A stretch of DNA of 64,000 nucleotides from Desulfosarcinaceae bacterium (GTDB lineage: Bacteria; Desulfobacterota; Desulfobacteria; Desulfobacterales; Desulfosarcinaceae). The stretch lies in contig JASJCL010000012.1 in the NCBI GenBank assembly GCA_030066015.1, forward strand, positions 62,001 to 126,000, given 5' to 3'. The notes beneath the pieces were generated by a model that worked only from the letters and a program-made list of their open reading frames with translations, had not been told where the DNA came from and ran no database searches. Numbering within the stretch: position 1 is the stretch's first letter; the number at the start of each line of letters is the position of its first letter. A program made the position numbers and the translations under genes. Of this stretch, positions 1 through 64,000 are shown one piece after another.

Positions 1-677
1 AGCATGGCGGAGCGGGTTTGGCGCGCAATCACGGCCATGGGAATGGTGGAGAGGACGATGGAGGGGAGAATCATGTGCCGAACGGCGGAAAGAAAGGCCC
101 CCTTCTCGCCGGAAAGCAAACTGTCAATGAGCATGAAACCCGTCACCGGTTCGAAGAAGAAGAGCAATGAGATGCGGCCGGAAACGGGTGTCCAGCGCAG
201 AATACCCGAAAAGAGGATGATCAGCAGCAGTCCCCACCAGAAGATGGGCATGGAGTAGCCGGTGAGAGCAGTGCCCATCACCGTATGATCAAAAACAGAG
301 CCCCGTCGGACCGCAGCGATAATCCCGGCGGGTAGCCCGAAGAGCACGGCCAGAAAGATGGCGCACAGCGACAATTCGGCGGTGGCCGGAAAGAGGGTCA
401 TGAACTCTTCGATGACGGGCCGTCTGGTGATGATGGACTTGCCCAAGTCGCCGCCGGCGATCTGCTTCAAATAGGATCCGTACTGCACCAGAATGGGTCG
501 GTCGAAGCCGAACTCTTTCATCAGACGAGCGTGGCGCTCTTCGGTCATGCCGCGTTCTCCCGCCATGAGCAAAACAGGATCGCCGGGCAGCAGGCGGATG
601 AAAACAAAGGCGATCAGGGTAACCCCGAAGAAGGTTGGCAACAAGACGCCCAGTTTGCGCAAGATAAAGGTAATCAT
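1..677 (-). CDS. dppB: Dipeptide/oligopeptide ABC transporter permease, DppB type (3' end outside window)
   Basis: The leftward reading frame opens with MITFILRKLGVLLPTFFGV at 677 and runs off the window edge after about 225 codons. It is an inner-membrane permease half of a peptide ABC importer. Family features visible are the N-terminal membrane helix, the LPGDPV segment just after it, the stretch DLGKSI, and later hydrophobic segments typical of BPD_transp_1 permeases (full length about 310-340 residues). It follows the peptide-binding protein gene on the same strand with an 88-base gap holding a hairpin, so dppA-dppB order is conserved and dppC, dppD and dppF probably lie left of base 1. 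Substrate class is inferred from the binding protein. Truncation is only the window boundary. Confidence 0.9.
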   Translation of the reverse strand, partial: MITFILRKLGVLLPTFFGVTLIAFVFIRLLPGDPVLLMAGERGMTEERHARLMKEFGFDRPILVQYGSYLKQIAGGDLGKSIITRRPVIEEFMTLFPATAELSLCAIFLAVLFGLPAGIIAAVRRGSVFDHTVMGTALTGYSMPIFWWGLLLIILFSGILRWTPVSGRISLLFFFEPVTGFMLIDSLLSGEKGAFLSAVRHMILPSIVLSTIPMAVIARQTRSAM

Positions 678-702
678 GGGAATCGCATCTCAGTTGAGCT
701 TG

Positions 703-741
703 GATCACCGACGGGGCGAGGAAATCACCCCGCCGGTGATC
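703..741 (-). promoter_or_regulatory. Intercistronic hairpin between dppA and dppB
   Basis: Arms GATCACCG (703-710) and CGGTGATC (734-741) pair perfectly. An inner CGGGG/CCCCG stem (712-716 with 728-732) extends them around an 11-base loop. There is no U tract on the minus strand. It therefore looks like an mRNA-stabilising or translation-tuning hairpin that lets dppA outproduce dppB, rather than a full terminator. Confidence 0.5.
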
Positions 742-765
742 TGTCGGTTTACGTTAGGATGTCCT

Positions 766-2364
766 TTATTTTAGGTCTACGCCATAGAAAATATGGCCGC
801 CGAAAGGATCGATGCGGTAGTCGACCACCTCCTTGCGCACCGGCTCGAAGACAATACTGTGGGCAATGGTGGCCCAGGGCGCCTGCTCCTTGAAGACCAC
901 CTGAGCCTGCTTGTAGAGGTTGGTCCGTTCGGCCGGATCGGAAACCCGTTTGGCCTTCTGAATGAGGGCTTCGAACTCGTCGTGGCAGAAGTTGGCCCGG
1001 TTGGAGCCCCCCACGCCGTCGCAGCCCAGGAGAACGGCCAGGAAGTTATCCGGGTCGCCGTTGTCGCCGGTCCAACCAAGGAGTACGGCCCCGTCGCGGT
1101 CCTTGTCCTTGGAGCGCTTGAGATACTCGCCCCACTCGTAAGAGACGATCTCAGCCTTTACGCCGATCTTCTCGAAGTCGGCCTGGATTACCTCGGCCAT
1201 GCGGCGGGCGTTGGGGTTGTAGGGCCGCTGCACGGGCATGGCCCAGATCTTCATCGACAGGTTCTGCAGGCCGGCCTCGGCCAGCATCTTCTTGGCGCCT
1301 TCCGGATCGTAAGGGTCGTCGACGATGTCGTCGTTGTAAGACCAGATCGTTGGTGGGATGGGGTTTTTGGCCACCTTGCCGGCACCCTGGAAGACGGCAT
1401 CCAAAATGGCCTGTTTGTTAATGGCCATGTTGAGGGCCTTGCGCACCTTGGGATTATCGAACGGGGCCATCATGGTGTTGTAGGCCAAATAGCCCACGTT
1501 GAGGCCCTCTTGGCTAAGCAGATTGATCTCCTTGTCGGTCTTCATGGCTTCGAGGTCCGCCGGGTTGGGGTAGGGCATCACGTGGCACTCGCCGGCTTTG
1601 AGCTTTTGGTAGCGCACCGAGGCGTCCGGCGTGATGGCGAAGACCAAGTTGTCAATGGGCGCCTTGCCGGCCCAGTAGTCGGGGTGGGCCTTGTAGCGGA
1701 TAACGGCGTCCTTCTGATAGGCCACCAGTTGGAAGGGACCGGTACCGGCAGGATGCAGGTCGATCTTCTCGGGAGTGCCGGCTTTCATCAGCATGTCGGC
1801 CTGCTCTTTGGAGAAGATGGAAGCAAAGTCCATGGCCAGGTTGGCGATCATGGGCGCCTCGGGACGCGTCAAAACGAACTTGACGGTGTAGTCATCCACC
1901 TTGACGATCTCTTTGAGCAGATCGGGCATAGACATCCCCTCGAAGTATTCGTAGGCACCGGGGGTGACCTTGTGGAAGGGATGGTTCTTGTCCAACTGCC
2001 GCATGAAGGAGAAGAGCACATCGTCGGCGTTGAAATCACGGGTCGGTGTAAAATCCTTCAACGTGTGGAACTTGACGCCTTTGCGCAGGTTGAAGGTGTA
2101 CACCAGGCCGTCGGAAGAGATCTCCCAGCTTTCCGCCAAGGCGGGCACGATCTTGGTGGTGCCGCGTTCGAACTCCGCCAGCTTGTTGAAAAGGGCCCGG
2201 CTGGAAGCATCAAAGGTGGTGCCGGCGGTGTACAACGCCGGGTTGAAGCCTTCGGGGCTGCCCTCCGAACAATAGACCAGGGTCTTGGCGCTGACGGGCA
2301 GGGCACACATGAGGATTAGCGCTACGGCACAGAGTAAGGTCCACAACTTTCCTGAGTATTTCAT
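766..2364 (-). CDS. dppA: Periplasmic peptide-binding protein, DppA/OppA family (SBP_bac_5)
   Basis: A 532-residue solute-binding protein of the peptide/nickel ABC family. It captures di- or oligopeptides in the periplasm and hands them to the DppB/C permease. The start at 2364 is chosen over an upstream ATG (2409) because a GGAGGGAAGAAGGG ribosome site precedes it and a clean Sec signal peptide follows (MKYSGKLWTLLCAVALILM...VSA, cleavage near residue 26). The mature start KTLVYCSEGSPEGFNP and the segment VPALAESWEISSDGLVYTF are characteristic of DppA-like cluster C proteins. The length matches the family (about 530). It is the first gene of a leftward operon with dppB. A candidate sigma-70 promoter lies at 2605-2634, leaving a leader of about 230 bases. 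Exact substrate (dipeptide, oligopeptide, heme) is not determinable here. Confidence 0.93.
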   Translation of the reverse strand: MKYSGKLWTLLCAVALILMCALPVSAKTLVYCSEGSPEGFNPALYTAGTTFDASSRALFNKLAEFERGTTKIVPALAESWEISSDGLVYTFNLRKGVKFHTLKDFTPTRDFNADDVLFSFMRQLDKNHPFHKVTPGAYEYFEGMSMPDLLKEIVKVDDYTVKFVLTRPEAPMIANLAMDFASIFSKEQADMLMKAGTPEKIDLHPAGTGPFQLVAYQKDAVIRYKAHPDYWAGKAPIDNLVFAITPDASVRYQKLKAGECHVMPYPNPADLEAMKTDKEINLLSQEGLNVGYLAYNTMMAPFDNPKVRKALNMAINKQAILDAVFQGAGKVAKNPIPPTIWSYNDDIVDDPYDPEGAKKMLAEAGLQNLSMKIWAMPVQRPYNPNARRMAEVIQADFEKIGVKAEIVSYEWGEYLKRSKDKDRDGAVLLGWTGDNGDPDNFLAVLLGCDGVGGSNRANFCHDEFEALIQKAKRVSDPAERTNLYKQAQVVFKEQAPWATIAHSIVFEPVRKEVVDYRIDPFGGHIFYGVDLK

Positions 2365-2907
2365 CCCTTCTTCCCTCCTCAAATATGTAGGTAGTAAATG
2401 TCGCCCCAAGCAGAATGCCCCAACGGAACGCCCCGTTGCGGCTTCACCTCGGGATCTAGCTGGGATTCCTTTGCCTCAAGGCGCGTCGCCACCCCGCCCC
2501 GCCATCAGCCTTTATGGCGGTTGCGGTATCCAACGCCCCCATCAGATGCACAGATCTCCCTCCTCAACAACCAATGGCGCGCGTGCGCCCTTGCACTGAT
2601 TTAAACTAAACAACCAAGTTCGGTTTGGTGTCAAGCGTAAAGGATTCACCACCTGAAACTAAACTGCATACCGCCATTCCAAGGGGACCATAAATAGGAG
2701 ATCCCCCGTCCTCGTGAATCGAACCATCCGTCCACTTCTCTCCCAAATTTCACGCAATTTAGAAAACTCGCCCCCGCGGCAAAGGGGTGGCCAGAGAAGT
2801 GGCTCTGTCGTCAACATCGCAAGAACTTGCGTCTGAGCCCGGATAAGCCCGACCTTAGGTCGGCACGAATAAAATATCAAGGGACATAGCGGCCCTAGCG
2901 GATCGAT
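2365..2907 (-). other. Non-coding region upstream of dppA
   Basis: This stretch of 543 bases holds the dppA leader and the downstream side of the XRE regulator. A 73-codon leftward frame at 2659-2880 has no ribosome site or recognisable protein and is not called. A short palindrome at 2848-2862 (CCGACCT and AGGTCGG around one base) may end the XRE transcript, but no strong U run follows. Apart from the promoter listed separately I see nothing else. Confidence 0.5.
2605..2634 (-). promoter_or_regulatory. Candidate sigma-70 promoter for dppAB
   Basis: On the minus strand a perfect TTGACA (2629-2634) is followed after 18 bases by TTTAGT (2605-2610, four of six matches to TATAAT). Transcription would start near 2598, about 230 bases before the dppA start. 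The long leader could carry regulation, but I see no recognisable riboswitch in it. Confidence 0.45.
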
Positions 2908-3915
2908 TCAGGCGGCGCCGTCTCCCGCTATGGCCGCCGCCAAGTGATCTCCCATACCATGGCGCTGAAAGAGGTCCACGAAGTAGTCGATCAATTTCTC
3001 CGGATAGTTTTTCTCCAGGCGGGGTATCGAGGCCCGCCGGCTCGAATCGGTTTCCTTCAGAAAAAGGGCGATCATGGCCGGTCCATCCGATGAAAAGCCC
3101 TGCAGATTCAATTGGGACTGGACGGCGTCATAGGTATGGGGTTTGCGCCCAAGAAAAAACACCTTGGGATGCGCTTGGTCGGCGCCCTGGAGTTGAAAAT
3201 CGAAATAGGTGCAGCGCTCCACGACCCGCATCAGCTGCTGATCGGGATGCTGTTTAAGCGCCCGCAAGATGTTGCCGAAATAGGTGGCGATCAGATGGCG
3301 GTGCCCATCACTTGTGTCCCGGAGTTGGGCTTCCAGATAGGCCTCCAGACACTTGCGGCAACAATAGGTCTCGGAGCGGTAGCCCGCCTCGAAGGTGTGC
3401 AGTTGGTTCTCTTTGCGTTCCCGGAAGAGGGCACGATTAAATTCCAGATAGAATTGCTGGGCGTCGCCATCGCCCGCGTAGGCCTTGTCTTGACCGAGGT
3501 AGAGTTCCTCGGGCATGAACAGCACACTGGGCGACCCTTTGACAAGCACCCGGGCGCCTTCGAGCCGCTCCAGCGGTGAGAGCAGCAGACGCATGTGCAG
3601 GTGGTCGTATAGAGAGAGGGTATTGCCCTCGATCTTGCGGCGCAGGTTATTGCTCAGGATGCTGGGAATATCGTGGGTATTGAGAGGGCGGTAGTCGTAC
3701 TCGGCCAGTGTCTGGTTAATCTCGCTGATGGAAAAATTGAGCGCCAGCATTACCGAAGCGATCTTATCTTTACCGGGGCGGTTAATGCTGTCGTTTACCA
3801 GTTTGGTGAGGTAGGTATGGGAAACGCCGGAGGTTTTGCTGATGGTGTTCAGCTTGAGGCCGCTGGCCTGAATGATGTTCCGAATACGGTTGGGGAACTG
3901 GCGCATCACCTTCAT
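2908..3915 (-). CDS. XRE/Cro-type helix-turn-helix regulator with long unknown C-terminal domain
   Basis: A 335-residue cytoplasmic protein. Residues about 8-62 form an XRE-like helix-turn-helix (IIQASGLKLNTISKTSGVSHTYLTKLVND), with the usual recognition-helix pattern. The remaining 270 residues are not a family I recognise. They contain a Cys cluster (YCCRKC near residue 190) and many aromatic residues and could bind a ligand or metal. It is transcribed away from metK with 427 bases between the starts, so regulation of the SAM cycle genes is possible but only inferred from position. The next leftward gene is dppA, 543 bases on. Function beyond DNA binding is unknown. Confidence 0.75.
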   Translation of the reverse strand: MKVMRQFPNRIRNIIQASGLKLNTISKTSGVSHTYLTKLVNDSINRPGKDKIASVMLALNFSISEINQTLAEYDYRPLNTHDIPSILSNNLRRKIEGNTLSLYDHLHMRLLLSPLERLEGARVLVKGSPSVLFMPEELYLGQDKAYAGDGDAQQFYLEFNRALFRERKENQLHTFEAGYRSETYCCRKCLEAYLEAQLRDTSDGHRHLIATYFGNILRALKQHPDQQLMRVVERCTYFDFQLQGADQAHPKVFFLGRKPHTYDAVQSQLNLQGFSSDGPAMIALFLKETDSSRRASIPRLEKNYPEKLIDYFVDLFQRHGMGDHLAAAIAGDGAA

Positions 3916-4342
3916 CGCTGGGAAAATGGGTGGGGGGTAACCAGAACGCGTCGCCGGTGGGCAACGACGTCGATGGAACCGTGTTGTGAACAGGACATCA
4001 ACCCGATTGCCATGTATTTAGAGAATTACCCAACTCAATGCAATCTTTTTTTAAAAACCAAGTTTAATCTTTTTTCAAACTCGTGTCGCTGCGCTGTAGC
4101 GCCCCCGATTCAGGCGCTGGCTAAGAACATTGCCGAAGCCCGGCGGCATCGAAACCCCCTTATCGCGACTATAGGATTGACAGCCCAGTCATCCACCTCT
4201 TATATTTTCAGGCCGGCTTAAAGACCGTCCCTGAATTGACGATACCATCAAAAACACCTCCACCCGCGGAACCATGGTATGGTACAAAGCGCTCCCTCGG
4301 CCAACGCTGGCAGCCGCGCTAAAAATCGAATAAGGAGACCGC
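3916..4342. other. Divergent intergenic region between XRE regulator and metK
   Basis: These 427 bases separate the divergent XRE gene and metK. They hold a good rightward promoter (4177-4206, listed separately) and an mRNA leader of about 130 bases before metK. The leader contains overlapping repeats of the type CCATGGTATGG (near 4272) and GC-rich pairing segments just before the ribosome site. They do not match a SAM riboswitch pattern that I know. No gene is seen. Confidence 0.5.
4177..4206 (+). promoter_or_regulatory. Sigma-70 promoter for metK-ahcY
   Basis: Perfect TTGACA (4177-4182), 18-base spacer, TATATT (4201-4206). The predicted start near 4213 gives a leader of about 130 bases to the metK ATG. 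This is one of the best consensus promoters in the window and suits a housekeeping operon. Confidence 0.65.
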
Positions 4343-5515
4343 ATGAGTCAGGAAAAGTTTCTGTTCACCTCCGAGTCGGTGACCGAAGGCCACCCCGACA
4401 AAGTCGCCGATGCCATCTCAGATGCCATCCTGGATGCTATCATGGCCGAAGACACTTCCTGTCGCGTGGCCTGCGAGACCCTGGTGACCACCGGCATGGC
4501 CTTCATCGCCGGTGAAATAAGCACCCATTGTTACGTGGATATGCCCCACATCGTGCGTTCGACCATCCGTGACATCGGCTACAACTCCTCCCAGATGGGG
4601 TTTGACTGGCGCACCTGCGCCGTGCAAACCAGCATCGATCACCAGAGCCCTGACATCGCCCAGGGGGTCAACCAGGGAGAAGGGCTTTTCAAAGATCAGG
4701 GGGCCGGCGACCAAGGCCTCATGTTCGGCTTCGCTACCAACGAAACCCCCGAGTTCATGCCCATGCCCATCATGTACGCCCATAAGCTAACGCGCCGTCT
4801 GGCCGCGGTCCGTAAGAACGGCGAGTTGGACTTTCTGCGCCCCGACGGCAAATCGCAGGTGACGATCGAATATGTCGGCGGAATGCCGCGGCGGGTCGAC
4901 ACGGTGGTGGTTTCCACCCAGCACAAGCCCGACGTCACCTATGACGATCTGCGTGAAGCCGTCATCGAAGAGGTCATTAAAAAGGTGATACCCGCCGAAA
5001 TGATCGATGGCGATACCCGCTATTTCATCAATCCCACCGGCCGATTCGTCACCGGCGGCCCCATGGGTGACTGCGGTCTTACCGGGCGCAAGATCATCGT
5101 GGACACCTATGGCGGTCAGGGCAGCCACGGCGGTGGCTGCTTCTCCGGCAAGGACCCTTCCAAAGTGGACCGCAGCGCCTCCTACATGGGGCGTCACATT
5201 GCCAAAAACCTCGTGGCCGCCGGCTTGGCCAAGAAATGCGAGGTCCAGATCGCCTACGCCATCGGCGTTGCCGAACCAGTCTCGGTAATGGTGGACCTTA
5301 TGTGGAGCGGTGCGCTACCGAAGGAAAAGGTTGAGAAGATTGTCCGTGATACCTGGGACCTGCGGCCTGCGGCCATCATCGAATATCTGGATCTGCTGCG
5401 GCCCATCTACCGCAAAACAGCTGCATATGGTCATTTCGGCCGCACCGAGCCCGAATTCAATTGGGAACACACCAACAAGGTGGAAGAGTTGCGGGACCGC
5501 GCCGGCCTAAGCTAA
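4343..5515 (+). CDS. metK: S-adenosylmethionine synthetase
   Basis: A 390-residue cytosolic enzyme that makes S-adenosylmethionine from methionine and ATP, releasing phosphate and pyrophosphate. Family motifs are all present: GHPDK at residues 16-20, the ATP-binding GAGDQG at 120-125, and the glycine-rich loop [17 protein letters not shown] at 263-279. Length is normal (about 385-395). An AAGGAG ribosome site lies 8 bases before the ATG, and a consensus promoter lies about 140 bases upstream. It is followed after 91 bases by ahcY, making a compact module for SAM production and removal of the product inhibitor S-adenosylhomocysteine. Nothing in the sequence is unusual. Confidence 0.98.
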
Positions 5516-5536
5516 TCGACAGCCAGCTCCCGCCAA

Positions 5537-5578
5537 CCCCATGGCAACGCCCCCCGGGGCGACGTCATTCAGGTGGGG
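5537..5578 (+). promoter_or_regulatory. GC-rich structured element in the metK-ahcY gap (possible leader or processing structure)
   Basis: In the 91-base gap an outer stem CCCCA (5537-5541) with TGGGG (5574-5578) encloses a tight CGCCC/GGGCG hairpin (48-52 with 57-61 of the 5500 block) preceded by GGCAACG. Position just before ahcY is where S-adenosylhomocysteine riboswitches occur in other proteobacteria, but the sequence does not match that consensus as I remember it. It is described only as a structured element. Confidence 0.3.
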
Positions 5579-5606
5579 CTGAACACATCATGCAAAGGAC
5601 ACACCC

Positions 5607-7067
5607 ATGACCCAAGTAATGTCAAACACGACGACGGCAGCGCCAGCGGTTCAGCCCCTGGATACCAGCCTGCCGTTTCGCATCAAGGATATCACCCTCG
5701 CCGAACTGGGCCGCAAGGAGATGCAACTCGCTGAGAAGGAGATGCCTGGCCTCATGGCCGTGCGCGAGAAATACGGCCCTGCCAAACCGTTGGCGGGCCT
5801 CAAGGTGATGGGCAGTCTGCATATGACCATACAGACCGCCATGCTGATTGAGACCCTGCAGGCGCTCGGCGCCGATCTGCGCTGGGCCTCCTGCAACATC
5901 TTCTCCACCCAGGACCACGCCGCCGCCGCCATCGCTCAGGCTGAATCAGCGGCCGTCTTTGCCTGGAAAGGGGAGACCCTGGAGGAGTATTGGTGGTGTA
6001 CCGAACAGGCCCTAATATGGCCGGACGGCAGCGGACCCGACCTCATCGTGGATGATGGTGGCGACGCCACCATGATGATCCACCAGGGGGTCGCCGTCGA
6101 AAAGGATCCAAGTCTGCTGGACGCCGAAACCGACAGCCGTGACATGCAGTGTCTCATGGATCGCCTGCGGGCTTCCTATGCCGCGGATCCCCAGCGCTGG
6201 ACCCGCATCGCCGCCAAGGTCCGGGGGGTGTCCGAGGAGACGACCACCGGTGTTCACCGCCTCTACCACCTGGCCAACAGCGGAGAGTTGCTCTTCCCCG
6301 CCTTCAATGTCAACGATTCGGTGACCAAGTCCAAATTCGACAACCTCTATGGCTGCCGGGAATCCCTCGCCGACGGCATCAAGCGCGCCACCGATGTGAT
6401 GGTGGCCGGCAAGGTGGTTGTGGTGGCCGGGTACGGTGACGTGGGCAAGGGCTGCGCGCAAAGTATGCGGGGGTATGGCGCCCGCGTGCTGGTGACCGAA
6501 GTGGACCCCATCTGCGCGCTCCAGGCTGCCATGGAAGGATTCGAGGTCACAACAATGGAGAAGGCGGCCGCCGAGGGCGACATCTTCGTTACGGCCACCG
6601 GCTGCTGCGATGTGATCACCGGCGAGCACATGGAACAGATGAAGGATGAGGCCATCATCAGCAACATCGGTCACTTCGACAGCGAGATCCAGATGAGTTA
6701 TCTGGAAACCTCTTCCGTCTGCAAGCGCACCGAAATTAAGCCTCAGGTGGACAAATGGACGCTCGCCTCAGGTCGCAGCATCCTCGTCCTGGCCGAAGGT
6801 CGCCTGGTGAACCTGGGGTGTGCCACCGGCCACCCGAGCTTTGTCATGAGCAATAGCTTCACCAACCAGACCCTGGCACAGATCGAGCTGGCCACCAAAC
6901 CCCACAAGAAGCAGGTGTACACCCTTCCCAAGACCCTGGATGAGGAGGTGGCTCGCCTCCATCTCTCCCGATTGGGGGTCGAACTGACCACCCTCACCCA
7001 ATCCCAAGCCGATTATCTGGGAGTGGCGGTGGAGGGGCCCTTCAAGCCGGATCACTATCGCTACTAA
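5607..7067 (+). CDS. ahcY: Adenosylhomocysteinase (S-adenosyl-L-homocysteine hydrolase)
   Basis: A 486-residue cytosolic NAD-dependent enzyme that splits S-adenosylhomocysteine into adenosine and homocysteine, pulling methyl-transfer reactions forward. Seen in the sequence are the substrate-binding N-terminal domain, the conserved block [19 protein letters not shown] at residues 236-254, the Rossmann NAD loop GYGDVGKG at 275-282, and the C-terminal KPDHYRY tail that closes over NAD. The start is supported by AAAGGA 8 bases upstream; the first 20 residues are a low-complexity extension. It is the second gene of the metK operon and is followed by a strong hairpin terminator at 7087-7123. Confidence 0.98.
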
Positions 7068-7086
7068 GCGATCCCATTGAAAATGA

Positions 7087-7123
7087 AAGCGGGCCGCGCG
7101 GCGGAATGCCGGGCGGCCCGCTT
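7087..7123. terminator. Hairpin terminator between convergent ahcY and lipoprotein gene
   Basis: An 11-base perfect stem (7087-7097 with 7113-7123, core AGCGGGCCGC) closes a 15-base loop. It sits between convergent genes, 20 bases after the ahcY stop and 28 bases before the end of the leftward lipoprotein gene. The U tract is weak, so it may serve both directions through stem strength. Confidence 0.6.
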
Positions 7124-7150
7124 GTGCGGATCACACCTCAGATAGGGCGA

Positions 7151-7543
7151 CTATTCGGAAACCGCATCCTGGGTGGCGTCGCTCAACGATTCCAAGAAGC
7201 GCCTGCCCTCGCTCACGGCTTGACGTTCAATCTCTCCGCGGGCCACAGCTTCGGCCTTGTCCATGGCGGCGCGGCCCTTCTCCATATCCCCGCGAAGGCC
7301 CCAAATTTTCCCGAGACCCACGTGGGCGGGCGCAAAATTGGGCTCCAGCATCTGGGCACGGCTGAATTCGCGGAATGCGGCATCCAGCTTCTTCTGACTG
7401 AGCAGGACATTGCCATTGGCCACATGCTGGTCCGGGGTGTCGAGACCGGGGCGTAGAAAGATCGTGTCCGGACCACAGCCACTCAGCCACAGCCCCCACG
7501 CCAGGAAAAGCACCCCCCAGATTGACCTTCCCCAGACCCCCAT
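7151..7543 (-). CDS. Small TPR-containing lipoprotein
   Basis: A 130-residue secreted lipoprotein. The start at 7543 is preferred to upstream GTG codons because GGAGG lies 8 bases upstream. The signal peptide ends in a lipobox (LWLSGC, Cys near residue 22), so the protein is probably lipid-anchored facing the periplasm. Residues about 40-105 (HVANGNVLLSQKKLDAAFREFSRAQ... HVGLGKIWGLRGDMEKGRAAMDKA) fit two tetratricopeptide repeats, a protein-interaction fold. The C-terminal tail is acidic and helical. It is transcribed alone from a strong promoter (7660-7688) and divergently from the mla genes. A scaffold role in the envelope is inference only. Confidence 0.75.
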   Translation of the reverse strand: MGVWGRSIWGVLFLAWGLWLSGCGPDTIFLRPGLDTPDQHVANGNVLLSQKKLDAAFREFSRAQMLEPNFAPAHVGLGKIWGLRGDMEKGRAAMDKAEAVARGEIERQAVSEGRRFLESLSDATQDAVSE

Positions 7544-7644
7544 CGTCACAACCTCCACCACCGGCTGGGCATTGGGCCGCGACCGCCATCCATAACCGCC
7601 CAGAGACCGCTAACCATCGATATCTAGTAGTATTCGCGGGATGT

Positions 7645-7672
7645 TTGACCTTGGCAATTTTTATATTGTAAG
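7645..7672 (+). promoter_or_regulatory. Candidate promoter for the mla operon
   Basis: TTGACC (7645-7650), 16-base spacer, TGTAAG (7667-7672). It overlaps the opposite-strand promoter 7660-7688, so the two divergent transcripts would compete for polymerase. The gap to mlaE is about 165 bases. Confidence 0.35.
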
Positions 7673-7688
7673 ATGCCGTCGAAGTCAA
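7660..7688 (-). promoter_or_regulatory. Sigma-70 promoter for the TPR lipoprotein gene
   Basis: On the minus strand TTGACT (7683-7688) and TATAAA (7660-7665) are separated by the ideal 17 bases. The start point near 7653 leaves a leader of about 110 bases to the ATG at 7543. Confidence 0.6.
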
Positions 7689-7843
7689 TATGACCTGCCT
7701 GAGCGCAATCTGCCCAACGGAAAGGACAGACCAGCCGCGGCCACCGGATGCCAGATCTGCGGGCGACATCCCCACACGCAGGATGACCTGCGCGCAGCCA
7801 TCGGCCCATCATCGCTCCGGCCTCCGGCGACTCCCCGCTTGCC

Positions 7844-8641
7844 ATGCGTCCTGTTTTCGAACATATCGGCCGTACCGCCGGTTATCTCGGCCGCCGCGTC
7901 CTGCAAGGGGTGGACCATTTCGTGGCCCTGCACGGTTTTGCCGGCAGTATCCTCATCCGGATGGTGCGTCGCCGCCGGGCTGGCCGGGTGCTGGTGCGCA
8001 GGGCCGTGGTAGAACAGGTCTATTTCACCGCTGTTCAAGCGCTGCCGGTCCTCATTCCAGTGGCCTTGATGGTCGGCAGCGTGGTGATCATCCAATTGGC
8101 CAGGGTAGCGGGTCAGTATGACCTGGGGCGAACCGTGGTCATCATCATCGTTCGTGAAATCGGGCCCTTCTTGACGGCCTTGTTGGTGATTTTACGATCC
8201 GCTACCGCCGTTACCATCGAAACCAGCTACATGAAGGTGCTGCATGAGCTGGAGGCCTTGGAGATGGCCGGCATCGATCCATTGCGGGCGATCTATCTGC
8301 CCCGACTGGCCGGCATCACAGCGGCCATGCTGGGCCTCTTCGTGGTATTCGACCTTGCCTCGATTTTGGGGGGCTATATCGTGGTCTGGGCGGTGACCCA
8401 TATCCCCATGACCGATTTCCTCAGCCAGATCGGCAAGGCCATCACCACCAGGGACATCGTCGCCAGCCTGCTCAAAGCGGTCTGCTTCGGCGTCATTATC
8501 ACCGTCAACAGCCTTTACCGGGGATTGGCGTCAAAGCGGCAGATCACCGAAATCCCTCGGGCGACCTCCCAGGCGGCAGTGGAAAGTTTTCTCTACTGCC
8601 TGGCTGCCAATATTGCCATCTCCGTCGCCTTTTACCTTTGA
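7844..8641 (+). CDS. mlaE: MlaE-family lipid ABC transporter permease
   Basis: A 265-residue inner-membrane protein of the MlaE/YrbE family, the permease of Mla-type systems that move phospholipids between the inner membrane and periplasmic carriers. After an N-terminal amphipathic stretch come about five hydrophobic segments. The family signatures are present: REIGPFLTALLVILRSATAVTIE near residues 105-130 and the conserved ELEALEMAGIDPLRAIYLPR cytoplasmic loop that contacts the ATPase, then SLYRGL near the C-terminus. Length is typical (about 260). No clear ribosome site is visible. The next gene begins about 20 bases after its stop, and mlaD follows. The MlaE coupling loop is intact although its partner ATPase is degenerate. 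Confidence 0.92.
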   Translation: MRPVFEHIGRTAGYLGRRVLQGVDHFVALHGFAGSILIRMVRRRRAGRVLVRRAVVEQVYFTAVQALPVLIPVALMVGSVVIIQLARVAGQYDLGRTVVIIIVREIGPFLTALLVILRSATAVTIETSYMKVLHELEALEMAGIDPLRAIYLPRLAGITAAMLGLFVVFDLASILGGYIVVWAVTHIPMTDFLSQIGKAITTRDIVASLLKAVCFGVIITVNSLYRGLASKRQITEIPRATSQAAVESFLYCLAANIAISVAFYL

Positions 8642-8661
8642 GAACAGGAGCCGTCCGTCAG

Positions 8662-9351
8662 GTGGATACCTCACGCCTGCGTGCCATTGCTCGCCTCAGC
8701 GGCTACACCCTTTGGCTTCCGGCGGAAGCAAAGGGGCTGACCGACGTGGATTTGACGATAAACGAAGGCGAGTTTTGGCAAATCGACACCACCAGCCCCG
8801 CCGAGGCACGTCTGCTTCTGCGGGCCATGGCAACCCTCGAGCGTCCCACCTCCGGCGACTATCATTACAAGGAGCAGCGCTTGGATTTCAGTGACTACCG
8901 CCATCTGCTCCCCATCAAGCGACGCATCGCCTACATCTCATCAGATGCGACCCTCGTCAGCAACCGCACCCTGCGGGAGAATCTGCTTCTGGGTCGCTTC
9001 TACCATGAAAACAGTCTGGAGATCCGCTTGGACGATCGCATTCGGATTCTCATCGACAGCTTCGCTCTGGCGGACAAGCTCGAAATACGGGCCGCTCAGC
9101 TCAGCCAGTTGGATCGACGCATCGCCATCTGTATCCGTGAAATCGCCAAGGAACCCGAGCTGCTGTTGCTCTATCGCCCTGAGGAGATGATCGATCACCA
9201 GCGCTTCGAACCCTTTGTCGACCACCTCGAGGCGGCATCTCGAGATACCATCGCCGGTCTGGTGTTCAGCTATGACCAGGCCTTCATCGAACGATTCACC
9301 AATCGCCGGTTGACCCTGCAAGAGGGCATCTTACGGGTGACCGAGGGATAA
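8662..9351 (+). CDS. Degenerate MlaF-like ABC protein lacking all catalytic motifs
   Basis: A 229-residue protein in the mlaF position, with the ABC ATPase layout but none of its active-site motifs. Where Walker A should be, after INEGEF, the sequence is WQIDTTSPAEARLLLRAM with no GxGK[ST]. The Q-loop position reads YISSDATLVSNRTLRENL. The signature LSGGQ is LSQLD. Walker B plus catalytic Glu reads LLLLYRPEE instead of LLLLDEP. The H-loop reads FSYDQ. The frame is open with normal codon use, so it is a maintained pseudo-ATPase rather than a decayed gene. GTG at 8662 is chosen because AGGAG lies 11 bases upstream; TTG at 8638, overlapping the mlaE stop, is the alternative. It could be a structural stator or regulatory subunit of MlaE. 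Confidence 0.75.
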   Translation: MDTSRLRAIARLSGYTLWLPAEAKGLTDVDLTINEGEFWQIDTTSPAEARLLLRAMATLERPTSGDYHYKEQRLDFSDYRHLLPIKRRIAYISSDATLVSNRTLRENLLLGRFYHENSLEIRLDDRIRILIDSFALADKLEIRAAQLSQLDRRIAICIREIAKEPELLLLYRPEEMIDHQRFEPFVDHLEAASRDTIAGLVFSYDQAFIERFTNRRLTLQEGILRVTEG

Positions 9352-9369
9352 GGGCAGGAATCCTCATCA

Positions 9370-10389
9370 ATGGAACTCGCCTTCAGTCGCATCGAAAAGC
9401 TGGTGGGCCTCTTTGTGGTGGGCATCACCATATTGCTGGTGTTCAGCATCATCATGATCGGTCGCGGCAAGGACTGGTTCGCCGATCATGTCATCTACTA
9501 CACGGTCTTCGACGAGAGTTACAACCTCAAGGTCGATGCCGCTGTGAAGTTGTTCAAGGCCGATATCGGGCGCGTGCGGGAGATCACCGTCTCAGAGGAC
9601 CGCGTACGCATCAAATTGGCCATCCTCGCCCGTTACCGATCACGGATCCGAACGGACACGGTGGCTGTCGTTGAGAGCCCCACCCTCATCGGCTCCGAAT
9701 ATATCTCCATCGTCCCCGGCAGCAGCGCGGCCCAACTTCTGGAGGAGAACGCCGAAATCCCGTCGGAGGCCCGCAAAAGCCTCGCGGACATCATGGCCGA
9801 ATTCGAAGTGGAGGAGACCGCCCGCAAGCTGGTGGAAGCGCTGCAAGACCTCTCCGAACTGGCCATCTTCCTCAAGGATCCGCAGGGACCCCTTATCTCG
9901 ACGCTCAACAATGTCAACGCCATTACCGCGAATGTGGCCGCCATCACCGCCGCGGTGGAGGGGGGCAGCGGTACCCTGGGTGAGTTGGTGGCCAGCCGGA
10001 CGCTCATGGCAAAAGTGGAAACACAGCTGGCACAGCTGGGCAGCATCCTCTCCGATCTCCGACAGGCCAGTGCCAAAACCCCCGTCACGCTGGACCTGGT
10101 CAACGACAACCTCCTTCAGTTGGCATCCGCCGGCCAAGCGCTTGGTTCGGGTATTGCGGAGATCCGCGCTGCGGTGGCCACGCTTCAGGTCAGCCTGGAC
10201 AATATCGCTGCGGGCAGCGATGACGTTCCCGAAATAACACGGACCTTCCGTATCGGCATCCAGGAGATCCGCGACGGCGTGGCCGACATCGACGAGGTGG
10301 TCCAGAGCCTTCAGAAGAACATCCTCATCCGCGGCAACCTGCCTGAGGTGCCCACGCCCGAGGTGCCCGACGCCGGGCTGCGGGAGTAG
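9370..10389 (+). CDS. mlaD: MlaD-type MCE-domain periplasmic lipid-binding protein
   Basis: A 339-residue membrane-anchored protein. One N-terminal helix (LVGLFVVGITILLVFSIIMI, residues about 11-30) anchors it. An MCE domain follows at about 38-115 (YYTVFDESYNLKVDAAVKLFKADIGRV... ESPTLIGSEYISIVPG), the beta-barrel unit that forms hexameric rings carrying lipid. The C-terminal 220 residues are helical and rich in Ala, Leu and Ser with heptad-like spacing, probably a coiled-coil needle or tunnel longer than in E. coli MlaD (183 residues). It closes the mlaE / pseudo-ATPase / mlaD operon, 18 bases after the previous stop. A direct role in outer-membrane lipid traffic is inferred from the family. 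Confidence 0.88.
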   Translation: MELAFSRIEKLVGLFVVGITILLVFSIIMIGRGKDWFADHVIYYTVFDESYNLKVDAAVKLFKADIGRVREITVSEDRVRIKLAILARYRSRIRTDTVAVVESPTLIGSEYISIVPGSSAAQLLEENAEIPSEARKSLADIMAEFEVEETARKLVEALQDLSELAIFLKDPQGPLISTLNNVNAITANVAAITAAVEGGSGTLGELVASRTLMAKVETQLAQLGSILSDLRQASAKTPVTLDLVNDNLLQLASAGQALGSGIAEIRAAVATLQVSLDNIAAGSDDVPEITRTFRIGIQEIRDGVADIDEVVQSLQKNILIRGNLPEVPTPEVPDAGLRE

Positions 10390-10545
10390 TCCGTCATCCA
10401 TGCACCCGCATATTCGGTGTGCCGCTGCGCCTGCAGCCGGCTGATGGGGCCGGGTTATTGCGATCAATATCGTAGCGACAGCCTACGGTGGTGAATTGGC
10501 TGGCCGTGAGGCGGCCGCACGGACATCTTTCTAGCCGAGCGGATT

Positions 10546-11397
10546 CTATCCTCTTCCGCCGCTCCACTTCAGTTTCGCCTTTAGCACATCGTAGTAATCC
10601 TGCCCTGGGAGGGTGATCATCTGGACTGGGACGGGCGCCTGCTCGACGACGATCTCGTCGCGGCGATCGATCTCCAGGCCGGTCTGACCATCCAGGGTCA
10701 ATTGGATATCTTCGCCGCTTTTGTGCGCCAGGCGCAGGGTGATGCGGACCGAATCCGGCAGGATGAGGGGCCGGTTGGTGAGGGTGAAGGGACAGATGGG
10801 TGCCAGCAGGAGGGCGGATACCGCCGGGTGCACAACAGGCCCACCGGCGGCCAATGCGTAGGCGGTGGACCCCGTTGGCGTGGCGATGATGAGACCGTCG
10901 GCACGATAGGTGGTGAGGTAGGTGCCGTCCACATGGGTATCGATGTCGGCCAGACGCGCCAGAACGCCGCGGTGGACCACCACGTCGTTGAGGACCGTTT
11001 CGCGAGCCCGTAAGCGTCCGCTGCGCAGAACTTTCACCGACAGCCGCATGCGCGAGGTCAGGGTGAACTCACCGGCCAGAATCCGGGCCGCGGTTTCGAA
11101 CACCTGCTCCTCGGTGGATTCGGCCAGAAAGCCCACCTCACCGAACTTGATACCCAGTATGGGCACCGACAGGTTGCCCAGCCAACGGACCGCGCTGAGA
11201 AAGGTGCCATCCCCGCCGAGAACGAAGACACAGAACAGATCCGAGGGGACCTCCTCCATCTGTTGATCGGCGGTCTTCTCCTTGTAGCCGCGTCGCGTGG
11301 AGACCCGAATCCCCTTGTCCGACAGCCAGGCAGCCAGGGCCTCGGCCGTTCTGAGCGCCTCTTCATCCGCTTTTACCACCAGACCAACATGCTTCAC
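10546..11397 (-). CDS. nadK: NAD kinase
   Basis: A 283-residue cytosolic enzyme that phosphorylates NAD to NADP using ATP or polyphosphate. The diagnostic motifs are GGDGTFL (residues 61-67, with the catalytic Asp) and [15 protein letters not shown] (173-187). The NE/D pair is in LNDVVVHRG near 137-144. The start is GTG at 11397 with GGAGGGTAGC just upstream, read on the minus strand. Length agrees with the family (about 290). It stands alone, convergent with mlaD and divergent from liv cluster 1. NAD salvage genes pncA and pncB lie 6 kb to the right, so NAD(P) supply is a minor local theme. Confidence 0.97.
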
Positions 11398-11608
11398 GCT
11401 ACCCTCCGCTCTGGTTGCGGTTGCATTGGATCACCCATTGGCCAACCGGCCGCCCACCGCCTCTGTAGCGAGCGTCCACCCATTTTTCAAGCACAACTAT
11501 CTTGCCAAGATCATGAGTCTATGCTCATAGGCGTTATGGGCCAGCTCTGTGTGCCCAAACCATCTGGAATTTCATGCGTATGCGTTCCTCGGAGAACCGA
11601 GGTTTAGC

Positions 11609-11638
11609 TTGACTCATCTTCGGGACCTGATCTATAAG
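11609..11638 (+). promoter_or_regulatory. Sigma-70 promoter of liv cluster 1
   Basis: TTGACT (11609-11614), 18-base spacer, TATAAG (11633-11638). Transcription should begin near 11645, about 120 bases before the binding-protein start, placing the 16-bp tandem repeats inside the 5' untranslated region. Confidence 0.6.
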
Positions 11639-11667
11639 TAACCGATTGTGGGCTGTGGGTAAACGGA

Positions 11668-11707
11668 GTTTACGGTGAACAAAGTTTACGGTGAACAAAG
11701 TTTACGG
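11668..11707 (+). repeat. 16-bp tandem repeat in the liv cluster 1 leader
   Basis: The unit GTTTACGGTGAACAAA occurs twice exactly (11668-11683 and 11684-11699). It then starts a third time and diverges after GTTTACGG (11700-11707). A GTTTACGG-like start AAACGGA precedes it. The copies lie downstream of the predicted transcription start. They could be repeated binding sites for a regulator or alternative pairing segments in the RNA. Confidence 0.75.
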
Positions 11708-11763
11708 CAAACGACGGTTTGCTTGCCAAAAGGTTACATCAACACGTTGAGCAAGGAGAGAGC

Positions 11764-12897
11764 ATGATGAAACTTCGTCTACACTGGGCTTTGGTAACGA
11801 CGATCGCGGCACTGTTTCTGATGATGACCGCCGCCGGCACGGCATTGGCTGCGGACACGATCAAACTGGGTGTCGCCGGCCCGCACAGCGGTGACTTGGC
11901 TTCCTACGGCATCCCCACCACCAAGGCGGCTGAGCTGGTGGTCAAAGACATCAACGCCAAAGGCGGCGTGCTGGGCAAACAGGTCGAACTCGTCGTCGAA
12001 GACGATGTCTGTAAGCCCGAAGTGGCCACCAACACGGCCACCAAGCTGGTCGGCGACGGGGTGCATGCCGTCCTGGGCCATATCTGCAGCGGGGCCACAA
12101 AGGCGGCCCTGGGGATCTACAAAGACGCCAAGGTCGTCGTCATGTCGCCGTCGGCCACCAACCCCGGCCTGACCCAGAGTGGCGACTACCCCAACTTTTT
12201 CCGCACCATCGCCTCCGATGACGCCCAGGCGCGGCTGGAGGTGGATTTCGCCCTGGATACGCTCAAGCTGAAGAAGATCGCCGTATTGCACGACAAGGGC
12301 GACTACGGCAAGGGGCTGGCCGAGTTCGCCAAGGGCTTTCTGGAAGAGGACCCGCGGGCCGAGGTGGTGCTGTACGAGGGGATCACCCCCGGCGCCGTGG
12401 ACTACTCCGCCGTGGTTCAGAAGATCAAGCGCACCAATGCTGAGGCGGTGATTTTTGGCGGCTACCATCCTGAGGCGGCCAAGATCGTCACCCAGATGCG
12501 CAAGAAGAAGATGGACACCATCTTCATCTCCGATGACGGCGTCAAAGACGACACCTTCATCAAGGTGGCCAAGCAGTATGCCGAGGGCGTCTACGCCACT
12601 GGTCCCAAAGATGTCTCCTCCAACCCCATGACCATCCAGGCCAAAAAGGACCATCAGGCCGCCTACGGCGAGGACCCGGGTGCCTTCTTCGACAACGCCT
12701 ATGCCGCTACCCTGGCCCTCCTCAACGCCATCGAACAGTCTGGTGGCACCGAATACGACGCCATGGTCAGCACCCTTCGCACCAAGGATGTGGAGACCAC
12801 CCTGGGCGCGATCCGCTTCGATGAACGCGGTGACGCCATCGGTGTCGGTTTCGCCATGTATCAGGTCAAAGATGGTCAGTATGTCGAAGTAAAATAA
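11764..12897 (+). CDS. livK: Branched-chain amino acid ABC transporter, periplasmic binding protein (cluster 1)
   Basis: A 377-residue periplasmic type-I binding protein of the LivJ/LivK family (Peripla_BP_6). Start 11764 is preferred to 11719 because AAGGAGAG precedes it and a clean Sec signal follows (MMKLRLHWALVTTIAALFLMM...LAADTIKLG, cleavage near residue 29). The mature N-terminus IKLGVAGPHSGDLASYG, the segment VVEDDVCKPEVATNTATKLV and the C-terminal TTLGAIRFDERGDAIG are typical. Branched-chain or other hydrophobic amino acids are the usual ligands; the exact one is not shown by sequence. It is the first gene of the operon and is separated from livH by a 14-bp terminator, which should give more binding protein than permease. 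Confidence 0.93.
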   Translation: MMKLRLHWALVTTIAALFLMMTAAGTALAADTIKLGVAGPHSGDLASYGIPTTKAAELVVKDINAKGGVLGKQVELVVEDDVCKPEVATNTATKLVGDGVHAVLGHICSGATKAALGIYKDAKVVVMSPSATNPGLTQSGDYPNFFRTIASDDAQARLEVDFALDTLKLKKIAVLHDKGDYGKGLAEFAKGFLEEDPRAEVVLYEGITPGAVDYSAVVQKIKRTNAEAVIFGGYHPEAAKIVTQMRKKKMDTIFISDDGVKDDTFIKVAKQYAEGVYATGPKDVSSNPMTIQAKKDHQAAYGEDPGAFFDNAYAATLALLNAIEQSGGTEYDAMVSTLRTKDVETTLGAIRFDERGDAIGVGFAMYQVKDGQYVEVK

Positions 12898-12917
12898 TCG
12901 CTCGATGTGCACCTTAC

Positions 12918-12957
12918 ACAGGGAACGGGCCGTTCAAGTGGCCTGTTCCCTGTTTTT
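12918..12957 (+). terminator. Rho-independent terminator/attenuator between livK and livH
   Basis: A 14-pair stem (12918-12931 with 12940-12953, outer arms ACAGGGAAC and GTTCCCTGT, one G-U pair) closes an 8-base loop and runs into TTTTTG. It lies 20 bases after the binding-protein stop and inside the cluster. Partial read-through into livHMGF is expected, because no better promoter is evident before livH. Confidence 0.85.
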
Positions 12958-12996
12958 GTATCACTGCGGCGAAGCCGCGATTAAGGGCCTCCGTAC

Positions 12997-13028
12997 GAGG
13001 CCTCACTTGAGGCCTCACTTGAGGCCTT
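12997..13028 (+). repeat. 12-bp tandem repeat upstream of livH
   Basis: GAGGCCTCACTT is present twice exactly (12997-13008, 13009-13020) and a third copy begins (GAGGCCTT, 13021-13028). Each unit contains the palindrome AGGCCT, so copies can pair with each other in RNA. Confidence 0.7.
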
Positions 13029-13292
13029 ATGCGATGGTTTCACGAGTGAAATCGCACAGCCGAAAATCGTGCGAATTCGCTTGTCAGGCGGGTAAAAAAT
13101 CCCCGGGCATATTCACGATTTTAGGTTCCACAAAAGCTGAGTCCAGGCCCATAAATTGCACAACCGAAAGCGGACCCGCCGTCGGTTGCGGAACCTTTCC
13201 CACCGGATGGACGCTAGATCGACCCCGTCCCGTAACAGCTGGCACACCTTGCCAGGTGCGGGGGATGAGCGGGCAAGGAGCCATGAACGTCA

Positions 13293-14201
13293 ATGGATAT
13301 CGAATATTTTTTTGAGCTCTTTCTGGGCGGCCTCACCCGCGGCAGCATCTACGCCCTCATCGCCCTCGGCTACACCATGGTGTACGGCATCATTCAACTG
13401 ATCAACTTCGCCCATGGTGAAATCTACATGATCGGTGCCTTCACCGCCCTGATCGTCTCCGGTGTACTGACCCTCATGGGCTGGCCCCAGCTGGCCATCC
13501 TGGCCATCGCCGCCCTGGCGGCCGTGATCTACTCGGCGGCCTACGGCTGGACCATGGAGAAGATTGCCTACAAGCCCCTTCGCGGCGCACCGCGCCTATC
13601 AGCCCTGATCAGCGCCATCGGCATGTCCCTCTTCCTGCAAAACTATGTGCTGCTGGCGCAGACCTCAGACTTCCTGCCCTTCCCCAGCCTCATCCCCGAC
13701 TTCGCCTTCATGGAGCCCATCTCCCACATCGTACGCTCCTCCGAACTGATCATCTATGTGGTCACCGCCGCTGTAATGGTGGGGCTGACCTTTCTGATCA
13801 AGTTCACCCGCATGGGCAAGGCGATGCGCGCCACGGCCCAGGACCGGGATATGGCCATGCTGGTGGGCGTGGACGTCAACAAAGTGATCTCCATGACCTT
13901 CGTTCTGGGGTCGGCCACGGCCGCCCTGGGGGGGGTCCTCATCGCCTCCCACATCGGCATGATCAATTTCTACATTGGCTTCATCGCCGGCATCAAAGCC
14001 TTCGTGGCCGCCGTACTGGGCGGCATTGGCAGCATGCCCGGTGCAGTTTTGGGAAGCCTCGTGCTGGGGTGGACGGAGAGTTTCTTCACCGGTTACATCA
14101 GCAGCGACTACGAGGATGTCTTCGCCTTCCTCTTCCTAGTATTGATCCTGATCTTTCGGCCGGCCGGCATCCTCGGAAAAGCGGATACGGATAAGGTGTA
14201 G
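13293..14201 (+). CDS. livH: Branched-chain amino acid ABC transporter permease LivH (cluster 1)
   Basis: A 302-residue inner-membrane permease with about eight hydrophobic segments. The LivH signatures are clear: GGLTRGSIYALIALGYTMVYGIIQLINFAHGEIYMIGAF at the N-terminus, MGKAMRATAQDRDMAMLVGVDVNKVI (ATPase contact loop near residue 175) and AAVLGGIGSMPGAVLGSLVLGW near 245. The start is chosen at 13293 because it gives the standard LivH N-terminus; AGGAG lies 13 bases upstream. A ten-codon frame (13283-13315) overlaps the start and could couple translation. It pairs with LivM to form the channel for the cluster's binding protein. Confidence 0.95.
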   Translation: MDIEYFFELFLGGLTRGSIYALIALGYTMVYGIIQLINFAHGEIYMIGAFTALIVSGVLTLMGWPQLAILAIAALAAVIYSAAYGWTMEKIAYKPLRGAPRLSALISAIGMSLFLQNYVLLAQTSDFLPFPSLIPDFAFMEPISHIVRSSELIIYVVTAAVMVGLTFLIKFTRMGKAMRATAQDRDMAMLVGVDVNKVISMTFVLGSATAALGGVLIASHIGMINFYIGFIAGIKAFVAAVLGGIGSMPGAVLGSLVLGWTESFFTGYISSDYEDVFAFLFLVLILIFRPAGILGKADTDKV

Positions 14202-14317
14202 CACGGTGGCGTGGAAATTCGGGATTGGCGCTTGAGTTGCGTCCAGCCCTCATCGCGGTACAAACGCCGCACGCCGGTGGCTGGCGGTGAAAACAACAGC
14301 GACGGAACGGTTCATCT

Positions 14318-15538
14318 ATGTTGAATGTACAAGAGCTAAAAAAATCGGTCCTCACCGCCATATGGTTCATGTTCCTGACCTTTCCCATTATGGTGATCAA
14401 GGTCAACACCATCAACCAGACGGTGGAGTGGCACTGGCTGCGCATGCTTTACGTGGGCGTGGGCGCCTTCGCGCTCTCATTCGTGTGGCGCTACCTGATC
14501 AAACGCAAAGAAGCGGGCACCCGTAAAGAGGTTGAGGAGGGCGAAGGCCGTGTGCTCCTCACCCAGCGCCTCCTTCAGGAACCGCGCCTGTTTCGCCCCA
14601 TCGTGGCGCTGCTCGCCCTTTTTCTGCTGATCTTTCCCTTTGTGTTCAGCATGTATCAGACCAACATCATGACCACGGCCCTGATTTACGTGGTGGTGGG
14701 GCTGGGGCTCAACATCGTGGTCGGTCTGGCCGGCCTCCTCGACCTGGGGTATGTGGCCTTCTACGCGGTGGGTGCCTATAGCTACGCCCTGCTCAACCTC
14801 CACTTCGGCCTGGGTTTCTGGACCGTCTTGCCCATCGGCGCTGGGTTGGCCTTCATCTGCGGAATCATCCTGGGCTTTCCCGTCCTGCGCCTCAGGGGCG
14901 ACTACCTGGCCATCGTGACGCTCGGATTCGGTGAGATCATCCGCCTGGTGCTGGAAAACTGGAACGCCTTTTCAAAAGGGCCCAGCGGCATCGCCAACAT
15001 CCCCCGCCCGGGCCTCTTCGGCCTCGACCTGAGCCTCCACCAGAGCCATATCTACATTTACTACCTGATGATCGCCATGGCGATCTTCACCATCTTTGCC
15101 GTCAAGCGCCTGCAGAACTCCCGCATCGGCCGGGCCTGGATCGCACTGCGCGAAGACGAGATCGCCTGCCAGGCGATGGGCATCGACAAGACCCGCACCA
15201 AGCTCAGCGCCTTCGCCCTGGGGGCCACCTGGGCCGGCATGGGCGGGGTGATGTTCGCCGCCAAGACCACCTTCATCAACCCGGCCAGCTTCACCATCTG
15301 GGAGTCGATCATCATCCTCTGCGTGGTGGTGCTGGGCGGCATGGGCTCCATTGTGGGCGTGGCCTGTGGGGCGGCCATCCTCATCCTCCTGCCCGAATAC
15401 CTGCGGGCTTTCAGCGAATACCGCATGCTCATCTTCGGCGTGGTCCTGGTGATGATGATGGTCTTTCGACCCGGCGGTTTCATCAGCGAAGTTCGCCAGA
15501 CATATGAATTCAAAGGGCTGAAACCCAGCAAAAATTAA
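14318..15538 (+). CDS. livM: Branched-chain amino acid ABC transporter permease LivM (cluster 1)
   Basis: A 406-residue inner-membrane permease, second channel subunit of the system. An N-terminal extension of about 110 residues with three hydrophobic segments precedes the core, as in many LivM proteins. The core shows YVVVGLGLNIVVGLAGLLDLGYVAFYAVGAYSYALL, the contact loop RIGRAWIALREDEIACQAMGID, and VVVLGGMGSIVGVACGAAI. It ends DRPGGF-like in FRPGGFISEVRQTY. It follows livH after 116 bases and precedes livG by 11 bases. The ribosome site is weak (GGAACGG). Confidence 0.95.
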   Translation: MLNVQELKKSVLTAIWFMFLTFPIMVIKVNTINQTVEWHWLRMLYVGVGAFALSFVWRYLIKRKEAGTRKEVEEGEGRVLLTQRLLQEPRLFRPIVALLALFLLIFPFVFSMYQTNIMTTALIYVVVGLGLNIVVGLAGLLDLGYVAFYAVGAYSYALLNLHFGLGFWTVLPIGAGLAFICGIILGFPVLRLRGDYLAIVTLGFGEIIRLVLENWNAFSKGPSGIANIPRPGLFGLDLSLHQSHIYIYYLMIAMAIFTIFAVKRLQNSRIGRAWIALREDEIACQAMGIDKTRTKLSAFALGATWAGMGGVMFAAKTTFINPASFTIWESIIILCVVVLGGMGSIVGVACGAAILILLPEYLRAFSEYRMLIFGVVLVMMMVFRPGGFISEVRQTYEFKGLKPSKN

Positions 15539-15549
15539 GCGGAATTGTT

Positions 15550-16338
15550 ATGGCTCCTATTCTCGACGTCACCCAATTGACCATGGATTTCGGCGGCCTG
15601 CGGGCCTTGGACAGCATCGATTTTCACATCAATGAAGGGGAGATCGTGGCCCTCATCGGCCCCAACGGTGCGGGAAAAACCACCTTCTTCAATTGCATCA
15701 CGGGCATCTACGCGCCCACCAGGGGGCAGGTCACTCTTCAGCGCCCGCGCGCGGAAACAGTGAACATCAAAGGCCTCAAACCCAACCAGGTGACCGAAGC
15801 CGGCATGGCGCGGACCTTTCAGAATATCCGCCTGTTCCAGAACATGACGGTCCTGGAGAACGTCATGATCGGGCGCCACTGCCGCCTCAAGGCCGGCATC
15901 CCCGGCGCCCTGCTGCGCAACCGGGCCACCATTGCCGAGGAGGAGCAGGTCATCGCCGACAGCTACCATATGCTCGAGAAGATCGGCCTCAGCCAGTACG
16001 TCAACGAATTCGCCAAAAATTTGCCCTATGGTGCCCAGCGACGCCTGGAGATCGCACGGGCCATGGCCACCGAGCCATTCATCCTCCTGCTGGACGAACC
16101 GGCCGCCGGCATGAATGCCCAGGAGACCCAGGAGTTGGACGACCTGATCATCCGTATCCGCGAAGAGGAAGGGATCTCCATTCTCCTCATCGAACATGAC
16201 ATGAAGCTGGTGATGAGCCTCTCCGACCGCATCTACGTGGTGGACTACGGCAAGAAGATCGCCGAGGGCAGCCCGGCGGAGATCAAGAACGACCCGGCGG
16301 TGATCAAGGCCTACCTGGGGGAGGAGATCGATGCTTAA
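15550..16338 (+). CDS. livG: Branched-chain amino acid ABC transporter ATP-binding protein LivG (cluster 1)
   Basis: A 262-residue cytoplasmic ATPase driving the LivHM channel. Walker A GPNGAGKTT is at residues 37-45, and the LivG-specific MARTFQNIRLFQNMTVLENVMIG Q-loop region follows. The signature-helix region NLPYGAQRRLEIARA, Walker B ILLLDEPAAGMN and the switch His in LIEHDMKLVM complete the fold. All catalytic residues are present. The C-terminal KNDPAVIKAYLG(E/D)E tail is typical of LivG. It overlaps livF by 8 bases, indicating translational coupling. Confidence 0.96.
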   Translation: MAPILDVTQLTMDFGGLRALDSIDFHINEGEIVALIGPNGAGKTTFFNCITGIYAPTRGQVTLQRPRAETVNIKGLKPNQVTEAGMARTFQNIRLFQNMTVLENVMIGRHCRLKAGIPGALLRNRATIAEEEQVIADSYHMLEKIGLSQYVNEFAKNLPYGAQRRLEIARAMATEPFILLLDEPAAGMNAQETQELDDLIIRIREEEGISILLIEHDMKLVMSLSDRIYVVDYGKKIAEGSPAEIKNDPAVIKAYLGEEIDA

Positions 16339-17038
16339 ACTCGACAATATCAAGACCTACTACGGCAACATCCAGGCCCTCAAAGGGGTCAGCCTGGAGA
16401 TCTCCGAGGGGGAGATCGTGACCCTCATCGGCGCCAACGGCGCCGGAAAGACCACGACCTTGATGAGTATCAGCGGCGTCGTGCCGCCCCGTTCGGGGGA
16501 GGTGTTGTTCGAGGAGAAGCCGATTCACCGCAAAGCGCCCAACGACATCGTCGCACTGGGAATTTGCCAGGTGCCCGAAGGCAGGCGCATCTTTCCCTAC
16601 CTTACCGTCACGGAGAATCTCGATATGGGGGCGTTCCTGCGAGACGATCCCGCGGAGGTCAAAGCGGATATGGAGTACACCTTCGAGCTCTTCCCCATCT
16701 TGGCGGAGCGGCGCAACCAGGCCGGCGGCACCCTGAGTGGCGGCGAACAGCAGATGCTGGCCATCTCGCGTGCCCTGATGTCCCGCCCGCGCCTCCTGCT
16801 GCTGGACGAGCCATCATTGGGACTGGCGCCCCTCGTCGTCAAGCGGATCTTCGAGATCATTCGAAAAATAAATGCGGAGAGCAATACCACCATCTTTTTG
16901 GTGGAGCAGAACGCCAATCTGGCCCTCAAGGTGGCCCATCGTGGCTATGTGATGGAGAACGGCAAGATCACCCTGACGGACACTGGAGCAAACTTGCTGG
17001 TCAACGAGGATGTGAAGAAAGCCTATCTGGGGATCTGA
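16331..17038 (+). CDS. livF: Branched-chain amino acid ABC transporter ATP-binding protein LivF (cluster 1)
   Basis: A 235-residue cytoplasmic ATPase, heterodimer partner of LivG. Walker A GANGAGKTT is at residues 34-42. The LivF hallmarks GICQVPEGRRIFPYLTVTENL, LSGGEQQMLAISRALMSRPRLLLLDEPSLGLAP and the switch region LVEQNANLAL follow, and the protein ends VKKAYLGI. The start codon lies within the last codons of livG (ATGC overlap). It is the last gene of cluster 1 and is followed within 26 bases by a strong hairpin terminator. Confidence 0.96.
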   Translation: MLKLDNIKTYYGNIQALKGVSLEISEGEIVTLIGANGAGKTTTLMSISGVVPPRSGEVLFEEKPIHRKAPNDIVALGICQVPEGRRIFPYLTVTENLDMGAFLRDDPAEVKADMEYTFELFPILAERRNQAGGTLSGGEQQMLAISRALMSRPRLLLLDEPSLGLAPLVVKRIFEIIRKINAESNTTIFLVEQNANLALKVAHRGYVMENGKITLTDTGANLLVNEDVKKAYLGI

Positions 17039-17063
17039 AACAGGCAATCCCGAGACTTCCCGA

Positions 17064-17099
17064 GGCCGCCCGCTGACAGCGCGGGCGGCCTTAATTATT
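17064..17099. terminator. Bidirectional terminator between livF and pncB
   Basis: Perfect 10-bp stem GGCCGCCCGC (17064-17073) with GCGGGCGGCC (17081-17090), a 7-base loop, then TTAATTATT. It ends the liv cluster; the pncB stop codon lies at 17098-17100, so it also falls just after the opposite-strand gene. Confidence 0.75.
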
Positions 17100-18438
17100 A
17101 CACCGCCATCCGTTGCAGGGCAGCGAGGCGCTTTGAGATGCGCACGGCAAAGGGGCCCGGTGCCTGAATCGCTTTGACTTCGGCGGGCAACGCCTGGAGC
17201 TGATTTGCCAGAAAGGTGCGAATGGTGCTGAGTTCCGGTGACGCGTCACAGCGCCGCCCCTTGGTCATTACCAGTCCCAAGAGGGGCTCGCAGCGGGCGA
17301 TGGCGTCATCCCGACAGGCGAGGAAATCCGCCGCAAAGTGCCCCTGGCCGTCATGTCGCCGAAAGACCTGCTTGGCCCCCGCCAGCGTGACCTTGCCGCT
17401 GGACAACTTGCGGATGGGGCGGCCGTCCAAGGAGACCAGTTTGTAGACAAGATCGAGAAAGGGGCGGTCTGAACTGACGCCCATCTTGGTCCCGACCCCA
17501 AAGGCATCAATGGCCGCCCCCGCCGCCAGAACCGCCGCGATTTTATACTCGTCAAACCCGCTGCTGGCGAAAATCTGCAAGTGGGGAAAGCCGGCCGCAT
17601 CGAAAATGGTGCGGATGGCCCGGCTCTGGGCACACATGTCGCCGCTGTCCAGCCGAACGCCGATGAGTTGTTGCCCCGCAGCGCGCATCTGCCGCGCCAA
17701 ATCCAGGGCCAGGCGGGCGCCGGCAATGGAATCGTAGGTGTCGATCAACAAAATGGTGCGCTCAGGAAAGCAGCGTGCATAGGCCTGAAAGGCGGCGGTC
17801 TCGTCGGAAAAGGCCTGGACGAAGCTGTGCGCCATGGTCCCAGCCACGGGGATACCATAGGCCTTTCCGGCCAACACGTTGCTGGTGGCGTCGAAGCCGG
17901 CCAGATAGGCCGCTTTTGCAGTGGCCATCCCGGCGCTGAGTCCCTGGGTACGTCGCAGGGCGAAGTCCACGAGGGAACGACCAGCGGCTGCCTGAACACA
18001 GCGCGAGGCCTTGGTGGTCAGAAGGGTGGCCAGACCGATGGTGTTGATCAGGTAGGTCTCCAGCAGTTGGGCCTCAATGAGGGGGGCGGTGATCTCCAAT
18101 AGCGGTTCATCGGGAAAGCAAACCGTTCCCTCCGGCATGGCGTGAACCATGCCGCTGAACCGCAGTCCGGCCAGCATATCCAGGAAATCTGCACCGAACA
18201 GGTCCAAGCTTTTCAGGTAAGCGAGCCCGTCGGCATCAAAGCGGAAGTGCTCCAGGGCATCCAGTACCTCCTCAAGACCAGCCGCGACCAGGTAGCCCCA
18301 GGCATCCGTCTCCCTGTGGGGCCGCACGAAGAGGGAGAAGGTGGCCTCCGGATTGCGGCCTTCGGCATGAAAGGCCGCTGCCATGGTGAGTTCGTACAGG
18401 TCGGTGAACAGCGGGCCTGGATAGGCCGTTGGACTCAT
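17098..18438 (-). CDS. pncB: Nicotinate phosphoribosyltransferase
   Basis: A 446-residue cytosolic enzyme joining nicotinate to PRPP (ATP-assisted) to give nicotinate mononucleotide in the Preiss-Handler NAD salvage route. Seen are the N-terminal LFTDLYELTMAAAFH, the FALRRTQGLSAG segment near 159-170, and GTMAHSF at 200-206 with the His that is phosphorylated in this family. The PRPP-site IGVRLDSGDM and FGVGTKMG complete the pattern. The frame extends further upstream, but ATG 18438 overlaps the stop of the preceding pncA gene by four bases (ATGA), the standard coupled arrangement. Product of pncA is the substrate of this enzyme. Confidence 0.95.
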   Translation of the reverse strand: MSPTAYPGPLFTDLYELTMAAAFHAEGRNPEATFSLFVRPHRETDAWGYLVAAGLEEVLDALEHFRFDADGLAYLKSLDLFGADFLDMLAGLRFSGMVHAMPEGTVCFPDEPLLEITAPLIEAQLLETYLINTIGLATLLTTKASRCVQAAAGRSLVDFALRRTQGLSAGMATAKAAYLAGFDATSNVLAGKAYGIPVAGTMAHSFVQAFSDETAAFQAYARCFPERTILLIDTYDSIAGARLALDLARQMRAAGQQLIGVRLDSGDMCAQSRAIRTIFDAAGFPHLQIFASSGFDEYKIAAVLAAGAAIDAFGVGTKMGVSSDRPFLDLVYKLVSLDGRPIRKLSSGKVTLAGAKQVFRRHDGQGHFAADFLACRDDAIARCEPLLGLVMTKGRRCDASPELSTIRTFLANQLQALPAEVKAIQAPGPFAVRISKRLAALQRMAV

Positions 18439-18956
18439 CGGATTTGGGCTCCATACAGTTGGGCCATTCGCTTGAGGGCGAAATGGTGCATCTCGGGATC
18501 GAAGTCGGCCACGCCCGCCTCGGGCACCACCACCGGATAATCCCGGTTTGCCAACCCCCCCACCGTATCCATCACACAGATGGAGGTACACACCCCCACC
18601 ACCTCCGCCGCCGTGGCACCGATTCGTTGGAGTTGCCCCTCCAGATCCGTTCCGTAAAAACCGCTGTAGCGCTTTTTCGAAATAATAGTCTCACCGCCAT
18701 GCGGTGAGAGATCCGCGATAATTTCGGAGCCCCAGGTCCCGGCGATACAATGGGGCGGAAACTTCGCAAATTCCGCATCATCTGGATCATGGGCGTCCTG
18801 CAGAAAGATCACCGGTTGACCGTTGGAGCGTTGGCTCTCGAGGCGCTGTTTCACGTAAGGGACGATCCGCGGCGCTGTATCGCCACAATAGAGGGCGCCA
18901 TTGGGATCGATGAAATCGTTCAGCATATCGACAATGATCAAAACGTGCGTCTTCAT
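18435..18956 (-). CDS. pncA: Nicotinamidase-like cysteine hydrolase (isochorismatase family)
   Basis: A 173-residue cytosolic hydrolase predicted to convert nicotinamide to nicotinate. The catalytic triad of the isochorismatase fold is visible: Asp10 (IIVDMLNDF), Lys94 or Lys95 (ISKKRYSGF) and the nucleophile Cys127 in VGVCTSICVMDT. The start at 18956 is chosen because MKTHVLIIVD is the family N-terminus and GGGTGAGG precedes it; the longer frame from 19016 adds 20 residues unlike the family. Its tail overlaps pncB by four bases. The pairing with pncB makes nicotinamidase much more likely than another isochorismatase-like hydrolase. Confidence 0.88.
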   Translation of the reverse strand: MKTHVLIIVDMLNDFIDPNGALYCGDTAPRIVPYVKQRLESQRSNGQPVIFLQDAHDPDDAEFAKFPPHCIAGTWGSEIIADLSPHGGETIISKKRYSGFYGTDLEGQLQRIGATAAEVVGVCTSICVMDTVGGLANRDYPVVVPEAGVADFDPEMHHFALKRMAQLYGAQIR

Positions 18957-19474
18957 CAGCCTCACCCGCTCTCCCTGGCATCCCCCTTCCCGGGGGATGA
19001 GTGAATAATACCCCAACTTCTGCGAAATCGACTTCCCTATTCTCTAGTCGGCATCCCTCAATTTGATAGGAGTGCCGTCAAGCCCCCTCAATTCGAAACA
19101 TCCCGGTCCATCCACTGGTCGGGTATTTGGCCACAGCGCCGCCCATGGGAGGTGGAATTGCGGCAACCTGAAATCCGTGTCGGACCCGGCTGCTCGATGG
19201 CGTGAAACGCCGCCCGGACGCTCAGCGTACTTGGCCACCTAAAATAAGATAATCCATTGTTATCAAATGTACATCCTATTGGCGTCCGGTGGTTGTTACG
19301 GCAGAGCAGTGGAGGGAGGCGGCCCAGGTTTCAGATGTCGCGCCGAATTCGCTGTACAAGACCGCGACGCGCAGCGATGAGGATGGCGGCTTTCCAGCGA
19401 CACCCATGACGGCGGACATTGGCACGCCTTCTGCAGTCTCCCGCCGCAGACTTTATCGACGGAGGTTTTTATCT
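18957..19474. other. Non-coding region between pncA and DUF6794-like gene
   Basis: A divergent gap of 518 bases. The right part has an open frame (19289-19474) running into the downstream gene, but it is Arg-rich, resembles no protein and has no ribosome site, so it is treated as leader. A small hairpin AGTCT/AGACT (near 19436-19455) precedes the ribosome site. I see no RNA gene. Confidence 0.45.
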
Positions 19475-19789
19475 ATGTACGGTTTCCCACATCCAAGTGG
19501 ATTGCCCCAAACGATCGATCAGGCGGCCGACCTGCTCATCCAGGACCTGCTGACAGATCATATTGAGGCCATGTCCAGCCTCAGCGATGAGGAATTCGAA
19601 TCCCTGTACCAGGGTGTGGCGCCCTTCCTAATCGACGAATTCAGGCTCTGGTCGGGCAATGATGTCCTGCTGGCCGCCTGTATCGACGAATGTCACGCCT
19701 GCGGTGAGAGCCCCGATCCGGCTCGGATCATTTTGAAACGGGTCGTTGAGCGCATCGGCGATACAGAGGGGATTATCATCATAACCTGA
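19475..19789 (+). CDS. Small DUF6794-like protein
   Basis: A 104-residue cytosolic protein. Start 19475 is chosen because GGAGG lies 9 bases upstream and the longer frame has no support. The sequence TIDQAADLLIQDLLTDHIEAM followed by FLIDEFRLWSGNDVLLAACIDECH and PDPARIILKRVVERI resembles the DUF6794 family, whose members share a TxxEAxxxL...IRxxxxLWxxNxxLL...C...HPDxxSxxI pattern. No biochemical role is known to me. Unusual features are two Cys near CIDECHACG. It is a single-gene unit followed by a strong terminator. Confidence 0.65.
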   Translation: MYGFPHPSGLPQTIDQAADLLIQDLLTDHIEAMSSLSDEEFESLYQGVAPFLIDEFRLWSGNDVLLAACIDECHACGESPDPARIILKRVVERIGDTEGIIIIT

Positions 19790-19810
19790 TCCAGGTCCAC
19801 CGACGAAACC

Positions 19811-19853
19811 GCAAAACCCGGTTGGGGGATATGCCCCCCCATCCGGGTTTTGC
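19811..19853. terminator. Strong hairpin terminator, bidirectional
   Basis: Arms GCAAAACCCGG (19811-19821) and CCGGGTTTTGC (19843-19853) enclose an inner GGGGG/CCCCC stem. On the plus strand the A-rich 5' arm and T-rich 3' arm give terminator form for the small gene; on the minus strand the same is true for the 5-oxoprolinase operon that ends at 19965. Confidence 0.8.
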
Positions 19854-19964
19854 TTTCTGAAATGGGGAACTGCACGATGTTCGCTTTTACGAACATCCAC
19901 GTTCCAATAGAAGAACCAGCGCTGGTTCGCCGGCACCGCTAGCGCCACGCGTCCCGCATGTCCG

Positions 19965-22900
19965 TCAGGGGTGACGGGTGCCGAAACCACCGCCACCGGG
20001 CGTGAGAATTCTGAATCGATCGCCCCGTTTGGCCCGTATCTCATTCTTGGCCCCCAGATTCAGGCGGCGTCCATCCTTGCGGATAAATAGATTCTCACCC
20101 CGCTGTCCAGCCTCACCACCGGCCAAGCCATAAGGAGCGTAGACGCGACGCTCGGAAAGGATGGCCATCTGCAGCGCGGCGAGAAACTCCACCTCCCGGA
20201 TGAGGCCGTCACCGCCGCGATGAAGCCCCTCGCCACCCGATCCCCGCCGCAATGCAAACCTGCGCAGCAGTATGGGATAGCGGCGTTCGAGGATCTCTGG
20301 ATCGGTGATACGGGTGTTGGTCATGTGGGTATGGACCCCGCTCTGCCCCTCCCAAGTGGGTCCGGCGCCGGCACCGCCGCCGATGGTCTCGTAGTATCCG
20401 AAACGCTCGTTTCCAAAGGTGAAGTTGTTCATGCAGCCCTGAGAGGCGGCCGCCACCCCGAAGGCCTTGAGCACCACGTCGACCACTCGCTGGGAGGTGA
20501 GGACATTGCCCCCCACGACGGCGGCATCCGGTCCTGGATCCAGCAGACTGCCGGATGGGATGTGGATCTCGATGGGCAGCAGACAACCGTGATTGAGGGG
20601 CAGTTCCTTTTCGATGAGACAGCGCAAGCTGTAAAGAATGGCGGAAATCGTTACCGCCCTGGGCGCGTTGCAATTGCCCCAGATCTGAGGTCCCGTGCCG
20701 CTGAAATCGAAGCGGGCACTTCCGTCACTGCGATCGATGGTGAGGGCGAGTCGAATGGGACTGCCGTCATCGAGGAAGTCTTCGGCACGGACGGTCCCGA
20801 CAGGTTCAAGGCCTCTGGCGCGACTCAGGTCGGTCAGTGCGCTGCGTACGGCGGTCTCCGCAGCCGCCTGGACATGGCGCATGTAGGCTTGGACCACCTC
20901 CAGACCATAGTGGTCCACCATCTCCGAAACCAGGTCGATACCTTTCTGGTTGGCCGCCACCTGGGCCTTGAGATCGGAGATATTGTCTGCCAATGAGCGG
21001 GTCCCGCTGATGGGGGGGCGGCCTGGCTGCGGCATCAGGTGGCCCGGTGCTTCCAGGATTGCGGTGATCCCGGCCTCCTGAAAGACGCCGCCGGTGACCA
21101 GTTTGAAGCTGTCGATGCAGGCACCCTCCTCCTCCAGATGTCGCGAGTGGGGCGGCATGCTGCCCGGCGAGATGCCGCCGATATCGGCGTGGTGGCCGCG
21201 GCTGGCCACCCAGAAAATGATGGCGTCACCGCTGAAGACCGGTGTGATGACGGTGATGTCGGGCAGATGGCTGCCGCCGTCGGCAGGGTGATTTGAGACC
21301 AGCACATCTCCAGGTTTCAAGCCGCTGCCGCAGTGGCTGCCATGGCGTCGGATCTGCGACTTGACCGCCTCGCTCATGGCGCCCAGGTGCACCGGCAGAT
21401 GGGGGGCGTTGGCCACCAGCTCGCCTTGGGGGCCGAACAGCGCACAGGAAAAATCGAGACGCTCCTTGATATTGGTGGAGATGGCCGTCTTTTGGAGCAT
21501 ACGTCCCATCTGCTCGGCGATGGACATGAAGAGGTTGCTGAAGATGGAAAGCTGAACGGGGTCCACGGCGGTGGTCACTTGGCGCTGGGTGGCCGCCCCC
21601 ACCGTGATGCGGACATCTCCGTGGGCCGTTACCTCGGCGAAGCAGCCCGGCTCGACCAGGATGGTGGCGGTGTCGTGGATGATGATGGCCGGTCCGGCGA
21701 TGGTGTGGCCGGCGCCCAGCCGCTCAAGGTCGTACACCGCTGTTGCCTGCCATCCGTCGGTGAAGTAGCAGGGCACCCGCTTCAGCACTACCGGATCCCC
21801 CGCGGCCGCCGCGATGGGCTGGGGGGAGACCCCGCTGGTCTTGCCCCTGGCACGCACCCGCAGGTCGTCGATGATGATCTCCCGCCCGGTCAGGTCGAAG
21901 CCGAACTCCCGCTGGTAGTGACGGCGAAAGGCCGCACCATAATCGCCATCTTCCGGTTCCGGCCGCCGAATCATGAGGGCTGTGTCGGTCCCCTGGTAGC
22001 GGAGGTTGAGGTAATGATCAACCTCGATCTGATCCGCGCCGAAGCCCTGTTCCATAAGGGCTTCGGTGGCCTCAGCCGCCAGGTCCGCCAATCCGGCCTC
22101 CACGGCGGCGAGCTGGGGGCCGTCGGGGGCTCCCCTGTATGCCCCGGTGTGGGGTTGTTGGCGTTCGACGATCACGTCGGCCAGTCCCATCCCGTAGGCC
22201 GAGAGGATGCCGGCGAAGCGATGGACGAAGATCTCGCCAATGCCCAGAGCACGGGCGATGGCACAGGCGTGTTGGGGGCCCGCCCCACCGAAAACCGCCA
22301 GAATGTGCTCCTTGCTGTCGAAGCCCCGCATTACCGAGATCTCGCGGATGGGACGCACCATCACCTCGTTGGCCACCTCTACAAAGCCAAGTGCCACCGC
22401 CTCCACACTCATCTCGGGACGCCCCTCGGTCTGGTAGCGGGCATTGATCTCGTCGGTGAGGGCGGCGAGGGCCGCGCGGCTGGCGGCCAAGTCAAGCGGT
22501 TGGTCCTCTGCGGGGCCGAAGATGTGGGGGAAGAATTCAGGCTGCAGACGTCCCAGCACCAAATTGGCGTCGGTGACGGCCAGGTGGCCGCCCTTGCGAT
22601 AGCACACCGGGCCCGGGTGGGCAGCGGCGGATTCGGGTCCCACGCGAAACATGCCGTTGTCGAAGAAGAGGCGGCTGCCCCCCCCGGCGGCCACGGTGCG
22701 AATCTGCAGCTGGGGTGCCTGAATGCGCACGCCGGCGATCTCGGTTTCGAAGGCCAGCTCGTAGTCGCCACCAAAGCGCGACACATCGGTGGAGGTACCC
22801 CCCATGTCAAAGCCGATGACGGGTTTGCTCCGCTCGTCATCGTAGGTGGTCATGGCGTACCCCACGACGCCGCCGGCAGGTCCGCTGAGAATGGCTCGGC

Positions 22901-23750
22901 TGCCGGAGAAGCCCTCCGCCGGCGCCAGGCCGCCGTCGCTCTGCATGAAGAGCAAATTCGCGTTGGCCAGCCCGTCGCTGAACCCCCCTTTGAAGCTATC
23001 CAGATAGTCCCGGATGTGGGGGTTGAGGTAAGCGTCCACCATGGTGGTGTCCCCCCGGGCCACCAGCTTGACCTTGGGCATCACCCGGGAGCTCAGAGAG
23101 ACCTGCGTGAACCCCATCTCCCTGGCCAGGGCCCCCACCATCTCTTCATGGTCCGGCCAGGCGTAGGCGTGGGCGAAGACCACCGCCAGACTGCGGATAC
23201 CATCCTTCAGCAGCGCCTCGAACTGGGTCTGTAAGCGATCCATATCGGGTCTGGCGAGGACGGCCAGGCGCTCGCCCGAGATCCCGATCACCACCTCGAC
23301 CTCCTCGGGTGCCTCGCTCCCCGCCAGACTCTGGAGGCGTTCGGGCACCTCGATGACGCGTTCATAGAGCAGATCGGGCTTGGATATCTCCAGATCGAAA
23401 ATCCGGGGCCGGTCCTGATTGCCGATTTGGAGCAGGTCCCCAAACCCCTGGGTGATCACCAGGGCGCTGCGGGCACCCTTTCGCTCGAGGAGGGCGTTGG
23501 TGGCCACAGTGGTACCCATGCGGATCCAATCGATGGCATCGGCGGGCACCGCTTCCGGGGAGATCTCCTCCCCGAGGCAGTCGCTCAGCACGCGCCGGAT
23601 CCCCTCGCGGGGGGCATCGGCATAGTTGGCCGGATCTTCGGAGAGCAGTTTGATCACCTTGAAGCCGGGTTCACCCGGCACCTCGGCGTAGATGTCGGTG
23701 AAGGTGCCGCCTCTGTCGATGGAAAACCGAAATTGGGGAGTTGCAGCCAT
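19965..23750 (-). CDS. 5-oxoprolinase (ATP-hydrolysing), HyuA-HyuB fusion
   Basis: A 1261-residue cytosolic protein joining the hydantoinase A half (residues about 1-690) and the hydantoinase B half (about 710-1255), the architecture of ATP-dependent 5-oxoprolinase (about 1290 in eukaryotes). It would open pyroglutamate to glutamate at the cost of ATP. Motifs include the actin-like phosphate loop [11 protein letters not shown] at the N-terminus, [16 protein letters not shown] in the middle of the A half, and the B-half start [34 protein letters not shown]. The glycine-rich C-terminus [11 protein letters not shown] is also typical. It lies 55 bases downstream of dctM, at the end of a TRAP operon headed by a GntR gene. 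Related hydantoinases or acetone carboxylases are less likely because both halves are fused. Confidence 0.88.
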
Positions 23751-23805
23751 GGGATTTCCAATGCACGTATGGGCCGGGTCCGCGCCCCTGGCCCCGGGTT
23801 AGGAA

Positions 23806-25116
23806 TTACTTCGCCGTCATGAGTTGCGGCAATATCAGGACGATTTGGGGGAAGAGGGTGATGATGGCCGTGGTCAGCAACATCAGAAAGAAGAAAGGCA
23901 GGGCGTACTGCGCGATGCTGACAATGGGTTCCCGGGTCAGCCCCTGGATGACGAAGAGATTGAATCCCACCGGGGGCGTGATTTGGCTGACCTCCACCAT
24001 AAGGATCAGGTAGATGCCGAACCAAATGGGATCGAAACCCGCCGCCGTCACCATGGGCAGGGCGATGGGAAGGGTCATCACCACAATGGAAAAACCGTCG
24101 AGCAGACAGCCCAGCACAACGTAGACGAGCCCCAATAGGATCATCAGGGTGTAGGGGGCCAGGTTCATCTCGGTGATGGCCTGGGTGATGGCCGCCGGAA
24201 TCCCCAGAAAACCCATCACCCGCGACAGGAAGCCGGCCCCCATGACGATGAGCATGATCATGGCGTTGGTCTTGACCGCCCCGATCAGGCAATCGAAGAG
24301 GATCTTGCCGCTCAGCCGCTTGTTGAGACCGGCAAACACGGCCGCCCCCAGTACGCCCAGGGCTGCGGCCTCGGTGGGGGTGGCGACGCCGGCGTAGATA
24401 CTGCCCAGGACCATGAGGATTAGAATGATCGTGGGCGCCAAATCCTTGAGGGCCACGAATCGCTCCCGCCAGCTATAGCTGGCTTTTAGGCGGGGCGCGA
24501 TCTCGGGATTGCGAATGCCGCGGTACACGATGTAGAGCGAATAGATCCCCGAGAGGAGCAAGCCCGGCAGGATCCCGGCCATGAACATTTTGCCGATGGA
24601 GACCTCGGCCAAAATGGCGTACACGATCATGATCAACGAGGGGGGAATGAGAAAGCCCAAGGTGCCGGCGCCGGCCAGGGAACCCATGGCGATCTTCCGA
24701 TCGTAGCCCAGCTTGTCCAACTCCGCCAAGGTGATGCGACCCACCGTGGCCGTGGTGGCAGCGCTCGAACCGGAGACCGCCGCGAAGAGGGTGCAGGAGA
24801 TGATGTTCATCAGGAGTAACCCCCCTGGCAACCGATACAGCCAGGGCACCAAGGATCGGAAGAGGCGCTCCGATATCCCCGACCGGTAGAGGATCTCCCC
24901 CATGAGGATGAACATGGGCAGGGCCACATACTCCCACTTCTCCACAGTGGCCCACACCGACGAGGCCATGTTGCTGCCCGCCGGCAGTGAGCTGAAGAGG
25001 CTCATCCCGACGAAGCCCACGATGAAAAGGGCGAAGCCCACCCAGACCCCCGCGCCCAAGGTGATGAAGAGGGCGCCGAAGACCACCAAACTCATTACCG
25101 TCATGCCGGCCGCCAT
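23806..25116 (-). CDS. dctM: TRAP transporter large permease, DctM
   Basis: A 436-residue inner-membrane protein with about twelve hydrophobic segments (DctM family, usual length about 425-440). It is the channel subunit of a sodium-driven TRAP importer. Family patterns include AALSGSSAATTATVG-like text (AAVSGSSAATTATVGRI), GAGTLGFLIPPSLIMIVYA, VATPTEAAALGVLGA and the C-terminal VSQITPPVGFNLFVIQGL. The ATG shares bases with the dctQ stop codon (TAATG), a translationally coupled junction. Substrate is suggested by the downstream 5-oxoprolinase: pyroglutamate or a related lactam. That is inference. Confidence 0.95.
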   Translation of the reverse strand: MAAGMTVMSLVVFGALFITLGAGVWVGFALFIVGFVGMSLFSSLPAGSNMASSVWATVEKWEYVALPMFILMGEILYRSGISERLFRSLVPWLYRLPGGLLLMNIISCTLFAAVSGSSAATTATVGRITLAELDKLGYDRKIAMGSLAGAGTLGFLIPPSLIMIVYAILAEVSIGKMFMAGILPGLLLSGIYSLYIVYRGIRNPEIAPRLKASYSWRERFVALKDLAPTIILILMVLGSIYAGVATPTEAAALGVLGAAVFAGLNKRLSGKILFDCLIGAVKTNAMIMLIVMGAGFLSRVMGFLGIPAAITQAITEMNLAPYTLMILLGLVYVVLGCLLDGFSIVVMTLPIALPMVTAAGFDPIWFGIYLILMVEVSQITPPVGFNLFVIQGLTREPIVSIAQYALPFFFLMLLTTAIITLFPQIVLILPQLMTAK

Positions 25117-25619
25117 TAAAGCACCTCCTCACCGCTGCCGATGGCGGCGGTCGCTTTAAGGGTGGTGGCCGCCAGCTGAATCAAGAGGCCGGTGGCCCCG
25201 ACGAGCATCAGCAGCTGGGGAATCCAAAGGGGGGTGTTGGTAAGGGTGCCGGATGTGGACTGGTAGCGGTAGGTGGCCGAGACCATCTTAAAGAGGTACC
25301 ACCACAGATAGCCCATGGCGGCGGTGGTTAGCACGGTCGCCAGACAGGCAATTGACTCCGCCAGCCTGACGGGCAGAAAGTGCAGCACCAGGGTGATGCG
25401 GATGTGGCCGCGCTCTTTGAGGCAGTAGCCCGCGCCCATGAAGATGATGGCGGCCAGGCCATAGGCGGCATACTCATCTGCGATGAGGGTGGTCTTCTGC
25501 AAGGTGTTCCACAAGAGGATCTCCACGAGGATCAGGAGGCACATCAACCCCAGTATCACCGCGGAAAAACGGGCCATCCAGTCACTGAGCCCATCGACAA
25601 GGCGAATCATCGTTTTCAT
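25116..25619 (-). CDS. dctQ: TRAP transporter small permease, DctQ
   Basis: A 167-residue four-helix membrane protein of the DctQ family, partner of DctM. Hydrophobic helices lie at about residues 17-35, 50-65, 85-105 and 130-150. The family pattern EILLWNTLQKTTLIADEYAAYGLAAIIFMGAGYCLKERGHIRI is seen between helices one and three. Spacing to dctP is 34 bases and it overlaps dctM by one base. The ribosome site is weak. Confidence 0.9.
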   Translation of the reverse strand: MKTMIRLVDGLSDWMARFSAVILGLMCLLILVEILLWNTLQKTTLIADEYAAYGLAAIIFMGAGYCLKERGHIRITLVLHFLPVRLAESIACLATVLTTAAMGYLWWYLFKMVSATYRYQSTSGTLTNTPLWIPQLLMLVGATGLLIQLAATTLKATAAIGSGEEVL

Positions 25620-25653
25620 TCCGGCACCCTTCTAGATTGGCGGTAGCGAGCGG

Positions 25654-26643
25654 CTAACGGCCGGTGATGCGGGCATACTCCTCCAAGATACGCTGGGCGT
25701 CTGCACCGGCCTTGGTGGCCCATTGGGCCCGCAGCTGCTCGCCGATGGTGTCCAGTTCCGCTCGGAAACCACCATCCACCGTTGCCACCTGCATGCCATT
25801 GGCCGAGAGGGTTTCACGGCTCTTGCGGTCCATGTCGCCAGCCAGGTTCCACATCTCATCCTCCATCTGGCGGGCGATCTCCATGACCGTTTGCTGCAAT
25901 TCGGCCGGTAGTTTGTTCCAGGCGTCCAGGTTGACGTTGACCATGTTGACCGGCCCCACAATATTGATGGGCGTGAAATATTTGAGCACCTCCCAGGCCT
26001 TGGCGTCCACCCCGGAGACAGAGCTGGTGTACATGGAATCCAGCAGACCGGCCTTCATGGCGGGGTAGACCTCGCTGAAAGGCATTTTACGGGCGGCGAT
26101 GCCGGTCGCCTTACCAAAGGCCAGGCCGGTGCCGTCATATACCCGCATTTTGAGCCCCTTGAGGTCTGCCGCTGAAGCGACCGGCCGCTGCGAGTAGATG
26201 CCGGAAAAGGGCCACACCGAAGTGTAGAGCGTGAATTGCTTGAAGCGCTTGAGCGTCTGGGCGTAGGTGGGTTTGGCCAGCTGATAGAGCAGGCGCTGTT
26301 CGAAAGCCGTCGCGGAGATGAAGGGCTGGGCGGTAAGGGCCAGCACCGGTGCATCTCCCTCCACCATCCCGGTGGGAACCTCGGCAATGGCCAGCTGCCC
26401 CTCGGCAACGGCGCGCAGCAGCTCCGGCCCTTTGAATCCCAGTGCGGATCCCGGATGCAGGACGATGGAGAGCTCCCCACCAGTGGCGGCATTGACCCGT
26501 TCAGCGAAGCGGGCGGCTCCCTGGCTATGAAAATTACCGGCCGGATAGTTGAGGTGCATGTCCCATTTCATCTTCGCATGGATACCGGGGACGAGAACCA
26601 GCACCACGACCAGGGCGAGTGTAACAGCAACGACTCTCTTCAT
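25654..26643 (-). CDS. dctP: TRAP transporter substrate-binding protein, DctP
   Basis: A 329-residue periplasmic solute-binding protein of the DctP family. The signal peptide MKRVVAVTLALVVVLVLVPGIHA is followed by MKWDMHLNYPAGNFHSQGAARFAERVN. The family block LKGLKMRVYDGTGLAFGKATGI carries the conserved Arg that salt-bridges ligand carboxylate. VDAKAWEVLKYFTPIN also fits. AAAGGAGG lies 5 bases before the ATG. It is the first transport gene after the GntR regulator and starts the dctPQM-oxoprolinase operon. The carboxylate ligand is plausibly pyroglutamate, by context only. Confidence 0.93.
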   Translation of the reverse strand: MKRVVAVTLALVVVLVLVPGIHAKMKWDMHLNYPAGNFHSQGAARFAERVNAATGGELSIVLHPGSALGFKGPELLRAVAEGQLAIAEVPTGMVEGDAPVLALTAQPFISATAFEQRLLYQLAKPTYAQTLKRFKQFTLYTSVWPFSGIYSQRPVASAADLKGLKMRVYDGTGLAFGKATGIAARKMPFSEVYPAMKAGLLDSMYTSSVSGVDAKAWEVLKYFTPINIVGPVNMVNVNLDAWNKLPAELQQTVMEIARQMEDEMWNLAGDMDRKSRETLSANGMQVATVDGGFRAELDTIGEQLRAQWATKAGADAQRILEEYARITGR

Positions 26644-26715
26644 ACCATCCTCCTTTGATGGGGTGATTCATCGGCGGCAACCGCACAGCGAAGGCGTGTG
26701 CAGATACCGCAATGG

Positions 26716-27405
26716 TCAACTCGTGAGCAAATAGTCAATCATGCGCTTTTTGAAAATGTCGATGTGGCTGACAACAATCTGCTCCAGCTGCTTTAATTTC
26801 CGCGCTTCCAGCGCGGCGATGATCGCCGCGTGTTGGGCCAACACGGAGTCGTAATGGGCGCTTAGGGAAGCGCGGGTGCTGATTTCGTTGCCGTAGGAGA
26901 GAAAAGCCAGACGATCGGTTTCACAGCGAACCCTTTGGAGCCCATTGATGAGGTAGAGGTTTCCCGAACAGGCGGCATAGGCGCTGTGGAAACGGGCATT
27001 GGCTTCCACCAGGGACAATACATCCCGATCCGCGACAGCTCGGGCCACTTCGGCATTGGCCTGCCGCAGGTCATCCGCCGAAGCGCCGATATCGCGCCGC
27101 ACGGCGAGACGGGCCACCCCGAGCTCCAGAATCTCCAGAGCGGCAAAGGCCGCCTTGGTGTTCTGCAGGGTAATGGGTCTTACCACGAATCCTTTGCCCG
27201 GTTGCGCCTCCACTAGAAGATCGGCGGCCAGCTGCAGCAGGGCCTCCCGAACCGGTGTGCGACCGATGCCCAACATCTCCACCAGAGGCCCTTCGGCAAG
27301 CGGTTCGCCCGGTTCAAAGGAGAGGGACGTGATCTTACGGCGCAAAGTGGCGTAGGCGGTCTGGGCCATGGATAGTTTGCCGGAGCGGCTCGGGTTGGAT
27401 GCCAT
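26716..27405 (-). CDS. GntR family regulator with FCD domain (TRAP/5-oxoprolinase cassette)
   Basis: A 229-residue DNA-binding repressor or activator. The N-terminal winged helix (residues about 14-80, AYATLRRKITSLSFEPGEPLAEGPLVEMLGIGRTPVREALLQLAADLLVE) is GntR type, with the TPVREAL recognition helix. Residues about 95-220 form an all-helical FCD ligand domain with the metal-binding Asp/His pattern (ANARFH... ARKLKQLEQIVVSHI). It is the first gene of the cassette, 72 bases ahead of dctP. An AT-rich 8-bp inverted repeat (27451-27471) beside the -10 hexamer is the likely operator, giving autoregulation with induction by the transported acid. Confidence 0.9.
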   Translation of the reverse strand: MASNPSRSGKLSMAQTAYATLRRKITSLSFEPGEPLAEGPLVEMLGIGRTPVREALLQLAADLLVEAQPGKGFVVRPITLQNTKAAFAALEILELGVARLAVRRDIGASADDLRQANAEVARAVADRDVLSLVEANARFHSAYAACSGNLYLINGLQRVRCETDRLAFLSYGNEISTRASLSAHYDSVLAQHAAIIAALEARKLKQLEQIVVSHIDIFKKRMIDYLLTS

Positions 27406-27450
27406 TGAGACTCCATTGATCGGGGGAAGCGGTCACCGATGCATAGAGCA

Positions 27451-27484
27451 ACATATATTCAAGATATATGTCAAGTATATTATA
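27451..27484 (-). promoter_or_regulatory. Promoter and operator of the GntR-TRAP-oxoprolinase cassette
   Basis: Perfect inverted repeat ACATATAT-N5-ATATATGT (27451-27458 and 27464-27471). On the minus strand a perfect TATAAT -10 hexamer (27479-27484) sits just upstream of it, so a bound dimer would cover the start site. The -35 region is poor. The pattern is AT-rich in a GC-rich context, as expected for a repressor site. Confidence 0.5.
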
Positions 27485-27584
27485 TAACCCCCAAATAGAA
27501 CCGCCCCAAATTGTATCTCGAATCAGTGGGGGGGTCGCGGCCAACGGTAGATCATCCCAAAACCGCGATCCGAGACCTGCCAGT

Positions 27585-27986
27585 TTAGGGATGGTTGAGA
27601 AGGGCCGGGGTTTCGGTGTGACGATTCAGGTAGACGGGGCAATCGCTGCAGGCTTCTGATGCGGAGGGTTCACCTTCAGCTTTGACGATATAGCAGGGGC
27701 GGGAGACAGATTCATAGGCGGGGCAGGTGAAGCGTTGTTCACATTGAAAAATGGTCCAGCAGGGGGCCGCCGCAAGAAGATATTGGAAGCATTTCAGCGT
27801 GAAGCCGTGTTCATGGATGAGGGCTTTGATGGCACCTATTCGCCGGATGTCGGCATCCGTGTATAGCCGATTATTGGTCTTGGCCTCTCGCTTGGGCTTG
27901 ATGAAGCCCAGACGCTCATAATCCCGCAATCGCTTCTGGGACAGCCCGACTGCGGATGAGACGGCGTTGATCAGATAGGTCTGCAT
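27585..27986 (-). CDS. MerR-type regulator with two-CW-like cysteine tail
   Basis: A 133-residue protein. Residues 3-72 form a MerR helix-turn-helix (YLINAVSSAVGLSQKRLRDYERLGFIKPKREAKTNNRLYTDADIRRIGAIKALI) with the canonical DYERxGxI and RxYxxxDI patterns. Instead of a dimerising coiled coil with metal loop, residues about 84-120 hold six cysteines in the order PCW, QCEQRFTCPAY, RPCY, ACSDCPVYL. This resembles the two-CW motif (CWE..C....CPAY....CW....C..C.VY) found in Desulfobacterota sensor proteins. The tail may hold a metal, Fe-S cluster or redox switch. AGGAGG lies just upstream. It is divergent from the hydrogenase genes 509 bases away and may control them; that is inference. Confidence 0.82.
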   Translation of the reverse strand: MQTYLINAVSSAVGLSQKRLRDYERLGFIKPKREAKTNNRLYTDADIRRIGAIKALIHEHGFTLKCFQYLLAAAPCWTIFQCEQRFTCPAYESVSRPCYIVKAEGEPSASEACSDCPVYLNRHTETPALLNHP

Positions 27987-28494
27987 ATCCTCCTACCAGG
28001 TTCAAAAACGGATGGCGGGTCAGTATAACCCCCGGTATCGAATCGGTTTTTGGCCCTCATTATACGCAGCCCACTCCCACAGCACAAGCCAAAATGCCGC
28101 TCGCGGCAATGGTCTGGCCGTGCGCCTTCGGTTTTTGCACACGCGGAGCGGCAATTCTTTGTCAGCCACGCCTGGATTGACGCCAAACACAGGGGCGATT
28201 GGCCCTGACGCTAAAAAACTCTTGATGGAATTTAAGGCGGTTGGACACCATACGTCCCTTCACCGGAATACCTGGTACAAATTTTGTTTAGATATCGAGT
28301 GTAACAGAATACGGCGTCCAGCACATTCCGTTTAATACCCAACAATACTATAGGGTTATCGAAACGAACCGGTCCATCCGGGCGCCCGTTTACCGCTTGC
28401 GAAGCGGCCAGCTCTAGACACAGCTGTATTAAAAAGGATACAGGCCTCGACCGGATCGGCCACCACTACAGCGCAGCTACCCAACGGAGGTTTC
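27987..28494. other. Divergent region between MerR regulator and hydrogenase genes
   Basis: These 508 bases separate the divergent regulator and hydrogenase genes and should contain both promoters. On the minus strand a TATACT-type -10 (TTATACT near 28021-28028) lies about 40 bases before the regulator start. On the plus strand no convincing sigma-70 promoter is seen for the hydrogenase. A weak sigma-54-like site is discussed among the rejected items. A frame across 28012-28335 looks non-coding. Confidence 0.45.
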
Positions 28495-29586
28495 ATGGAA
28501 CAGCACCGAATGAACCGAAGATCTTTTCTTAAATACTGCGGCGGCATTGCGGCCACCTTGGGTCTCAGCCAGGCGATGGTGCCCCAAATCGTGCGGGCCC
28601 TCACCACTGACAACCGACCGCCGGTCATTTGGCTCCATTTCGCCGAATGCACCGGCTGCAGCGAGGCCTTCCTGCGGGCAACCGATCCTGGCGTGGCCGA
28701 CATCCTCTTGGATGTCCTCAACGTCACCTACCATGAAACCATCCAGGTCGCCTGTGGCGAAAAAGCGGAGCACAACCGCGATCAAACCGTCGCCGACTAT
28801 GCCGGCGAGTTCATCTGTGTGGTGGAAGGCGCCATTCCCACCGCCAACAACGGTGCCTACGGGATGATCGGCGGCCGCACCATGCTCGACATCGCCCAGA
28901 CCGTCATTCCCCAGGCCAAGCATACCATCGCCCTGGGCACCTGCGCCGCGTATGGTGGTCTGCCGGCGGCGGCCCCCAACCCCACCGGCGCCAAAGGCGT
29001 CAAGGACGCCATCGGCGTCTCCACTATCAATATCACGGGATGCCCGCCCCATCCCATGAACCTGGTCGCCACCATCACCAGCTACCTGCTCAACAACCAG
29101 ATGCCGGCTCTGCGGTCCGACGGCCGCCCCTATTTCTGCCACGGCGACACCATCCATTCGGGCTGCCCCACGCCCCACGGCTGCATGGAAGGATACAATT
29201 GCAAGGGGCCGCGCACCTACAACAACTGCCATCAGCAGGCGTATAACGAAGAATCGTGGTGCATCCAGGTCGAGCATCAATGCATCGGCTGCTCGGAGCC
29301 CGGCTTCTGGGATGCCCATGCACCCTTTTACAATCCCATGTGGGTCCCCATGTTCAGCACCTACCGTCCGACGGCCATACCCCACGAAGATCAGAAAACG
29401 GCGAGCTGCAACCGCTGCCACGGGGGCGGCATCTTCGAGGAGGAGGAGGCCGTTCAGAGCGATCCGCGCCGGTTCCAACAGGCGATGCACCGTGAACATG
29501 AGATCCGCCTGATGACCAACCGCAGCTGCGCCAACTGCCATCCGGAGGCCCCCGGCGGGACCTACGAACAGATCATCGATGATTAA
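28495..29586 (+). CDS. hynB: [NiFe] hydrogenase small subunit with C-terminal diheme c extension
   Basis: A 363-residue exported electron-transfer subunit. The Tat signal NRRSFLKYC is at residues 7-15. Proximal [4Fe-4S] ligands are C52, C55, C150 and C183 (ECTGC, LGTCAAYGG, TGCPPHP). Distal ligands are H221, C224, C230 and C236. Medial ligands are C245, C263 and C266, plus C256 in the WC position where standard enzymes have WP, so a medial [4Fe-4S] rather than [3Fe-4S] is predicted. After CIGCSEPGFWD (263-273), where family members usually end soon, about 90 more residues carry two c-heme motifs, CNRCH (305-309) and CANCH (345-349). The ribosome site GGAGG lies 5 bases upstream. The large subunit follows after 62 bases. 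Confidence 0.93.
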   Translation: MEQHRMNRRSFLKYCGGIAATLGLSQAMVPQIVRALTTDNRPPVIWLHFAECTGCSEAFLRATDPGVADILLDVLNVTYHETIQVACGEKAEHNRDQTVADYAGEFICVVEGAIPTANNGAYGMIGGRTMLDIAQTVIPQAKHTIALGTCAAYGGLPAAAPNPTGAKGVKDAIGVSTINITGCPPHPMNLVATITSYLLNNQMPALRSDGRPYFCHGDTIHSGCPTPHGCMEGYNCKGPRTYNNCHQQAYNEESWCIQVEHQCIGCSEPGFWDAHAPFYNPMWVPMFSTYRPTAIPHEDQKTASCNRCHGGGIFEEEEAVQSDPRRFQQAMHREHEIRLMTNRSCANCHPEAPGGTYEQIIDD

Positions 29587-29648
29587 GACCCACCAGGATG
29601 AACTGCATCGCCGCGGCGATGTCCACTAGACAATTAAGGAGCACATTC

Positions 29649-32258
29649 ATGGCGGAACCCAATATTCTCACCAGCACCTCCCGCGTAGAGGTTCCCGAGG
29701 GCGGCAAGGCCACCTTCAACGTCAGACTATCCGCACGACCGGCTGAGCGCCGCACCATCGTGCGCATCCGGCGGATCAACGGCGACGGCGACGTCAGCCT
29801 GGCTTCCAAATCCCGCTTGCGCTTCACGCGACGCAACTATCGCCGCTGGCAAACCGTCACCCTGCAAGCCGCCCAAGACGGTGACACGGCACCGGGCGAG
29901 GCGCTATTTCGGCTCAGCGGCGAGGATGTTCAGGCCACCGAGATCACGGCGGTGGAGGTGGAGAACGACTTTCCTGTTCCCGAACCGCCCCTCATCGTCA
30001 CCAGCACCAGCAGCGTCCAGGTGCCCGAGGGTGGTTCGGCCAGCTTCAACGTCAAACTCTCCGCCCGCCCGCTTGAGGATACGGCGACGATTGGGATCAC
30101 GCGGATCTCGGGAGATGCCGACATCGCCCTGGCCTCGGCGGGAACGCTCACCTTTAGCGCCAGTGCCTACAACCAGTGGCAGACGGTGACCCTGAAGGCG
30201 GCCGAAGATGGGGATACCACCAACGGCCAGGCCCTCTTCCGGCTGGCGGGCGACCATCTGGCGGCCCTGGACGTGGTTGCCACCGAGATCGACAATGACG
30301 AGGAGCCGCCCGTCTATCAGATTCAGACCGATGTCAGCCGCCTCACGGTCGTCGAGGGGGGTACGGCCTCGTTTCGCGTGCGCCTCAGCGCCGATCCGCG
30401 GAACACCGTGCGTCTCACCGTGGGCCACGCCGGCGGTGATGCCGACATCGCCGTGAGCGCCGGCGGTACCATCTATTTCAACAGCACCAACTGGGACAGC
30501 TATCAACCGGTAACCCTGGCGGCGGCCGAGGATCCCGACGGTGACAACGGGACGGCCCGTTTTGCCCTCGCGGTTGATGGGGCCGAGACCGTTCAGGTCA
30601 CCGCCGTTGAGGTCGACGCCGGCGGTGGCGCGTCGGGTCGGGTGGTCATCGACCCCGTGTCGCGCATCGAAGGCCACCTGCGGGTGGAGGTCTCGGTCAG
30701 CAATGGCGCCGTGGAGAAAGCCTGGTCGAGCGCCACCCTCTTCCGAGGAATCGAACGAATCCTTCAGGGCCGCGATCCCCATGACGCCCCTTTGATCACC
30801 CAGCGGCTGTGCGGCGTCTGCACCTATGTCCATCAATTGTGTTCGGTGCGGGCCATCGAAGATGCCGCCGGCATCGTCATTCCGGAGAACGCCCGGGTTG
30901 TGCGCAATCTCATCCTGGGCGCCCAGTTCATGCACGACCACATCGTCCACTTTTATCATCTCCACGGTCTCGATTGGGCCGACATCACCAAGGCCTTGGC
31001 AGCCGATCCTGCCGCCACTGCCCAGTTGGCGGCGACCATCTCGCCCCAGGCCGATCCCATCGATTTCGCCGCAGTCCAGCACCGGCTGCAGCAGCTGGTG
31101 AATACGGGCAATCTGGGCCCCTTCGCGAACGCCTACTGGGGTCACGCCGACTATCGTCTGACACCGGAGGAGAATCTGCTGGTCACGGCCCACTACCTGA
31201 GCGCCCTGGAAATTCAGGTCACCGCAGCCAAGATGATGGCCATCCTGGGCGGCAAGAATCCACACCCCCAATCGGTCATCGTGGGAGGGGTTACCTGCGG
31301 TGGCGAATTGACGCCCCAGCGGCTGGCCACCTTCAGGGACTATCTCGCCCAAACCCAGCGGTTTATCGAAACCGTCTACCTGCCCGATCTGAAGGCGGTG
31401 GCCGCCAAGTACATGGATTGGACCGCCGTCGGCGGCTTCAGCAATTTTCTGGCCTGCGGTGAGTTCCCCCAGAGCGTCGACGAGTTGGACCTCTTCATGC
31501 CGAGGGGCGTTATCCTCAACGGAGATCTTTTCAACGTACAGCCATTGGATGAGGCTCACATCTCGGAGCACGTGGCCCACTCCTGGTATGCGGGCGACGG
31601 CGAGCTCCATCCGCTGTCGGGCCATACCGAGCCCGCCTTTACGGGACTGGATGTCGACAATCGCTACTCCTGGTTCAAAGCGCCGCGCTACGATGGCGCC
31701 GCCATGGAGGTGGGGTGTCTGGCCCGGGTTCTCGTGGGCTACGGCATGGGGAAGCCCGAATTCGTGGATGCCGTGCAGGCGTTTTTGACCGATACCAACC
31801 TCACCGAAGCGGACCTGCTCTCGACCGTGGGACGCACCGCTGCGAGGGCCATTGAAACGGCCCTTATCGGTAACGCCATGTTCGACTGGTTGGATGAACT
31901 GAACGGCAATTTAGAATCGGGCGACAAGGAGATTTACACGGGCTACGAACTGGGAACCGGTTATGGCCGAGGTCTGCTCGAGGCACCCCGCGGCGCATTG
32001 GGCCATTGGATCGACATGCAAGACAAAACCACCCAGCGCTACCAGATGGTGGTGCCAACCACCTGGAACCTCGGACCGCGCTGCGCCAACCGCATTGCCG
32101 GCCCCATGGAGAAAGCGCTGGTGGGGGTGCCGGTGGTGGATCCGGAAAACCCTGTCGAGGTCCTGCGCGTTATCCACAGCTTCGACCCTTGCGTCGCCTG
32201 CGGTGTGCACGTCATCGACAAGGATCGCAACAAAGCGTATACGGTCAAGGTCATCTGA
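29649..32258 (+). CDS. hynA: [NiFe] hydrogenase large subunit with three N-terminal Calx-beta-like repeats
   Basis: An 869-residue catalytic subunit, about 320 residues longer than usual (about 540). Residues 4-107, 114-217 and 223-323 are three repeats of one beta-sandwich type: V-VPEGG-A-FNV-LSA-P, then GD-D-----S-L-F----Y--WQTVTL-AA-D-DT--G-ALFRL, then -TE--ND. The repeats resemble Calx-beta modules found in secreted and adhesive proteins. From residue 331 (RVVIDPVSRIEGHLRVEV) it is a complete [NiFe] domain: L1 motif RLCGVCTYVH (386-395) and L2 motif DPCVACGVH (846-854) give the four Ni ligands, and a 15-residue C-terminal peptide awaits protease removal. The codon at C851 is TGC, so it is not NiFeSe. 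It has no own signal and should ride out with the Tat-bearing small subunit. Start 29649 has AAGGAG upstream. Confidence 0.93.
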   Translation: MAEPNILTSTSRVEVPEGGKATFNVRLSARPAERRTIVRIRRINGDGDVSLASKSRLRFTRRNYRRWQTVTLQAAQDGDTAPGEALFRLSGEDVQATEITAVEVENDFPVPEPPLIVTSTSSVQVPEGGSASFNVKLSARPLEDTATIGITRISGDADIALASAGTLTFSASAYNQWQTVTLKAAEDGDTTNGQALFRLAGDHLAALDVVATEIDNDEEPPVYQIQTDVSRLTVVEGGTASFRVRLSADPRNTVRLTVGHAGGDADIAVSAGGTIYFNSTNWDSYQPVTLAAAEDPDGDNGTARFALAVDGAETVQVTAVEVDAGGGASGRVVIDPVSRIEGHLRVEVSVSNGAVEKAWSSATLFRGIERILQGRDPHDAPLITQRLCGVCTYVHQLCSVRAIEDAAGIVIPENARVVRNLILGAQFMHDHIVHFYHLHGLDWADITKALAADPAATAQLAATISPQADPIDFAAVQHRLQQLVNTGNLGPFANAYWGHADYRLTPEENLLVTAHYLSALEIQVTAAKMMAILGGKNPHPQSVIVGGVTCGGELTPQRLATFRDYLAQTQRFIETVYLPDLKAVAAKYMDWTAVGGFSNFLACGEFPQSVDELDLFMPRGVILNGDLFNVQPLDEAHISEHVAHSWYAGDGELHPLSGHTEPAFTGLDVDNRYSWFKAPRYDGAAMEVGCLARVLVGYGMGKPEFVDAVQAFLTDTNLTEADLLSTVGRTAARAIETALIGNAMFDWLDELNGNLESGDKEIYTGYELGTGYGRGLLEAPRGALGHWIDMQDKTTQRYQMVVPTTWNLGPRCANRIAGPMEKALVGVPVVDPENPVEVLRVIHSFDPCVACGVHVIDKDRNKAYTVKVI

Positions 32259-32282
32259 CCCAGACCCCGCTGAAAAGTGGAT

Positions 32283-32309
32283 CGGGGGCGCTGTAAATCA
32301 GCGCCCCCG
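32283..32309 (+). terminator. Terminator after hydrogenase large subunit
   Basis: An 11-bp perfect stem (GGGGGCGCTG at 32284-32293 with CAGCGCCCCC at 32299-32308, plus one flanking C-G pair) with a TAAAT loop, then GTTGTATTT. It lies 25 bases after the stop and shows the hydrogenase transcript has only two genes. Confidence 0.7.
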
Positions 32310-32464
32310 TTGTATTTGGGAAGGGCGCCAGGCCCAGCCCGCTTCGGCGTGGACGACAGGACCGTCTTGGTGTGGCGCGCAAGCCGGCCCGATGACGCCG
32401 CAGCTAGCGCTGCGGGACCACCAATGCGTCCGCCGACGGGCATACCACGCCTTGGCGGGCGGAT

Positions 32465-33517
32465 CTATCTGAAGATAAATCCCCTTTTGAGGGGATCCGC
32501 GGGATCGATGAGAAACTCGTGGCGGCCGGTGATAAAGGCCTGACCGGTCACTTCGGGAAGGATGGCCGAATAGGGACCGTAGGTGGTCTCGCCCAAGACG
32601 CGGCCCGTAAAGCGCGTCCCCAGAATGCTGTCGATCACGATGGGCGCGTTCGCATCCAGCTCACCGCGCCGGTGGTGGATGGCCAAACGGCCGGAAACGC
32701 CGGTACCGGTGGGGCTACGGTCCACCTCTCCCTCGGCGAAGATGCAGACATTGGAACTATGGGCCGCTGGGCGTCCGTCTGTGCTATCGTGGGGCGGACC
32801 GACAAAGATGGTGCCGTAGAGAAAGCTTAGCGCCTCCTCGAAGGGGTGGTGGATCTCGCGGGCGGCGATGACGGCCGCTTTGATCGCTTTGCCCGCCGAT
32901 ATGAGGCCGTCCACGTCGCTCGGCGCGGTGGAGAGACCCACCGCGGCAGCATCCACATAGGCATAGAAAGCGCCGCCGTAGGCCAGGTCGTAGGTGACGG
33001 TGCCGTACCCGGGGACCGCGACGGTGGCGTCCAATTCTACAACGAAGCTGGGCACGTTTTCGAAACGCACCGCCACCACGCGTCCGTCCACTGTCCTGGC
33101 ATGGGCCGTGATCAATCCGGCGGGCGTATCGATCTTCAAGGTGGTTTCAGGGTGCTGAAGGGGTACCAAACCGGTTTCAAGGGCCACCGTGGCGACGGCG
33201 ATGATGCCGTGGCCGCACATGCTGCTGTACCCGTCGTTGTGCAAAAAGAGCACACCAAAGTCGGCCTCCGACGTGACCGCTGGCGTGAGGACCCCGCCGT
33301 ACATGTCGGCATGCCCACGAGGCTCCCACATGAGAGCGGTGCGCAGGTGGTCCCAATGGTCCATCATCTCCTGGCGTCGGGCGAGAATGGTATCGCCGCT
33401 AGGCATCGGCCACCCGCCGGTGATAACCCGAAAAGGCTCGCCAGCCGTGTGGAGATCAATGCTGGTAATCTTCTGCCACTCGGCCGGCGCCCGCCAGTCT
33501 CGCATCGGTTTCAGCAC
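32465..33517 (-). CDS. Proline racemase family dehydratase, probable trans-3-hydroxy-L-proline dehydratase
   Basis: A 350-residue cytosolic enzyme. The first catalytic Cys is C101 in SMCGHG, but the second catalytic position is Thr270 in DRSPTGTGVSG, where racemases and 4-hydroxyproline epimerases have Cys. Cys/Thr is the signature of trans-3-hydroxy-L-proline dehydratases (human C14orf149 has C104 and T273). These remove water to give Delta1-pyrroline-2-carboxylate. The adjacent gene encodes an ornithine-cyclodeaminase-family protein of the kind that reduces this product to proline, which supports the call strongly. The start is GTG 33517 with GAGGA upstream. It is the last gene of a GntR-headed operon. 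Confidence 0.85.
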   Translation of the reverse strand: MLKPMRDWRAPAEWQKITSIDLHTAGEPFRVITGGWPMPSGDTILARRQEMMDHWDHLRTALMWEPRGHADMYGGVLTPAVTSEADFGVLFLHNDGYSSMCGHGIIAVATVALETGLVPLQHPETTLKIDTPAGLITAHARTVDGRVVAVRFENVPSFVVELDATVAVPGYGTVTYDLAYGGAFYAYVDAAAVGLSTAPSDVDGLISAGKAIKAAVIAAREIHHPFEEALSFLYGTIFVGPPHDSTDGRPAAHSSNVCIFAEGEVDRSPTGTGVSGRLAIHHRRGELDANAPIVIDSILGTRFTGRVLGETTYGPYSAILPEVTGQAFITGRHEFLIDPADPLKRGFIFR

Positions 33518-33550
33518 GTCGGGATCCTCATCATTGCCTCGCTATGGTGA

Positions 33551-34531
33551 TCAGGCCAGCTTCACCACTTGGCCCAGATCCTGGGCCGCCGCCGCCGCCA
33601 GAACAGCACCGGCCGCCGCAGCGTCCTGAGCTGCGATGCCCACCGATTTGAAGAAGGTGATCTCCTCTGCGTCCTGGCGTCCGGGCTGGCTGCCGTTGAC
33701 GATTTCGCCGATTTCGGCCGAGATGAGGGCCTCAGGCGTCATATCAGAGGCGGCCGCTATGAGATCGCCGGCTTCCGCCATACAGGCCTCGCGCGAATCG
33801 ACAATCACACGGGCCCGCGCGATGGTGCGCGGATCGATCTCCTGCATCTCCGGGGTGAAGGCGCCAATGCCGGTCACATGGGTACCGGGGCGCAGATCGC
33901 GGCCATCGAATAGGGGACTGCGGCTGGTGGTGGCGGCCACGACAATATCGGCCCGCTTCACGGCCGATGCGCCATCGATGACGATATTCAGCGTCGGGGC
34001 ATCGGGCCAGTCGGCCACCTCCTCGGCCAGGTGCTCCGCAGCGGCCAGGTTGATATCCACCACATCCACATGGGTTATCCTCCGCACGGCCATAACAGCC
34101 TGCAACTGGCTGCGGCTTTGAATCCCGGCACCGAAAAGCGCTACCCGATCGGCATCGGCCCGTGCCAGCAGTTCGGTCGCTAGCCCTCCGGCCGCACCGG
34201 TCCGCAGCGCTGTGAGGGTATCGCCCTCGAGCAGGGCTTTGGGCATGCCGGTGTTTGGATCGAGGACCTGAACCAGGGCCGCCACGGTGGGAAGGCCTTG
34301 GCCAGGATTGTCCGCGTATACGGATACCGTCTTAATGGCCAAATCGCGGCTGTCACGCAAATAGGCCGGCATGAGCAGCGTGACGCCTTTTTCAGTATGC
34401 AATCGGGTCCGTAAGGGGACATTGGCGGTCCCGGCAGAGAATTGCCCGAAAGCCGTGGCCATGGCGTCGATCGCTTCCCGCATGGGGAGGGCAGCACGGA
34501 TATCGGCCGCAGTTAGGATGCGCAATTGCAT
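33551..34531 (-). CDS. Ornithine cyclodeaminase/mu-crystallin family, probable pyrroline-2-carboxylate reductase
   Basis: A 326-residue NAD(P)-dependent cytosolic enzyme. The Rossmann region is ADADRVALFGAGIQSRSQLQAVMAVRRI (GxGxxS/G pattern near residues 135-140), and MPAYLRDSRDLAIKTVSVYADNPGQGLPTV fits the family's substrate side. Members include ornithine cyclodeaminase, mu-crystallin ketimine reductase and the bacterial Delta1-pyrroline-2-carboxylate reductases. Pairing with a trans-3-hydroxyproline dehydratase 33 bases downstream points to the reductase, giving L-proline. Ornithine cyclodeaminase cannot be excluded from sequence alone. AAGGAG lies 6 bases before the ATG. It follows the GntR gene by 9 bases. 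Confidence 0.82.
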   Translation of the reverse strand: MQLRILTAADIRAALPMREAIDAMATAFGQFSAGTANVPLRTRLHTEKGVTLLMPAYLRDSRDLAIKTVSVYADNPGQGLPTVAALVQVLDPNTGMPKALLEGDTLTALRTGAAGGLATELLARADADRVALFGAGIQSRSQLQAVMAVRRITHVDVVDINLAAAEHLAEEVADWPDAPTLNIVIDGASAVKRADIVVAATTSRSPLFDGRDLRPGTHVTGIGAFTPEMQEIDPRTIARARVIVDSREACMAEAGDLIAAASDMTPEALISAEIGEIVNGSQPGRQDAEEITFFKSVGIAAQDAAAAGAVLAAAAAQDLGQVVKLA

Positions 34532-34540
34532 GGTTTCTCC

Positions 34541-35281
34541 TTAGGCTGAGTCACGCTTGCCGTTATCGGTACCTGCTGGTGGGGGCAGTATGTCCATCAA
34601 TTCACTTCGAATGGCATACAGATGCTGGGCCATCCAATGGGCCGCATCGGCACTATCCCCCTTTTCTACGGCCGCCACCACCTGCCGGGCAGAGGTGATC
34701 GACTGCGTCCGATAGGCCTCGGTAAGACGAGCGGTGTCCAGACCGCCGTGCTGGGCCACGACCTTATCCAGGACAAGCTTGGTCAGCTCGCAGATGACCC
34801 GGTTGCCGGTGGCCTCCGCCAGTTGGAAATGAAATTGAAGGTCAACTCTGAGGAAATGGCGGTAGTCGGCATGGTCGCCGGCGAGCCGGCGGAGTATCCG
34901 ATGCAGCGCCGCGATCTGGGTGCTGTCCGCCCGCTCCGCAGCCAGGGCGGCCGTCTTGCATTCCAGCAGCTCACGGGCCTCCATCAGCTCGATAAGCGAT
35001 CCGGCGCCGAGGGCCGCCTTGAGCGTCAATAGACCGGCGTCGCTCGCAGCGTCCAGGGTGACGAAGGTCCCCTTGCCATGAACGGCTTCCAGAACCCCGG
35101 TAACGACCAGCGCGTTGATCGCCTCGCGCACTGAGGAGCGTCCAACGCCAAGCAGGATCGCCAACTCGCGCTGGGCCGGCAGCCGGCTGCCGGGCGTAAG
35201 ATCGCCAGAACGAATTTTGGCCAGAATCTGTTCGGCCACCATCTCCGGCGCCGACGGCTTGTGAATGGTTGTGAAATGCAT
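34541..35281 (-). CDS. GntR/FadR family regulator with FCD domain (hydroxyproline operon)
   Basis: A 246-residue regulator. Residues about 11-75 are a GntR winged helix (MVAEQILAKIRSGDLTPGSRLPAQRELAILLGVGRSSVREAINALVVTGVLE) with the SSVREA recognition helix. Residues about 90-225 are an FCD ligand domain (ELMEARELLECKTAALAAERA... DLQFHFQLAEATGN). It heads the operon with the reductase and dehydratase genes, spaced 9 bases from the next gene. A TGGCCAGACCA site (35313-35323), one mismatch from a perfect TGGTC-N-GACCA palindrome, lies 32 bases upstream and suits autoregulation. Hydroxyproline or pyrroline-2-carboxylate would be the likely ligand. Confidence 0.9.
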   Translation of the reverse strand: MHFTTIHKPSAPEMVAEQILAKIRSGDLTPGSRLPAQRELAILLGVGRSSVREAINALVVTGVLEAVHGKGTFVTLDAASDAGLLTLKAALGAGSLIELMEARELLECKTAALAAERADSTQIAALHRILRRLAGDHADYRHFLRVDLQFHFQLAEATGNRVICELTKLVLDKVVAQHGGLDTARLTEAYRTQSITSARQVVAAVEKGDSADAAHWMAQHLYAIRSELMDILPPPAGTDNGKRDSA

Positions 35282-35312
35282 GCAGCCTCTGGGGTTATGG
35301 GCGTCTTTGAGT

Positions 35313-35323
35313 TGGCCAGACCA
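35313..35323. promoter_or_regulatory. Candidate GntR (FadR-type) operator upstream of the hydroxyproline operon
   Basis: TGGCCAGACCA matches the FadR-type pattern TGGTC-N-GACCA with one mismatch. It lies 32 bases before the start of the GntR gene. A nearly identical but perfect site is found at the other GntR gene (48639-48655). Confidence 0.45.
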
Positions 35324-35516
35324 TCAGGCACCATCTTCCACGATCCGGTATCGACAGCGACCCACAGCGCTCAATCCGCTCTCGATCGGCCCCGGATGCC
35401 CAAGCGGTCCATTTCAGGTACCGGCTGAAACACTAAGGGAGCGCAGGGGCCCCCGAATCACGGCGTCCCTAAATTATCACAAGGCGGGTGGGACGGCAAA
35501 AAATAATGGTGTTGGC

Positions 35517-36158
35517 TCAACGCCCTGCATACATCTTCATCAGCGCCCACCACAAGAAGGGAATCCCAAGCAGGGTGAGGAGCCCCATCAATCCCAGCAG
35601 AAAGTCCTCAAACGTCATCTTGCGATCGTTCGCGGTATGCCCGGCCGGTGCATCGAACCAATCCGTAGCGGTGAGTCGCCAACGCCGCACAAAGCCCAAA
35701 ATGGCCAAGCCCACCACCCACATCCCGTGATAGAGCGGCGCAAGCCCACGCCAGCTGAAGCTGGGATCGAGGAGGGCATGGGCAGGGTCGTCGGGGTGGT
35801 AGTAGACCGTCACCGCCGCTCCCTTGCGATAGGTGTTGCGCATGGCGCGGATCGATTCATCATTGGTGGCGGCGCCTGCGTAGCGGATGCGGTGACCGGC
35901 ATAGGCGGCGCCGTTCACCGTGTAGGTGTAGGTCAATTCGAGGCTGGCCCTGGCCACCCCTTCGCGCAGAGGGCCGCGGGAGAGATGACTGGAGATCACT
36001 TCCCCGGCGACAGACGGCCAGCCAGGACTCGAAAGGATGTGTCCGGTGCGCACGACGCCACCCCCCAGCAATGCCACCCCGACCAGAAAGAGGTAGGGCC
36101 ACACGCTGTGACGGCCCAACCATTTCAGATGGCGCCGCCAGCCGTCCGCGATTGCCAT
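35517..36158 (-). CDS. DUF3592 membrane protein
   Basis: A 213-residue membrane protein. An N-terminal helix (about 19-38) is followed by an extracytoplasmic region with the DUF3592 pattern GWPSVAGEVISSHLS... LELTYTYTVNGAAYAGHRIRYA... RKGAAVTVYYHPDDPAHALLDP. Two C-terminal helices (about 145-162 and 185-205) then follow. The pattern of a beta-rich domain between membrane helices is typical of the family. Function is unknown. It stands alone between the GntR operon and the VWA/OmpA gene, 235 bases from the former. A possible terminator (AGGGA...TCCCT arms near 35436-35475) lies downstream on the minus strand. Confidence 0.8.
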   Translation of the reverse strand: MAIADGWRRHLKWLGRHSVWPYLFLVGVALLGGGVVRTGHILSSPGWPSVAGEVISSHLSRGPLREGVARASLELTYTYTVNGAAYAGHRIRYAGAATNDESIRAMRNTYRKGAAVTVYYHPDDPAHALLDPSFSWRGLAPLYHGMWVVGLAILGFVRRWRLTATDWFDAPAGHTANDRKMTFEDFLLGLMGLLTLLGIPFLWWALMKMYAGR

Positions 36159-36476
36159 GGCACCCCCCTATCCCCCTGGTACGAATGATCCTGAGACCCG
36201 TCACCGGCCAATGGGCCAGATAGACCCCACCTGGCTGGCCGCCACCCCATCCCCCGCCGCTGGTGAGACGGCATGGGTCGTCGGCTGTCCTACCAGATGG
36301 CGTCGGAGCAGGCAAGCACCCTGAACAGCGCGAATGGGCCTCAACCGGGGCGGTTGCGGGAGTGGCGGTGCGGCAGGTAGCGACGGGTGGCGCGCTATCC
36401 AATGACAAAACGGACGGCGGGCGTCCGGCGAAACCGGACGCCCGCCGCGGTGATGCCTGAGGGAGGCGGGGGAGGA
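36159..36476 (-). other. Gap between VWA/OmpA gene and DUF3592 gene
   Basis: These 318 bases hold the strong terminator at 36415-36447 and the upstream region of the DUF3592 gene. A frame spanning 35860-36408 runs through the DUF3592 gene in another register and is not called. Nothing else is seen. Confidence 0.45.
36415..36447 (-). terminator. Terminator of the VWA/OmpA gene
   Basis: Perfect 14-bp stem (36415-36428 with 36434-36447, core GGCGGGCGTCCGG) with a 5-base CGAAA loop. On the minus strand it is followed by GTCCGTTTTGTC, a modest U run. It lies 29 bases beyond the stop at 36477. Confidence 0.8.
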
Positions 36477-38582
36477 CTACTCGGGAGCGGCGTACTCCAG
36501 CGCCACTGTCACCGTGCGGTTGAGGGCACGGCCTTCGGGCAGGGCATTGTCGTACAGCGGCGCAAAGGGACCCGCCCCCGAGTAGGACAGCTTACCCGGA
36601 GCTGAAATCCCCGCCAGGGCGATCTGGTCGTTCACCACGATAGCTCGCCGGTCTGACAGCGCCAGGTTGTAGTCATCCTTGCCAATGTTGTCGGTGTGCC
36701 CGGTGATGGTCACCTGGGCTTCGGGAAACTTCTGCAACCGCTGAATGATGCGGTTCATGATGATCTGGTTGCGATCCTTGACCTCGTCACTGTCGTAGTC
36801 GAAGAGGATCAGAGCATACTTCTCGCGGACACGGTATCCTTGGCGCTCCGCCAACTGCTGCTTGCGCTGAACGTAGCGCACCTCCACCAGATCATCGCTC
36901 TCCTTCTCCAGTACTTTGCCCTCTTTGTCGGTAATGGTCAGCCGGGCGGCGAGGGTCTCAAAGCCGGCCAGTCGGTCCAGGCCGAACGCCTCCACCGCAA
37001 AATCGATCTCGCTGGGCGGATCTCCCTGCCCTTCGCGGACGGCAAGCGGGGTGTCGTTGCCATACAGGTCTACCCGCCAGGTGGCGACGCCCGCTTCGGC
37101 GCTCACCTCGGGCCGGAGCAGAATCTTCTCCGTATCGGTGACGGCCTGGAAATAGGTGCTCTGAACGGTATCCAGAATGGCGGGATGGTCGCTCAGAATC
37201 TCCACCCTGCGGTTTTCGGCCTGACCTTCGGGATTGCGGCTGGTGCTGGGAGCCGATGGCAGGTTCTGGGCGACGATCTGAATGCGCTCGGCCGGAATGG
37301 ACCAGATGTAGCGCAGATAGGCGCGCACTGCTTCGGCACGACTGTTGGAGAGATCCTGGCGCCCCTTTTCCACGCCCACGTTGGCGTTGCAGCCCACAAG
37401 GGTCACCTTGGCGTCCGCATGTTCCCGCAAGCGCTTGCCGATGATGTTGAGAACGTGGGCGTATTTTTCCATCACACCGCGCAACTCTTTGTCATCAAAG
37501 GTCTTGGTGGCGGCCAGATCGGGCAGCAGCTGGTACTTCGGTGGCAATTCGGACTGGCCCTCGGCAAAGTAGATGTGATTGAGCAGGGGGGCACTGTCCA
37601 GGGTGGTGATCTCTTCAATGGTCACCTGGCTGGGTGCCAAGCCGAGGAGTCCCTCCGGCGCGTGCAGGAACCGATAGGTCACCACGTAACGGTGCAGGAT
37701 GGTGGTGGCGAACGCTTCGAAGATGGGCACCAGTTCACTGGCGGAAGCGGCCTTCCAGGTTCTGCCACCGGCGACCCCGGCGAATTGCTCCAAAAAGGGG
37801 TCCGTGGTGGCGGCGGGCGTAAAATCCACCGCATAGGCCGTGAAGTTGTCAATGGGGCCGGCGGCATCCAGCAGACGATCGGTTTTCACCTCGCTGTTGA
37901 GGTCTTTGCCGTCGCTGAACACCACCAGGAATTTGTTCTCCTTGGCCGGCATGCTGCGGATGATCTCCAACCCGGCGGCCACTCCGTCATAGAGATAGGT
38001 CCCGGTGGTGAGCCCTTTTTGAAAGCTGGTTTCGAAGAAGCCCCGCAGTGCGCCGATGTCGGCAGAGTTGAAGCTGTTCAACCGCAGATCCTGTCCCCCC
38101 ACCGACATGGTCTGCTTTTCGTCGAAGACAACTGCATGGATATTATCGATGGGACGCACCGTCTGGTAAAAGGCCTCCAGGGCTTCCATCAAGGGCGCCA
38201 CCGCTCCCCGCTGCTTCATGGAGAAGGAGTTGTCCACCACCAGGACGATATTCAGGGGGATATCCAGATCGGTCTCGAGCGGTTCCACGCTGAGGATCTT
38301 CGCCTGGCGATTGCCCTGGCTGAGCCGAAAATCGGCCAACCCCAGCCCCAGGATGGGTGCGTCGGTCTGATCGCGGGCGGAGACCACCAGCTTACCAGCG
38401 GCGACCTCCTGGAACGAAAGCGCTGTGGCCGTTTCCGGGCCTTGCAGGGCCAGTGGGGCCGCCGTGGTCTCATCGTCCGCTGGGGACGATTGGGGGGTGT
38501 CAGTGCCATCAGTGGACCACGCCGGCGTATGGATCAAGAGCAGCCCGCAAACAAGCAGGGCCGCAAGAAAACACCTCTTCAT
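36477..38582 (-). CDS. Secreted von Willebrand A protein with two OmpA-like domains
   Basis: A 701-residue exported protein. A signal peptide (MKRCFLAALLVCGLLLIHTPAWS) is followed by a VWA domain at about 110-300 with an intact MIDAS (VVDNSFSM, then Thr and Asp positions in GTYLYDG and FSDGKDLNS). Two OmpA C-terminal type domains follow. The first is at about 335-465 (NHIYFAEGQSELPP... VTLVGCNANVGVEKGRQDLSNSRAEAVRAYL... ENRRVEI), and the second at about 575-695 (ALILFDYDSDEVKDRN... VTITGHTDNIGKDDYNLALSDRRA... RALNRTV). They are separated by a beta-rich linker. OmpA domains bind peptidoglycan diaminopimelate, so the protein is likely periplasmic and wall-anchored, with the VWA as a metal-dependent binding module. 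The partner is unknown. GAGGAGG precedes the ATG. Confidence 0.85.
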   Translation of the reverse strand: MKRCFLAALLVCGLLLIHTPAWSTDGTDTPQSSPADDETTAAPLALQGPETATALSFQEVAAGKLVVSARDQTDAPILGLGLADFRLSQGNRQAKILSVEPLETDLDIPLNIVLVVDNSFSMKQRGAVAPLMEALEAFYQTVRPIDNIHAVVFDEKQTMSVGGQDLRLNSFNSADIGALRGFFETSFQKGLTTGTYLYDGVAAGLEIIRSMPAKENKFLVVFSDGKDLNSEVKTDRLLDAAGPIDNFTAYAVDFTPAATTDPFLEQFAGVAGGRTWKAASASELVPIFEAFATTILHRYVVTYRFLHAPEGLLGLAPSQVTIEEITTLDSAPLLNHIYFAEGQSELPPKYQLLPDLAATKTFDDKELRGVMEKYAHVLNIIGKRLREHADAKVTLVGCNANVGVEKGRQDLSNSRAEAVRAYLRYIWSIPAERIQIVAQNLPSAPSTSRNPEGQAENRRVEILSDHPAILDTVQSTYFQAVTDTEKILLRPEVSAEAGVATWRVDLYGNDTPLAVREGQGDPPSEIDFAVEAFGLDRLAGFETLAARLTITDKEGKVLEKESDDLVEVRYVQRKQQLAERQGYRVREKYALILFDYDSDEVKDRNQIIMNRIIQRLQKFPEAQVTITGHTDNIGKDDYNLALSDRRAIVVNDQIALAGISAPGKLSYSGAGPFAPLYDNALPEGRALNRTVTVALEYAAPE

Positions 38583-39058
38583 CGTTTCCTCCTCAGTAGG
38601 TCAAGTTGTCAATTGGCGGTAGCGGCCTCTGTTCGCCGCGTTCGTTCAGGGTATCTCCAGTTGCAGCAACAGGTCGCCGCATATCCGGGTTCAATGCGCG
38701 GCCTCGAGTTGCCGCGACGTCGAGTTCAGTGCCTGTCGATCCGGCCGGGGATGGCGGGAGAGGGTGGCACTGCGCACCTGGGATAGTGCGTCTGCAGGTG
38801 AGGGCAATAAACTCTGCAACCATCGTACCAGCCCAATCAGATACCGATCAGAACGGCTGCGCTAACCATTTACAAACCATCTCGGTGATCGTCTTCGGGG
38901 ACCCTCGCGACCATAATTACGGATTTTGCCGGTTGGGTTACCTTTTTGGAACCAGGGGCCGCCGTCCGAAAAAGGCGGGCTGGATTGGGCGCAAGTGACG
39001 CTGGATCGATGGATGGGGCCTGTGGGGATGTGGGTATCCAGGCGCCGGTGGGGTGGTT
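38583..39058. other. Gap between plsB and the VWA/OmpA gene
   Basis: 476 bases between two leftward genes. It should contain the promoter of the VWA/OmpA gene and the end of the plsB transcript. I see GC-rich segments but no confident promoter, terminator or small gene. Confidence 0.4.
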
Positions 39059-41659
39059 TCAGGAGATATGGGAAAGCAGGCGCTCCAATCCTCTGGCCTC
39101 CGCCTGCAGGAAGGCGACGGGATCGGCCTGATCTTTGAGGCGGTCCTGATAGTGGCCTGCGGCGGACTGGAAGATGGGCCGTGAGAGCGCTTCGATGCCA
39201 TCGATACGACCCAATTTAAAGAGCCGTTTTCCGGTCTGATGGATCTGCTTGGCGGTCACATTGAGGTTGCGGTGCCCATTCTTGGAAACCGCCTGGAGAT
39301 GTGCGGAGACCGTAATCCAATAACTTTCCAGCAGGGGTTTCAACAGGCCGGCCAGCAAGACCAGGCGACGGCGGCCCTCGGCGGTGAGCCGGTAGGTGTC
39401 GGGCAGGTGGGCATGGGGCATCATGATGGCCTCGTCCATGAAGGCCTTGAGTGTTTTGCGCAGGCGCCAGTTGGGGGAGCGATCCACATCTGGTGGAAAT
39501 TCATCACTGAGCCGCACCTCGATATCCGTCATGACCGGTGGCAGATCCTCGGCCGTAAACTGAAATGTATCCCGGACGAGGACCGCGAGCGCCGTCACAG
39601 CGGCCGGCAGGAGCACGGGCAAACAGCCGTTTTTGTAATACTCCAACATTTGGCGCCGGCCTGAGCGGACCCGGTAACGGGCTTCGGTCATGGTGCGGGC
39701 GTCGGCCTCCCCGCGGTAGCGCCGGCGAACCCATTTCTGGCGCAAAAAGTCGTCGAGGACAAAACCGATGGCGTGGCGGCGATCGAGCATGAGCGTATCG
39801 GCCAACTCTACGCCCTGACTGAAGAGATAGTTCAGATAGACATCCACCTGCTCATGGAGCGCATCCAAAGTGAGCCCCTTGGCCGGTGCGTTCAGGAGTG
39901 CGGCAGCCACCAGCCCCTGGGCGGAGACGACGGTCAGACGGTTGATCCGGCAGAGGGTGTGCTCGGCGATACGGCGGCAGAGTGCGCCGGCCGCTTTACC
40001 CGTGAGTCTGGTGCCCTCCAGGCCAGCCGCTTGGCGGAGATCGCTGAACTGTATTGGCTGACCGAAGCGCACGTAAATTCGCCCGTAGCGAGACCGCAAC
40101 AATTTGCGGGCCCTGATCAATTGTTGAAAGTTCTCCGGTGACTTCTCGCCCCCACGGGTTTCGTGGAGGTAGGCCCCCTCTTCGGGCACCCGGTCGTACC
40201 CCAAGTACACCGGCACAAAGGCCAAATCTTCGCAGGCCCCGTTGCGCAGGGCGTTGATCAGAATGGTCAGCATCCCCAGCTTGGGTGCCAGGAGACGCCC
40301 GGTCCGGCTGCGGCCGCCCTCAATGAACACGCCGATGTTAAACCCGCTGGCCAGAAGGGTATGGATGTACTCGGCGAATACCGTGGCGTAGAATACGGCG
40401 CCTTTAAAGGAGCGTCTCACGAAAAAGGCCCCGAAACGTCGCAACAGCCCGCCGATGGGCCAGAAGGCCAAGTTGCGACCGGCAAAGAAATGGGGACTGG
40501 GCAGGTGTTGCTGCACCAGTGCATAGGCCAGCACCAGGGAGTCCAGATTGCTGCGATGGCAGGGAACGAAGATCAAGGGCCCTTTCTGGGCGGCCTGCTT
40601 TACGGGCCGCAAGCCCTCGGGCTGAACGCTGAGCCCGTCAAAGATCCGTTCCAGTAGCAACGGTGCCAGGATGCGGCCCACGCCGATCACCTTGGGATCG
40701 ATGCGGGCGGCGATCTCGTCAACATACCCCATTGCCTCCTGGTACACTTTTCCCATGGGCAGGTTGCGTCGTCTGGCCCATCGTTTGAGAAAGCGCTGCA
40801 TGCGGGAGGAGGAGAGCAGTCGCTGCTGCAACTCCTCGTGGGTCTTAAGGACCGGACCGGTTATGCTGGCGCGGTGGCGATTTAGGGTGGCAAACAAGCG
40901 TCGGCGCAGCTCCAGGGCGCAGCGATCCTTGGACCAGGCCGCTGCCGCAGCCTTGCGCTGAATTCGCTCCAAATCGATGGGATCGGAGAATTCCATGGTG
41001 ACACTGCGGGAGCGGAACAGGAGAGCATAAAGTCGACGCAGCCGCCCTGGGCGATGGGGCGGTCCAAAGATCAGGTCCAGGAATCGGGGAGCCTCGCTGG
41101 AGGGGCGCTTGGAGAAGAGCAGCAGCTGGGGCACCAGATAGACGCTGCGACGGGTACGTTTCTGCCAGGAGAGCAACTGCCGCAGGGGGTCGGGCTGCTC
41201 CTTCACCCTCAGACGATAGAATTCGTTCTTGTCCAGAAGGCTGCAGAACAATGCGCCCACGTCCTTGGGCAGCCAATTGGTCAGATCCCGGTCGATCGCT
41301 GGGGGGCGTCGCGACACCCACCGCCAGAATCGCGCCAGCCCATGGCGCAGCATGTGGCCGCGGACGCGCCACGTCTGGAGCAGAATGCTGGTCTGATTGA
41401 GGGCCCACAGCGGTGCCGGGATTCCAGCCCGGCCGTGGGCGTAGGCTGCCCCGAACCACTCCAGGTTACTGCTGATCTTTGATACGTAGACGACGACGGC
41501 ATCCGGTGGCAGTTCGCGAATTATCTGGCTCTGGGCACGGTTGAGCGCCACGGCGCCAAACAGATGACCCAGGATCGTCCCGGCCATGCCCGTCGATCCA
41601 ATGGAGAGAAAGTGGCCGCAGAAGGCGGCCGGGAGTTGCGGTAGTTTCGATGGTGCCAT
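39059..41659 (-). CDS. plsB: Glycerol-3-phosphate 1-O-acyltransferase, PlsB type
   Basis: An 866-residue membrane-associated enzyme that acylates glycerol-3-phosphate at position 1, the first step of phospholipid synthesis. The four acyltransferase blocks are seen near the middle: FVPCHRSNLDSLVLAY (HX4D catalytic pair), GAFFVRRSFKGAVFYA, GVFIEGGRSRTGRLLAPK, and AFVPVYLGYDRVPEEGAY. Length is slightly above E. coli PlsB (807). The N-terminal 300 residues resemble the PlsB regulatory region and the C-terminal part is helical. Acyl-CoA or acyl-ACP is the donor in the family. It is a single-gene unit between envelope protein genes. The start at 41659 is supported only by a weak GGAAG. Confidence 0.92.
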   Translation of the reverse strand: MAPSKLPQLPAAFCGHFLSIGSTGMAGTILGHLFGAVALNRAQSQIIRELPPDAVVVYVSKISSNLEWFGAAYAHGRAGIPAPLWALNQTSILLQTWRVRGHMLRHGLARFWRWVSRRPPAIDRDLTNWLPKDVGALFCSLLDKNEFYRLRVKEQPDPLRQLLSWQKRTRRSVYLVPQLLLFSKRPSSEAPRFLDLIFGPPHRPGRLRRLYALLFRSRSVTMEFSDPIDLERIQRKAAAAAWSKDRCALELRRRLFATLNRHRASITGPVLKTHEELQQRLLSSSRMQRFLKRWARRRNLPMGKVYQEAMGYVDEIAARIDPKVIGVGRILAPLLLERIFDGLSVQPEGLRPVKQAAQKGPLIFVPCHRSNLDSLVLAYALVQQHLPSPHFFAGRNLAFWPIGGLLRRFGAFFVRRSFKGAVFYATVFAEYIHTLLASGFNIGVFIEGGRSRTGRLLAPKLGMLTILINALRNGACEDLAFVPVYLGYDRVPEEGAYLHETRGGEKSPENFQQLIRARKLLRSRYGRIYVRFGQPIQFSDLRQAAGLEGTRLTGKAAGALCRRIAEHTLCRINRLTVVSAQGLVAAALLNAPAKGLTLDALHEQVDVYLNYLFSQGVELADTLMLDRRHAIGFVLDDFLRQKWVRRRYRGEADARTMTEARYRVRSGRRQMLEYYKNGCLPVLLPAAVTALAVLVRDTFQFTAEDLPPVMTDIEVRLSDEFPPDVDRSPNWRLRKTLKAFMDEAIMMPHAHLPDTYRLTAEGRRRLVLLAGLLKPLLESYWITVSAHLQAVSKNGHRNLNVTAKQIHQTGKRLFKLGRIDGIEALSRPIFQSAAGHYQDRLKDQADPVAFLQAEARGLERLLSHIS

Positions 41660-41841
41660 CGGTCTTCCGGATTCTGACGCTTTAACCGAATTGTCCTCGG
41701 CTGACCTCTGGGGTGGCTGGAGCCAGCATTGCGCAGTGGATTTGGGAATGAGAAAGCCTAAACCCCAGGGGGGTAAAAGTCAAACGCCCCCGACGCGCGT
41801 CATAGGCCGATGGAATGGTGGGACACGCACCTATCCGGCAG

Positions 41842-42636
41842 CTACCCGCGCCTGTTCCCTCGAACAGGTGGCGTGTGACGATGGCTGCGTCCGCCGTGGG
41901 TTGGCCGGCCCAGGCGCTGTCCATCGGGGGGCAGCATGGGCAGAATCCGATGTTGGATGCGAGGCTGGGTTGCCCGCGGGTGCGAAGAGTGGCCAAACTT
42001 GCTGTGGCTGGGGTGGCGATGGCGATGTCCGCTGCGATACCCAGAGCGATGGTCCTTGCCATATGAATGATGCTTGCCTTTCCCGAAACGGTGGTGCCCG
42101 TGGGAATGCGACGTGAATCCATGCTGTTTGGGAGGCGTGTAATGGAAGCGATGGCGCAGGCGCTGATGGTGATTTCGGTAGGTGGGTGCTGGGGTATGGT
42201 AGTAATGGCGGTATTTGACAATCACCCGAGAGGATTCAGTCGAATCGTAGCCGGTCTCGATTTCCGGGGGTGCTGAATGCGCCGCTGGATATTCCGGATA
42301 CGGTTCGATGATGGGAGCGGGCGGTATGACGATGGTCACGGCTTGTGCAGCCGCTGGTTCCTGCGGCGGGTTCGTCTCGGTCGCTGCCGGCGGAAGGGCG
42401 GCGCTTTCTGTGGCCGCCTCCGGGGCCGCCTCCGGGGCAGCCTCCGGCCGTTGGTAGGGCGCTGCTTCGACAAAAATCCGTGCGTTCAAGACCTCTTCCG
42501 GAGGCGGATCGCTGCTGAAGTGGTGAACGCCGTCATCATCCACCCAGGTGTAGATGTCGGCCACTGAAGGTGGCGCGAACACTGCCAACATACAGGCGGA
42601 AACAAAGAGCGATGTAACGGTTTTGGGAATGGGCAT
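41842..42636 (-). CDS. Secreted DUF4124 protein with long histidine-rich tail
   Basis: A 264-residue exported protein. Start 42636 is chosen because a perfect AAGGAGGTG lies upstream and a signal peptide follows (MPIPKTVTSLFVSACMLAVFAPPSVA). Residues about 27-60 are a DUF4124 module (DIYTWVDDDGVHHFSSDPPPEE), a short beta domain common in proteobacterial envelope proteins. A Pro-Glu-Ala-rich linker with PEAAPEAA repeats follows. From about residue 150 the chain is dominated by His, Arg, Lys, Gly, Ser and Tyr (HYYHTPAPTYRNHHQRLRHRFH...), suggesting metal binding or polyanion contact. Function is unknown. A gap of 152 bases holding a terminator separates it from liv cluster 2. Confidence 0.75.
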   Translation of the reverse strand: MPIPKTVTSLFVSACMLAVFAPPSVADIYTWVDDDGVHHFSSDPPPEEVLNARIFVEAAPYQRPEAAPEAAPEAATESAALPPAATETNPPQEPAAAQAVTIVIPPAPIIEPYPEYPAAHSAPPEIETGYDSTESSRVIVKYRHYYHTPAPTYRNHHQRLRHRFHYTPPKQHGFTSHSHGHHRFGKGKHHSYGKDHRSGYRSGHRHRHPSHSKFGHSSHPRATQPRIQHRILPMLPPDGQRLGRPTHGGRSHRHTPPVRGNRRG

Positions 42637-42721
42637 GGGCACCTCCTTCGAGCCGTTTAGACCCGCTGTCCATACCCCCAACCTAAGCTTGGCAACCGCA
42701 AGGTCAAGTCGATCTGTCAAC

Positions 42722-42756
42722 GCCAACGCCGCAGGAGCAGCCCCTGCGGCGTTGGC
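42722..42756 (-). terminator. Hairpin after liv cluster 2
   Basis: Perfect 14-bp arms GCCAACGCCGCAGG (42722-42735) and CCTGCGGCGTTGGC (42743-42756) with a 7-base loop, 33 bases after the livF stop on the minus strand. The U tract is absent on the minus strand, so it may need Rho or act as a 3'-end stabiliser. Confidence 0.65.
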
Positions 42757-42788
42757 TCGCAATTAATATATAGGGTGATTCTTGGCGG

Positions 42789-43505
42789 TTACTCACCCAG
42801 ATAGGCCTTGCGGATCTCCTCGTTATGCAGCAGCTTGTCGGCGTCATCCTCCATGGTCACTGTGCCGGTTTCGAGGACATATCCCCGCTGAGCGGCCTGC
42901 AGGGCCAGGTTGGCGTTCTGCTCCACCAGAAGGATGGTCATCCCCTCGCTTTCGTTAACGTCATGGATGATGTCGAAGATCCTCTGGACGATGAGGGGTG
43001 CCAGCCCCAGGGAGGGCTCGTCCATGAGGAGCACCTTGGGGCGTGTCATCAGAGCGCGGGCGATGGCCAGCATCTGCTGCTCTCCCCCGCTGAGGGTACC
43101 TCCCTGCTGTTTGGTGCGATCCCGCAGAACAGGGAACAAATCGTAGACCCGTTCCATATCCTTTTCAATACCGGCCCTGTCCTTCCGATAAAAGGCCCCC
43201 AGTTCGAGATTTTCATGAACCGTCAGGCGCGGAAAGATGCGCCGTCCCTCGGGCACTTGGCAGAGCCCCATGATGGGCAGCTTTTCGGCCATGAGGCCGC
43301 TGATGGATTTGCCCTGATAGAGAATATCGCCCTTGTCGATGGGGACGATGCCGCAGGTCGCCATGAGAGTGGTGCTTTTGCCGGCCCCGTTGGCCCCGAT
43401 GATGGCGACGATCTCGCCGGGGAAGACCTTTAGCGAAATTCCCTTGAGGGCCTTGATACTGCCATAGCTCGAATAGACGTCCTTCAGTTCCAGTATCGGC
43501 TCCAT
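42789..43505 (-). CDS. livF: Branched-chain amino acid ABC transporter ATP-binding protein LivF (cluster 2)
   Basis: A 238-residue ATPase. Walker A GANGAGKST is near residues 38-46. LivF marks include GLCQVPEGRRIFPRLTVHENLELGAF, LSGGEQQMLAIARALMTRPKVLLMDEPSLGLAPLIVQRIFDII and LVEQNANLALQAAQRGYVLE; it ends IRKAYLGE. All catalytic residues are intact. It is the last gene of the GntR-livG-livK-livH-livM-livF operon, 5 bases after livM. Similarity to the LivF of cluster 1 is obvious through the same motifs, but many substitutions show they are not recent duplicates. Confidence 0.96.
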   Translation of the reverse strand: MEPILELKDVYSSYGSIKALKGISLKVFPGEIVAIIGANGAGKSTTLMATCGIVPIDKGDILYQGKSISGLMAEKLPIMGLCQVPEGRRIFPRLTVHENLELGAFYRKDRAGIEKDMERVYDLFPVLRDRTKQQGGTLSGGEQQMLAIARALMTRPKVLLMDEPSLGLAPLIVQRIFDIIHDVNESEGMTILLVEQNANLALQAAQRGYVLETGTVTMEDDADKLLHNEEIRKAYLGE

Positions 43506-43510
43506 GCCCG

Positions 43511-44737
43511 TCAGCCCTCCTTCTCTTCAGATCGCGTGCCTACCCGTTTGGCCGGGATCAGCCCCGCCGGACGAAAGAGCATCATCACGATCATGGCCAG
43601 ACCGAAGGCCAACATGCGGTAGGTCTCGAATTCACGGAATACCTCGGGCAGGACGATGAGGGCCGCGGCCCCCAGCATGATGCCGGGGATCGACCCCATC
43701 CCTCCCAGCACCACCATGCTGAGCACCATGGCGGATTCGAGAAAGGTGAAGCTTTCCGGGCTGACGAAGCGCATGCGGGCGCAGAAGAAGGCACCTGCCA
43801 AACCGGCGAAAAGGGCACCCATGGCATAGGCCAAGAGTTTGAGCAGGAAGGTGTTGACCCCCATCAGCTCTGCGGCGGTCTCGTCTTCGCGGATCGACTC
43901 CCAGGCGCGGCCAATGCGCGAATAGTTCAGATTTCGTACCGAAATGATGGTGATAATGGCCAGGCCCAGCGCAATATAGTAGAGGTAATGAAGCTTTTTA
44001 AGGTAGAGCAGCTCGAAGCTGAAGCCCTCCGCAAAGCTGGGCCAAAAGATGCTGGGCGCTTTCACCCCCAGGATGCCATTGGGGCCGTTGGTGACCGACA
44101 TCCAGTTGTTGAGGATGATGCGCACAATTTCGCCAAAGCCCAGGGTGACGATGGCCAGGTAGTCGCCCCGCATCCGCAGGGTAGGGTAACCGATGATGCA
44201 GCCAGCGATACAGGCCAGCAGGGCGGCGATGGGCAGGGTCGCCCAGAAGGAGATGCCGAAGTGGGTGTTGAGCAGGGCGTAGCTGTAAGCGCCCACGCCA
44301 TAGAAGGCGATGTAGCCCAGATCCAGCATGCCGGCCAGTCCCACCACAATGTTGAGCCCCAAGCCCAGGCAGATGTAGATGAGGACGTTGACGGCCACAT
44401 CCTGGGCATACCGATTGGTAACCTGGGGGTAGATGAGGGCCACCACGAGTAGGGCCAGCAGCCAGACCCAGGTGGGCACCGTCTTTCCGAAGGCGCCCAG
44501 CGCTTTGCGCGCGTTTCCGATGGGCGCGGTCACCGGCCCCAGGGCATCGCTCTTGTTGAGCAGATAGATCACGGCGCAGATGGATATCCCCGTGGCGATG
44601 TAGAGCCAGACAGTGAAGGTCCTGGCAAAGGAGAGGGTGCCGTCGGGGTGAATGCCCAGAAGGGGCCAGAGCAGCCCCAGGAGCCACAGCAGCCCGATGA
44701 GGTAGGGTTTCCAGATCTTTTTAAACTCTTGTATCAT
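43511..44737 (-). CDS. livM: Branched-chain amino acid ABC transporter permease LivM (cluster 2)
   Basis: A 408-residue inner-membrane permease with three N-terminal helices before the core. The core carries YICLGLGLNIVVGLAGMLDLGYIAFYGVGAYSYALL, RIGRAWESIREDETAAELMGVN and VVVLGGMGSIPGIMLGAAALIVLP, and ends LFRPAGLIPAKRV. Its start overlaps the end of livH by 17 bases, so translation is coupled. The core is closely similar to LivM of cluster 1. Confidence 0.95.
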   Translation of the reverse strand: MIQEFKKIWKPYLIGLLWLLGLLWPLLGIHPDGTLSFARTFTVWLYIATGISICAVIYLLNKSDALGPVTAPIGNARKALGAFGKTVPTWVWLLALLVVALIYPQVTNRYAQDVAVNVLIYICLGLGLNIVVGLAGMLDLGYIAFYGVGAYSYALLNTHFGISFWATLPIAALLACIAGCIIGYPTLRMRGDYLAIVTLGFGEIVRIILNNWMSVTNGPNGILGVKAPSIFWPSFAEGFSFELLYLKKLHYLYYIALGLAIITIISVRNLNYSRIGRAWESIREDETAAELMGVNTFLLKLLAYAMGALFAGLAGAFFCARMRFVSPESFTFLESAMVLSMVVLGGMGSIPGIMLGAAALIVLPEVFREFETYRMLAFGLAMIVMMLFRPAGLIPAKRVGTRSEEKEG

Positions 44738-45632
44738 CGATATTCTCGCCCATGATTCCAGTTGGCTTGAAGTACAGCACGGCGATCAGGATAATGAAGG
44801 CGAAGACGTCCTTGTACTCGCCCGAGATATATCCTGCCCCGAACACCTCCACCATGCCGATGATGAGGCCCCCTAACATGGCCCCCGTGATGTTGCCGAT
44901 GCCGCCCAGCACGGCCGCGGCGAACGCCTTGATGCCGGGTAGAAAGCCCATGTCGTAGCGCACAGAGCCATAGTAGAGCCCCACCATGATCCCCGCCGCA
45001 GCCGCGAGACCGGCGCCGATGGCGAAGGTCAGCGAAATGATGCGGTTGCTGCTGATGGAGACCAGCGAGCTCATGATCTTGTCCTGGGCCGTCGCCCGCA
45101 TGGCCATGCCGATTTTGGTCTTGAAGACCAGCGTATTGAGGCAAACCAGCAGTACCCCGGTCATGCAGAGGATCATGATCTGCAGGTAGCTGATGGTGAT
45201 GCCGCCCACTTGGATCATTCCCTGAAACAGCTCACTTGGATAGGCCTTGTCGTAGACGCCCTGGGTGAGCATGAGGCCATTGGAGAGGAAGATCGACATC
45301 CCCAATGCCGAGAGAAGGGCGGCCAGCCGAGACTGCTTGCGCAGGGGTTTGTAGGCCACTTTCTCCACGCCGACGGCCAGAAAAGCGCAGTAGGCCATGG
45401 TGAGGGCGAAGGACGCCGTGAGGCACAGGACCGGATGGGTTTCGAGCAGCCCCAGACCGGTAAGGTAGCTCAGAACGATGACCCCGACATAGCCGCCGGC
45501 AGCGAAAAATTCACCATGGGCGAAGTTGATCAGCTGGATCACGCCGTAGACCATGGTGTAGCCCAGGGCGATGAGGGCGTAGAGGCCCCCCAGAGTAATG
45601 CCGTTGATGAACTGCTGAATAAAATAGTCCAT
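44721..45632 (-). CDS. livH: Branched-chain amino acid ABC transporter permease LivH (cluster 2)
   Basis: A 303-residue inner-membrane permease with eight predicted hydrophobic segments. N-terminal GITLGGLYALIALGYTMVYGVIQLINFAHGEFFAAGGYVG, contact loop KIGMAMRATAQDKIMSSLVSISSNRII, and AAAVLGGIGNITGAMLGGLIIG identify LivH. It is 103 bases from the binding-protein gene, a gap with a hairpin at 45682-45707. Confidence 0.95.
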   Translation of the reverse strand: MDYFIQQFINGITLGGLYALIALGYTMVYGVIQLINFAHGEFFAAGGYVGVIVLSYLTGLGLLETHPVLCLTASFALTMAYCAFLAVGVEKVAYKPLRKQSRLAALLSALGMSIFLSNGLMLTQGVYDKAYPSELFQGMIQVGGITISYLQIMILCMTGVLLVCLNTLVFKTKIGMAMRATAQDKIMSSLVSISSNRIISLTFAIGAGLAAAAGIMVGLYYGSVRYDMGFLPGIKAFAAAVLGGIGNITGAMLGGLIIGMVEVFGAGYISGEYKDVFAFIILIAVLYFKPTGIMGENIDDTRV

Positions 45633-45681
45633 AAATTCGCTTCTTCTAACCTTCTTTTTGCCGGTAGGAGCGGTCCACCGT

Positions 45682-45707
45682 CAGCCCTGCTCCGGGGAGC
45701 AGGGCTG
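45682..45707 (-). promoter_or_regulatory. Intercistronic hairpin between livK and livH (cluster 2)
   Basis: Arms CAGCCCTGCTCC and GGAGCAGGGCTG (45682-45693, 45696-45707) pair perfectly. No U run follows on the minus strand, so it is more likely an RNA-stabilising end or roadblock than a full terminator. Its location matches the terminator in cluster 1. Confidence 0.6.
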
Positions 45708-45735
45708 TGATTCGGCGATTCATGGTGCTCAACAA

Positions 45736-46878
45736 TTATTTGAGCATTCCTTTCTCAGGATCCCAATAGGGCACGAACTTGCCGCCCTCGACCTTAAAGG
45801 CGATGTAAGCGGAGCCCGAATCCCCCTTCTCGTTGAACTTGATCTGCTTGGCCACACCCTGGACATCCATTTTCATCAACTCGGCCTTGATCTTGGCGGG
45901 ATCGGTGGAGCCGGCCGCTTTGATGGCGTTGAGCAGAACGGTGGCGGCGTCGTAGGCGTAGGTGGCGTAAGCGGCGATGGCACCATATTTGGGCACGTAG
46001 CGCTCCTCAAAAGCCTTGTACTCGGGCGTATTGGGATCGGTATACCCGTATGTCAGGAAAACGCCCTCGGAGGCGTCCTTGGCCACTTCCATGTACTTGG
46101 GCTGAAAGACCGCATCCTGCGTGACAATCTGGGATTTCATCCCGATGCGGCTGGCCTGGAGCGTCATCAAGGCGGCTGGGGAGTAGCCTTGCAGGGACAT
46201 GTAGAACACGTCGGCGTTGGTGGCCTTGGCCTTGGTCAGCACGGCGGCAAAGTCCTTGTCGCCCTGGTTGACATGCTCGTGATCCAGCACTTGGATACCC
46301 AGCTCTTTGGCGGCCTTGACAACACCATCAGCCAGACCTTGGGAATAGGTGGTCTTGTCATCCACGACGAACATCGTCTTGGCACCCAAGGCCTCCTTGA
46401 TGAACTTGGCGGCGGCCGGGGCCTGATCGTCGTCACGGCCGCACAGGCGGAACATGTAGGGAAGGCCGCGATCGGTGACATCCTGGTGGGTGGAGGCCGG
46501 GGTCAGCATGGGGATGTCTTCCTCTGAAAGGGCCTCTGAGGAGGGGATGGTGGAGGAGGAGCAGTAGGCGCCCACAACACCGGCGACCTCCAGGTTGATC
46601 AGCTTGTTGGCGGCGGCCACGGCCTGCTTGGGATCGCAGGCGGTGTCCTGGGCGAAAAGTTCGATCTTGTCGTATCCCGGGATGCCGCCCTGCTCCTCGA
46701 ACACCTCGATGGCGGTGAGCACACCGTTTTTAATGTCAGTGCCGTCCGACGCATAGGGTCCCGTAAGGGGACTCATGGAGCCGATCTTGAGCGTCTTCGC
46801 CACAGCGCCGCCCATCATCAGGGGTACCAGAACCAGACTCAATACCAGAATCGTAGAAAGTTTGCGCTTCATCTTCAT
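45736..46878 (-). CDS. livK: Branched-chain amino acid ABC transporter, periplasmic binding protein (cluster 2)
   Basis: A 380-residue periplasmic binding protein (Peripla_BP_6). The signal peptide MKMKRKLSTILVLSLVLVPLMMGGAVA is followed by KTLKIGSMSPLTGPYASDGTDIKNGVLTAIEVFEEQGG. YCSSSTIPSSEALSEEDIPMLTPASTHQDVT in the middle and IKFNEKGDSGSAYIAFKVEGGKFVPYW at the end are typical of the family. AAGGAGG lies 5 bases upstream. It is unusual in being placed between livG and livH instead of first. Ligand is not shown; branched-chain or neutral amino acids are the family norm. Confidence 0.94.
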   Translation of the reverse strand: MKMKRKLSTILVLSLVLVPLMMGGAVAKTLKIGSMSPLTGPYASDGTDIKNGVLTAIEVFEEQGGIPGYDKIELFAQDTACDPKQAVAAANKLINLEVAGVVGAYCSSSTIPSSEALSEEDIPMLTPASTHQDVTDRGLPYMFRLCGRDDDQAPAAAKFIKEALGAKTMFVVDDKTTYSQGLADGVVKAAKELGIQVLDHEHVNQGDKDFAAVLTKAKATNADVFYMSLQGYSPAALMTLQASRIGMKSQIVTQDAVFQPKYMEVAKDASEGVFLTYGYTDPNTPEYKAFEERYVPKYGAIAAYATYAYDAATVLLNAIKAAGSTDPAKIKAELMKMDVQGVAKQIKFNEKGDSGSAYIAFKVEGGKFVPYWDPEKGMLK

Positions 46879-46942
46879 TTTCCTCCTTCGTTAAGAAATG
46901 TGCGTTCCGAAATCGGACACATGCTGCCGGTTCGGACGGACA

Positions 46943-47710
46943 TTAGTGATTGGCCGGCTGACCCAGATAGGCCTCGATCACTTTTGGATCACGCTGGATC
47001 TCCTCCGGCGCGCCTTCGGCGATCTTGACGCCGTGGTCAACACAGACGATACGATTGCACACTCCCATGACGACCTTCATGTCATGTTCCACCAGCAGCA
47101 CATCGATGCCCAGATCCGATATGCGCGCGATGTCCTTCATTAGGGCCGAGCTTTCCGAGGGATTCATCCCCGCAGCGGGCTCGTCCAGTAGCAGCACCTT
47201 GGGCTCCGAGGCCAGGGCGCGGGCGATCTCGAGGCGCCGCTGGTGTCCGTAGGGCAGGTTTTCGGCAGCCGTGTCGGCGAATTCGTCCACGCCCATGAAA
47301 GCGAGGGCCTCATGGGCCCGGTCGGTGATGCGGCGCTCCTCTTCGCGTTGGGAAATCGTTCGGAAAATGGCCCCCACGACCCCTTTTTTGGATCGACAAT
47401 GGCGGGCCACCATGGCATTTTCGATGGCCGTCATCTTGGAAAAGAGGCGAATGTTCTGGAAGGTGCGCGCCACCCCGCGGGAGAAAATCTCGTGGGGCCG
47501 CTTGCCGCGAATACTCTCCCCGTTGAAGCGCACGTCCCCCTTGGTGGGGTGATAGACCCCGGTAAGGACATTGAACACCGTGGTTTTGCCTGCACCGTTG
47601 GGACCGATGAGGCCGACGATCTCGCCGGCGTTGATCTCGAAGCTCAAGTCCGACAGGGCCAGCAAGCCGCCAAATTGGACCGTGATGTCTCGCAGTTCTA
47701 AGTGTGCCAT
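46943..47710 (-). CDS. livG: Branched-chain amino acid ABC transporter ATP-binding protein LivG (cluster 2)
   Basis: A 255-residue ATPase. Walker A GPNGAGKTT is near residues 36-44. VARTFQNIRLFSKMTAIENAMVARH, NLPYGHQRRLEIARALASEPKVLLLDEPAAGMN and LLVEHDMKVVMGVCNRI follow, and the end is DPKVIEAYLGQ. It follows the GntR gene by 86 bases and precedes the binding-protein gene by 64 bases. Catalytic residues are intact. Confidence 0.96.
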   Translation of the reverse strand: MAHLELRDITVQFGGLLALSDLSFEINAGEIVGLIGPNGAGKTTVFNVLTGVYHPTKGDVRFNGESIRGKRPHEIFSRGVARTFQNIRLFSKMTAIENAMVARHCRSKKGVVGAIFRTISQREEERRITDRAHEALAFMGVDEFADTAAENLPYGHQRRLEIARALASEPKVLLLDEPAAGMNPSESSALMKDIARISDLGIDVLLVEHDMKVVMGVCNRIVCVDHGVKIAEGAPEEIQRDPKVIEAYLGQPANH

Positions 47711-47796
47711 AATCTCTCAGCGGTTGTCAGTAGGTCTTCGATATCCTCCGGCACCGAACCGGGCTCCGCGTTCACCTCTTCGATGTCGGTGGTTCC

Positions 47797-48699
47797 TCAT
47801 CCATTTGCAGTTCCGCCCGATTCTCCGATCTCATAGCGATGGCGTTCCATGATGGCGTTGAAGCGTCTGACGTGAGCCTGAACCACACTGCGGGCAACCT
47901 CTTGATCGCCTTCCTCGATGGCCTCCACCACGGCGTGCAGGTCGGCGAGATTGCGTTTCATCCCGCGCGTGGCCATTATGAGATACTTCTTGAAGTAGCG
48001 CATGATATTCTGGTGAATGGTCTCAAGGATGGAGATGTAGATAGGATTGGCCGTTAGGCGGGCGATACCGAGATGAAACTCGATATCGATGCGCAGGAAA
48101 TTGTCGAGCTGGTCGTCGCCGCCCTCAGCATATTGTTTGGCCTCCTCGAGCAGCGTGCGCAAGGGGGCCGTGTCGCAATGTTGGTGGCGACTGGCCGCCA
48201 GTGCGGCGATATCGCCCTCGAAGCGCTCGCGGAACTCGGCCAGCTGCTCAAGGGAAACCTTCTGGGAGCGAATCAGCAGCCCCAGGCTCTGGGACATCGG
48301 TTTGGCGGATACCGCTTTGACGATGGCCCCACCCCCCATGCCCAGGCGCATCTCAATGAGGCCTTTCTCCTCCAGCACCCGCAGCGCTTCCCTCAGGGTG
48401 GAACGACTGGTCTTGAGGGTCTCCTTGAGTTCCCGCTCCGGCGGCAGACGGTCTCCCGCCTTAAGATCCCCATCTAAAATGGCATCTTCGATCTGCTCGA
48501 CCACATCCTGGAAGATCCGGCTCTGTTTGGCTTCCCTGAACAAAGGCGTTATCGCTTCCGAAGAGAGTTGGGTATCGCTGCCGTCACGCGGGTTGAAACT
48601 CAGTTGCGGGCTGTCCGGATTGCACCGAATGGCACCTAAAATGGTCAGACCATTTAATACGGCACCCCTCAGAGTGTCAACCCCATTTTTTAAGTACAT
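47797..48699 (-). CDS. GntR/FadR family regulator with FCD domain (liv cluster 2)
   Basis: Up to 300 residues. The winged helix (RIFQDVVEQIEDAILDGDLKAGDRLPPERELKETLKTSRSTLREALRVLEEKGLIEMR) begins only at residue 61 of the longest frame, and an FCD domain follows (ELAEFRERFEGDIAALAASRH... RIDIEFHLGIARLTANPIY... VQAHVRRFNAIMERH). The ATG at 48699 has CGGAG five bases upstream, but the first 55 residues look unlike the family and their codons overlap a perfect GntR operator (48639-48655). The true start may be TTG 48543. It heads the livG-K-H-M-F operon and probably regulates it and itself. Confidence 0.85.
   Translation of the reverse strand: MYLKNGVDTLRGAVLNGLTILGAIRCNPDSPQLSFNPRDGSDTQLSSEAITPLFREAKQSRIFQDVVEQIEDAILDGDLKAGDRLPPERELKETLKTSRSTLREALRVLEEKGLIEMRLGMGGGAIVKAVSAKPMSQSLGLLIRSQKVSLEQLAEFRERFEGDIAALAASRHQHCDTAPLRTLLEEAKQYAEGGDDQLDNFLRIDIEFHLGIARLTANPIYISILETIHQNIMRYFKKYLIMATRGMKRNLADLHAVVEAIEEGDQEVARSVVQAHVRRFNAIMERHRYEIGESGGTANG
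48639..48655. promoter_or_regulatory. Perfect FadR-type GntR operator
   Basis: AAATGGTCAGACCATTT is a perfect palindrome with 8-base arms and the TGGTC-N-GACCA core of FadR-subfamily sites. It lies at the head of the GntR gene of liv cluster 2, within the first codons of the longest frame. Confidence 0.7.
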
Positions 48700-48925
48700 G
48701 AAGCTCCGTGAATTGAATCGGATTTATCGCTGAAGCGAGAGCATTATCAACAGATAAAAGAAAGCCGGTGGTTGTCTTTGCAATTCGTTGGCCAACGTGC
48801 TAACTTGCTATTAATAAACAATTTTTACAATTCTATCCATTTTCATGCTGATTTCAAAAAGACAGATTTGTACCTTGCGAAACCCCTTTTATCCATTTTT
48901 GTGTTTGACGGGGAAAGGAGAGCGG

Positions 48926-49288
48926 ATGATGGCCATGACGAGTTTACAGGGGGAAGGTTTCCAGCGCGAGCTGCTGGATGGTGTGACTCTCAACACCCGC
49001 TGCTGGGGGGAGAAGACCCTCATGGGGGAATTTCATATCCGGGAAGGTCGAGAGCTGCCCGACCACAGCCACCCCCATGAACAAACCGGTTACCTGGTCA
49101 GCGGTCGGCTGGAGCTCACCATCGATGGCGTCCGCCACCAGTTTTCCCCCGGTGACACCTGGTGCATCCCCGGGGATGTTCGTCACAGCGCCGTGGCCCT
49201 TACCGATGTGGTCGCCCTGGAGGTGTTCACCCCGGTACGTGAGGACTACCTGCCAGAATCGGGAGCATCGCAGTCGCCAGACGCGTAA
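48926..49288 (+). CDS. Cupin-domain protein
   Basis: A 120-residue cytosolic protein. Start 48926 is chosen because AGGAG lies 5 bases upstream. The cupin metal motif 1 is visible as DHSHPHEQTGYLVSGRLELTIDG (GX5HXHX3,4EX6G type), and motif 2 follows as FSPGDTWCIPGDVRHSAVAL (GX5PXGX2HX3N-like). Two of the His and the Glu-equivalent position are present, so a metal site is plausible. Members of this small single-domain group have varied or unknown roles. It is divergent from the GntR gene of liv cluster 2 and may share its control region. Confidence 0.82.
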   Translation: MMAMTSLQGEGFQRELLDGVTLNTRCWGEKTLMGEFHIREGRELPDHSHPHEQTGYLVSGRLELTIDGVRHQFSPGDTWCIPGDVRHSAVALTDVVALEVFTPVREDYLPESGASQSPDA

Positions 49289-49296
49289 GCGCTTGC

Positions 49297-49689
49297 CTAC
49301 GCCGCCTCTGTACGGCAGGCCACACAGCGCACCTCGACGCTGGCACCCAGCGGCAGGGAGGCGACCCCGATAGCCGCTCGCGCCGGTTTGTGGGTGTCGA
49401 AATAAGAGCTGTAGATCTCGTTGAATTCGCTGAACTGCCCCATGTTGGTCATATAGACGTCCACCGATACCACATCGGTCGTTGCCAAGCCGGCGGCCGC
49501 AAGAATGTTCACCAGATTCTCCATGGCCTGGGGAGCCTGTGCCCGCAGATCGGGGCCGGCCAGTTCACCGCTCTTGGGATCGATGCCCAATTGCCCGCTG
49601 AGGTAGAGGAAGGGGCCGGCCCAGATCGCCTGGGAATAGGGACCAATGGCGGCAGGTGCACTCTCCGTGCTGACGCTTGTAAGACTCAT
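49297..49689 (-). CDS. ridA: RidA family reactive intermediate/imine deaminase
   Basis: A 130-residue cytosolic trimer-forming enzyme that hydrolyses reactive enamine/imine intermediates made by PLP enzymes. Family patterns are AAIGPYSQAI at residues 11-20, FLYLSGQLGIDPKSGEL, QAMENLVNILAAAG, and the C-terminal RAAIGVASLPLGASVEVRCVA with the conserved Arg and Glu. Start 49689 follows AAAGGAG; a longer upstream frame is not coding. It is 8 bases from the convergent cupin gene and 32 bases downstream of the Mth938-like gene, probably the same transcript. Confidence 0.93.
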   Translation of the reverse strand: MSLTSVSTESAPAAIGPYSQAIWAGPFLYLSGQLGIDPKSGELAGPDLRAQAPQAMENLVNILAAAGLATTDVVSVDVYMTNMGQFSEFNEIYSSYFDTHKPARAAIGVASLPLGASVEVRCVACRTEAA

Positions 49690-49721
49690 GGCAGCTCCTT
49701 TCATCCTCTGCTGGGAGGCAG

Positions 49722-50078
49722 TTAACAGGTCAGATGGAAACCGGCGGCCAAACGACGCGCCGCCCCCCCGCGCTGCGCAAGTCGGTTGTAGTGCCGGCGT
49801 GCCTCGGCGTTGGCGAGCAAGGTGAGCCGAACGCCTTCTGCTGCCAGGGTGGCGGCCAATCCGGCCGCTGGCTGCATGCGTCCATGAATGCCGGTACCCA
49901 CGACGATCTGATCGGGACCAGTGTCCAGAAGCTGTATCAGGTCCTCGCGGCGGAGCAAGTGCCCCCGGTCCCGCCACCAATGATCCCGAACGGTGCCGTT
50001 GGGAAAGATCAGCACATCGGTGGTGTAGGTCCGCCCGTCAATGGTGATGCGGCCGAAGTCAAGGCCGTCGATCTGCAT
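49722..50078 (-). CDS. Mth938-like domain protein (DUF498 family)
   Basis: A 118-residue cytosolic protein of the Mth938/AAMDC/NDUFAF3-like fold. Start 50078 is chosen for AGGAGG upstream. The family pattern FGRITIDGRTYTTDVLIFPNGTVRDHWWRDRGHLLRREDLIQLL, then PDQIVVGTGIHGRM, then AEGVRLTLLANAEARRHYNRL is clear. Biochemical role is not established in bacteria. It lies just upstream of ridA on the same strand and divergent from a TPR lipoprotein gene. Confidence 0.85.
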   Translation of the reverse strand: MQIDGLDFGRITIDGRTYTTDVLIFPNGTVRDHWWRDRGHLLRREDLIQLLDTGPDQIVVGTGIHGRMQPAAGLAATLAAEGVRLTLLANAEARRHYNRLAQRGGAARRLAAGFHLTC

Positions 50079-50276
50079 GGCGCCTCCTGGTTGTCCAAAG
50101 GACGGTACAGCAGCAACAACGATTTGCGGCTCGCAATTGACCGCCCGAACTGAGGGGTAGTATAGGTCAAGCCTTGCCTTGGGACAATCCAAATCGACGA
50201 TGGCGAGTGCACCGGACGAAGGGACTTCCCGGAGACCGATGGGATCCGCCAACCTTGTCGGAGAGGAGACGTGATA

Positions 50277-51284
50277 ATGGGGACACTTCTCGCGTTGCAA
50301 AGCCACTCGGGAGCGCTGCGTCGCCCCCATGCGCGGCTTGGCGGAATACGGTTCACACTGGCGGCGGTGGTTGCCGCCAGCCTGGTGCTGTTGAGTGGCT
50401 GCGCTACCCGACCCGCTCCCAAAACGGAGCCGGCCGCCGCTGCCACTGGTGAGAAACTCTATCAGGCCGGTAATCGGTGGTACCTGCAGGGCTGCTATCA
50501 GGAAGCCCTGCGCTACTACTTCGGCGCATATGAATACTTCAGCGCAGGCGATCGGCTGGCGCCGTCAGCACGGGCGCTCACCAGCATCGGTAATCTTTAC
50601 CGCCGCCTCGGGGATCCAGCGGCGGCGCTGACCTTTTACAACGAGGCGCTGGCCATCGATCGCCGCCTGGCGAACGCCCCCGACCAAGCACAAACATTGA
50701 TCAACCGCGCTGCCGCCCACTTGGATATCCAACAGCTGGAACGGGCGGCTGCCGATTTGCGGCAGGCCGAACCCCTGAGTGCCGACCTTCCTCGGCTTGG
50801 CCACGCCTTGGCCCGCACGCGGGGCATCCTCGCCACCCGCAGCGGGGATCTCACCCAGGCCGAGCGCTATCTGCAAGAGGCCTTGGAAACCGTCGCGGCC
50901 GCTTCCGTGCTGGAGGAGGCCGCCACCCATTACGCCATTGGCAAGCTTCATCTGACCCAGGGCCAACCGCGTCTCGCGCGGCCTTCATTTCAGCGCGCCT
51001 TGGCGCTGGATCGTGAATTGGGACATACCCATGGCTTGGCCGATGATCTGGAGGCGTTGGGTGAGTGCGCCCGCCGGCTGGAGGAGTGGGATGTGGCCGC
51101 TTTTTACTTCCAGCGCAGCGCGAAGATCTTCGCGCTGCTGGACCACACCGACAAGACCCGTGCGCTTCTGGAGACCCTTCAGGCGCTCGCGGTCGAACAC
51201 CCTGAGGCGGTCAACGCCGACCTAACCCTTTTCTTCATAAACCGCTGGATCGACGGCGAGCAGGACGCCGATATCTGCCCCTGA
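50277..51284 (+). CDS. TPR-repeat lipoprotein
   Basis: A 335-residue lipoprotein. ATG 50277 (8 bases after AGGAG) is chosen over GTG 50271. A long N-terminal signal ends in the lipobox LLSGC (Cys near 42). The rest is tetratricopeptide repeats: ARALTSIGNLYRRLGDPAAALTFYNEALAIDRRL, then QTLINRAAAHLDIQQLERAAADLRQAE, then THYAIGKLHLTQGQPRLARPSFQRALALDRELGHTHGLADDLEALGECARRLEEWDVAAFYFQRSAKIFALL. The early segment LYQAGNRWYLQGCYQEALRYYFGAYEYF is a further repeat. A scaffold role in the periplasm is likely. No partner is evident nearby. Confidence 0.82.
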   Translation: MGTLLALQSHSGALRRPHARLGGIRFTLAAVVAASLVLLSGCATRPAPKTEPAAAATGEKLYQAGNRWYLQGCYQEALRYYFGAYEYFSAGDRLAPSARALTSIGNLYRRLGDPAAALTFYNEALAIDRRLANAPDQAQTLINRAAAHLDIQQLERAAADLRQAEPLSADLPRLGHALARTRGILATRSGDLTQAERYLQEALETVAAASVLEEAATHYAIGKLHLTQGQPRLARPSFQRALALDRELGHTHGLADDLEALGECARRLEEWDVAAFYFQRSAKIFALLDHTDKTRALLETLQALAVEHPEAVNADLTLFFINRWIDGEQDADICP

Positions 51285-51434
51285 CACTCCGATGAGCGCA
51301 GCACCGGATTGATTGGGCCCAGCTATGGGGCCTAAAGTGAGGTGCGCGATGCCACTCCGGCGACGCCATGATCCCGTACCATTTAGATCAGGGCGGCTGA
51401 CCAGGCGGGGAATGCAGCTTGTAGATGGGGTGTC

Positions 51435-51899
51435 TCAGAAGGGCGCAGTTTTACGGGCAATCCCCAGCAAGCTGCGGACGGTTTCCAGCAGGGGGCCCTC
51501 AAGGGGGCGCCACTTGGGGTGCAGTGCTTTTTCATCCTGCCACACCATATCGACGATGTCATAGCGCTCGGGAATGGTGTGCTCCTGTTGGCGGCCGTAG
51601 TGGGTGCGCGGGTAGTATTCAACGAACAGCATTCGTGCAGGTTCGATGGCGAAGCGCCGGGCGAGGGTTGTGGCGATGTGGGTGCAGCAGGCGCGCACAG
51701 TTACCTTTTTAAGATTGGAGCCGTCGGCGCGCAGATCGGTGGCGATGGCGATGAAGGGTTTCAGGAGTGTCAGCGAGCTGTCGTCGGTTCCACTCAGATC
51801 AAACAGGCACAGCCGACATTTGCCGGCGGCCAGGTTGAATCTGCCACCCCACCCGTCCCACGCAAATATGTCATTGAATACCACGCGTGCCGCCTGCAC
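51435..51899 (-). CDS. Hypothetical protein, unrecognised family
   Basis: A 154-residue soluble protein with no domain that I recognise. GTG 51899 is chosen because AGGAGG lies 7 bases upstream; a longer frame begins with TTG at 51965. Ordered features include GKCRLCLFDLSG near residue 28, TVRACCTHIATTLARRFAI near 70-90, LFVEYYPRTHYG near 95 and DIVDMVWQDEKALHPKWRPLEGPLLETVRSLL at the C-terminus. The well-formed pattern and ribosome site suggest a real conserved gene. It stands 226 bases left of the VWA gene. Confidence 0.6.
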   Translation of the reverse strand: MQAARVVFNDIFAWDGWGGRFNLAAGKCRLCLFDLSGTDDSSLTLLKPFIAIATDLRADGSNLKKVTVRACCTHIATTLARRFAIEPARMLFVEYYPRTHYGRQQEHTIPERYDIVDMVWQDEKALHPKWRPLEGPLLETVRSLLGIARKTAPF

Positions 51900-52124
51900 T
51901 GCCTGCCCTCCTCTGGACACTATTGTAGCCGCTTCTACCGCGGTATCAATATAAAATAGGGTCAATATTCGAAAAAGAAAGCCGCCGCCAATGGATGGTG
52001 CCCTCGCAAACCAGCTCTAAAGCCGATCGATGCGGCCTGGGCCCTGGGGTCCACCGACGGCCGGATGCGCGCCACCTAAGATCGCGGATGCGGCGTGAAT
52101 GCATCGGAAGGGCGCCGCGGACGC

Positions 52125-54977
52125 TCAGGTGCGCGTCAGACGACCATAAATCTCGAAAAGGCGGTCGGGCAGATCGCGGACATCCTGGATCACCGTATGG
52201 TGGGCCCGGCCGTAGAGCTCGTCCAGGCGGGCATCCGAGCCGATGTTGACCGTGATGCCTCTGGTGTAAATCCGCCGTGCATGGGCTTCCTGAATGGCGC
52301 GACGGGTGTCTGCGATGGCCCGCATACCTTTGTACCCGGTATCATTGGGGAAGCCGTCGCCCAAAATCAAAAGCAGGCGAACGCCGGCCGGAATCTCCGC
52401 CAGACGTCGGGTGGCGTGGCGGATGGCGGCCCCCATGCGGGTAGCCCGCATGGGGGTCATAGCGGCAATGCGTCTCTTGGTTTGGTGATCCAAGGGATCG
52501 TCGAAATCCTTGATGCGCAGGTAGTCCACATCGAGGCGACCGCTGCTGGAGAACCCGGCAATGGCGAAGCGGTCGCCGACAATCTTCAGGGCCTCGCAGA
52601 ACAATATGATGGCGGTCTGGGTGACGTGAAGGACACTCATGGATGCGCCCTGGACCTGATTGGCGGTAGAGCGCGACAGATCCACCAGCAGTAAAACGGC
52701 CACGTCTCGCTGGTGTTTGATGCGTTTCACATAGAGTCGATCGGAGGGCATACAGCCCGCTTTTCGATCGACGGCGAACGCCAGCATCGCCCGGTAATCG
52801 AAACTGTCCCCCTCTCGCCAGGGTCTGAGCAGTTTCAACCCCTGCGGTTTGAGGAGTTCGAAAGCGTGCCGAATGCGGGCCACCAGACCGGTGTGACGGT
52901 CCACTGTTCGACGATAGAGGGGGTCGCTCACCTCCGGCAGCCGCCGTTCACGCACCAGGGTGTGACCCATGAGATAGTCACCCAGATGCGCGTCCCATTC
53001 GGGATAGCGATGATGCGTGCCACTCATCGACCGGCTGGGCAGCGCGGCGGCGCTGGTGCGGTCCAGCAGAGCGTCCAGATCCAGTTCGGCCAATTCGAGA
53101 CGAATCTTCGACGCTGAGGCCGCCAGATTCAATTCCGTGTGGGCCGCCAAAATCAGTGCCCGCAGGTCGGCGTTTTCCGGCGTCCCCTGCCGGCGCAGAA
53201 AGCACTTGCGCAGATCGGACTGAAATACCCGCAGGCCCCGACTCGCCAGAAGTTGTCGTACGCGTCGCGCCATTCGATCAGGAATGGCGGTGGCGCGGTA
53301 AATCAGATCGGGCCGCAGGCGTCGCCCGAAAGGGGTCCAGAACGGGCGCCGCGGCGCCGCCGGCCGGCCCCGGCGGGCTTCGACACTGGGATAAGCGGAA
53401 CGGACCAGGGCCGCGCTCGCTTCAACCCTGCTCCCGGGCACTAATCGATCGACCGCGGTCTGCATCCATTGCAGGAGCAGCGGCCAGTTATCCCCGGCGA
53501 TACGGTGGATCCGTTCATCCACCATCCCCAGGGCCACGGTGATATAGAGCAGCTTTAGAATCTCGCTCTTTGAATCAAGGGCCAACTCCTCCGCAACCGC
53601 CTGCTCCATAAACGATGCCGTCTCCCGGGCCAGCCCGGGGTAGCGTGCGGCCACCGCCAGGCGCAGGCGACAATGCTCGAATACGGTGAAGAGCCCAGCG
53701 GCAAGGTCCGGCTGCGGGAATCCGTTCAGAAAGCGCTCCAGGTCAGATCCCACCGCACCGTCCCGGGCGGCGCCTCTATCCAGAGGGGATCCCGACAATT
53801 GATGCATCCGCTGCCGGTCAAAGTCAAAACTGCCAAACTCGAAACAGGCGGCCTCGAGTTTCACCAGCAGCGTGTACACCTCCCGGTTGCGGTGAGGCTG
53901 TTCGTAGAGGCCGAGCTCCTTGGGCAGAAAAAGGTAGCGACCGTCGCAGGCGACGAGGGTCCTTGGGCGGTCCATATGGTCATCGGCGCCCCCCAAATCC
54001 GCCATGTCATGAATGGCCACCGAGTAGCCGAGTCGCGCCTGCAGATAGCGGCCCAGTTGCCCGCGCACCTCCGTCAGAGGGACGGTGGTCTGTAGCTCAC
54101 GACAAAAGGCCCTCGCGCGATGGGCGGCAAGGGAGAGATAGCGCCCCGCCCCCTCGGCGCTAGTCGCTGCACGATTGAGCGCCCGGGAGACAAAGGCCGT
54201 CAATGCGGCGGCGGAGAGCAGGGTGGTGCCGGCCGCCAATCCCTCCACAAATGGTTCTGCGAGGTGGTGGTCCACCTGGATAACGCGTTTGAGCTGTCCG
54301 ATCTGGAACGATCGCCGCAGCGGATCGAATCCCGCCACCGCCTGCGGGATGAATTGGGTCATGTAGATGCTGCGGTTGTAGCTCAGGGGGAGGGCAAAGC
54401 AGGCCTCGAGAAGGTCGAGCAGGGCCACACCGGCATCGGCCTCTCCCCGGTCGAGAAGCTGGACAAACAACCCCAGCGGCCCTTTGACGGTGTAGACGCC
54501 CTTGGAAAGAAGGGTTGCCAAGGTGGCCTCGAAGGCCTCCAGCAGCGCGTCGTCATGACGCAGCAGCACCGCCGGCAGGTAGGCCGCCAGGAGCTGACCG
54601 AGGCCGGCGCCTTCGCGGCGGACTTCGTCGAGACGTCGGGCATATCCATGAAGCTGCTCCGGCGACACCTGCCCCAACAGGCGCAGGAATCCGTGGGCCA
54701 CGGCCTCTCCGAAGCTAGTTGCCATGGTGAGCGCCGCGATGGTTTGAGAGACCAGCAGGTCCACCTCCCATTCGTGTATGGGCACCCGCATCGCCGCCAG
54801 CCTCTTGCAGACCTCATCCGCCAATTGGGGGTCTGCCAATCGCAGTGGTTTCAGCACGTGTGGTGTCAGCGTCCACCGTCTGCTTGCATCAGATGACGAG
54901 GTCTCACGGGATGCGGCGTCATGGAATGACGTGTCAGTGCATGACGCGTCCGTGGCTGAGGGCCCTCGGGGTCTCAT
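52125..54977 (-). CDS. CbbO/NorD-like protein with C-terminal von Willebrand A domain
   Basis: A 950-residue cytosolic protein, longer than CbbO (about 780) or NorD (about 630). The first 550 residues are helical and contain Leu/Ala-rich repeats. Residues about 740-945 form a VWA domain with a full MIDAS (VLLLVDLSRSTANQ, then the Thr/Asp positions in MRATRMGAAIRHA and LILGDGFPND). The CbbO/NorD-type linker FELLKPQGLKLLRPWREGDSFDYRAMLAFAVDRKAG precedes it. Start 54977 is chosen because it is two bases past the stop of the partner AAA+ gene. Such pairs remodel metalloenzymes (Rubisco, NO reductase). Neither target is near, so the client is unknown. Confidence 0.8.
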   Translation of the reverse strand: MRPRGPSATDASCTDTSFHDAASRETSSSDASRRWTLTPHVLKPLRLADPQLADEVCKRLAAMRVPIHEWEVDLLVSQTIAALTMATSFGEAVAHGFLRLLGQVSPEQLHGYARRLDEVRREGAGLGQLLAAYLPAVLLRHDDALLEAFEATLATLLSKGVYTVKGPLGLFVQLLDRGEADAGVALLDLLEACFALPLSYNRSIYMTQFIPQAVAGFDPLRRSFQIGQLKRVIQVDHHLAEPFVEGLAAGTTLLSAAALTAFVSRALNRAATSAEGAGRYLSLAAHRARAFCRELQTTVPLTEVRGQLGRYLQARLGYSVAIHDMADLGGADDHMDRPRTLVACDGRYLFLPKELGLYEQPHRNREVYTLLVKLEAACFEFGSFDFDRQRMHQLSGSPLDRGAARDGAVGSDLERFLNGFPQPDLAAGLFTVFEHCRLRLAVAARYPGLARETASFMEQAVAEELALDSKSEILKLLYITVALGMVDERIHRIAGDNWPLLLQWMQTAVDRLVPGSRVEASAALVRSAYPSVEARRGRPAAPRRPFWTPFGRRLRPDLIYRATAIPDRMARRVRQLLASRGLRVFQSDLRKCFLRRQGTPENADLRALILAAHTELNLAASASKIRLELAELDLDALLDRTSAAALPSRSMSGTHHRYPEWDAHLGDYLMGHTLVRERRLPEVSDPLYRRTVDRHTGLVARIRHAFELLKPQGLKLLRPWREGDSFDYRAMLAFAVDRKAGCMPSDRLYVKRIKHQRDVAVLLLVDLSRSTANQVQGASMSVLHVTQTAIILFCEALKIVGDRFAIAGFSSSGRLDVDYLRIKDFDDPLDHQTKRRIAAMTPMRATRMGAAIRHATRRLAEIPAGVRLLLILGDGFPNDTGYKGMRAIADTRRAIQEAHARRIYTRGITVNIGSDARLDELYGRAHHTVIQDVRDLPDRLFEIYGRLTRT

Positions 54978-54978
54978 C

Positions 54979-55794
54979 TTAGAAGAGGTCGTCCACCAGT
55001 TCGGAGAGGGTCTCCTGCAGCCGCTCGTCATCGCTGAGGGGTAGACAGATGGCCACGCGACAGGCGTCCGCTGGGGAGATCCCCTGGGTCATCATCTGGC
55101 CGGCGTAGATGAGCAGGCGGGTACTGGCGCCCTCGGTGAGGCCGTGCTCGCGAATATTGCGGATCTGCCCTCCGAGTCGAACCAGCGCCTGGGCGGTGTT
55201 GGGCTCGACCCCACTCTCGCGTGCGACGATCTCCGCTTCCTGATGGGCCGCCGGATAATCGAAGTTGAGCGCCACGAAGCGCTGGCGAGTGCTTTGCTTG
55301 AGGTCCTTGAGGAGGGATTGATAGCCGGGGTTATAGGATATGACCAGTTGGAATCCCGCGGTGGCCGGTATCACCTCGCGACGTTTGTCGATGAAGAGCG
55401 TTCGGCGGTTGTCGGTGAGGGGATGGATCACAACGGTGGTGTCCTTGCGGGCCTCGACCACTTCGTCCAGATAGCAGATGGCGCCCATTCGCACCGCCTG
55501 GGTCAGGGGACCGTCCAGCCAGAGTGTCTCATCATTTTTAAGAAGGTAGCGGCCGATCAGGTCTGAGGCGAAGAGGTCCTCATGACAGGCCACCGTGATG
55601 AGGGGCCGTCCCAGCCGCCAGGCCATGTATTCCACAAAGCGGGTCTTCCCACAGCCGGTGGGTCCTTTGAGCATCACCGGCAGCGCTGAGCGGGCCGCCG
55701 CCTCGAACAATGAGACTTCGTTACCGATGGAGAGATAGTAGGGCTCGTCCGTGATACGGTGGCTGACGGGGGCGTCTGCATCGGCCGATGCCAT
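54979..55794 (-). CDS. MoxR-family AAA+ ATPase, CbbQ/NirQ/NorQ type
   Basis: A 271-residue cytosolic ATPase. Start 55794 is chosen because AAAGGAG precedes it and the length matches CbbQ (about 270). Walker A GPTGCGKT is at residues 44-51, Walker B AICYLDEV at 105-112, and sensor-1 region [34 protein letters not shown] follows with the arginine-finger positions. The [12 protein letters not shown] insert is typical of the CbbQ/NorQ branch. It would form hexameric rings that act on a client held by the VWA partner encoded immediately downstream. Confidence 0.93.
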
Positions 55795-55951
55795 GGGGAC
55801 TCCTTTGTTGACACAGAACGGGAAAGGTTTATAGTTACCCGACTTCGGCGGCTCCGACTCAAGTTTGGCCCACCGCCTCCGATCAACAGCATACGGAATA
55901 TTCACCGAAGCGCCGTTTATAGTATCGATATAGGCGAAAGACAACCGCGTA

Positions 55952-57097
55952 ATGATCCAGCGTCTCACCTACGACGACAAAGAGATTATCCTCATCGGGA
56001 CAGCCCATGTGTCAAAAGAGAGTGTGGCCCTGGTAGAGGAAACCATTGCCGCTGAAGCGCCAGACACCGTCTGCGTGGAGCTGTGTCCCTCACGCTACCA
56101 GTCCCTGAAGCAGAAGGACCGCTGGCAGAACACCGACATCGTCAAGGTGATCAAGGAGAAGAAGGCCTTCCTCTTGCTCTCCAATCTGATGCTGGCCTCC
56201 TTCCAGAAACGTATCGCCCAGAAGCTCGATATCCGGCCCGGTCAGGAGATGATCCAGGCCATCGCCTCGGCCGAGGCAATCGGCGCCCGCATTGAGGTGG
56301 CCGACCGCGATATTCGCACCACACTGGCGCGCGCCTGGCGTATCATGAGTTTCTGGAACAAGATCAAGCTTCTCTTCCAGCTCATCTTGTCCATGGGCGA
56401 GGTGGATGAGATCAGTGCAGAAGATGTTGAGCGGCTGAAGGAGCGCGACGCCCTTGATGCCATCCTCAGTGAGGTGGGCGAATCGATGCCCGCTATCCGG
56501 CACGCCCTCATCGATGAGCGAGACCTCTATCTGGCTGAAAAGATCCGCACGGCACCGGGCAGTAAAATCGTCGCCGTGGTGGGAGCCGGCCATGTGCCCG
56601 GTATCCTCAAAAACTGGGAAGCGCCCATCGATATTGCGGCCCTCGAGATCCTGCCCCCGAAGGGCAAAGGGGCCGGGATGGTCAAATGGATTCTGCCGCT
56701 GGCCATCATCGCGCTGCTCGGCTACGGCTTCACACGGGGAGGGGTGGACGCCGGTACCGACATGGTTACCCTGTGGGTCCTGGCCAACGGCATTCTGGCC
56801 GGCATCGGGGCCACCTTTGCCCTGGCCCATCCACTGACCGTGATCTCCTCCATCTTGGCGGCGCCCCTGACCTCCCTCAACCCCATGATCGCCGCCGGCT
56901 GGGTCTCAGGTCTGGTGGAAGCCTTTTCACGAAAGCCACGCGTGCGGGATTTCGAGCGTCTGTCCGACGACATCGTGAGCGTCCGGGGATTCTGGCGCAA
57001 TAAGGTGACCCGCATTCTGCTCGTGGTGGTCTTCACCAACCTCGGCAGCGCAGTGGGGACCTTTGTGGCCATTCCCATGATGGTCAAGCTGCTGTAA
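55952..57097 (+). CDS. TraB family protein with C-terminal membrane helices
   Basis: A 381-residue protein. The N-terminal 240 residues form a TraB/PrgY domain: [20 protein letters not shown] with the conserved [18 protein letters not shown] with the ELxxxR pattern, and [13 protein letters not shown] with GAGHxxG. These glutamate and histidine residues suggest a metal-dependent hydrolase like the Tiki peptidases, though bacterial function is uncertain. The C-terminal 140 residues carry three to four membrane helices (about 247-262, 270-300, 355-380). It is divergent from the AAA+ gene, 157 bases between starts. The start at 55952 gives the family N-terminus [19 protein letters not shown]. Confidence 0.85.
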
Positions 57098-57169
57098 GGC
57101 CGGATCCGTAACGGCGCGGCACCCGCCTTCCCGAGGCACGCCATCATCGCGTGTACGAATTGACCGCTA

Positions 57170-57970
57170 TTACCCCGGCTGGGCAATCTTGACCACGGTG
57201 CGCTGCCCGACCCCACCGCCCGGGATCTCCTGGGTCAAGGTTACCGTGCGCAGCCGGTCCTCGGCAAACCACTGAATACACTGCGGATAGAGTTCCCATT
57301 CGAGCGCCAACCCCTTTTTCTGGATATCGGCCAGGGTGTCACTCTCCGCAATGGGGAAGGCGCGCTGGCCGATAATGGGGCCGGTATCCTCGCCGTAGTC
57401 GATGAAGTGCACCGTGCAGCCCCCCACCTTGCAGCCATAGCGAAACGTATCGCCATAGCCATCCACACCGGGAAACGCCGGCAGCAGCGCGGGATGAATG
57501 TTCATGATGCGTGGCAGCGAGGGATCCTTGTTGAAATGGTCGATGAAATAGGGGGTCAAGTTGCGCATGAATCCGGCCAGGATAACCAGATCCACCCGAT
57601 AGGCAGCGAGTTCCGCGATCAATGCGACCTCGGCCGCCACGCGCGAGTGTAAAAAGCGCTTCAAGCGGCCCGGATCGCCATTGGCGGGCAGCAGACTCTG
57701 ACGTTGGCCCAGGTCTTCCAAATCGATGTCCGCCGGCAGCTCCACCGTGGCGGGCGCCTCCTTGACCGCTTTGATAATGCGTCGATAATCCACTACAAAT
57801 TGGGGAATGCCATGCTTCTCGGCCCGTCCCAGCCCTTTGGCGTCGGGGTTGTCGCTGCCCACGACACTGACCTCGGCATCGATGGCGTTCTGTTCACAAG
57901 CGTCGATGATGGCCTGCAGGTTGGTCCCGCCGCCGGATATCAGTGCCCCGATTTTGATCGTCATCATCAC
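57170..57970 (-). CDS. purN: Phosphoribosylglycinamide formyltransferase
   Basis: A 266-residue cytosolic enzyme that transfers formyl from 10-formyltetrahydrofolate to GAR in purine synthesis. The N-terminal phosphate loop LISGGGTNLQAIIDAC, the catalytic Asn-His in RIMNIHPALLPAFPGVDGYG, and the Asp in HFIDYGEDTGPIIGQ are intact. It is longer than E. coli PurN (212) because of an insertion of about 40 residues near 70-108 (VELPADIDLEDLGQRQSLLPANGDPGRLKRF) before LVILAGFMRNLTPYFI. A GGGAGGGTG ribosome site precedes two adjacent ATGs. It is a single gene, convergent with traB. Confidence 0.93.
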   Translation of the reverse strand: MMMTIKIGALISGGGTNLQAIIDACEQNAIDAEVSVVGSDNPDAKGLGRAEKHGIPQFVVDYRRIIKAVKEAPATVELPADIDLEDLGQRQSLLPANGDPGRLKRFLHSRVAAEVALIAELAAYRVDLVILAGFMRNLTPYFIDHFNKDPSLPRIMNIHPALLPAFPGVDGYGDTFRYGCKVGGCTVHFIDYGEDTGPIIGQRAFPIAESDTLADIQKKGLALEWELYPQCIQWFAEDRLRTVTLTQEIPGGGVGQRTVVKIAQPG

Positions 57971-58321
57971 CCTCCCTTGGTTATGGTAACGGTTGCCGGA
58001 ACCGCTCCGTGGCGGTTCGCTGGTAATGGCTGTGGTCCGGCTGTGCCTCTGAGTGATCTCTAATGATCTAAATAGCTTTGACCTAACAAATGGCGGCCGC
58101 CAATGTCAAATCACCCCGTCAGAGGAGGGTGTCCATTTGGTGTCAGCCACCTAAAGTCAGAAGGCGCGTCTGGCGATACAAGGAACGTATCCTTGATGGA
58201 ACTGCCATCTTGCCCTGAAACGCATGGGGGGATGATAGCCGCTGATCTCAGCGAGCCAATCCGCCCGCCCAACAGCCCTACGAACGACATCAACAACTAG
58301 GAAAGCGCAACGATCACGAAT
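57971..58321. other. Divergent gap between purN and EAL-HDOD gene
   Basis: 351 bases between divergent genes. It contains an interrupted palindrome (58077-58110, listed separately). No c-di-GMP riboswitch pattern is visible in front of the EAL-HDOD gene. A 65-codon frame at 58103-58300 has no ribosome site and is not called. Confidence 0.45.
58077..58110. promoter_or_regulatory. Interrupted palindrome between purN and EAL-HDOD gene
   Basis: Outer arms TTTGAC (58077-58082) and GTCAAA (58105-58110) flank a perfect 12-base palindrome TGGCGGCCGCCA (58091-58102). It lies about 107 bases before purN and 212 bases before the EAL-HDOD gene and could be a regulator site or an RNA hairpin. Confidence 0.35.
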
Positions 58322-59533
58322 ATGGATGCCTACGTCGCCCGCCAGCCGATCTTCTCCAGGAACAAAACGATCTATGCCTATGAGCTGCTGTTTCGGGATG
58401 GAACGGCCAACTTCGTACCCGATATCGATGGTGACATCGCCACCGCCACCGTCATGTCCAACAGCGTGTTGACCATCGGGATTGAAAGCATCCTCGGCGA
58501 CAAGCGGGCCTTTATCAATTTCACCCAAAACCTGCTGGTTAACAAAGCGCCGCTGCTGCTCCCGAAAGAGACCACGGTCGTGGAAATTTTGGAGGACGTC
58601 ACGCCTGAAGCCGATTTGCTGGCGGCCTGCGCCGAGATGGCAACGCAGGGTTACCTGCTGGCGCTGGACGATTTCGAGTTCTCGCCAGAACTGATGCCCC
58701 TCATCGAGATGGCCCACATCATTAAGTTCGACTTCCGCCTGACGCCCCTGGACGAGATCGCGGCTTATCTGAAGCAGCTCCCGGATGGGAAACGGCGTCT
58801 GTTGGCCGAAAAGGTGGAAACCCACGCAGAGTTCGAGACGGCAAAGGAGATGGGCTTCGAACTCTTCCAGGGCTATTTCTTCTGCAAGCCGGAGATCATC
58901 AAGGGTCGCGAGATCCCCGGTTCCCAGCTCAATCTGATCCAGCTCATGAGCGCGCTCAACCAGAAGGACTTTCAATTCGATCAGCTTGAGAATCTGGTCG
59001 CACAGGATGTGGGACTCTCCTACAAATTGATGCGGTACATCAACTCACCCTTTTTCGGTCGCGCCAACAAGGTTGCGTCGGTCAAACAGGGCCTAGTCTT
59101 TCTGGGCGAAAAGGAGATCCGCCGCTTCATCTCCCTGGTCGCCATGTCCCGTCTGGCGGCCGATAAACCCAACGAACTGGTGCGCACCTCCTGTATTCGC
59201 GGAAAGTTCTGCGAGCTGATCTGTGAGCACAATTCCAGTCAGTGGGATGCACCGGAGCTCTTCACGCTGGGGATGTTCTCGCTGATCGACGCCATCGTGG
59301 ATTCCACCATGCAGGACGTTATGGACCGCATGCCCCTCTCCCCCAATCTCAAAGACGCCCTGATCGAGGCCAAAGGCCCCCTGAGCCCCTATCTAGCGCT
59401 CATCTGCGCCTATGAGCGGGGCGAATGGCAGCGGGTCTCCAAGCTGGCCACGGCCTTGAAAGTAGACGAAGAGCGCCTGCCCGATCTCTACCGCCAGGCC
59501 TGCATCTGGAGCAACAGCGTCATCGACAGCTAG
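58322..59533 (+). CDS. EAL-HDOD signalling protein
   Basis: A 403-residue cytosolic protein of the YuxH type. The N-terminal EAL-like domain (about 1-200) keeps many c-di-GMP phosphodiesterase positions: YELLFR (in place of EALxR), NFTQNLL, VEILED, ALDDFEF, LAEKVET and FQGYFFCKP. The DDFG glycine is missing, so activity is uncertain. The C-terminal HDOD domain (about 205-395) shows QDVGLSYKLMRYINSPFFG, GLVFLGEKEIRRFISLVAM and LFTLGMFSLIDAI. HDOD proteins link signalling with motility or stress responses. It is a single-gene unit with a weak ribosome site. Confidence 0.9.
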   Translation: MDAYVARQPIFSRNKTIYAYELLFRDGTANFVPDIDGDIATATVMSNSVLTIGIESILGDKRAFINFTQNLLVNKAPLLLPKETTVVEILEDVTPEADLLAACAEMATQGYLLALDDFEFSPELMPLIEMAHIIKFDFRLTPLDEIAAYLKQLPDGKRRLLAEKVETHAEFETAKEMGFELFQGYFFCKPEIIKGREIPGSQLNLIQLMSALNQKDFQFDQLENLVAQDVGLSYKLMRYINSPFFGRANKVASVKQGLVFLGEKEIRRFISLVAMSRLAADKPNELVRTSCIRGKFCELICEHNSSQWDAPELFTLGMFSLIDAIVDSTMQDVMDRMPLSPNLKDALIEAKGPLSPYLALICAYERGEWQRVSKLATALKVDEERLPDLYRQACIWSNSVIDS

Positions 59534-59681
59534 GATTCCAATTCGGTCGACAACCCGGCGCCAGGGTGTTGTTGACAAGGGATGACCACAATATTATGTT
59601 GTTGGCCATTGTTCGGCACTTCCCCACCCAAAAACAATCAGAGGGACCTTGCAGCAAGGCCCAGACGAAAGGAATATACGC

Positions 59682-60008
59682 ATGGCTGAAGGAATCATGG
59701 ATGTCGATGACAATGGCTTCGAGGCCGATATCATCCAGTCAGACAAACCGGTGATGGTCGACTTCTGGGCCCCCTGGTGCGGTCCCTGCAAAGCGATCGG
59801 ACCGGTGGTAGAGGAACTGGCAGGCGAGTATGGCGACCGCATCAAGTTCGCCAAGTGCAACGTAGACGACAATCCAGTAACGCCGGGCAAATACGGCATC
59901 AAGGCGATTCCCACCCTGATCTTTTTCAAGGATGGCCAGGTGGTCGATCAGATCACGGGCATGGTGGCGCGCACCAAGCTCGAAGAAGCCCTGGGCAACA
60001 TGTTATAA
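59682..60008 (+). CDS. trxA: Thioredoxin
   Basis: A 108-residue cytosolic redox protein. Active site WCGPC is in VDFWAPWCGPCKAIGPVVEELA; the cis-Pro loop is in GIKAIPTLIFFKDGQVVDQITGM. Start 59682 follows AAAGGA. The N-terminal helix and buried Asp position are present, length is standard. It reduces disulfides using thioredoxin reductase, which is not in this window. It is followed by a 13-bp hairpin terminator. Confidence 0.97.
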   Translation: MAEGIMDVDDNGFEADIIQSDKPVMVDFWAPWCGPCKAIGPVVEELAGEYGDRIKFAKCNVDDNPVTPGKYGIKAIPTLIFFKDGQVVDQITGMVARTKLEEALGNML

Positions 60009-60050
60009 CCACTTTCAAGGTCACCCATAGCCGACGCACCATTGACATCC

Positions 60051-60093
60051 ACAACAGGCGGTGAGAGCAGGGATCTGCTACACCGCCTGTTGT
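60051..60093 (+). terminator. Terminator after trxA
   Basis: Perfect 13-bp stem (ACAACAGGCGGTG at 60051-60063 with its complement at 60081-60093) that extends into an inner AGCAG/CTGCT stem. It lies 43 bases after the trxA stop and 36 bases before bamD. Confidence 0.7.
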
Positions 60094-60128
60094 ATATGCT
60101 ACCGTGACTTCACCGAGGATCTATCCCA

Positions 60129-60872
60129 ATGAAGAGAAGATGGCTCATCTGCGTGGCCGCCCTCATGCTGCTCAACGCCTGCGCCTGGCTGCAGGAGAAA
60201 GAGGAGAAGCCGGCAGACGTCTTGATCGAGGAGGGCGTGGAGGCCTTCAACGCCGGCGACTACGACGACGCCATCGAGGCGTTCGAGCAGTTGCGCGACT
60301 GGTACCCCTTTAGCAAATACGCCATTCTGGCGGAGCTGAAAATCGCCGACGCCCATTTCGAACTGGGCAACTACGAGGAGGCGGTGTTCGCCTACGAGGA
60401 GTTCGAACAGCTCCATCCCCGCAACGAGGCGATCCCGTATGTCATCTATCGAATCGGCCTGTGTCACTTCAACCGCATCGATACGGTGGATCGAGACCAG
60501 TCCGCCGCTCAAAAAGCCCTCGATACCTTCAACCGCCTGCAGCAGCAGTTTCCCGACGATGCCTATGCGCACAGCGCCAACAACTACATCCACCACAGTC
60601 TGCAGAGCCTGGCGGGGCACGATTTCTACGTGGGGATGCACTACTACAAAAGCAAACACTTCAAGGCGGCCCTGGAGCGCTTCCGAAGCGTGGTGACCCA
60701 GTACCCCGATGTGGGGCTGCACGCCAAGGCTCTCAACTATATCGCCAATTGCGAGGCGATGATTGCCCGTGAAGCCGCCCAGGCTTCGGACGTATCGAAA
60801 AAACCCGGAACCCCGGCGGCGGACAAGGAGGCGCCAGTGGCCTCCGATCAGCCCGTCGAGCAGGAGGGCTGA
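60129..60872 (+). CDS. bamD: Outer membrane assembly lipoprotein BamD
   Basis: A 247-residue outer-membrane lipoprotein facing the periplasm, an essential part of the BAM complex. The signal peptide MKRRWLICVAALMLLNAC ends in a lipobox with Cys18. Five TPR-like repeats follow: ADVLIEEGVEAFNAGDYDDAIEAFEQLRDWYPFSKYAILAELKIADAHFELGNYEEAVFAYEEFEQLHPRNEAIPYVIYRIGLCHF and later YKSKHFKAALERFRSVVTQYP. The PFSKYA turn and the HPRNEAIPYVIYRIG block are BamD signatures. The C-terminal 35 residues are low-complexity. It confirms a Gram-negative envelope. Confidence 0.93.
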   Translation: MKRRWLICVAALMLLNACAWLQEKEEKPADVLIEEGVEAFNAGDYDDAIEAFEQLRDWYPFSKYAILAELKIADAHFELGNYEEAVFAYEEFEQLHPRNEAIPYVIYRIGLCHFNRIDTVDRDQSAAQKALDTFNRLQQQFPDDAYAHSANNYIHHSLQSLAGHDFYVGMHYYKSKHFKAALERFRSVVTQYPDVGLHAKALNYIANCEAMIAREAAQASDVSKKPGTPAADKEAPVASDQPVEQEG

Positions 60873-61093
60873 TCGGCGGTTTGCACAAAACCATTTACAA
60901 AGCGGCCACGATTCGCTATGGAGGTTTGTTTTCGTGTCCGACCGCCACGGTAGGAGCTGCGACATACGGCATCCAGCGCTCGCAGTCACCGGCGTCCCAA
61001 CGGATTTCAGGATAGAAAGGCGCTGCCCCGACGACCGCATCATGCATGCCGTCGCATCCCGCATGCGCGAACGAGGCCTTACAGGAGTAAATC

Positions 61094-61285
61094 ATGTCAA
61101 AAGTATGTGAAATCTGCGGAAAAAAACCGATGGTTGGCTGCAATGTGAGTCATGCTCACAATGTCACCAAGCGTCGCTTCAACCCCAATCTCCAGAGCGT
61201 CCGGGCCAAACACGGCGGTCGTGTGAAAAAGATGGTTGTCTGCACCAACTGCATCAAATCGGGCCACGTGGTCAAAGCACCCTAA
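61094..61285 (+). CDS. rpmB: 50S ribosomal protein L28
   Basis: A 63-residue ribosomal protein. [34 protein letters not shown] is the L28 signature. CEICG near the N-terminus and VCTNC near the C-terminus make the zinc-ribbon (C+) form rather than the zinc-free paralogue. ACAGGAG lies about 6 bases before the ATG. It is a single gene followed by a hairpin terminator. Confidence 0.98.
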
Positions 61286-61582
61286 CCCACACCACCGCAT
61301 CCATCCGAACCGCAAGCGTTCAGCAAGGCGCGTGAATGCAGCGATCGTGCACAGGGCCTTTGCCTGTCCCACAATGGGCAGCAAAGGCCCTGCGTCGTTT
61401 GAGCTCGGGTATCCAAAAGGGGGGGCGGTAGGTGCCTTGGGTTGGCCACGCTTGCCCGACCGCTTCTCGGCGCTGGAGACAGCGCCCTTCGATCGGTGTT
61501 GACGGTGGATGGCAATGGTTGCGCGACGAAGGCCTCTTCACGAATCGGCGGCGCGCTGATGGCGCTTAGCGACCCGGAAGTG
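61286..61582. other. Convergent gap between rpmB and rel
   Basis: 297 bases between convergent genes. It contains the rpmB terminator at 61352-61392. The rest shows no gene, repeat or promoter that I can support. Confidence 0.5.
61352..61392 (+). terminator. Terminator after rpmB
   Basis: Perfect 12-bp stem CAGGGCCTTTGC (61352-61363) with GCAAAGGCCCTG (61381-61392). An inner CTG-CCC/GGGCAG stem makes it continuous around an ACAAT loop. A CGTCGTTT tail follows; being between convergent genes it may work both ways. Confidence 0.75.
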
Positions 61583-63727
61583 TCAGCTCAACCGGCGCAC
61601 CTTCAGCACCCCCTTCACCTTGCGCATGGCGGAAGTCAAACGGCCGAGGTGCTCTGTATTGCCCACGAGTATGGTAAAGAAGCCGTCCACGGTCTTGTCG
61701 TCGTGTACCTCGGTGTTGGCGGAGATAATGTTCGCGCCGATCTTGCTGATCACGCCCGCAATATCGGCCAGAAGCCCCACGCGATCCATGGAGCGCACCA
61801 CGATGCGGACAGGGTAGGTGTCTCCGATGCCGTCGTCCCAGGCCACCTCGATCTGCCGCTCGGGATTCATCTGCAAAGCGTTGACACAATTGGTGCGGTG
61901 GATGGTCACGCCCTGCCCCTGGGTGATGTAGCCAGTGATATTGTCGCCGGGCACAGGCTGGCAGCACTTGCCGAACCGCACCAGTATATCGTCCAAGCCC
62001 TTGACGGTGACGCCGCCCTTCTCCTTTTTCTTGCGGACCTTGTCGATAATCTTGTCGAGTAGATTGGCGTCCGGCGTCTCCTCCGACTTGGGTTTGATGC
62101 GCCGGATGATCTGAAGCGGGGTGATCTTGCCGTAGCCCACGCTGGCGATGAGGTCGTCGACCGTCTTGAACCCGAAATGGCGGACCGCCTTTTCCATCTC
62201 GTCCGATTTGACCAGGGTGTTGAAATTCAGGCGGTACTTGCGAAACTCCTTTTCGCACATCTCCCGCCCCAGACTGAGGCTGCGCTCCTTCTCCTGGATC
62301 TTGATCCACTGACGCACTTTGGAGCGCGCCTTGACGGTTTTAACGAAACTGATCCAGTCCTTGCTGGGGTGGTGGCCTTTGGTGGTGATGATCTCGACAA
62401 TCTCACCCGTCTGCAGCTCATACTTGAGGGGCACCATGCGGCCGTTAACCTTGGCGCCAGTGCACTGGTTGCCCACTTCGGTGTGGATCAGGTAGGCGAA
62501 ATCCACCGGTGTGGCCCCCTTGGGCAGCGACTTCACCTCTCCATGCGGCGTAAACACGTATACCTCATCGGGAAACAGATCGATGCGCACATTTTCCAGG
62601 AACTCGGCCGGATCCTGGAAATTCTCCTGGTTCTCAACCAGATTTTGTACCCAACTAATGGTGCGGTTGAGATTCTCGTCTCCCCTGACACCCTCCTTGT
62701 AGCTCCAGTGGGCGGCGATGCCGGACTTGGCCACCCGGTCCATCTCGTGGGTGCGAATCTGGATCTCGATGCGTTCCCCGTACAGCCCGATCACCGTGGT
62801 GTGCAGACTTTGGTACATATTGGGCTTGGGCATGCCGATGTAGTCTTTGAATTTCTGGGCGATGGGCCGCCAGAGGCTGTGGATAACGCCCAGTGCCTCG
62901 TAGCAATGGGGGACGGTGTCGAGGATGATGCGGAACGCGATAATGTCGTAAACTTCTTCGAAGCTGAGGTTCTGGGACAGCATCTTCTGGTGAATACTGA
63001 AGAAGTGCTTGAACCGACCAAGCACCAGACAGGGCAGGCCGTTCTCCTCCATCTTCTGCTCGATATAGCTCTTTACCGTCGCGACATACTCCTCACGCTC
63101 CTCTTTCTCTTTGGCGACGAGGGACTCGATCTCGGTAAACTTCTCGGGTTCCATGTACCGGAAGGAGATGTTCTCCAGCTCTTTCTTGATCCAGTAGATC
63201 CCCAGGCGGGAGGCGATGGGGGCGTAAATGTCCAGGGTTTCGCGGGCGATTTTACGCTTCTTCTCCTCATTGTGATGGTACTGCAGGGTTCGCATATTGT
63301 GCAGACGGTCGGCCAATTTGATCAAGATGACCCGGATGTCATCGGCCATCGCCAGGATCATTTTGCGGATACTCTCCGCTTCGCGGGCCTGGGCGTTGTT
63401 GGCGAAGGGCAGGGTCGAGAGTTTGGTCACCCCGTTGACGATGTGGGTCACCTCCTTGCCGAAGATCTCCGTCAACTCCTCTTCGGAAGCATGGGTGTCC
63501 TCGATCACATCGTGCAGCAGACCGGCCGCCACGCTGACGGGGTCCAGTTTCATGTCCGCCAGGATACCGGCAACCTCGAGCGGATGACTGAGGTAGGGCT
63601 CGCCGGAGAGACGCACCTGGCCGTCGTGGACACGGGCCGAGTAAACATAGGCCCGGTCGACCACGTCCAGATCGGCCTCCGAATTGTACTCGACCATCTT
63701 GTCGAGAATGTCGGTGATACGTATCAT
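61583..63727 (-). CDS. rel: Bifunctional (p)ppGpp synthetase/hydrolase, RelA/SpoT family
   Basis: A 714-residue cytosolic enzyme of the stringent response. The HD hydrolase domain is near residues 20-190 with SHPLEVA and LLHDVIEDT. The synthetase domain at about 230-340 shows GRFKHFFSIHQKML, the FRIILDTVPHCYEALGVIHSLW block and MPKPNMYQSLHTTVIG. TGS (VYVFTPHGEVKSLPKGATPVDFAYLIHTEVG) and C-terminal zinc-finger/ACT domains follow. Both catalytic domains look intact, so it should make and degrade the alarmone. Start 63727 is chosen because MIRITDILDKM is the family N-terminus; the longer frame overlaps proS. The proS stop lies 46 bases upstream on the same strand. Confidence 0.94.
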   Translation of the reverse strand: MIRITDILDKMVEYNSEADLDVVDRAYVYSARVHDGQVRLSGEPYLSHPLEVAGILADMKLDPVSVAAGLLHDVIEDTHASEEELTEIFGKEVTHIVNGVTKLSTLPFANNAQAREAESIRKMILAMADDIRVILIKLADRLHNMRTLQYHHNEEKKRKIARETLDIYAPIASRLGIYWIKKELENISFRYMEPEKFTEIESLVAKEKEEREEYVATVKSYIEQKMEENGLPCLVLGRFKHFFSIHQKMLSQNLSFEEVYDIIAFRIILDTVPHCYEALGVIHSLWRPIAQKFKDYIGMPKPNMYQSLHTTVIGLYGERIEIQIRTHEMDRVAKSGIAAHWSYKEGVRGDENLNRTISWVQNLVENQENFQDPAEFLENVRIDLFPDEVYVFTPHGEVKSLPKGATPVDFAYLIHTEVGNQCTGAKVNGRMVPLKYELQTGEIVEIITTKGHHPSKDWISFVKTVKARSKVRQWIKIQEKERSLSLGREMCEKEFRKYRLNFNTLVKSDEMEKAVRHFGFKTVDDLIASVGYGKITPLQIIRRIKPKSEETPDANLLDKIIDKVRKKKEKGGVTVKGLDDILVRFGKCCQPVPGDNITGYITQGQGVTIHRTNCVNALQMNPERQIEVAWDDGIGDTYPVRIVVRSMDRVGLLADIAGVISKIGANIISANTEVHDDKTVDGFFTILVGNTEHLGRLTSAMRKVKGVLKVRRLS

Positions 63728-63773
63728 GGCCCCACCATGCAGCTGGGTCCGGCCGGCGCCACCGACCGCGGGT

Positions 63774-64000
63774 TCAATAGGCCTTGGCGAAGATGGCGCG
63801 CCGTTCACTGGATCTGCCGCAGCAGATACAGGCGCCTGTCTCCTTGGGCCCCTCCAAGGGCAGGCAACGCAGGGTCACCGATAAGTCGCTTTTGATCCGC
63901 TCCTCACAGGCATCCTCACCGCACCAATGGGCGTGTGCAAATCCCCCATGGATCTCCGGTTTATCGGGATTTCGCGGGGTGAAGAAACGATCGAATTCAG
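63774..64000 (-). CDS. proS: Prolyl-tRNA synthetase, C-terminal fragment (archaeal/eukaryotic type; truncated by window)
   Basis: About 75 codons read leftward from the window edge to TGA at 63774-63776, ending RRAIFAKAY. The text FDRFFTPRNPDKPEIHGGFAHAHWCGEDACEERIKSDLSVTLRCLPLEG...GACICCGR matches the C-terminal zinc-binding end of type-3 (archaeal/eukaryotic-like) prolyl-tRNA synthetase. Family features are the IHGGFA(x)AHW turn, Cys residues in WCGxxxCE and CICCG, and the terminal Tyr. The enzyme charges tRNA-Pro with proline. The rest of the gene lies right of the window. Spacing to rel (46 bases) suggests one leftward transcript. Confidence 0.85.
   Translation of the reverse strand, partial: EFDRFFTPRNPDKPEIHGGFAHAHWCGEDACEERIKSDLSVTLRCLPLEGPKETGACICCGRSSERRAIFAKAY

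Follow-up and report, generated by a model that had tools for sequence, protein, structure and literature searches.

A gene pair for a [NiFe] hydrogenase in a Desulfosarcinaceae bacterium raises the question of what an enzyme of this class might do with additional domains on both of its subunits. The pair lies in a window of 64,000 nucleotides (the whole stretch of DNA analysed, from contig JASJCL010000012.1 of assembly GCA_030066015.1). Its large subunit begins with an array of repeats, and its small subunit ends in a tail with two CxxCH motifs.

Gene layout and neighbourhood

The small subunit P0002 (363 aa; 28495..29586, forward strand) combines a Tat signal, an FeS relay and a C-terminal tail read as a two-haem module, and matches TIGR00391, TIGR01409, PF01058 and PF14720. 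The large subunit P0001 (869 aa; 29649..32258, forward strand) carries the N-terminal repeat array, as seen from its open frame, its PF00374 match and an AlphaFold2 model. The frame is free of stops from the ATG at 29649 to the terminal stop, and an AAGGAG lies seven bases 5' of this ATG. A second in-frame ATG occurs at 29598; the starts of homologues fall near the position of 29649 instead. The large-subunit stop is followed 25 bases 3' by a terminator-like hairpin of 11 pairs (32283..32309, forward strand), which taken alone is weak evidence, as six such sites were found in the region and 3.7 were expected. The two genes, small subunit then large, are taken for one operon, and the hairpin is consistent with that. 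None of the ten flanking genes scanned on both sides is related to hydrogenase; they include a TRAP transporter, MerR and GntR regulators, a proline racemase, a member of the ornithine cyclodeaminase family, and DUF3592 and OmpA proteins. By eye, no shared neighbourhood was seen among the fused loci, the flanks of L005, L006, L007, L146 and L147 being different.

Catalytic core of the large subunit

The first-pass annotation described three repeats in frame with a complete hydrogenase bearing all four Ni-ligand cysteines, and this description holds. The catalytic core extends from DPVSRIEGH to the C-terminus (30651..32255, forward strand) and matches PF00374 over the full profile with an E-value of 1.1e-200. 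Both CxxC Ni-ligand pairs (C388, C391, C848 and C851) are present and invariant in 41/41 aligned large subunits, and the modelled core superimposes on the solved hydrogenase 2frv_B with a Z of 53.3 and an rmsd of 1.8 Å over 513 residues. The second pair is encoded by Cys codons with no internal stop, which excludes a selenocysteine (TGA) there. Maturation cleavage presumably occurs after H854, by family analogy. The NCBIfam equivalog NF033181 is missed at 557.4 bits against a cut-off of 600, which is a naming threshold; PF00374, by comparison, is matched far above its own cut-off.

Ordinary large subunits had been said to begin almost directly at this motif, and the survey agrees: most related hydrogenases have 6-9 residues before DPxxRIEGH. 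Stretches of at least 100 residues there occur in seven genes among 101 frames, some of them listed twice (the window, L005, L006, L007, L088=L146, L116 and L120=L142). In frames with at least 60 open upstream residues that were not already listed as known cases, the last ATG was chosen as the start. L082, L124 and nine more long upstream frames were rejected as domain extensions on reading the frames. For the solved enzymes shown, the alignment to the core starts at residues 2-20 of each enzyme's own numbering (which in 3myr runs from 1000); since only a short piece stands at this site, an N-terminal addition is structurally plausible. Alignments of 41 large and 31 small subunits, chosen from 101 and 56 frames respectively, underlie the residue counts given here (A1 and A2).

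The repeat array

Each of the three repeats spans about 105 residues, in frame with the core. AlphaFold2 models them as three sandwiches, with 10-residue pLDDT means mostly 80-94 inside. Repeat 1 (29661..29960, strands of residues 5-104) and repeat 2 (29991..30290, strands of residues 115-214) are of a first type, while repeat 3 (30321..30614, strands of residues 225-322) is of a last type, 55-62% identical to the last repeat of four two-repeat homologues; all lie on the forward strand. The modelled strands fall within a few residues of the boundaries initially drawn from sequence (residues 4-107, 114-217 and 223-323). A Gly-rich linker (30621..30641, forward strand; residues 325-331) joins the array to the core, with pLDDT below 50 at 325-328, and by eye the same site is Gly/Ser/Pro-rich in the other five fused homologues.

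Amino-acid identity is 56% between repeats 1 and 2, 44% between 2 and 3, and 37% between 1 and 3. At the DNA level, the first two are 79% identical over 80 nt at a spacing of 330 nt. Both pair with the first repeat of the two-repeat forms at 48-60% identity, a pattern indicating that one first-type repeat was probably doubled in the lineage of the window, or lost in others. A profile of 12 repeats from the six fused genomes (A3) has 14 invariant columns. Conserved acidic residues of A3 include E14, present in 11/12 repeats, and D74 and D76, present in 12/12, and these are taken here to be placed like the Ca2+ ligands of NCX1. Stiffening of the repeat arm by Ca2+ is possible, by analogy, though the later Glu of Calx-beta domains is absent by eye.

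Relationship of the repeats to Calx-beta domains

The first-pass annotation called the repeats Calx-beta-like. The beta-sandwich fold agrees with that description and a profile link to Calx-beta domains supports it; a match to the Pfam family, which had been suggested as a check, did not appear when PF03160 was compared by hmmscan with the array, the three window repeats and three homologous repeats. Nothing in the window's own genome exceeds the PF03160 gathering score. NCBIfam gave two matches to the 12 repeats, both at chance level, and a PDB sequence search with the repeats gave weak, unrelated matches only. The full array, searched at E 0.001, and A3, searched at 1e-6, found no further copies of the repeats in the same genome.

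Three further profiles were built for comparison. A4 comprises 15 of 22 Calx-beta stretches over the Pfam cut-off, extracted from genomes of the order. A5 comprises 11 of 12 repeats extracted from other genomes after a search with A3, with L193 excluded; the relatives found by A3 occur in five genomes besides the window's own, four of which contribute to A5. A6, the sole control family, comprises Big_2 domains from 9 of 13 loci. In hhalign, A3 and A5 are linked with a probability of 98.5, and A5 and A4 with 94.1. Direct alignment of A3 with A4 gives a probability of 67.3 (E 5.1e-5, 67 columns), and that of A3 with the Big_2 control gives 0.5 (E 0.13). Because of these links, of which the best runs via A5, and the lack of one to the control, the repeats are regarded as distant relatives of Calx-beta domains that stand outside the Pfam family; judged from profiles, the name "Calx-beta" is loosely right. 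Compared singly, 5/11 members of A5 match PF03160 at E up to 1 (best 1.5e-4) and 7/11 match DUF4971 (best 0.0032). The repeats share VxEG and two invariant Asp with Calx-beta domains, but the conserved later Glu of the latter (A4 E83 and E86) has no counterpart in them by eye.

Nine other frames, ranging from 255 to 2503 aa and in five cases longer than 1500 aa, contain relatives of the repeat. In one of them (G038:C85, 2126 residues), such relatives stand together with Calx-beta domains over the Pfam cut-off. Elsewhere, the repeat type is thus seen mostly in long proteins, which are probably surface proteins. Fold comparison was less specific. The Foldseek matches shown for the whole large subunit against the PDB were all hydrogenases, so that the repeats were barely probed. 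The 50 matches shown from a viral library contain no hydrogenase and include Ig-like, BACON and Big proteins, with E-values down to 8.4e-15 (a tail protein) and TM-scores of only 0.09-0.17 of the query. No solved Calx-beta structure was among the matches listed, which does not count against the relationship. The chain of beta-sandwiches is secure, but the fold assigns no family.

The small subunit and its two-haem tail

The small subunit scores 279.4 bits against the TIGR00391 cut-off of 179.5, and 24.1 against 16.7 for the TIGR01409 Tat signal; PF01058 and PF14720 are also over cut-off. Its twin-arginine signal region (residues 6-36; 28510..28602, forward strand) contains R8 and R9, invariant in 31/31. 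No signal peptide was seen on the large subunit, in keeping with the earlier expectation that export would have to use the signal of the partner. Cys 52, 55, 150, 183, 224, 230, 236, 245, 263 and 266, together with H221, are invariant in 31/31 small subunits; these residues are presumably the ligands of three FeS clusters.

Two features of this subunit, absent from the first-pass annotation, travel with the two- and three-repeat forms: a two-haem tail and a Pro-to-Cys change at the medial cluster. The medial position is Pro in 25 of the 31 aligned small subunits, Asp in one (L007) and Cys in five, including Cys256 of the window (29260..29262, forward strand), and these five are the same ones that have the two-haem tail and two or three repeats. 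With Cys in place of Pro, three [4Fe-4S] clusters are therefore predicted. One study describes the same change in Desulfovibrio fructosovorans, where the medial [3Fe-4S] cluster became [4Fe-4S], uptake fell by about 30% and evolution almost doubled; in Alteromonas, according to the same study, this change by itself gave no better evolution (PMC3701524).

The tail (29332..29583, forward strand) comprises about 84 residues with two CxxCH motifs, CNRCH (305-309) and CANCH (345-349), 40 residues apart, and three further His (297, 332 and 335), all of them invariant in 5/5 tails. It is carried by the window, L005, L006, L088=L146 and L116=L147, and is absent from L007 and the other 25 of the 31 aligned small subunits. 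Across all loci collected, CxxCH occurs within the last 120 residues of 5/60 distinct small-subunit-like frames, two in each. All five tails match PF22113, PF02085 and PF14522 with E-values under 0.01, the lowest being 1.7e-6, with the window tail below each cut-off at 22.7/30, 22.6/22.9 and 19.1/24.8 bits, respectively. The best Pfam match is the family of outer-membrane cytochromes MtrC/MtrF, again below cut-off. PF02085 (Cytochrom_CIII) represents class III cytochromes c with four haem motifs, and the window tail has two. In the PDB, 7/7 matches of the window tail are to cytochrome c3, at whole-sequence E-values of 0.21-0.98 and no better than 9.8 for the two individual stretches shown. A five-tail profile retrieved no cytochrome from the PDB and only a PDI-like plant protein (E 0.2), which speaks against a two-haem reading. 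There is no membrane-type stretch in the tail, the highest 19-residue hydropathy being 0.04. As model confidence is low here (pLDDT below 50 at 278-318 and 342-363), haem geometry is not obtainable from the model. From its motifs and profile matches, the tail is read as a module resembling cytochrome c3 but with two haems.

Recurrence and constraint

How many hydrogenases carry the fusion was one of the checks initially proposed, and it was found, with one to three repeats, in six distinct genomes. The window has three repeats, L005 (Desulfatitalea BRH_c12) and L006 (Desulfosarcina alkanivorans PL12, a complete chromosome) have two, and L007 has one; the same architecture of repeats and haem tail occurs in L006, L005, G020 and G303. 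When genome contigs were scanned and the best 80 were kept out of at least 573 relatives, three (L005, L006 and L007) had a match extending into the repeats. Family, order and phylum surveys found the fusion in 4/30 genomes, in 5/389 (the same four plus G303) and in 2/395 (the window's own and G654, counted as L007), respectively; G002 and G012 correspond to L005 and L006, judged from sequence or position. The order and phylum surveys covered sampled genomes, scored no more than two candidates in each and applied thresholds of 1e-150 and 1e-190; more fusions may therefore exist, and long frames of other kinds, including 12 loci, were read in part. Relatives of the small subunit, all below 60% identity, occur in 126 plasmid records, and in two of these they cover 80% of the query.

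A quickly computed tree of 106 cores, with L002, L085, L115, L086, L087 and L149 omitted as copies of included genes, groups all six large subunits with the fusion into a single clade (SH-aLRT 98), in which the position of L007 is less sure owing to its long branch. A sister clade of four (support 96) joins the fused clade at 99. Its N-termini comprise a Big_2-like domain (L120=L142; 80.4 and E 1.3e-5 against the Big_2 profile), a Pro-rich stretch (L143) and short starts (L145, L121). The sister-clade hydrogenase L143 is followed by a frame with ten CxxCH. L007 has a repeat and no haem tail; the two features are therefore separable.

Estimated by NG86, dN/dS is 0.08-0.23 for the array (four pairs of the four two-repeat species, the window and L007 left out), 0.05-0.16 for the tail in the three pairs out of five for which it could be computed, and 0.07-0.12 for the core in five pairs; with dS above 1.5 wherever computable, and thus near saturation, these ratios are rough and their direction alone counts. 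As all lie well below one, array, tail and core are, on this rough measure, under purifying selection.

Proposed function and alternative explanations

From what is read in the sequence, namely the fusion, the repeats, the Tat signal, the haem motifs, the Cys substitution and their conservation, the most likely product of this locus, at somewhat better than even odds, would be an exported, soluble group-1 hydrogenase that has a haem outlet of its own and is kept at a partner or surface by a flexible beaded arm. Both subunits would fold in the cytoplasm and exit jointly via the Tat signal of the small subunit. The Ni-Fe site would split or make H2, and electrons would run through three FeS clusters, of which the medial is probably [4Fe-4S], and reach two c-type haems in the tail, possibly with bis-His ligation. 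These haems could serve as a built-in substitute for the first docking onto a separate cytochrome and could pass electrons to the cytochrome c pool, along a path reversible in principle. The one to three Calx-beta-like domains would form the arm, tethering the enzyme to a partner protein or a surface; the first-pass annotation had suggested such a tether, and the idea is a reasonable one. Export, haem attachment and electron acceptors appear to be available, as the genome encodes TatC and yields two matches for cytochrome c assembly and, spread over 9 frames, 12 for class III cytochromes. Haem attachment normally takes place outside the membrane on proteins that are still unfolded, whereas Tat carries folded proteins, so haem attachment to a Tat-exported chain is a sharp question raised by the tail.

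The same array might act passively, helping folding, solubility, oligomerisation or spacing with no specific binding. Repeat number varies from one to three, the array diverges faster than the core (56-59% against 74-81% identity in the same four pairs) and the sister clade has a Big_2-like domain or a Pro-rich stretch at the same site, all of which would suit such a role; yet it is only tentatively entertained, given the 14 columns invariant in 12 repeats from six genomes, the low dN/dS of the array, and the fact that most related hydrogenases manage with 6-9 residues there. The enzyme might also sit beyond the outer membrane, on the cell surface or matrix. It would then be a self-wired, surface-held hydrogenase whose tail gives electrons to, or takes them from, outer cytochromes, a partner cell or a solid such as a mineral, and whose arm docks it outside. 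The large presumed surface proteins that share the repeat, one of them with Calx-beta domains over cut-off, and the MtrC/MtrF-type match of the tail lend themselves to this location, but it is judged improbable, as the ten neighbouring genes scanned suggest no outer-membrane export system and the Tat route alone ends in the periplasm.

Other doubts concern the tail and the gene itself. That the CxxCH motifs bind zinc or an FeS cluster, or are remnants, instead of binding haem would accord with the window tail passing no cytochrome family cut-off, with the five-tail PDB search and with Tat-exported proteins usually carrying cofactors inserted in the cytoplasm; the invariance of both motifs and three further His, and the matches of every tail to three multihaem cytochrome models, make this distinctly improbable. 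An assembly chimera or frame error, for which the draft state of the window assembly (155 contigs) could be held responsible, is scarcely credible and was rejected: six genomes carry the fusion, one of them on a complete chromosome and one (G303) in two contigs, no stop or joint separates repeats from core, and the start region and linker are common to homologues.

Relation to known hydrogenases and significance

The enzyme shares its core with the periplasmic [NiFe] hydrogenases of Desulfovibrio (D. gigas, D. vulgaris Miyazaki and D. fructosovorans; Foldseek identity 49-52%). Their small subunits have a similar Tat signal (precursor 1h2a_S was aligned), and neither kind has a membrane stretch in the tail. 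In five alignments, however, the solved Desulfovibrio-type small subunits end where the window tail begins and have the medial Pro, and the solved large subunits are without N-terminal domains. The Desulfovibrio enzymes hand electrons to a separate cytochrome c3. Cytochromes of the c3, c7 and MtrC types likewise combine CxxCH with extra His, but the tail has two motifs, not three or more. [NiFeSe] hydrogenases differ in having an active-site selenocysteine, where this gene has Cys codons. The periplasmic members of that group have Cys at the medial-cluster position, as C256 here (PMC3701524).

No prior description of a repeat or haem-tail fusion was found in the open full-text literature (PMC), outside which most subscription papers lie; passages of PMC10052568 concern other hydrogenases. 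The enzyme class and the domain class are both known; the papers searched do not describe the two combined, on one subunit or the other.

Periplasmic hydrogenases are generally assumed to encounter their cytochrome partner through diffusion. In this case the small subunit seems to have acquired a two-haem module, and the large subunit an adhesion-type arm, by fusion in the course of evolution. The product would be a natural wired, anchored hydrogenase, useful for bio-electrodes. One host, the named strain Desulfosarcina alkanivorans PL12, has a complete chromosome and is presumably in culture, which makes the enzyme testable. Such an enzyme would also bear on the debate over how electrons pass between sulfate reducers and H2, iron or partners. 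If the surface-held reading were true, it would couple H2 turnover to extracellular electron transfer in these bacteria.

The genome to which the window belongs also encodes a second hydrogenase large subunit (G000:C53:19117-20604), which carries one in-frame TGA and probably belongs to a [NiFeSe] enzyme. A third match in this genome (G000:C96:988-2238) is split into two pieces, one of them containing a TGA, and a class III cytochrome match adjoins tatC (G000:C101:48142-49752). Within the window itself, positions 36477-38582 encode a 701-residue protein matching an OmpA domain, the N-terminal half of which resembles, by eye, a von Willebrand A domain.

In the sister clade of the fused hydrogenases, the large subunit at L142:3523-5475 (G143:C519; the same gene as L120) has approximately 120 extra residues where the fused clade has its repeats, including a different, Big_2-like domain. 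Its partner small subunit ends in a tail rich in Gly, Ser and Tyr, without haem motifs. Another member, L143 (G178:C72), has a Pro-rich N-terminal stretch, and downstream of this large subunit lies a reading frame, at about 2936-4819, that contains ten CxxCH motifs. In a Chloroflexi large subunit (L083:223-370), some 50 residues rich in Pro and Thr come before the DPITRIEGH motif.

A Cys-His pair (FCHG), represented in the window by C215 and H216 (29137-29142), lies a few residues ahead of the distal-cluster His in all five haem-tailed small subunits; those lacking the haem tail mostly read FAYG at this position. In the small subunit of the one-repeat fusion (L007:2862-3806), which has no haem tail, the medial-cluster position is occupied by Asp, a possible ligand of a [4Fe-4S] cluster.
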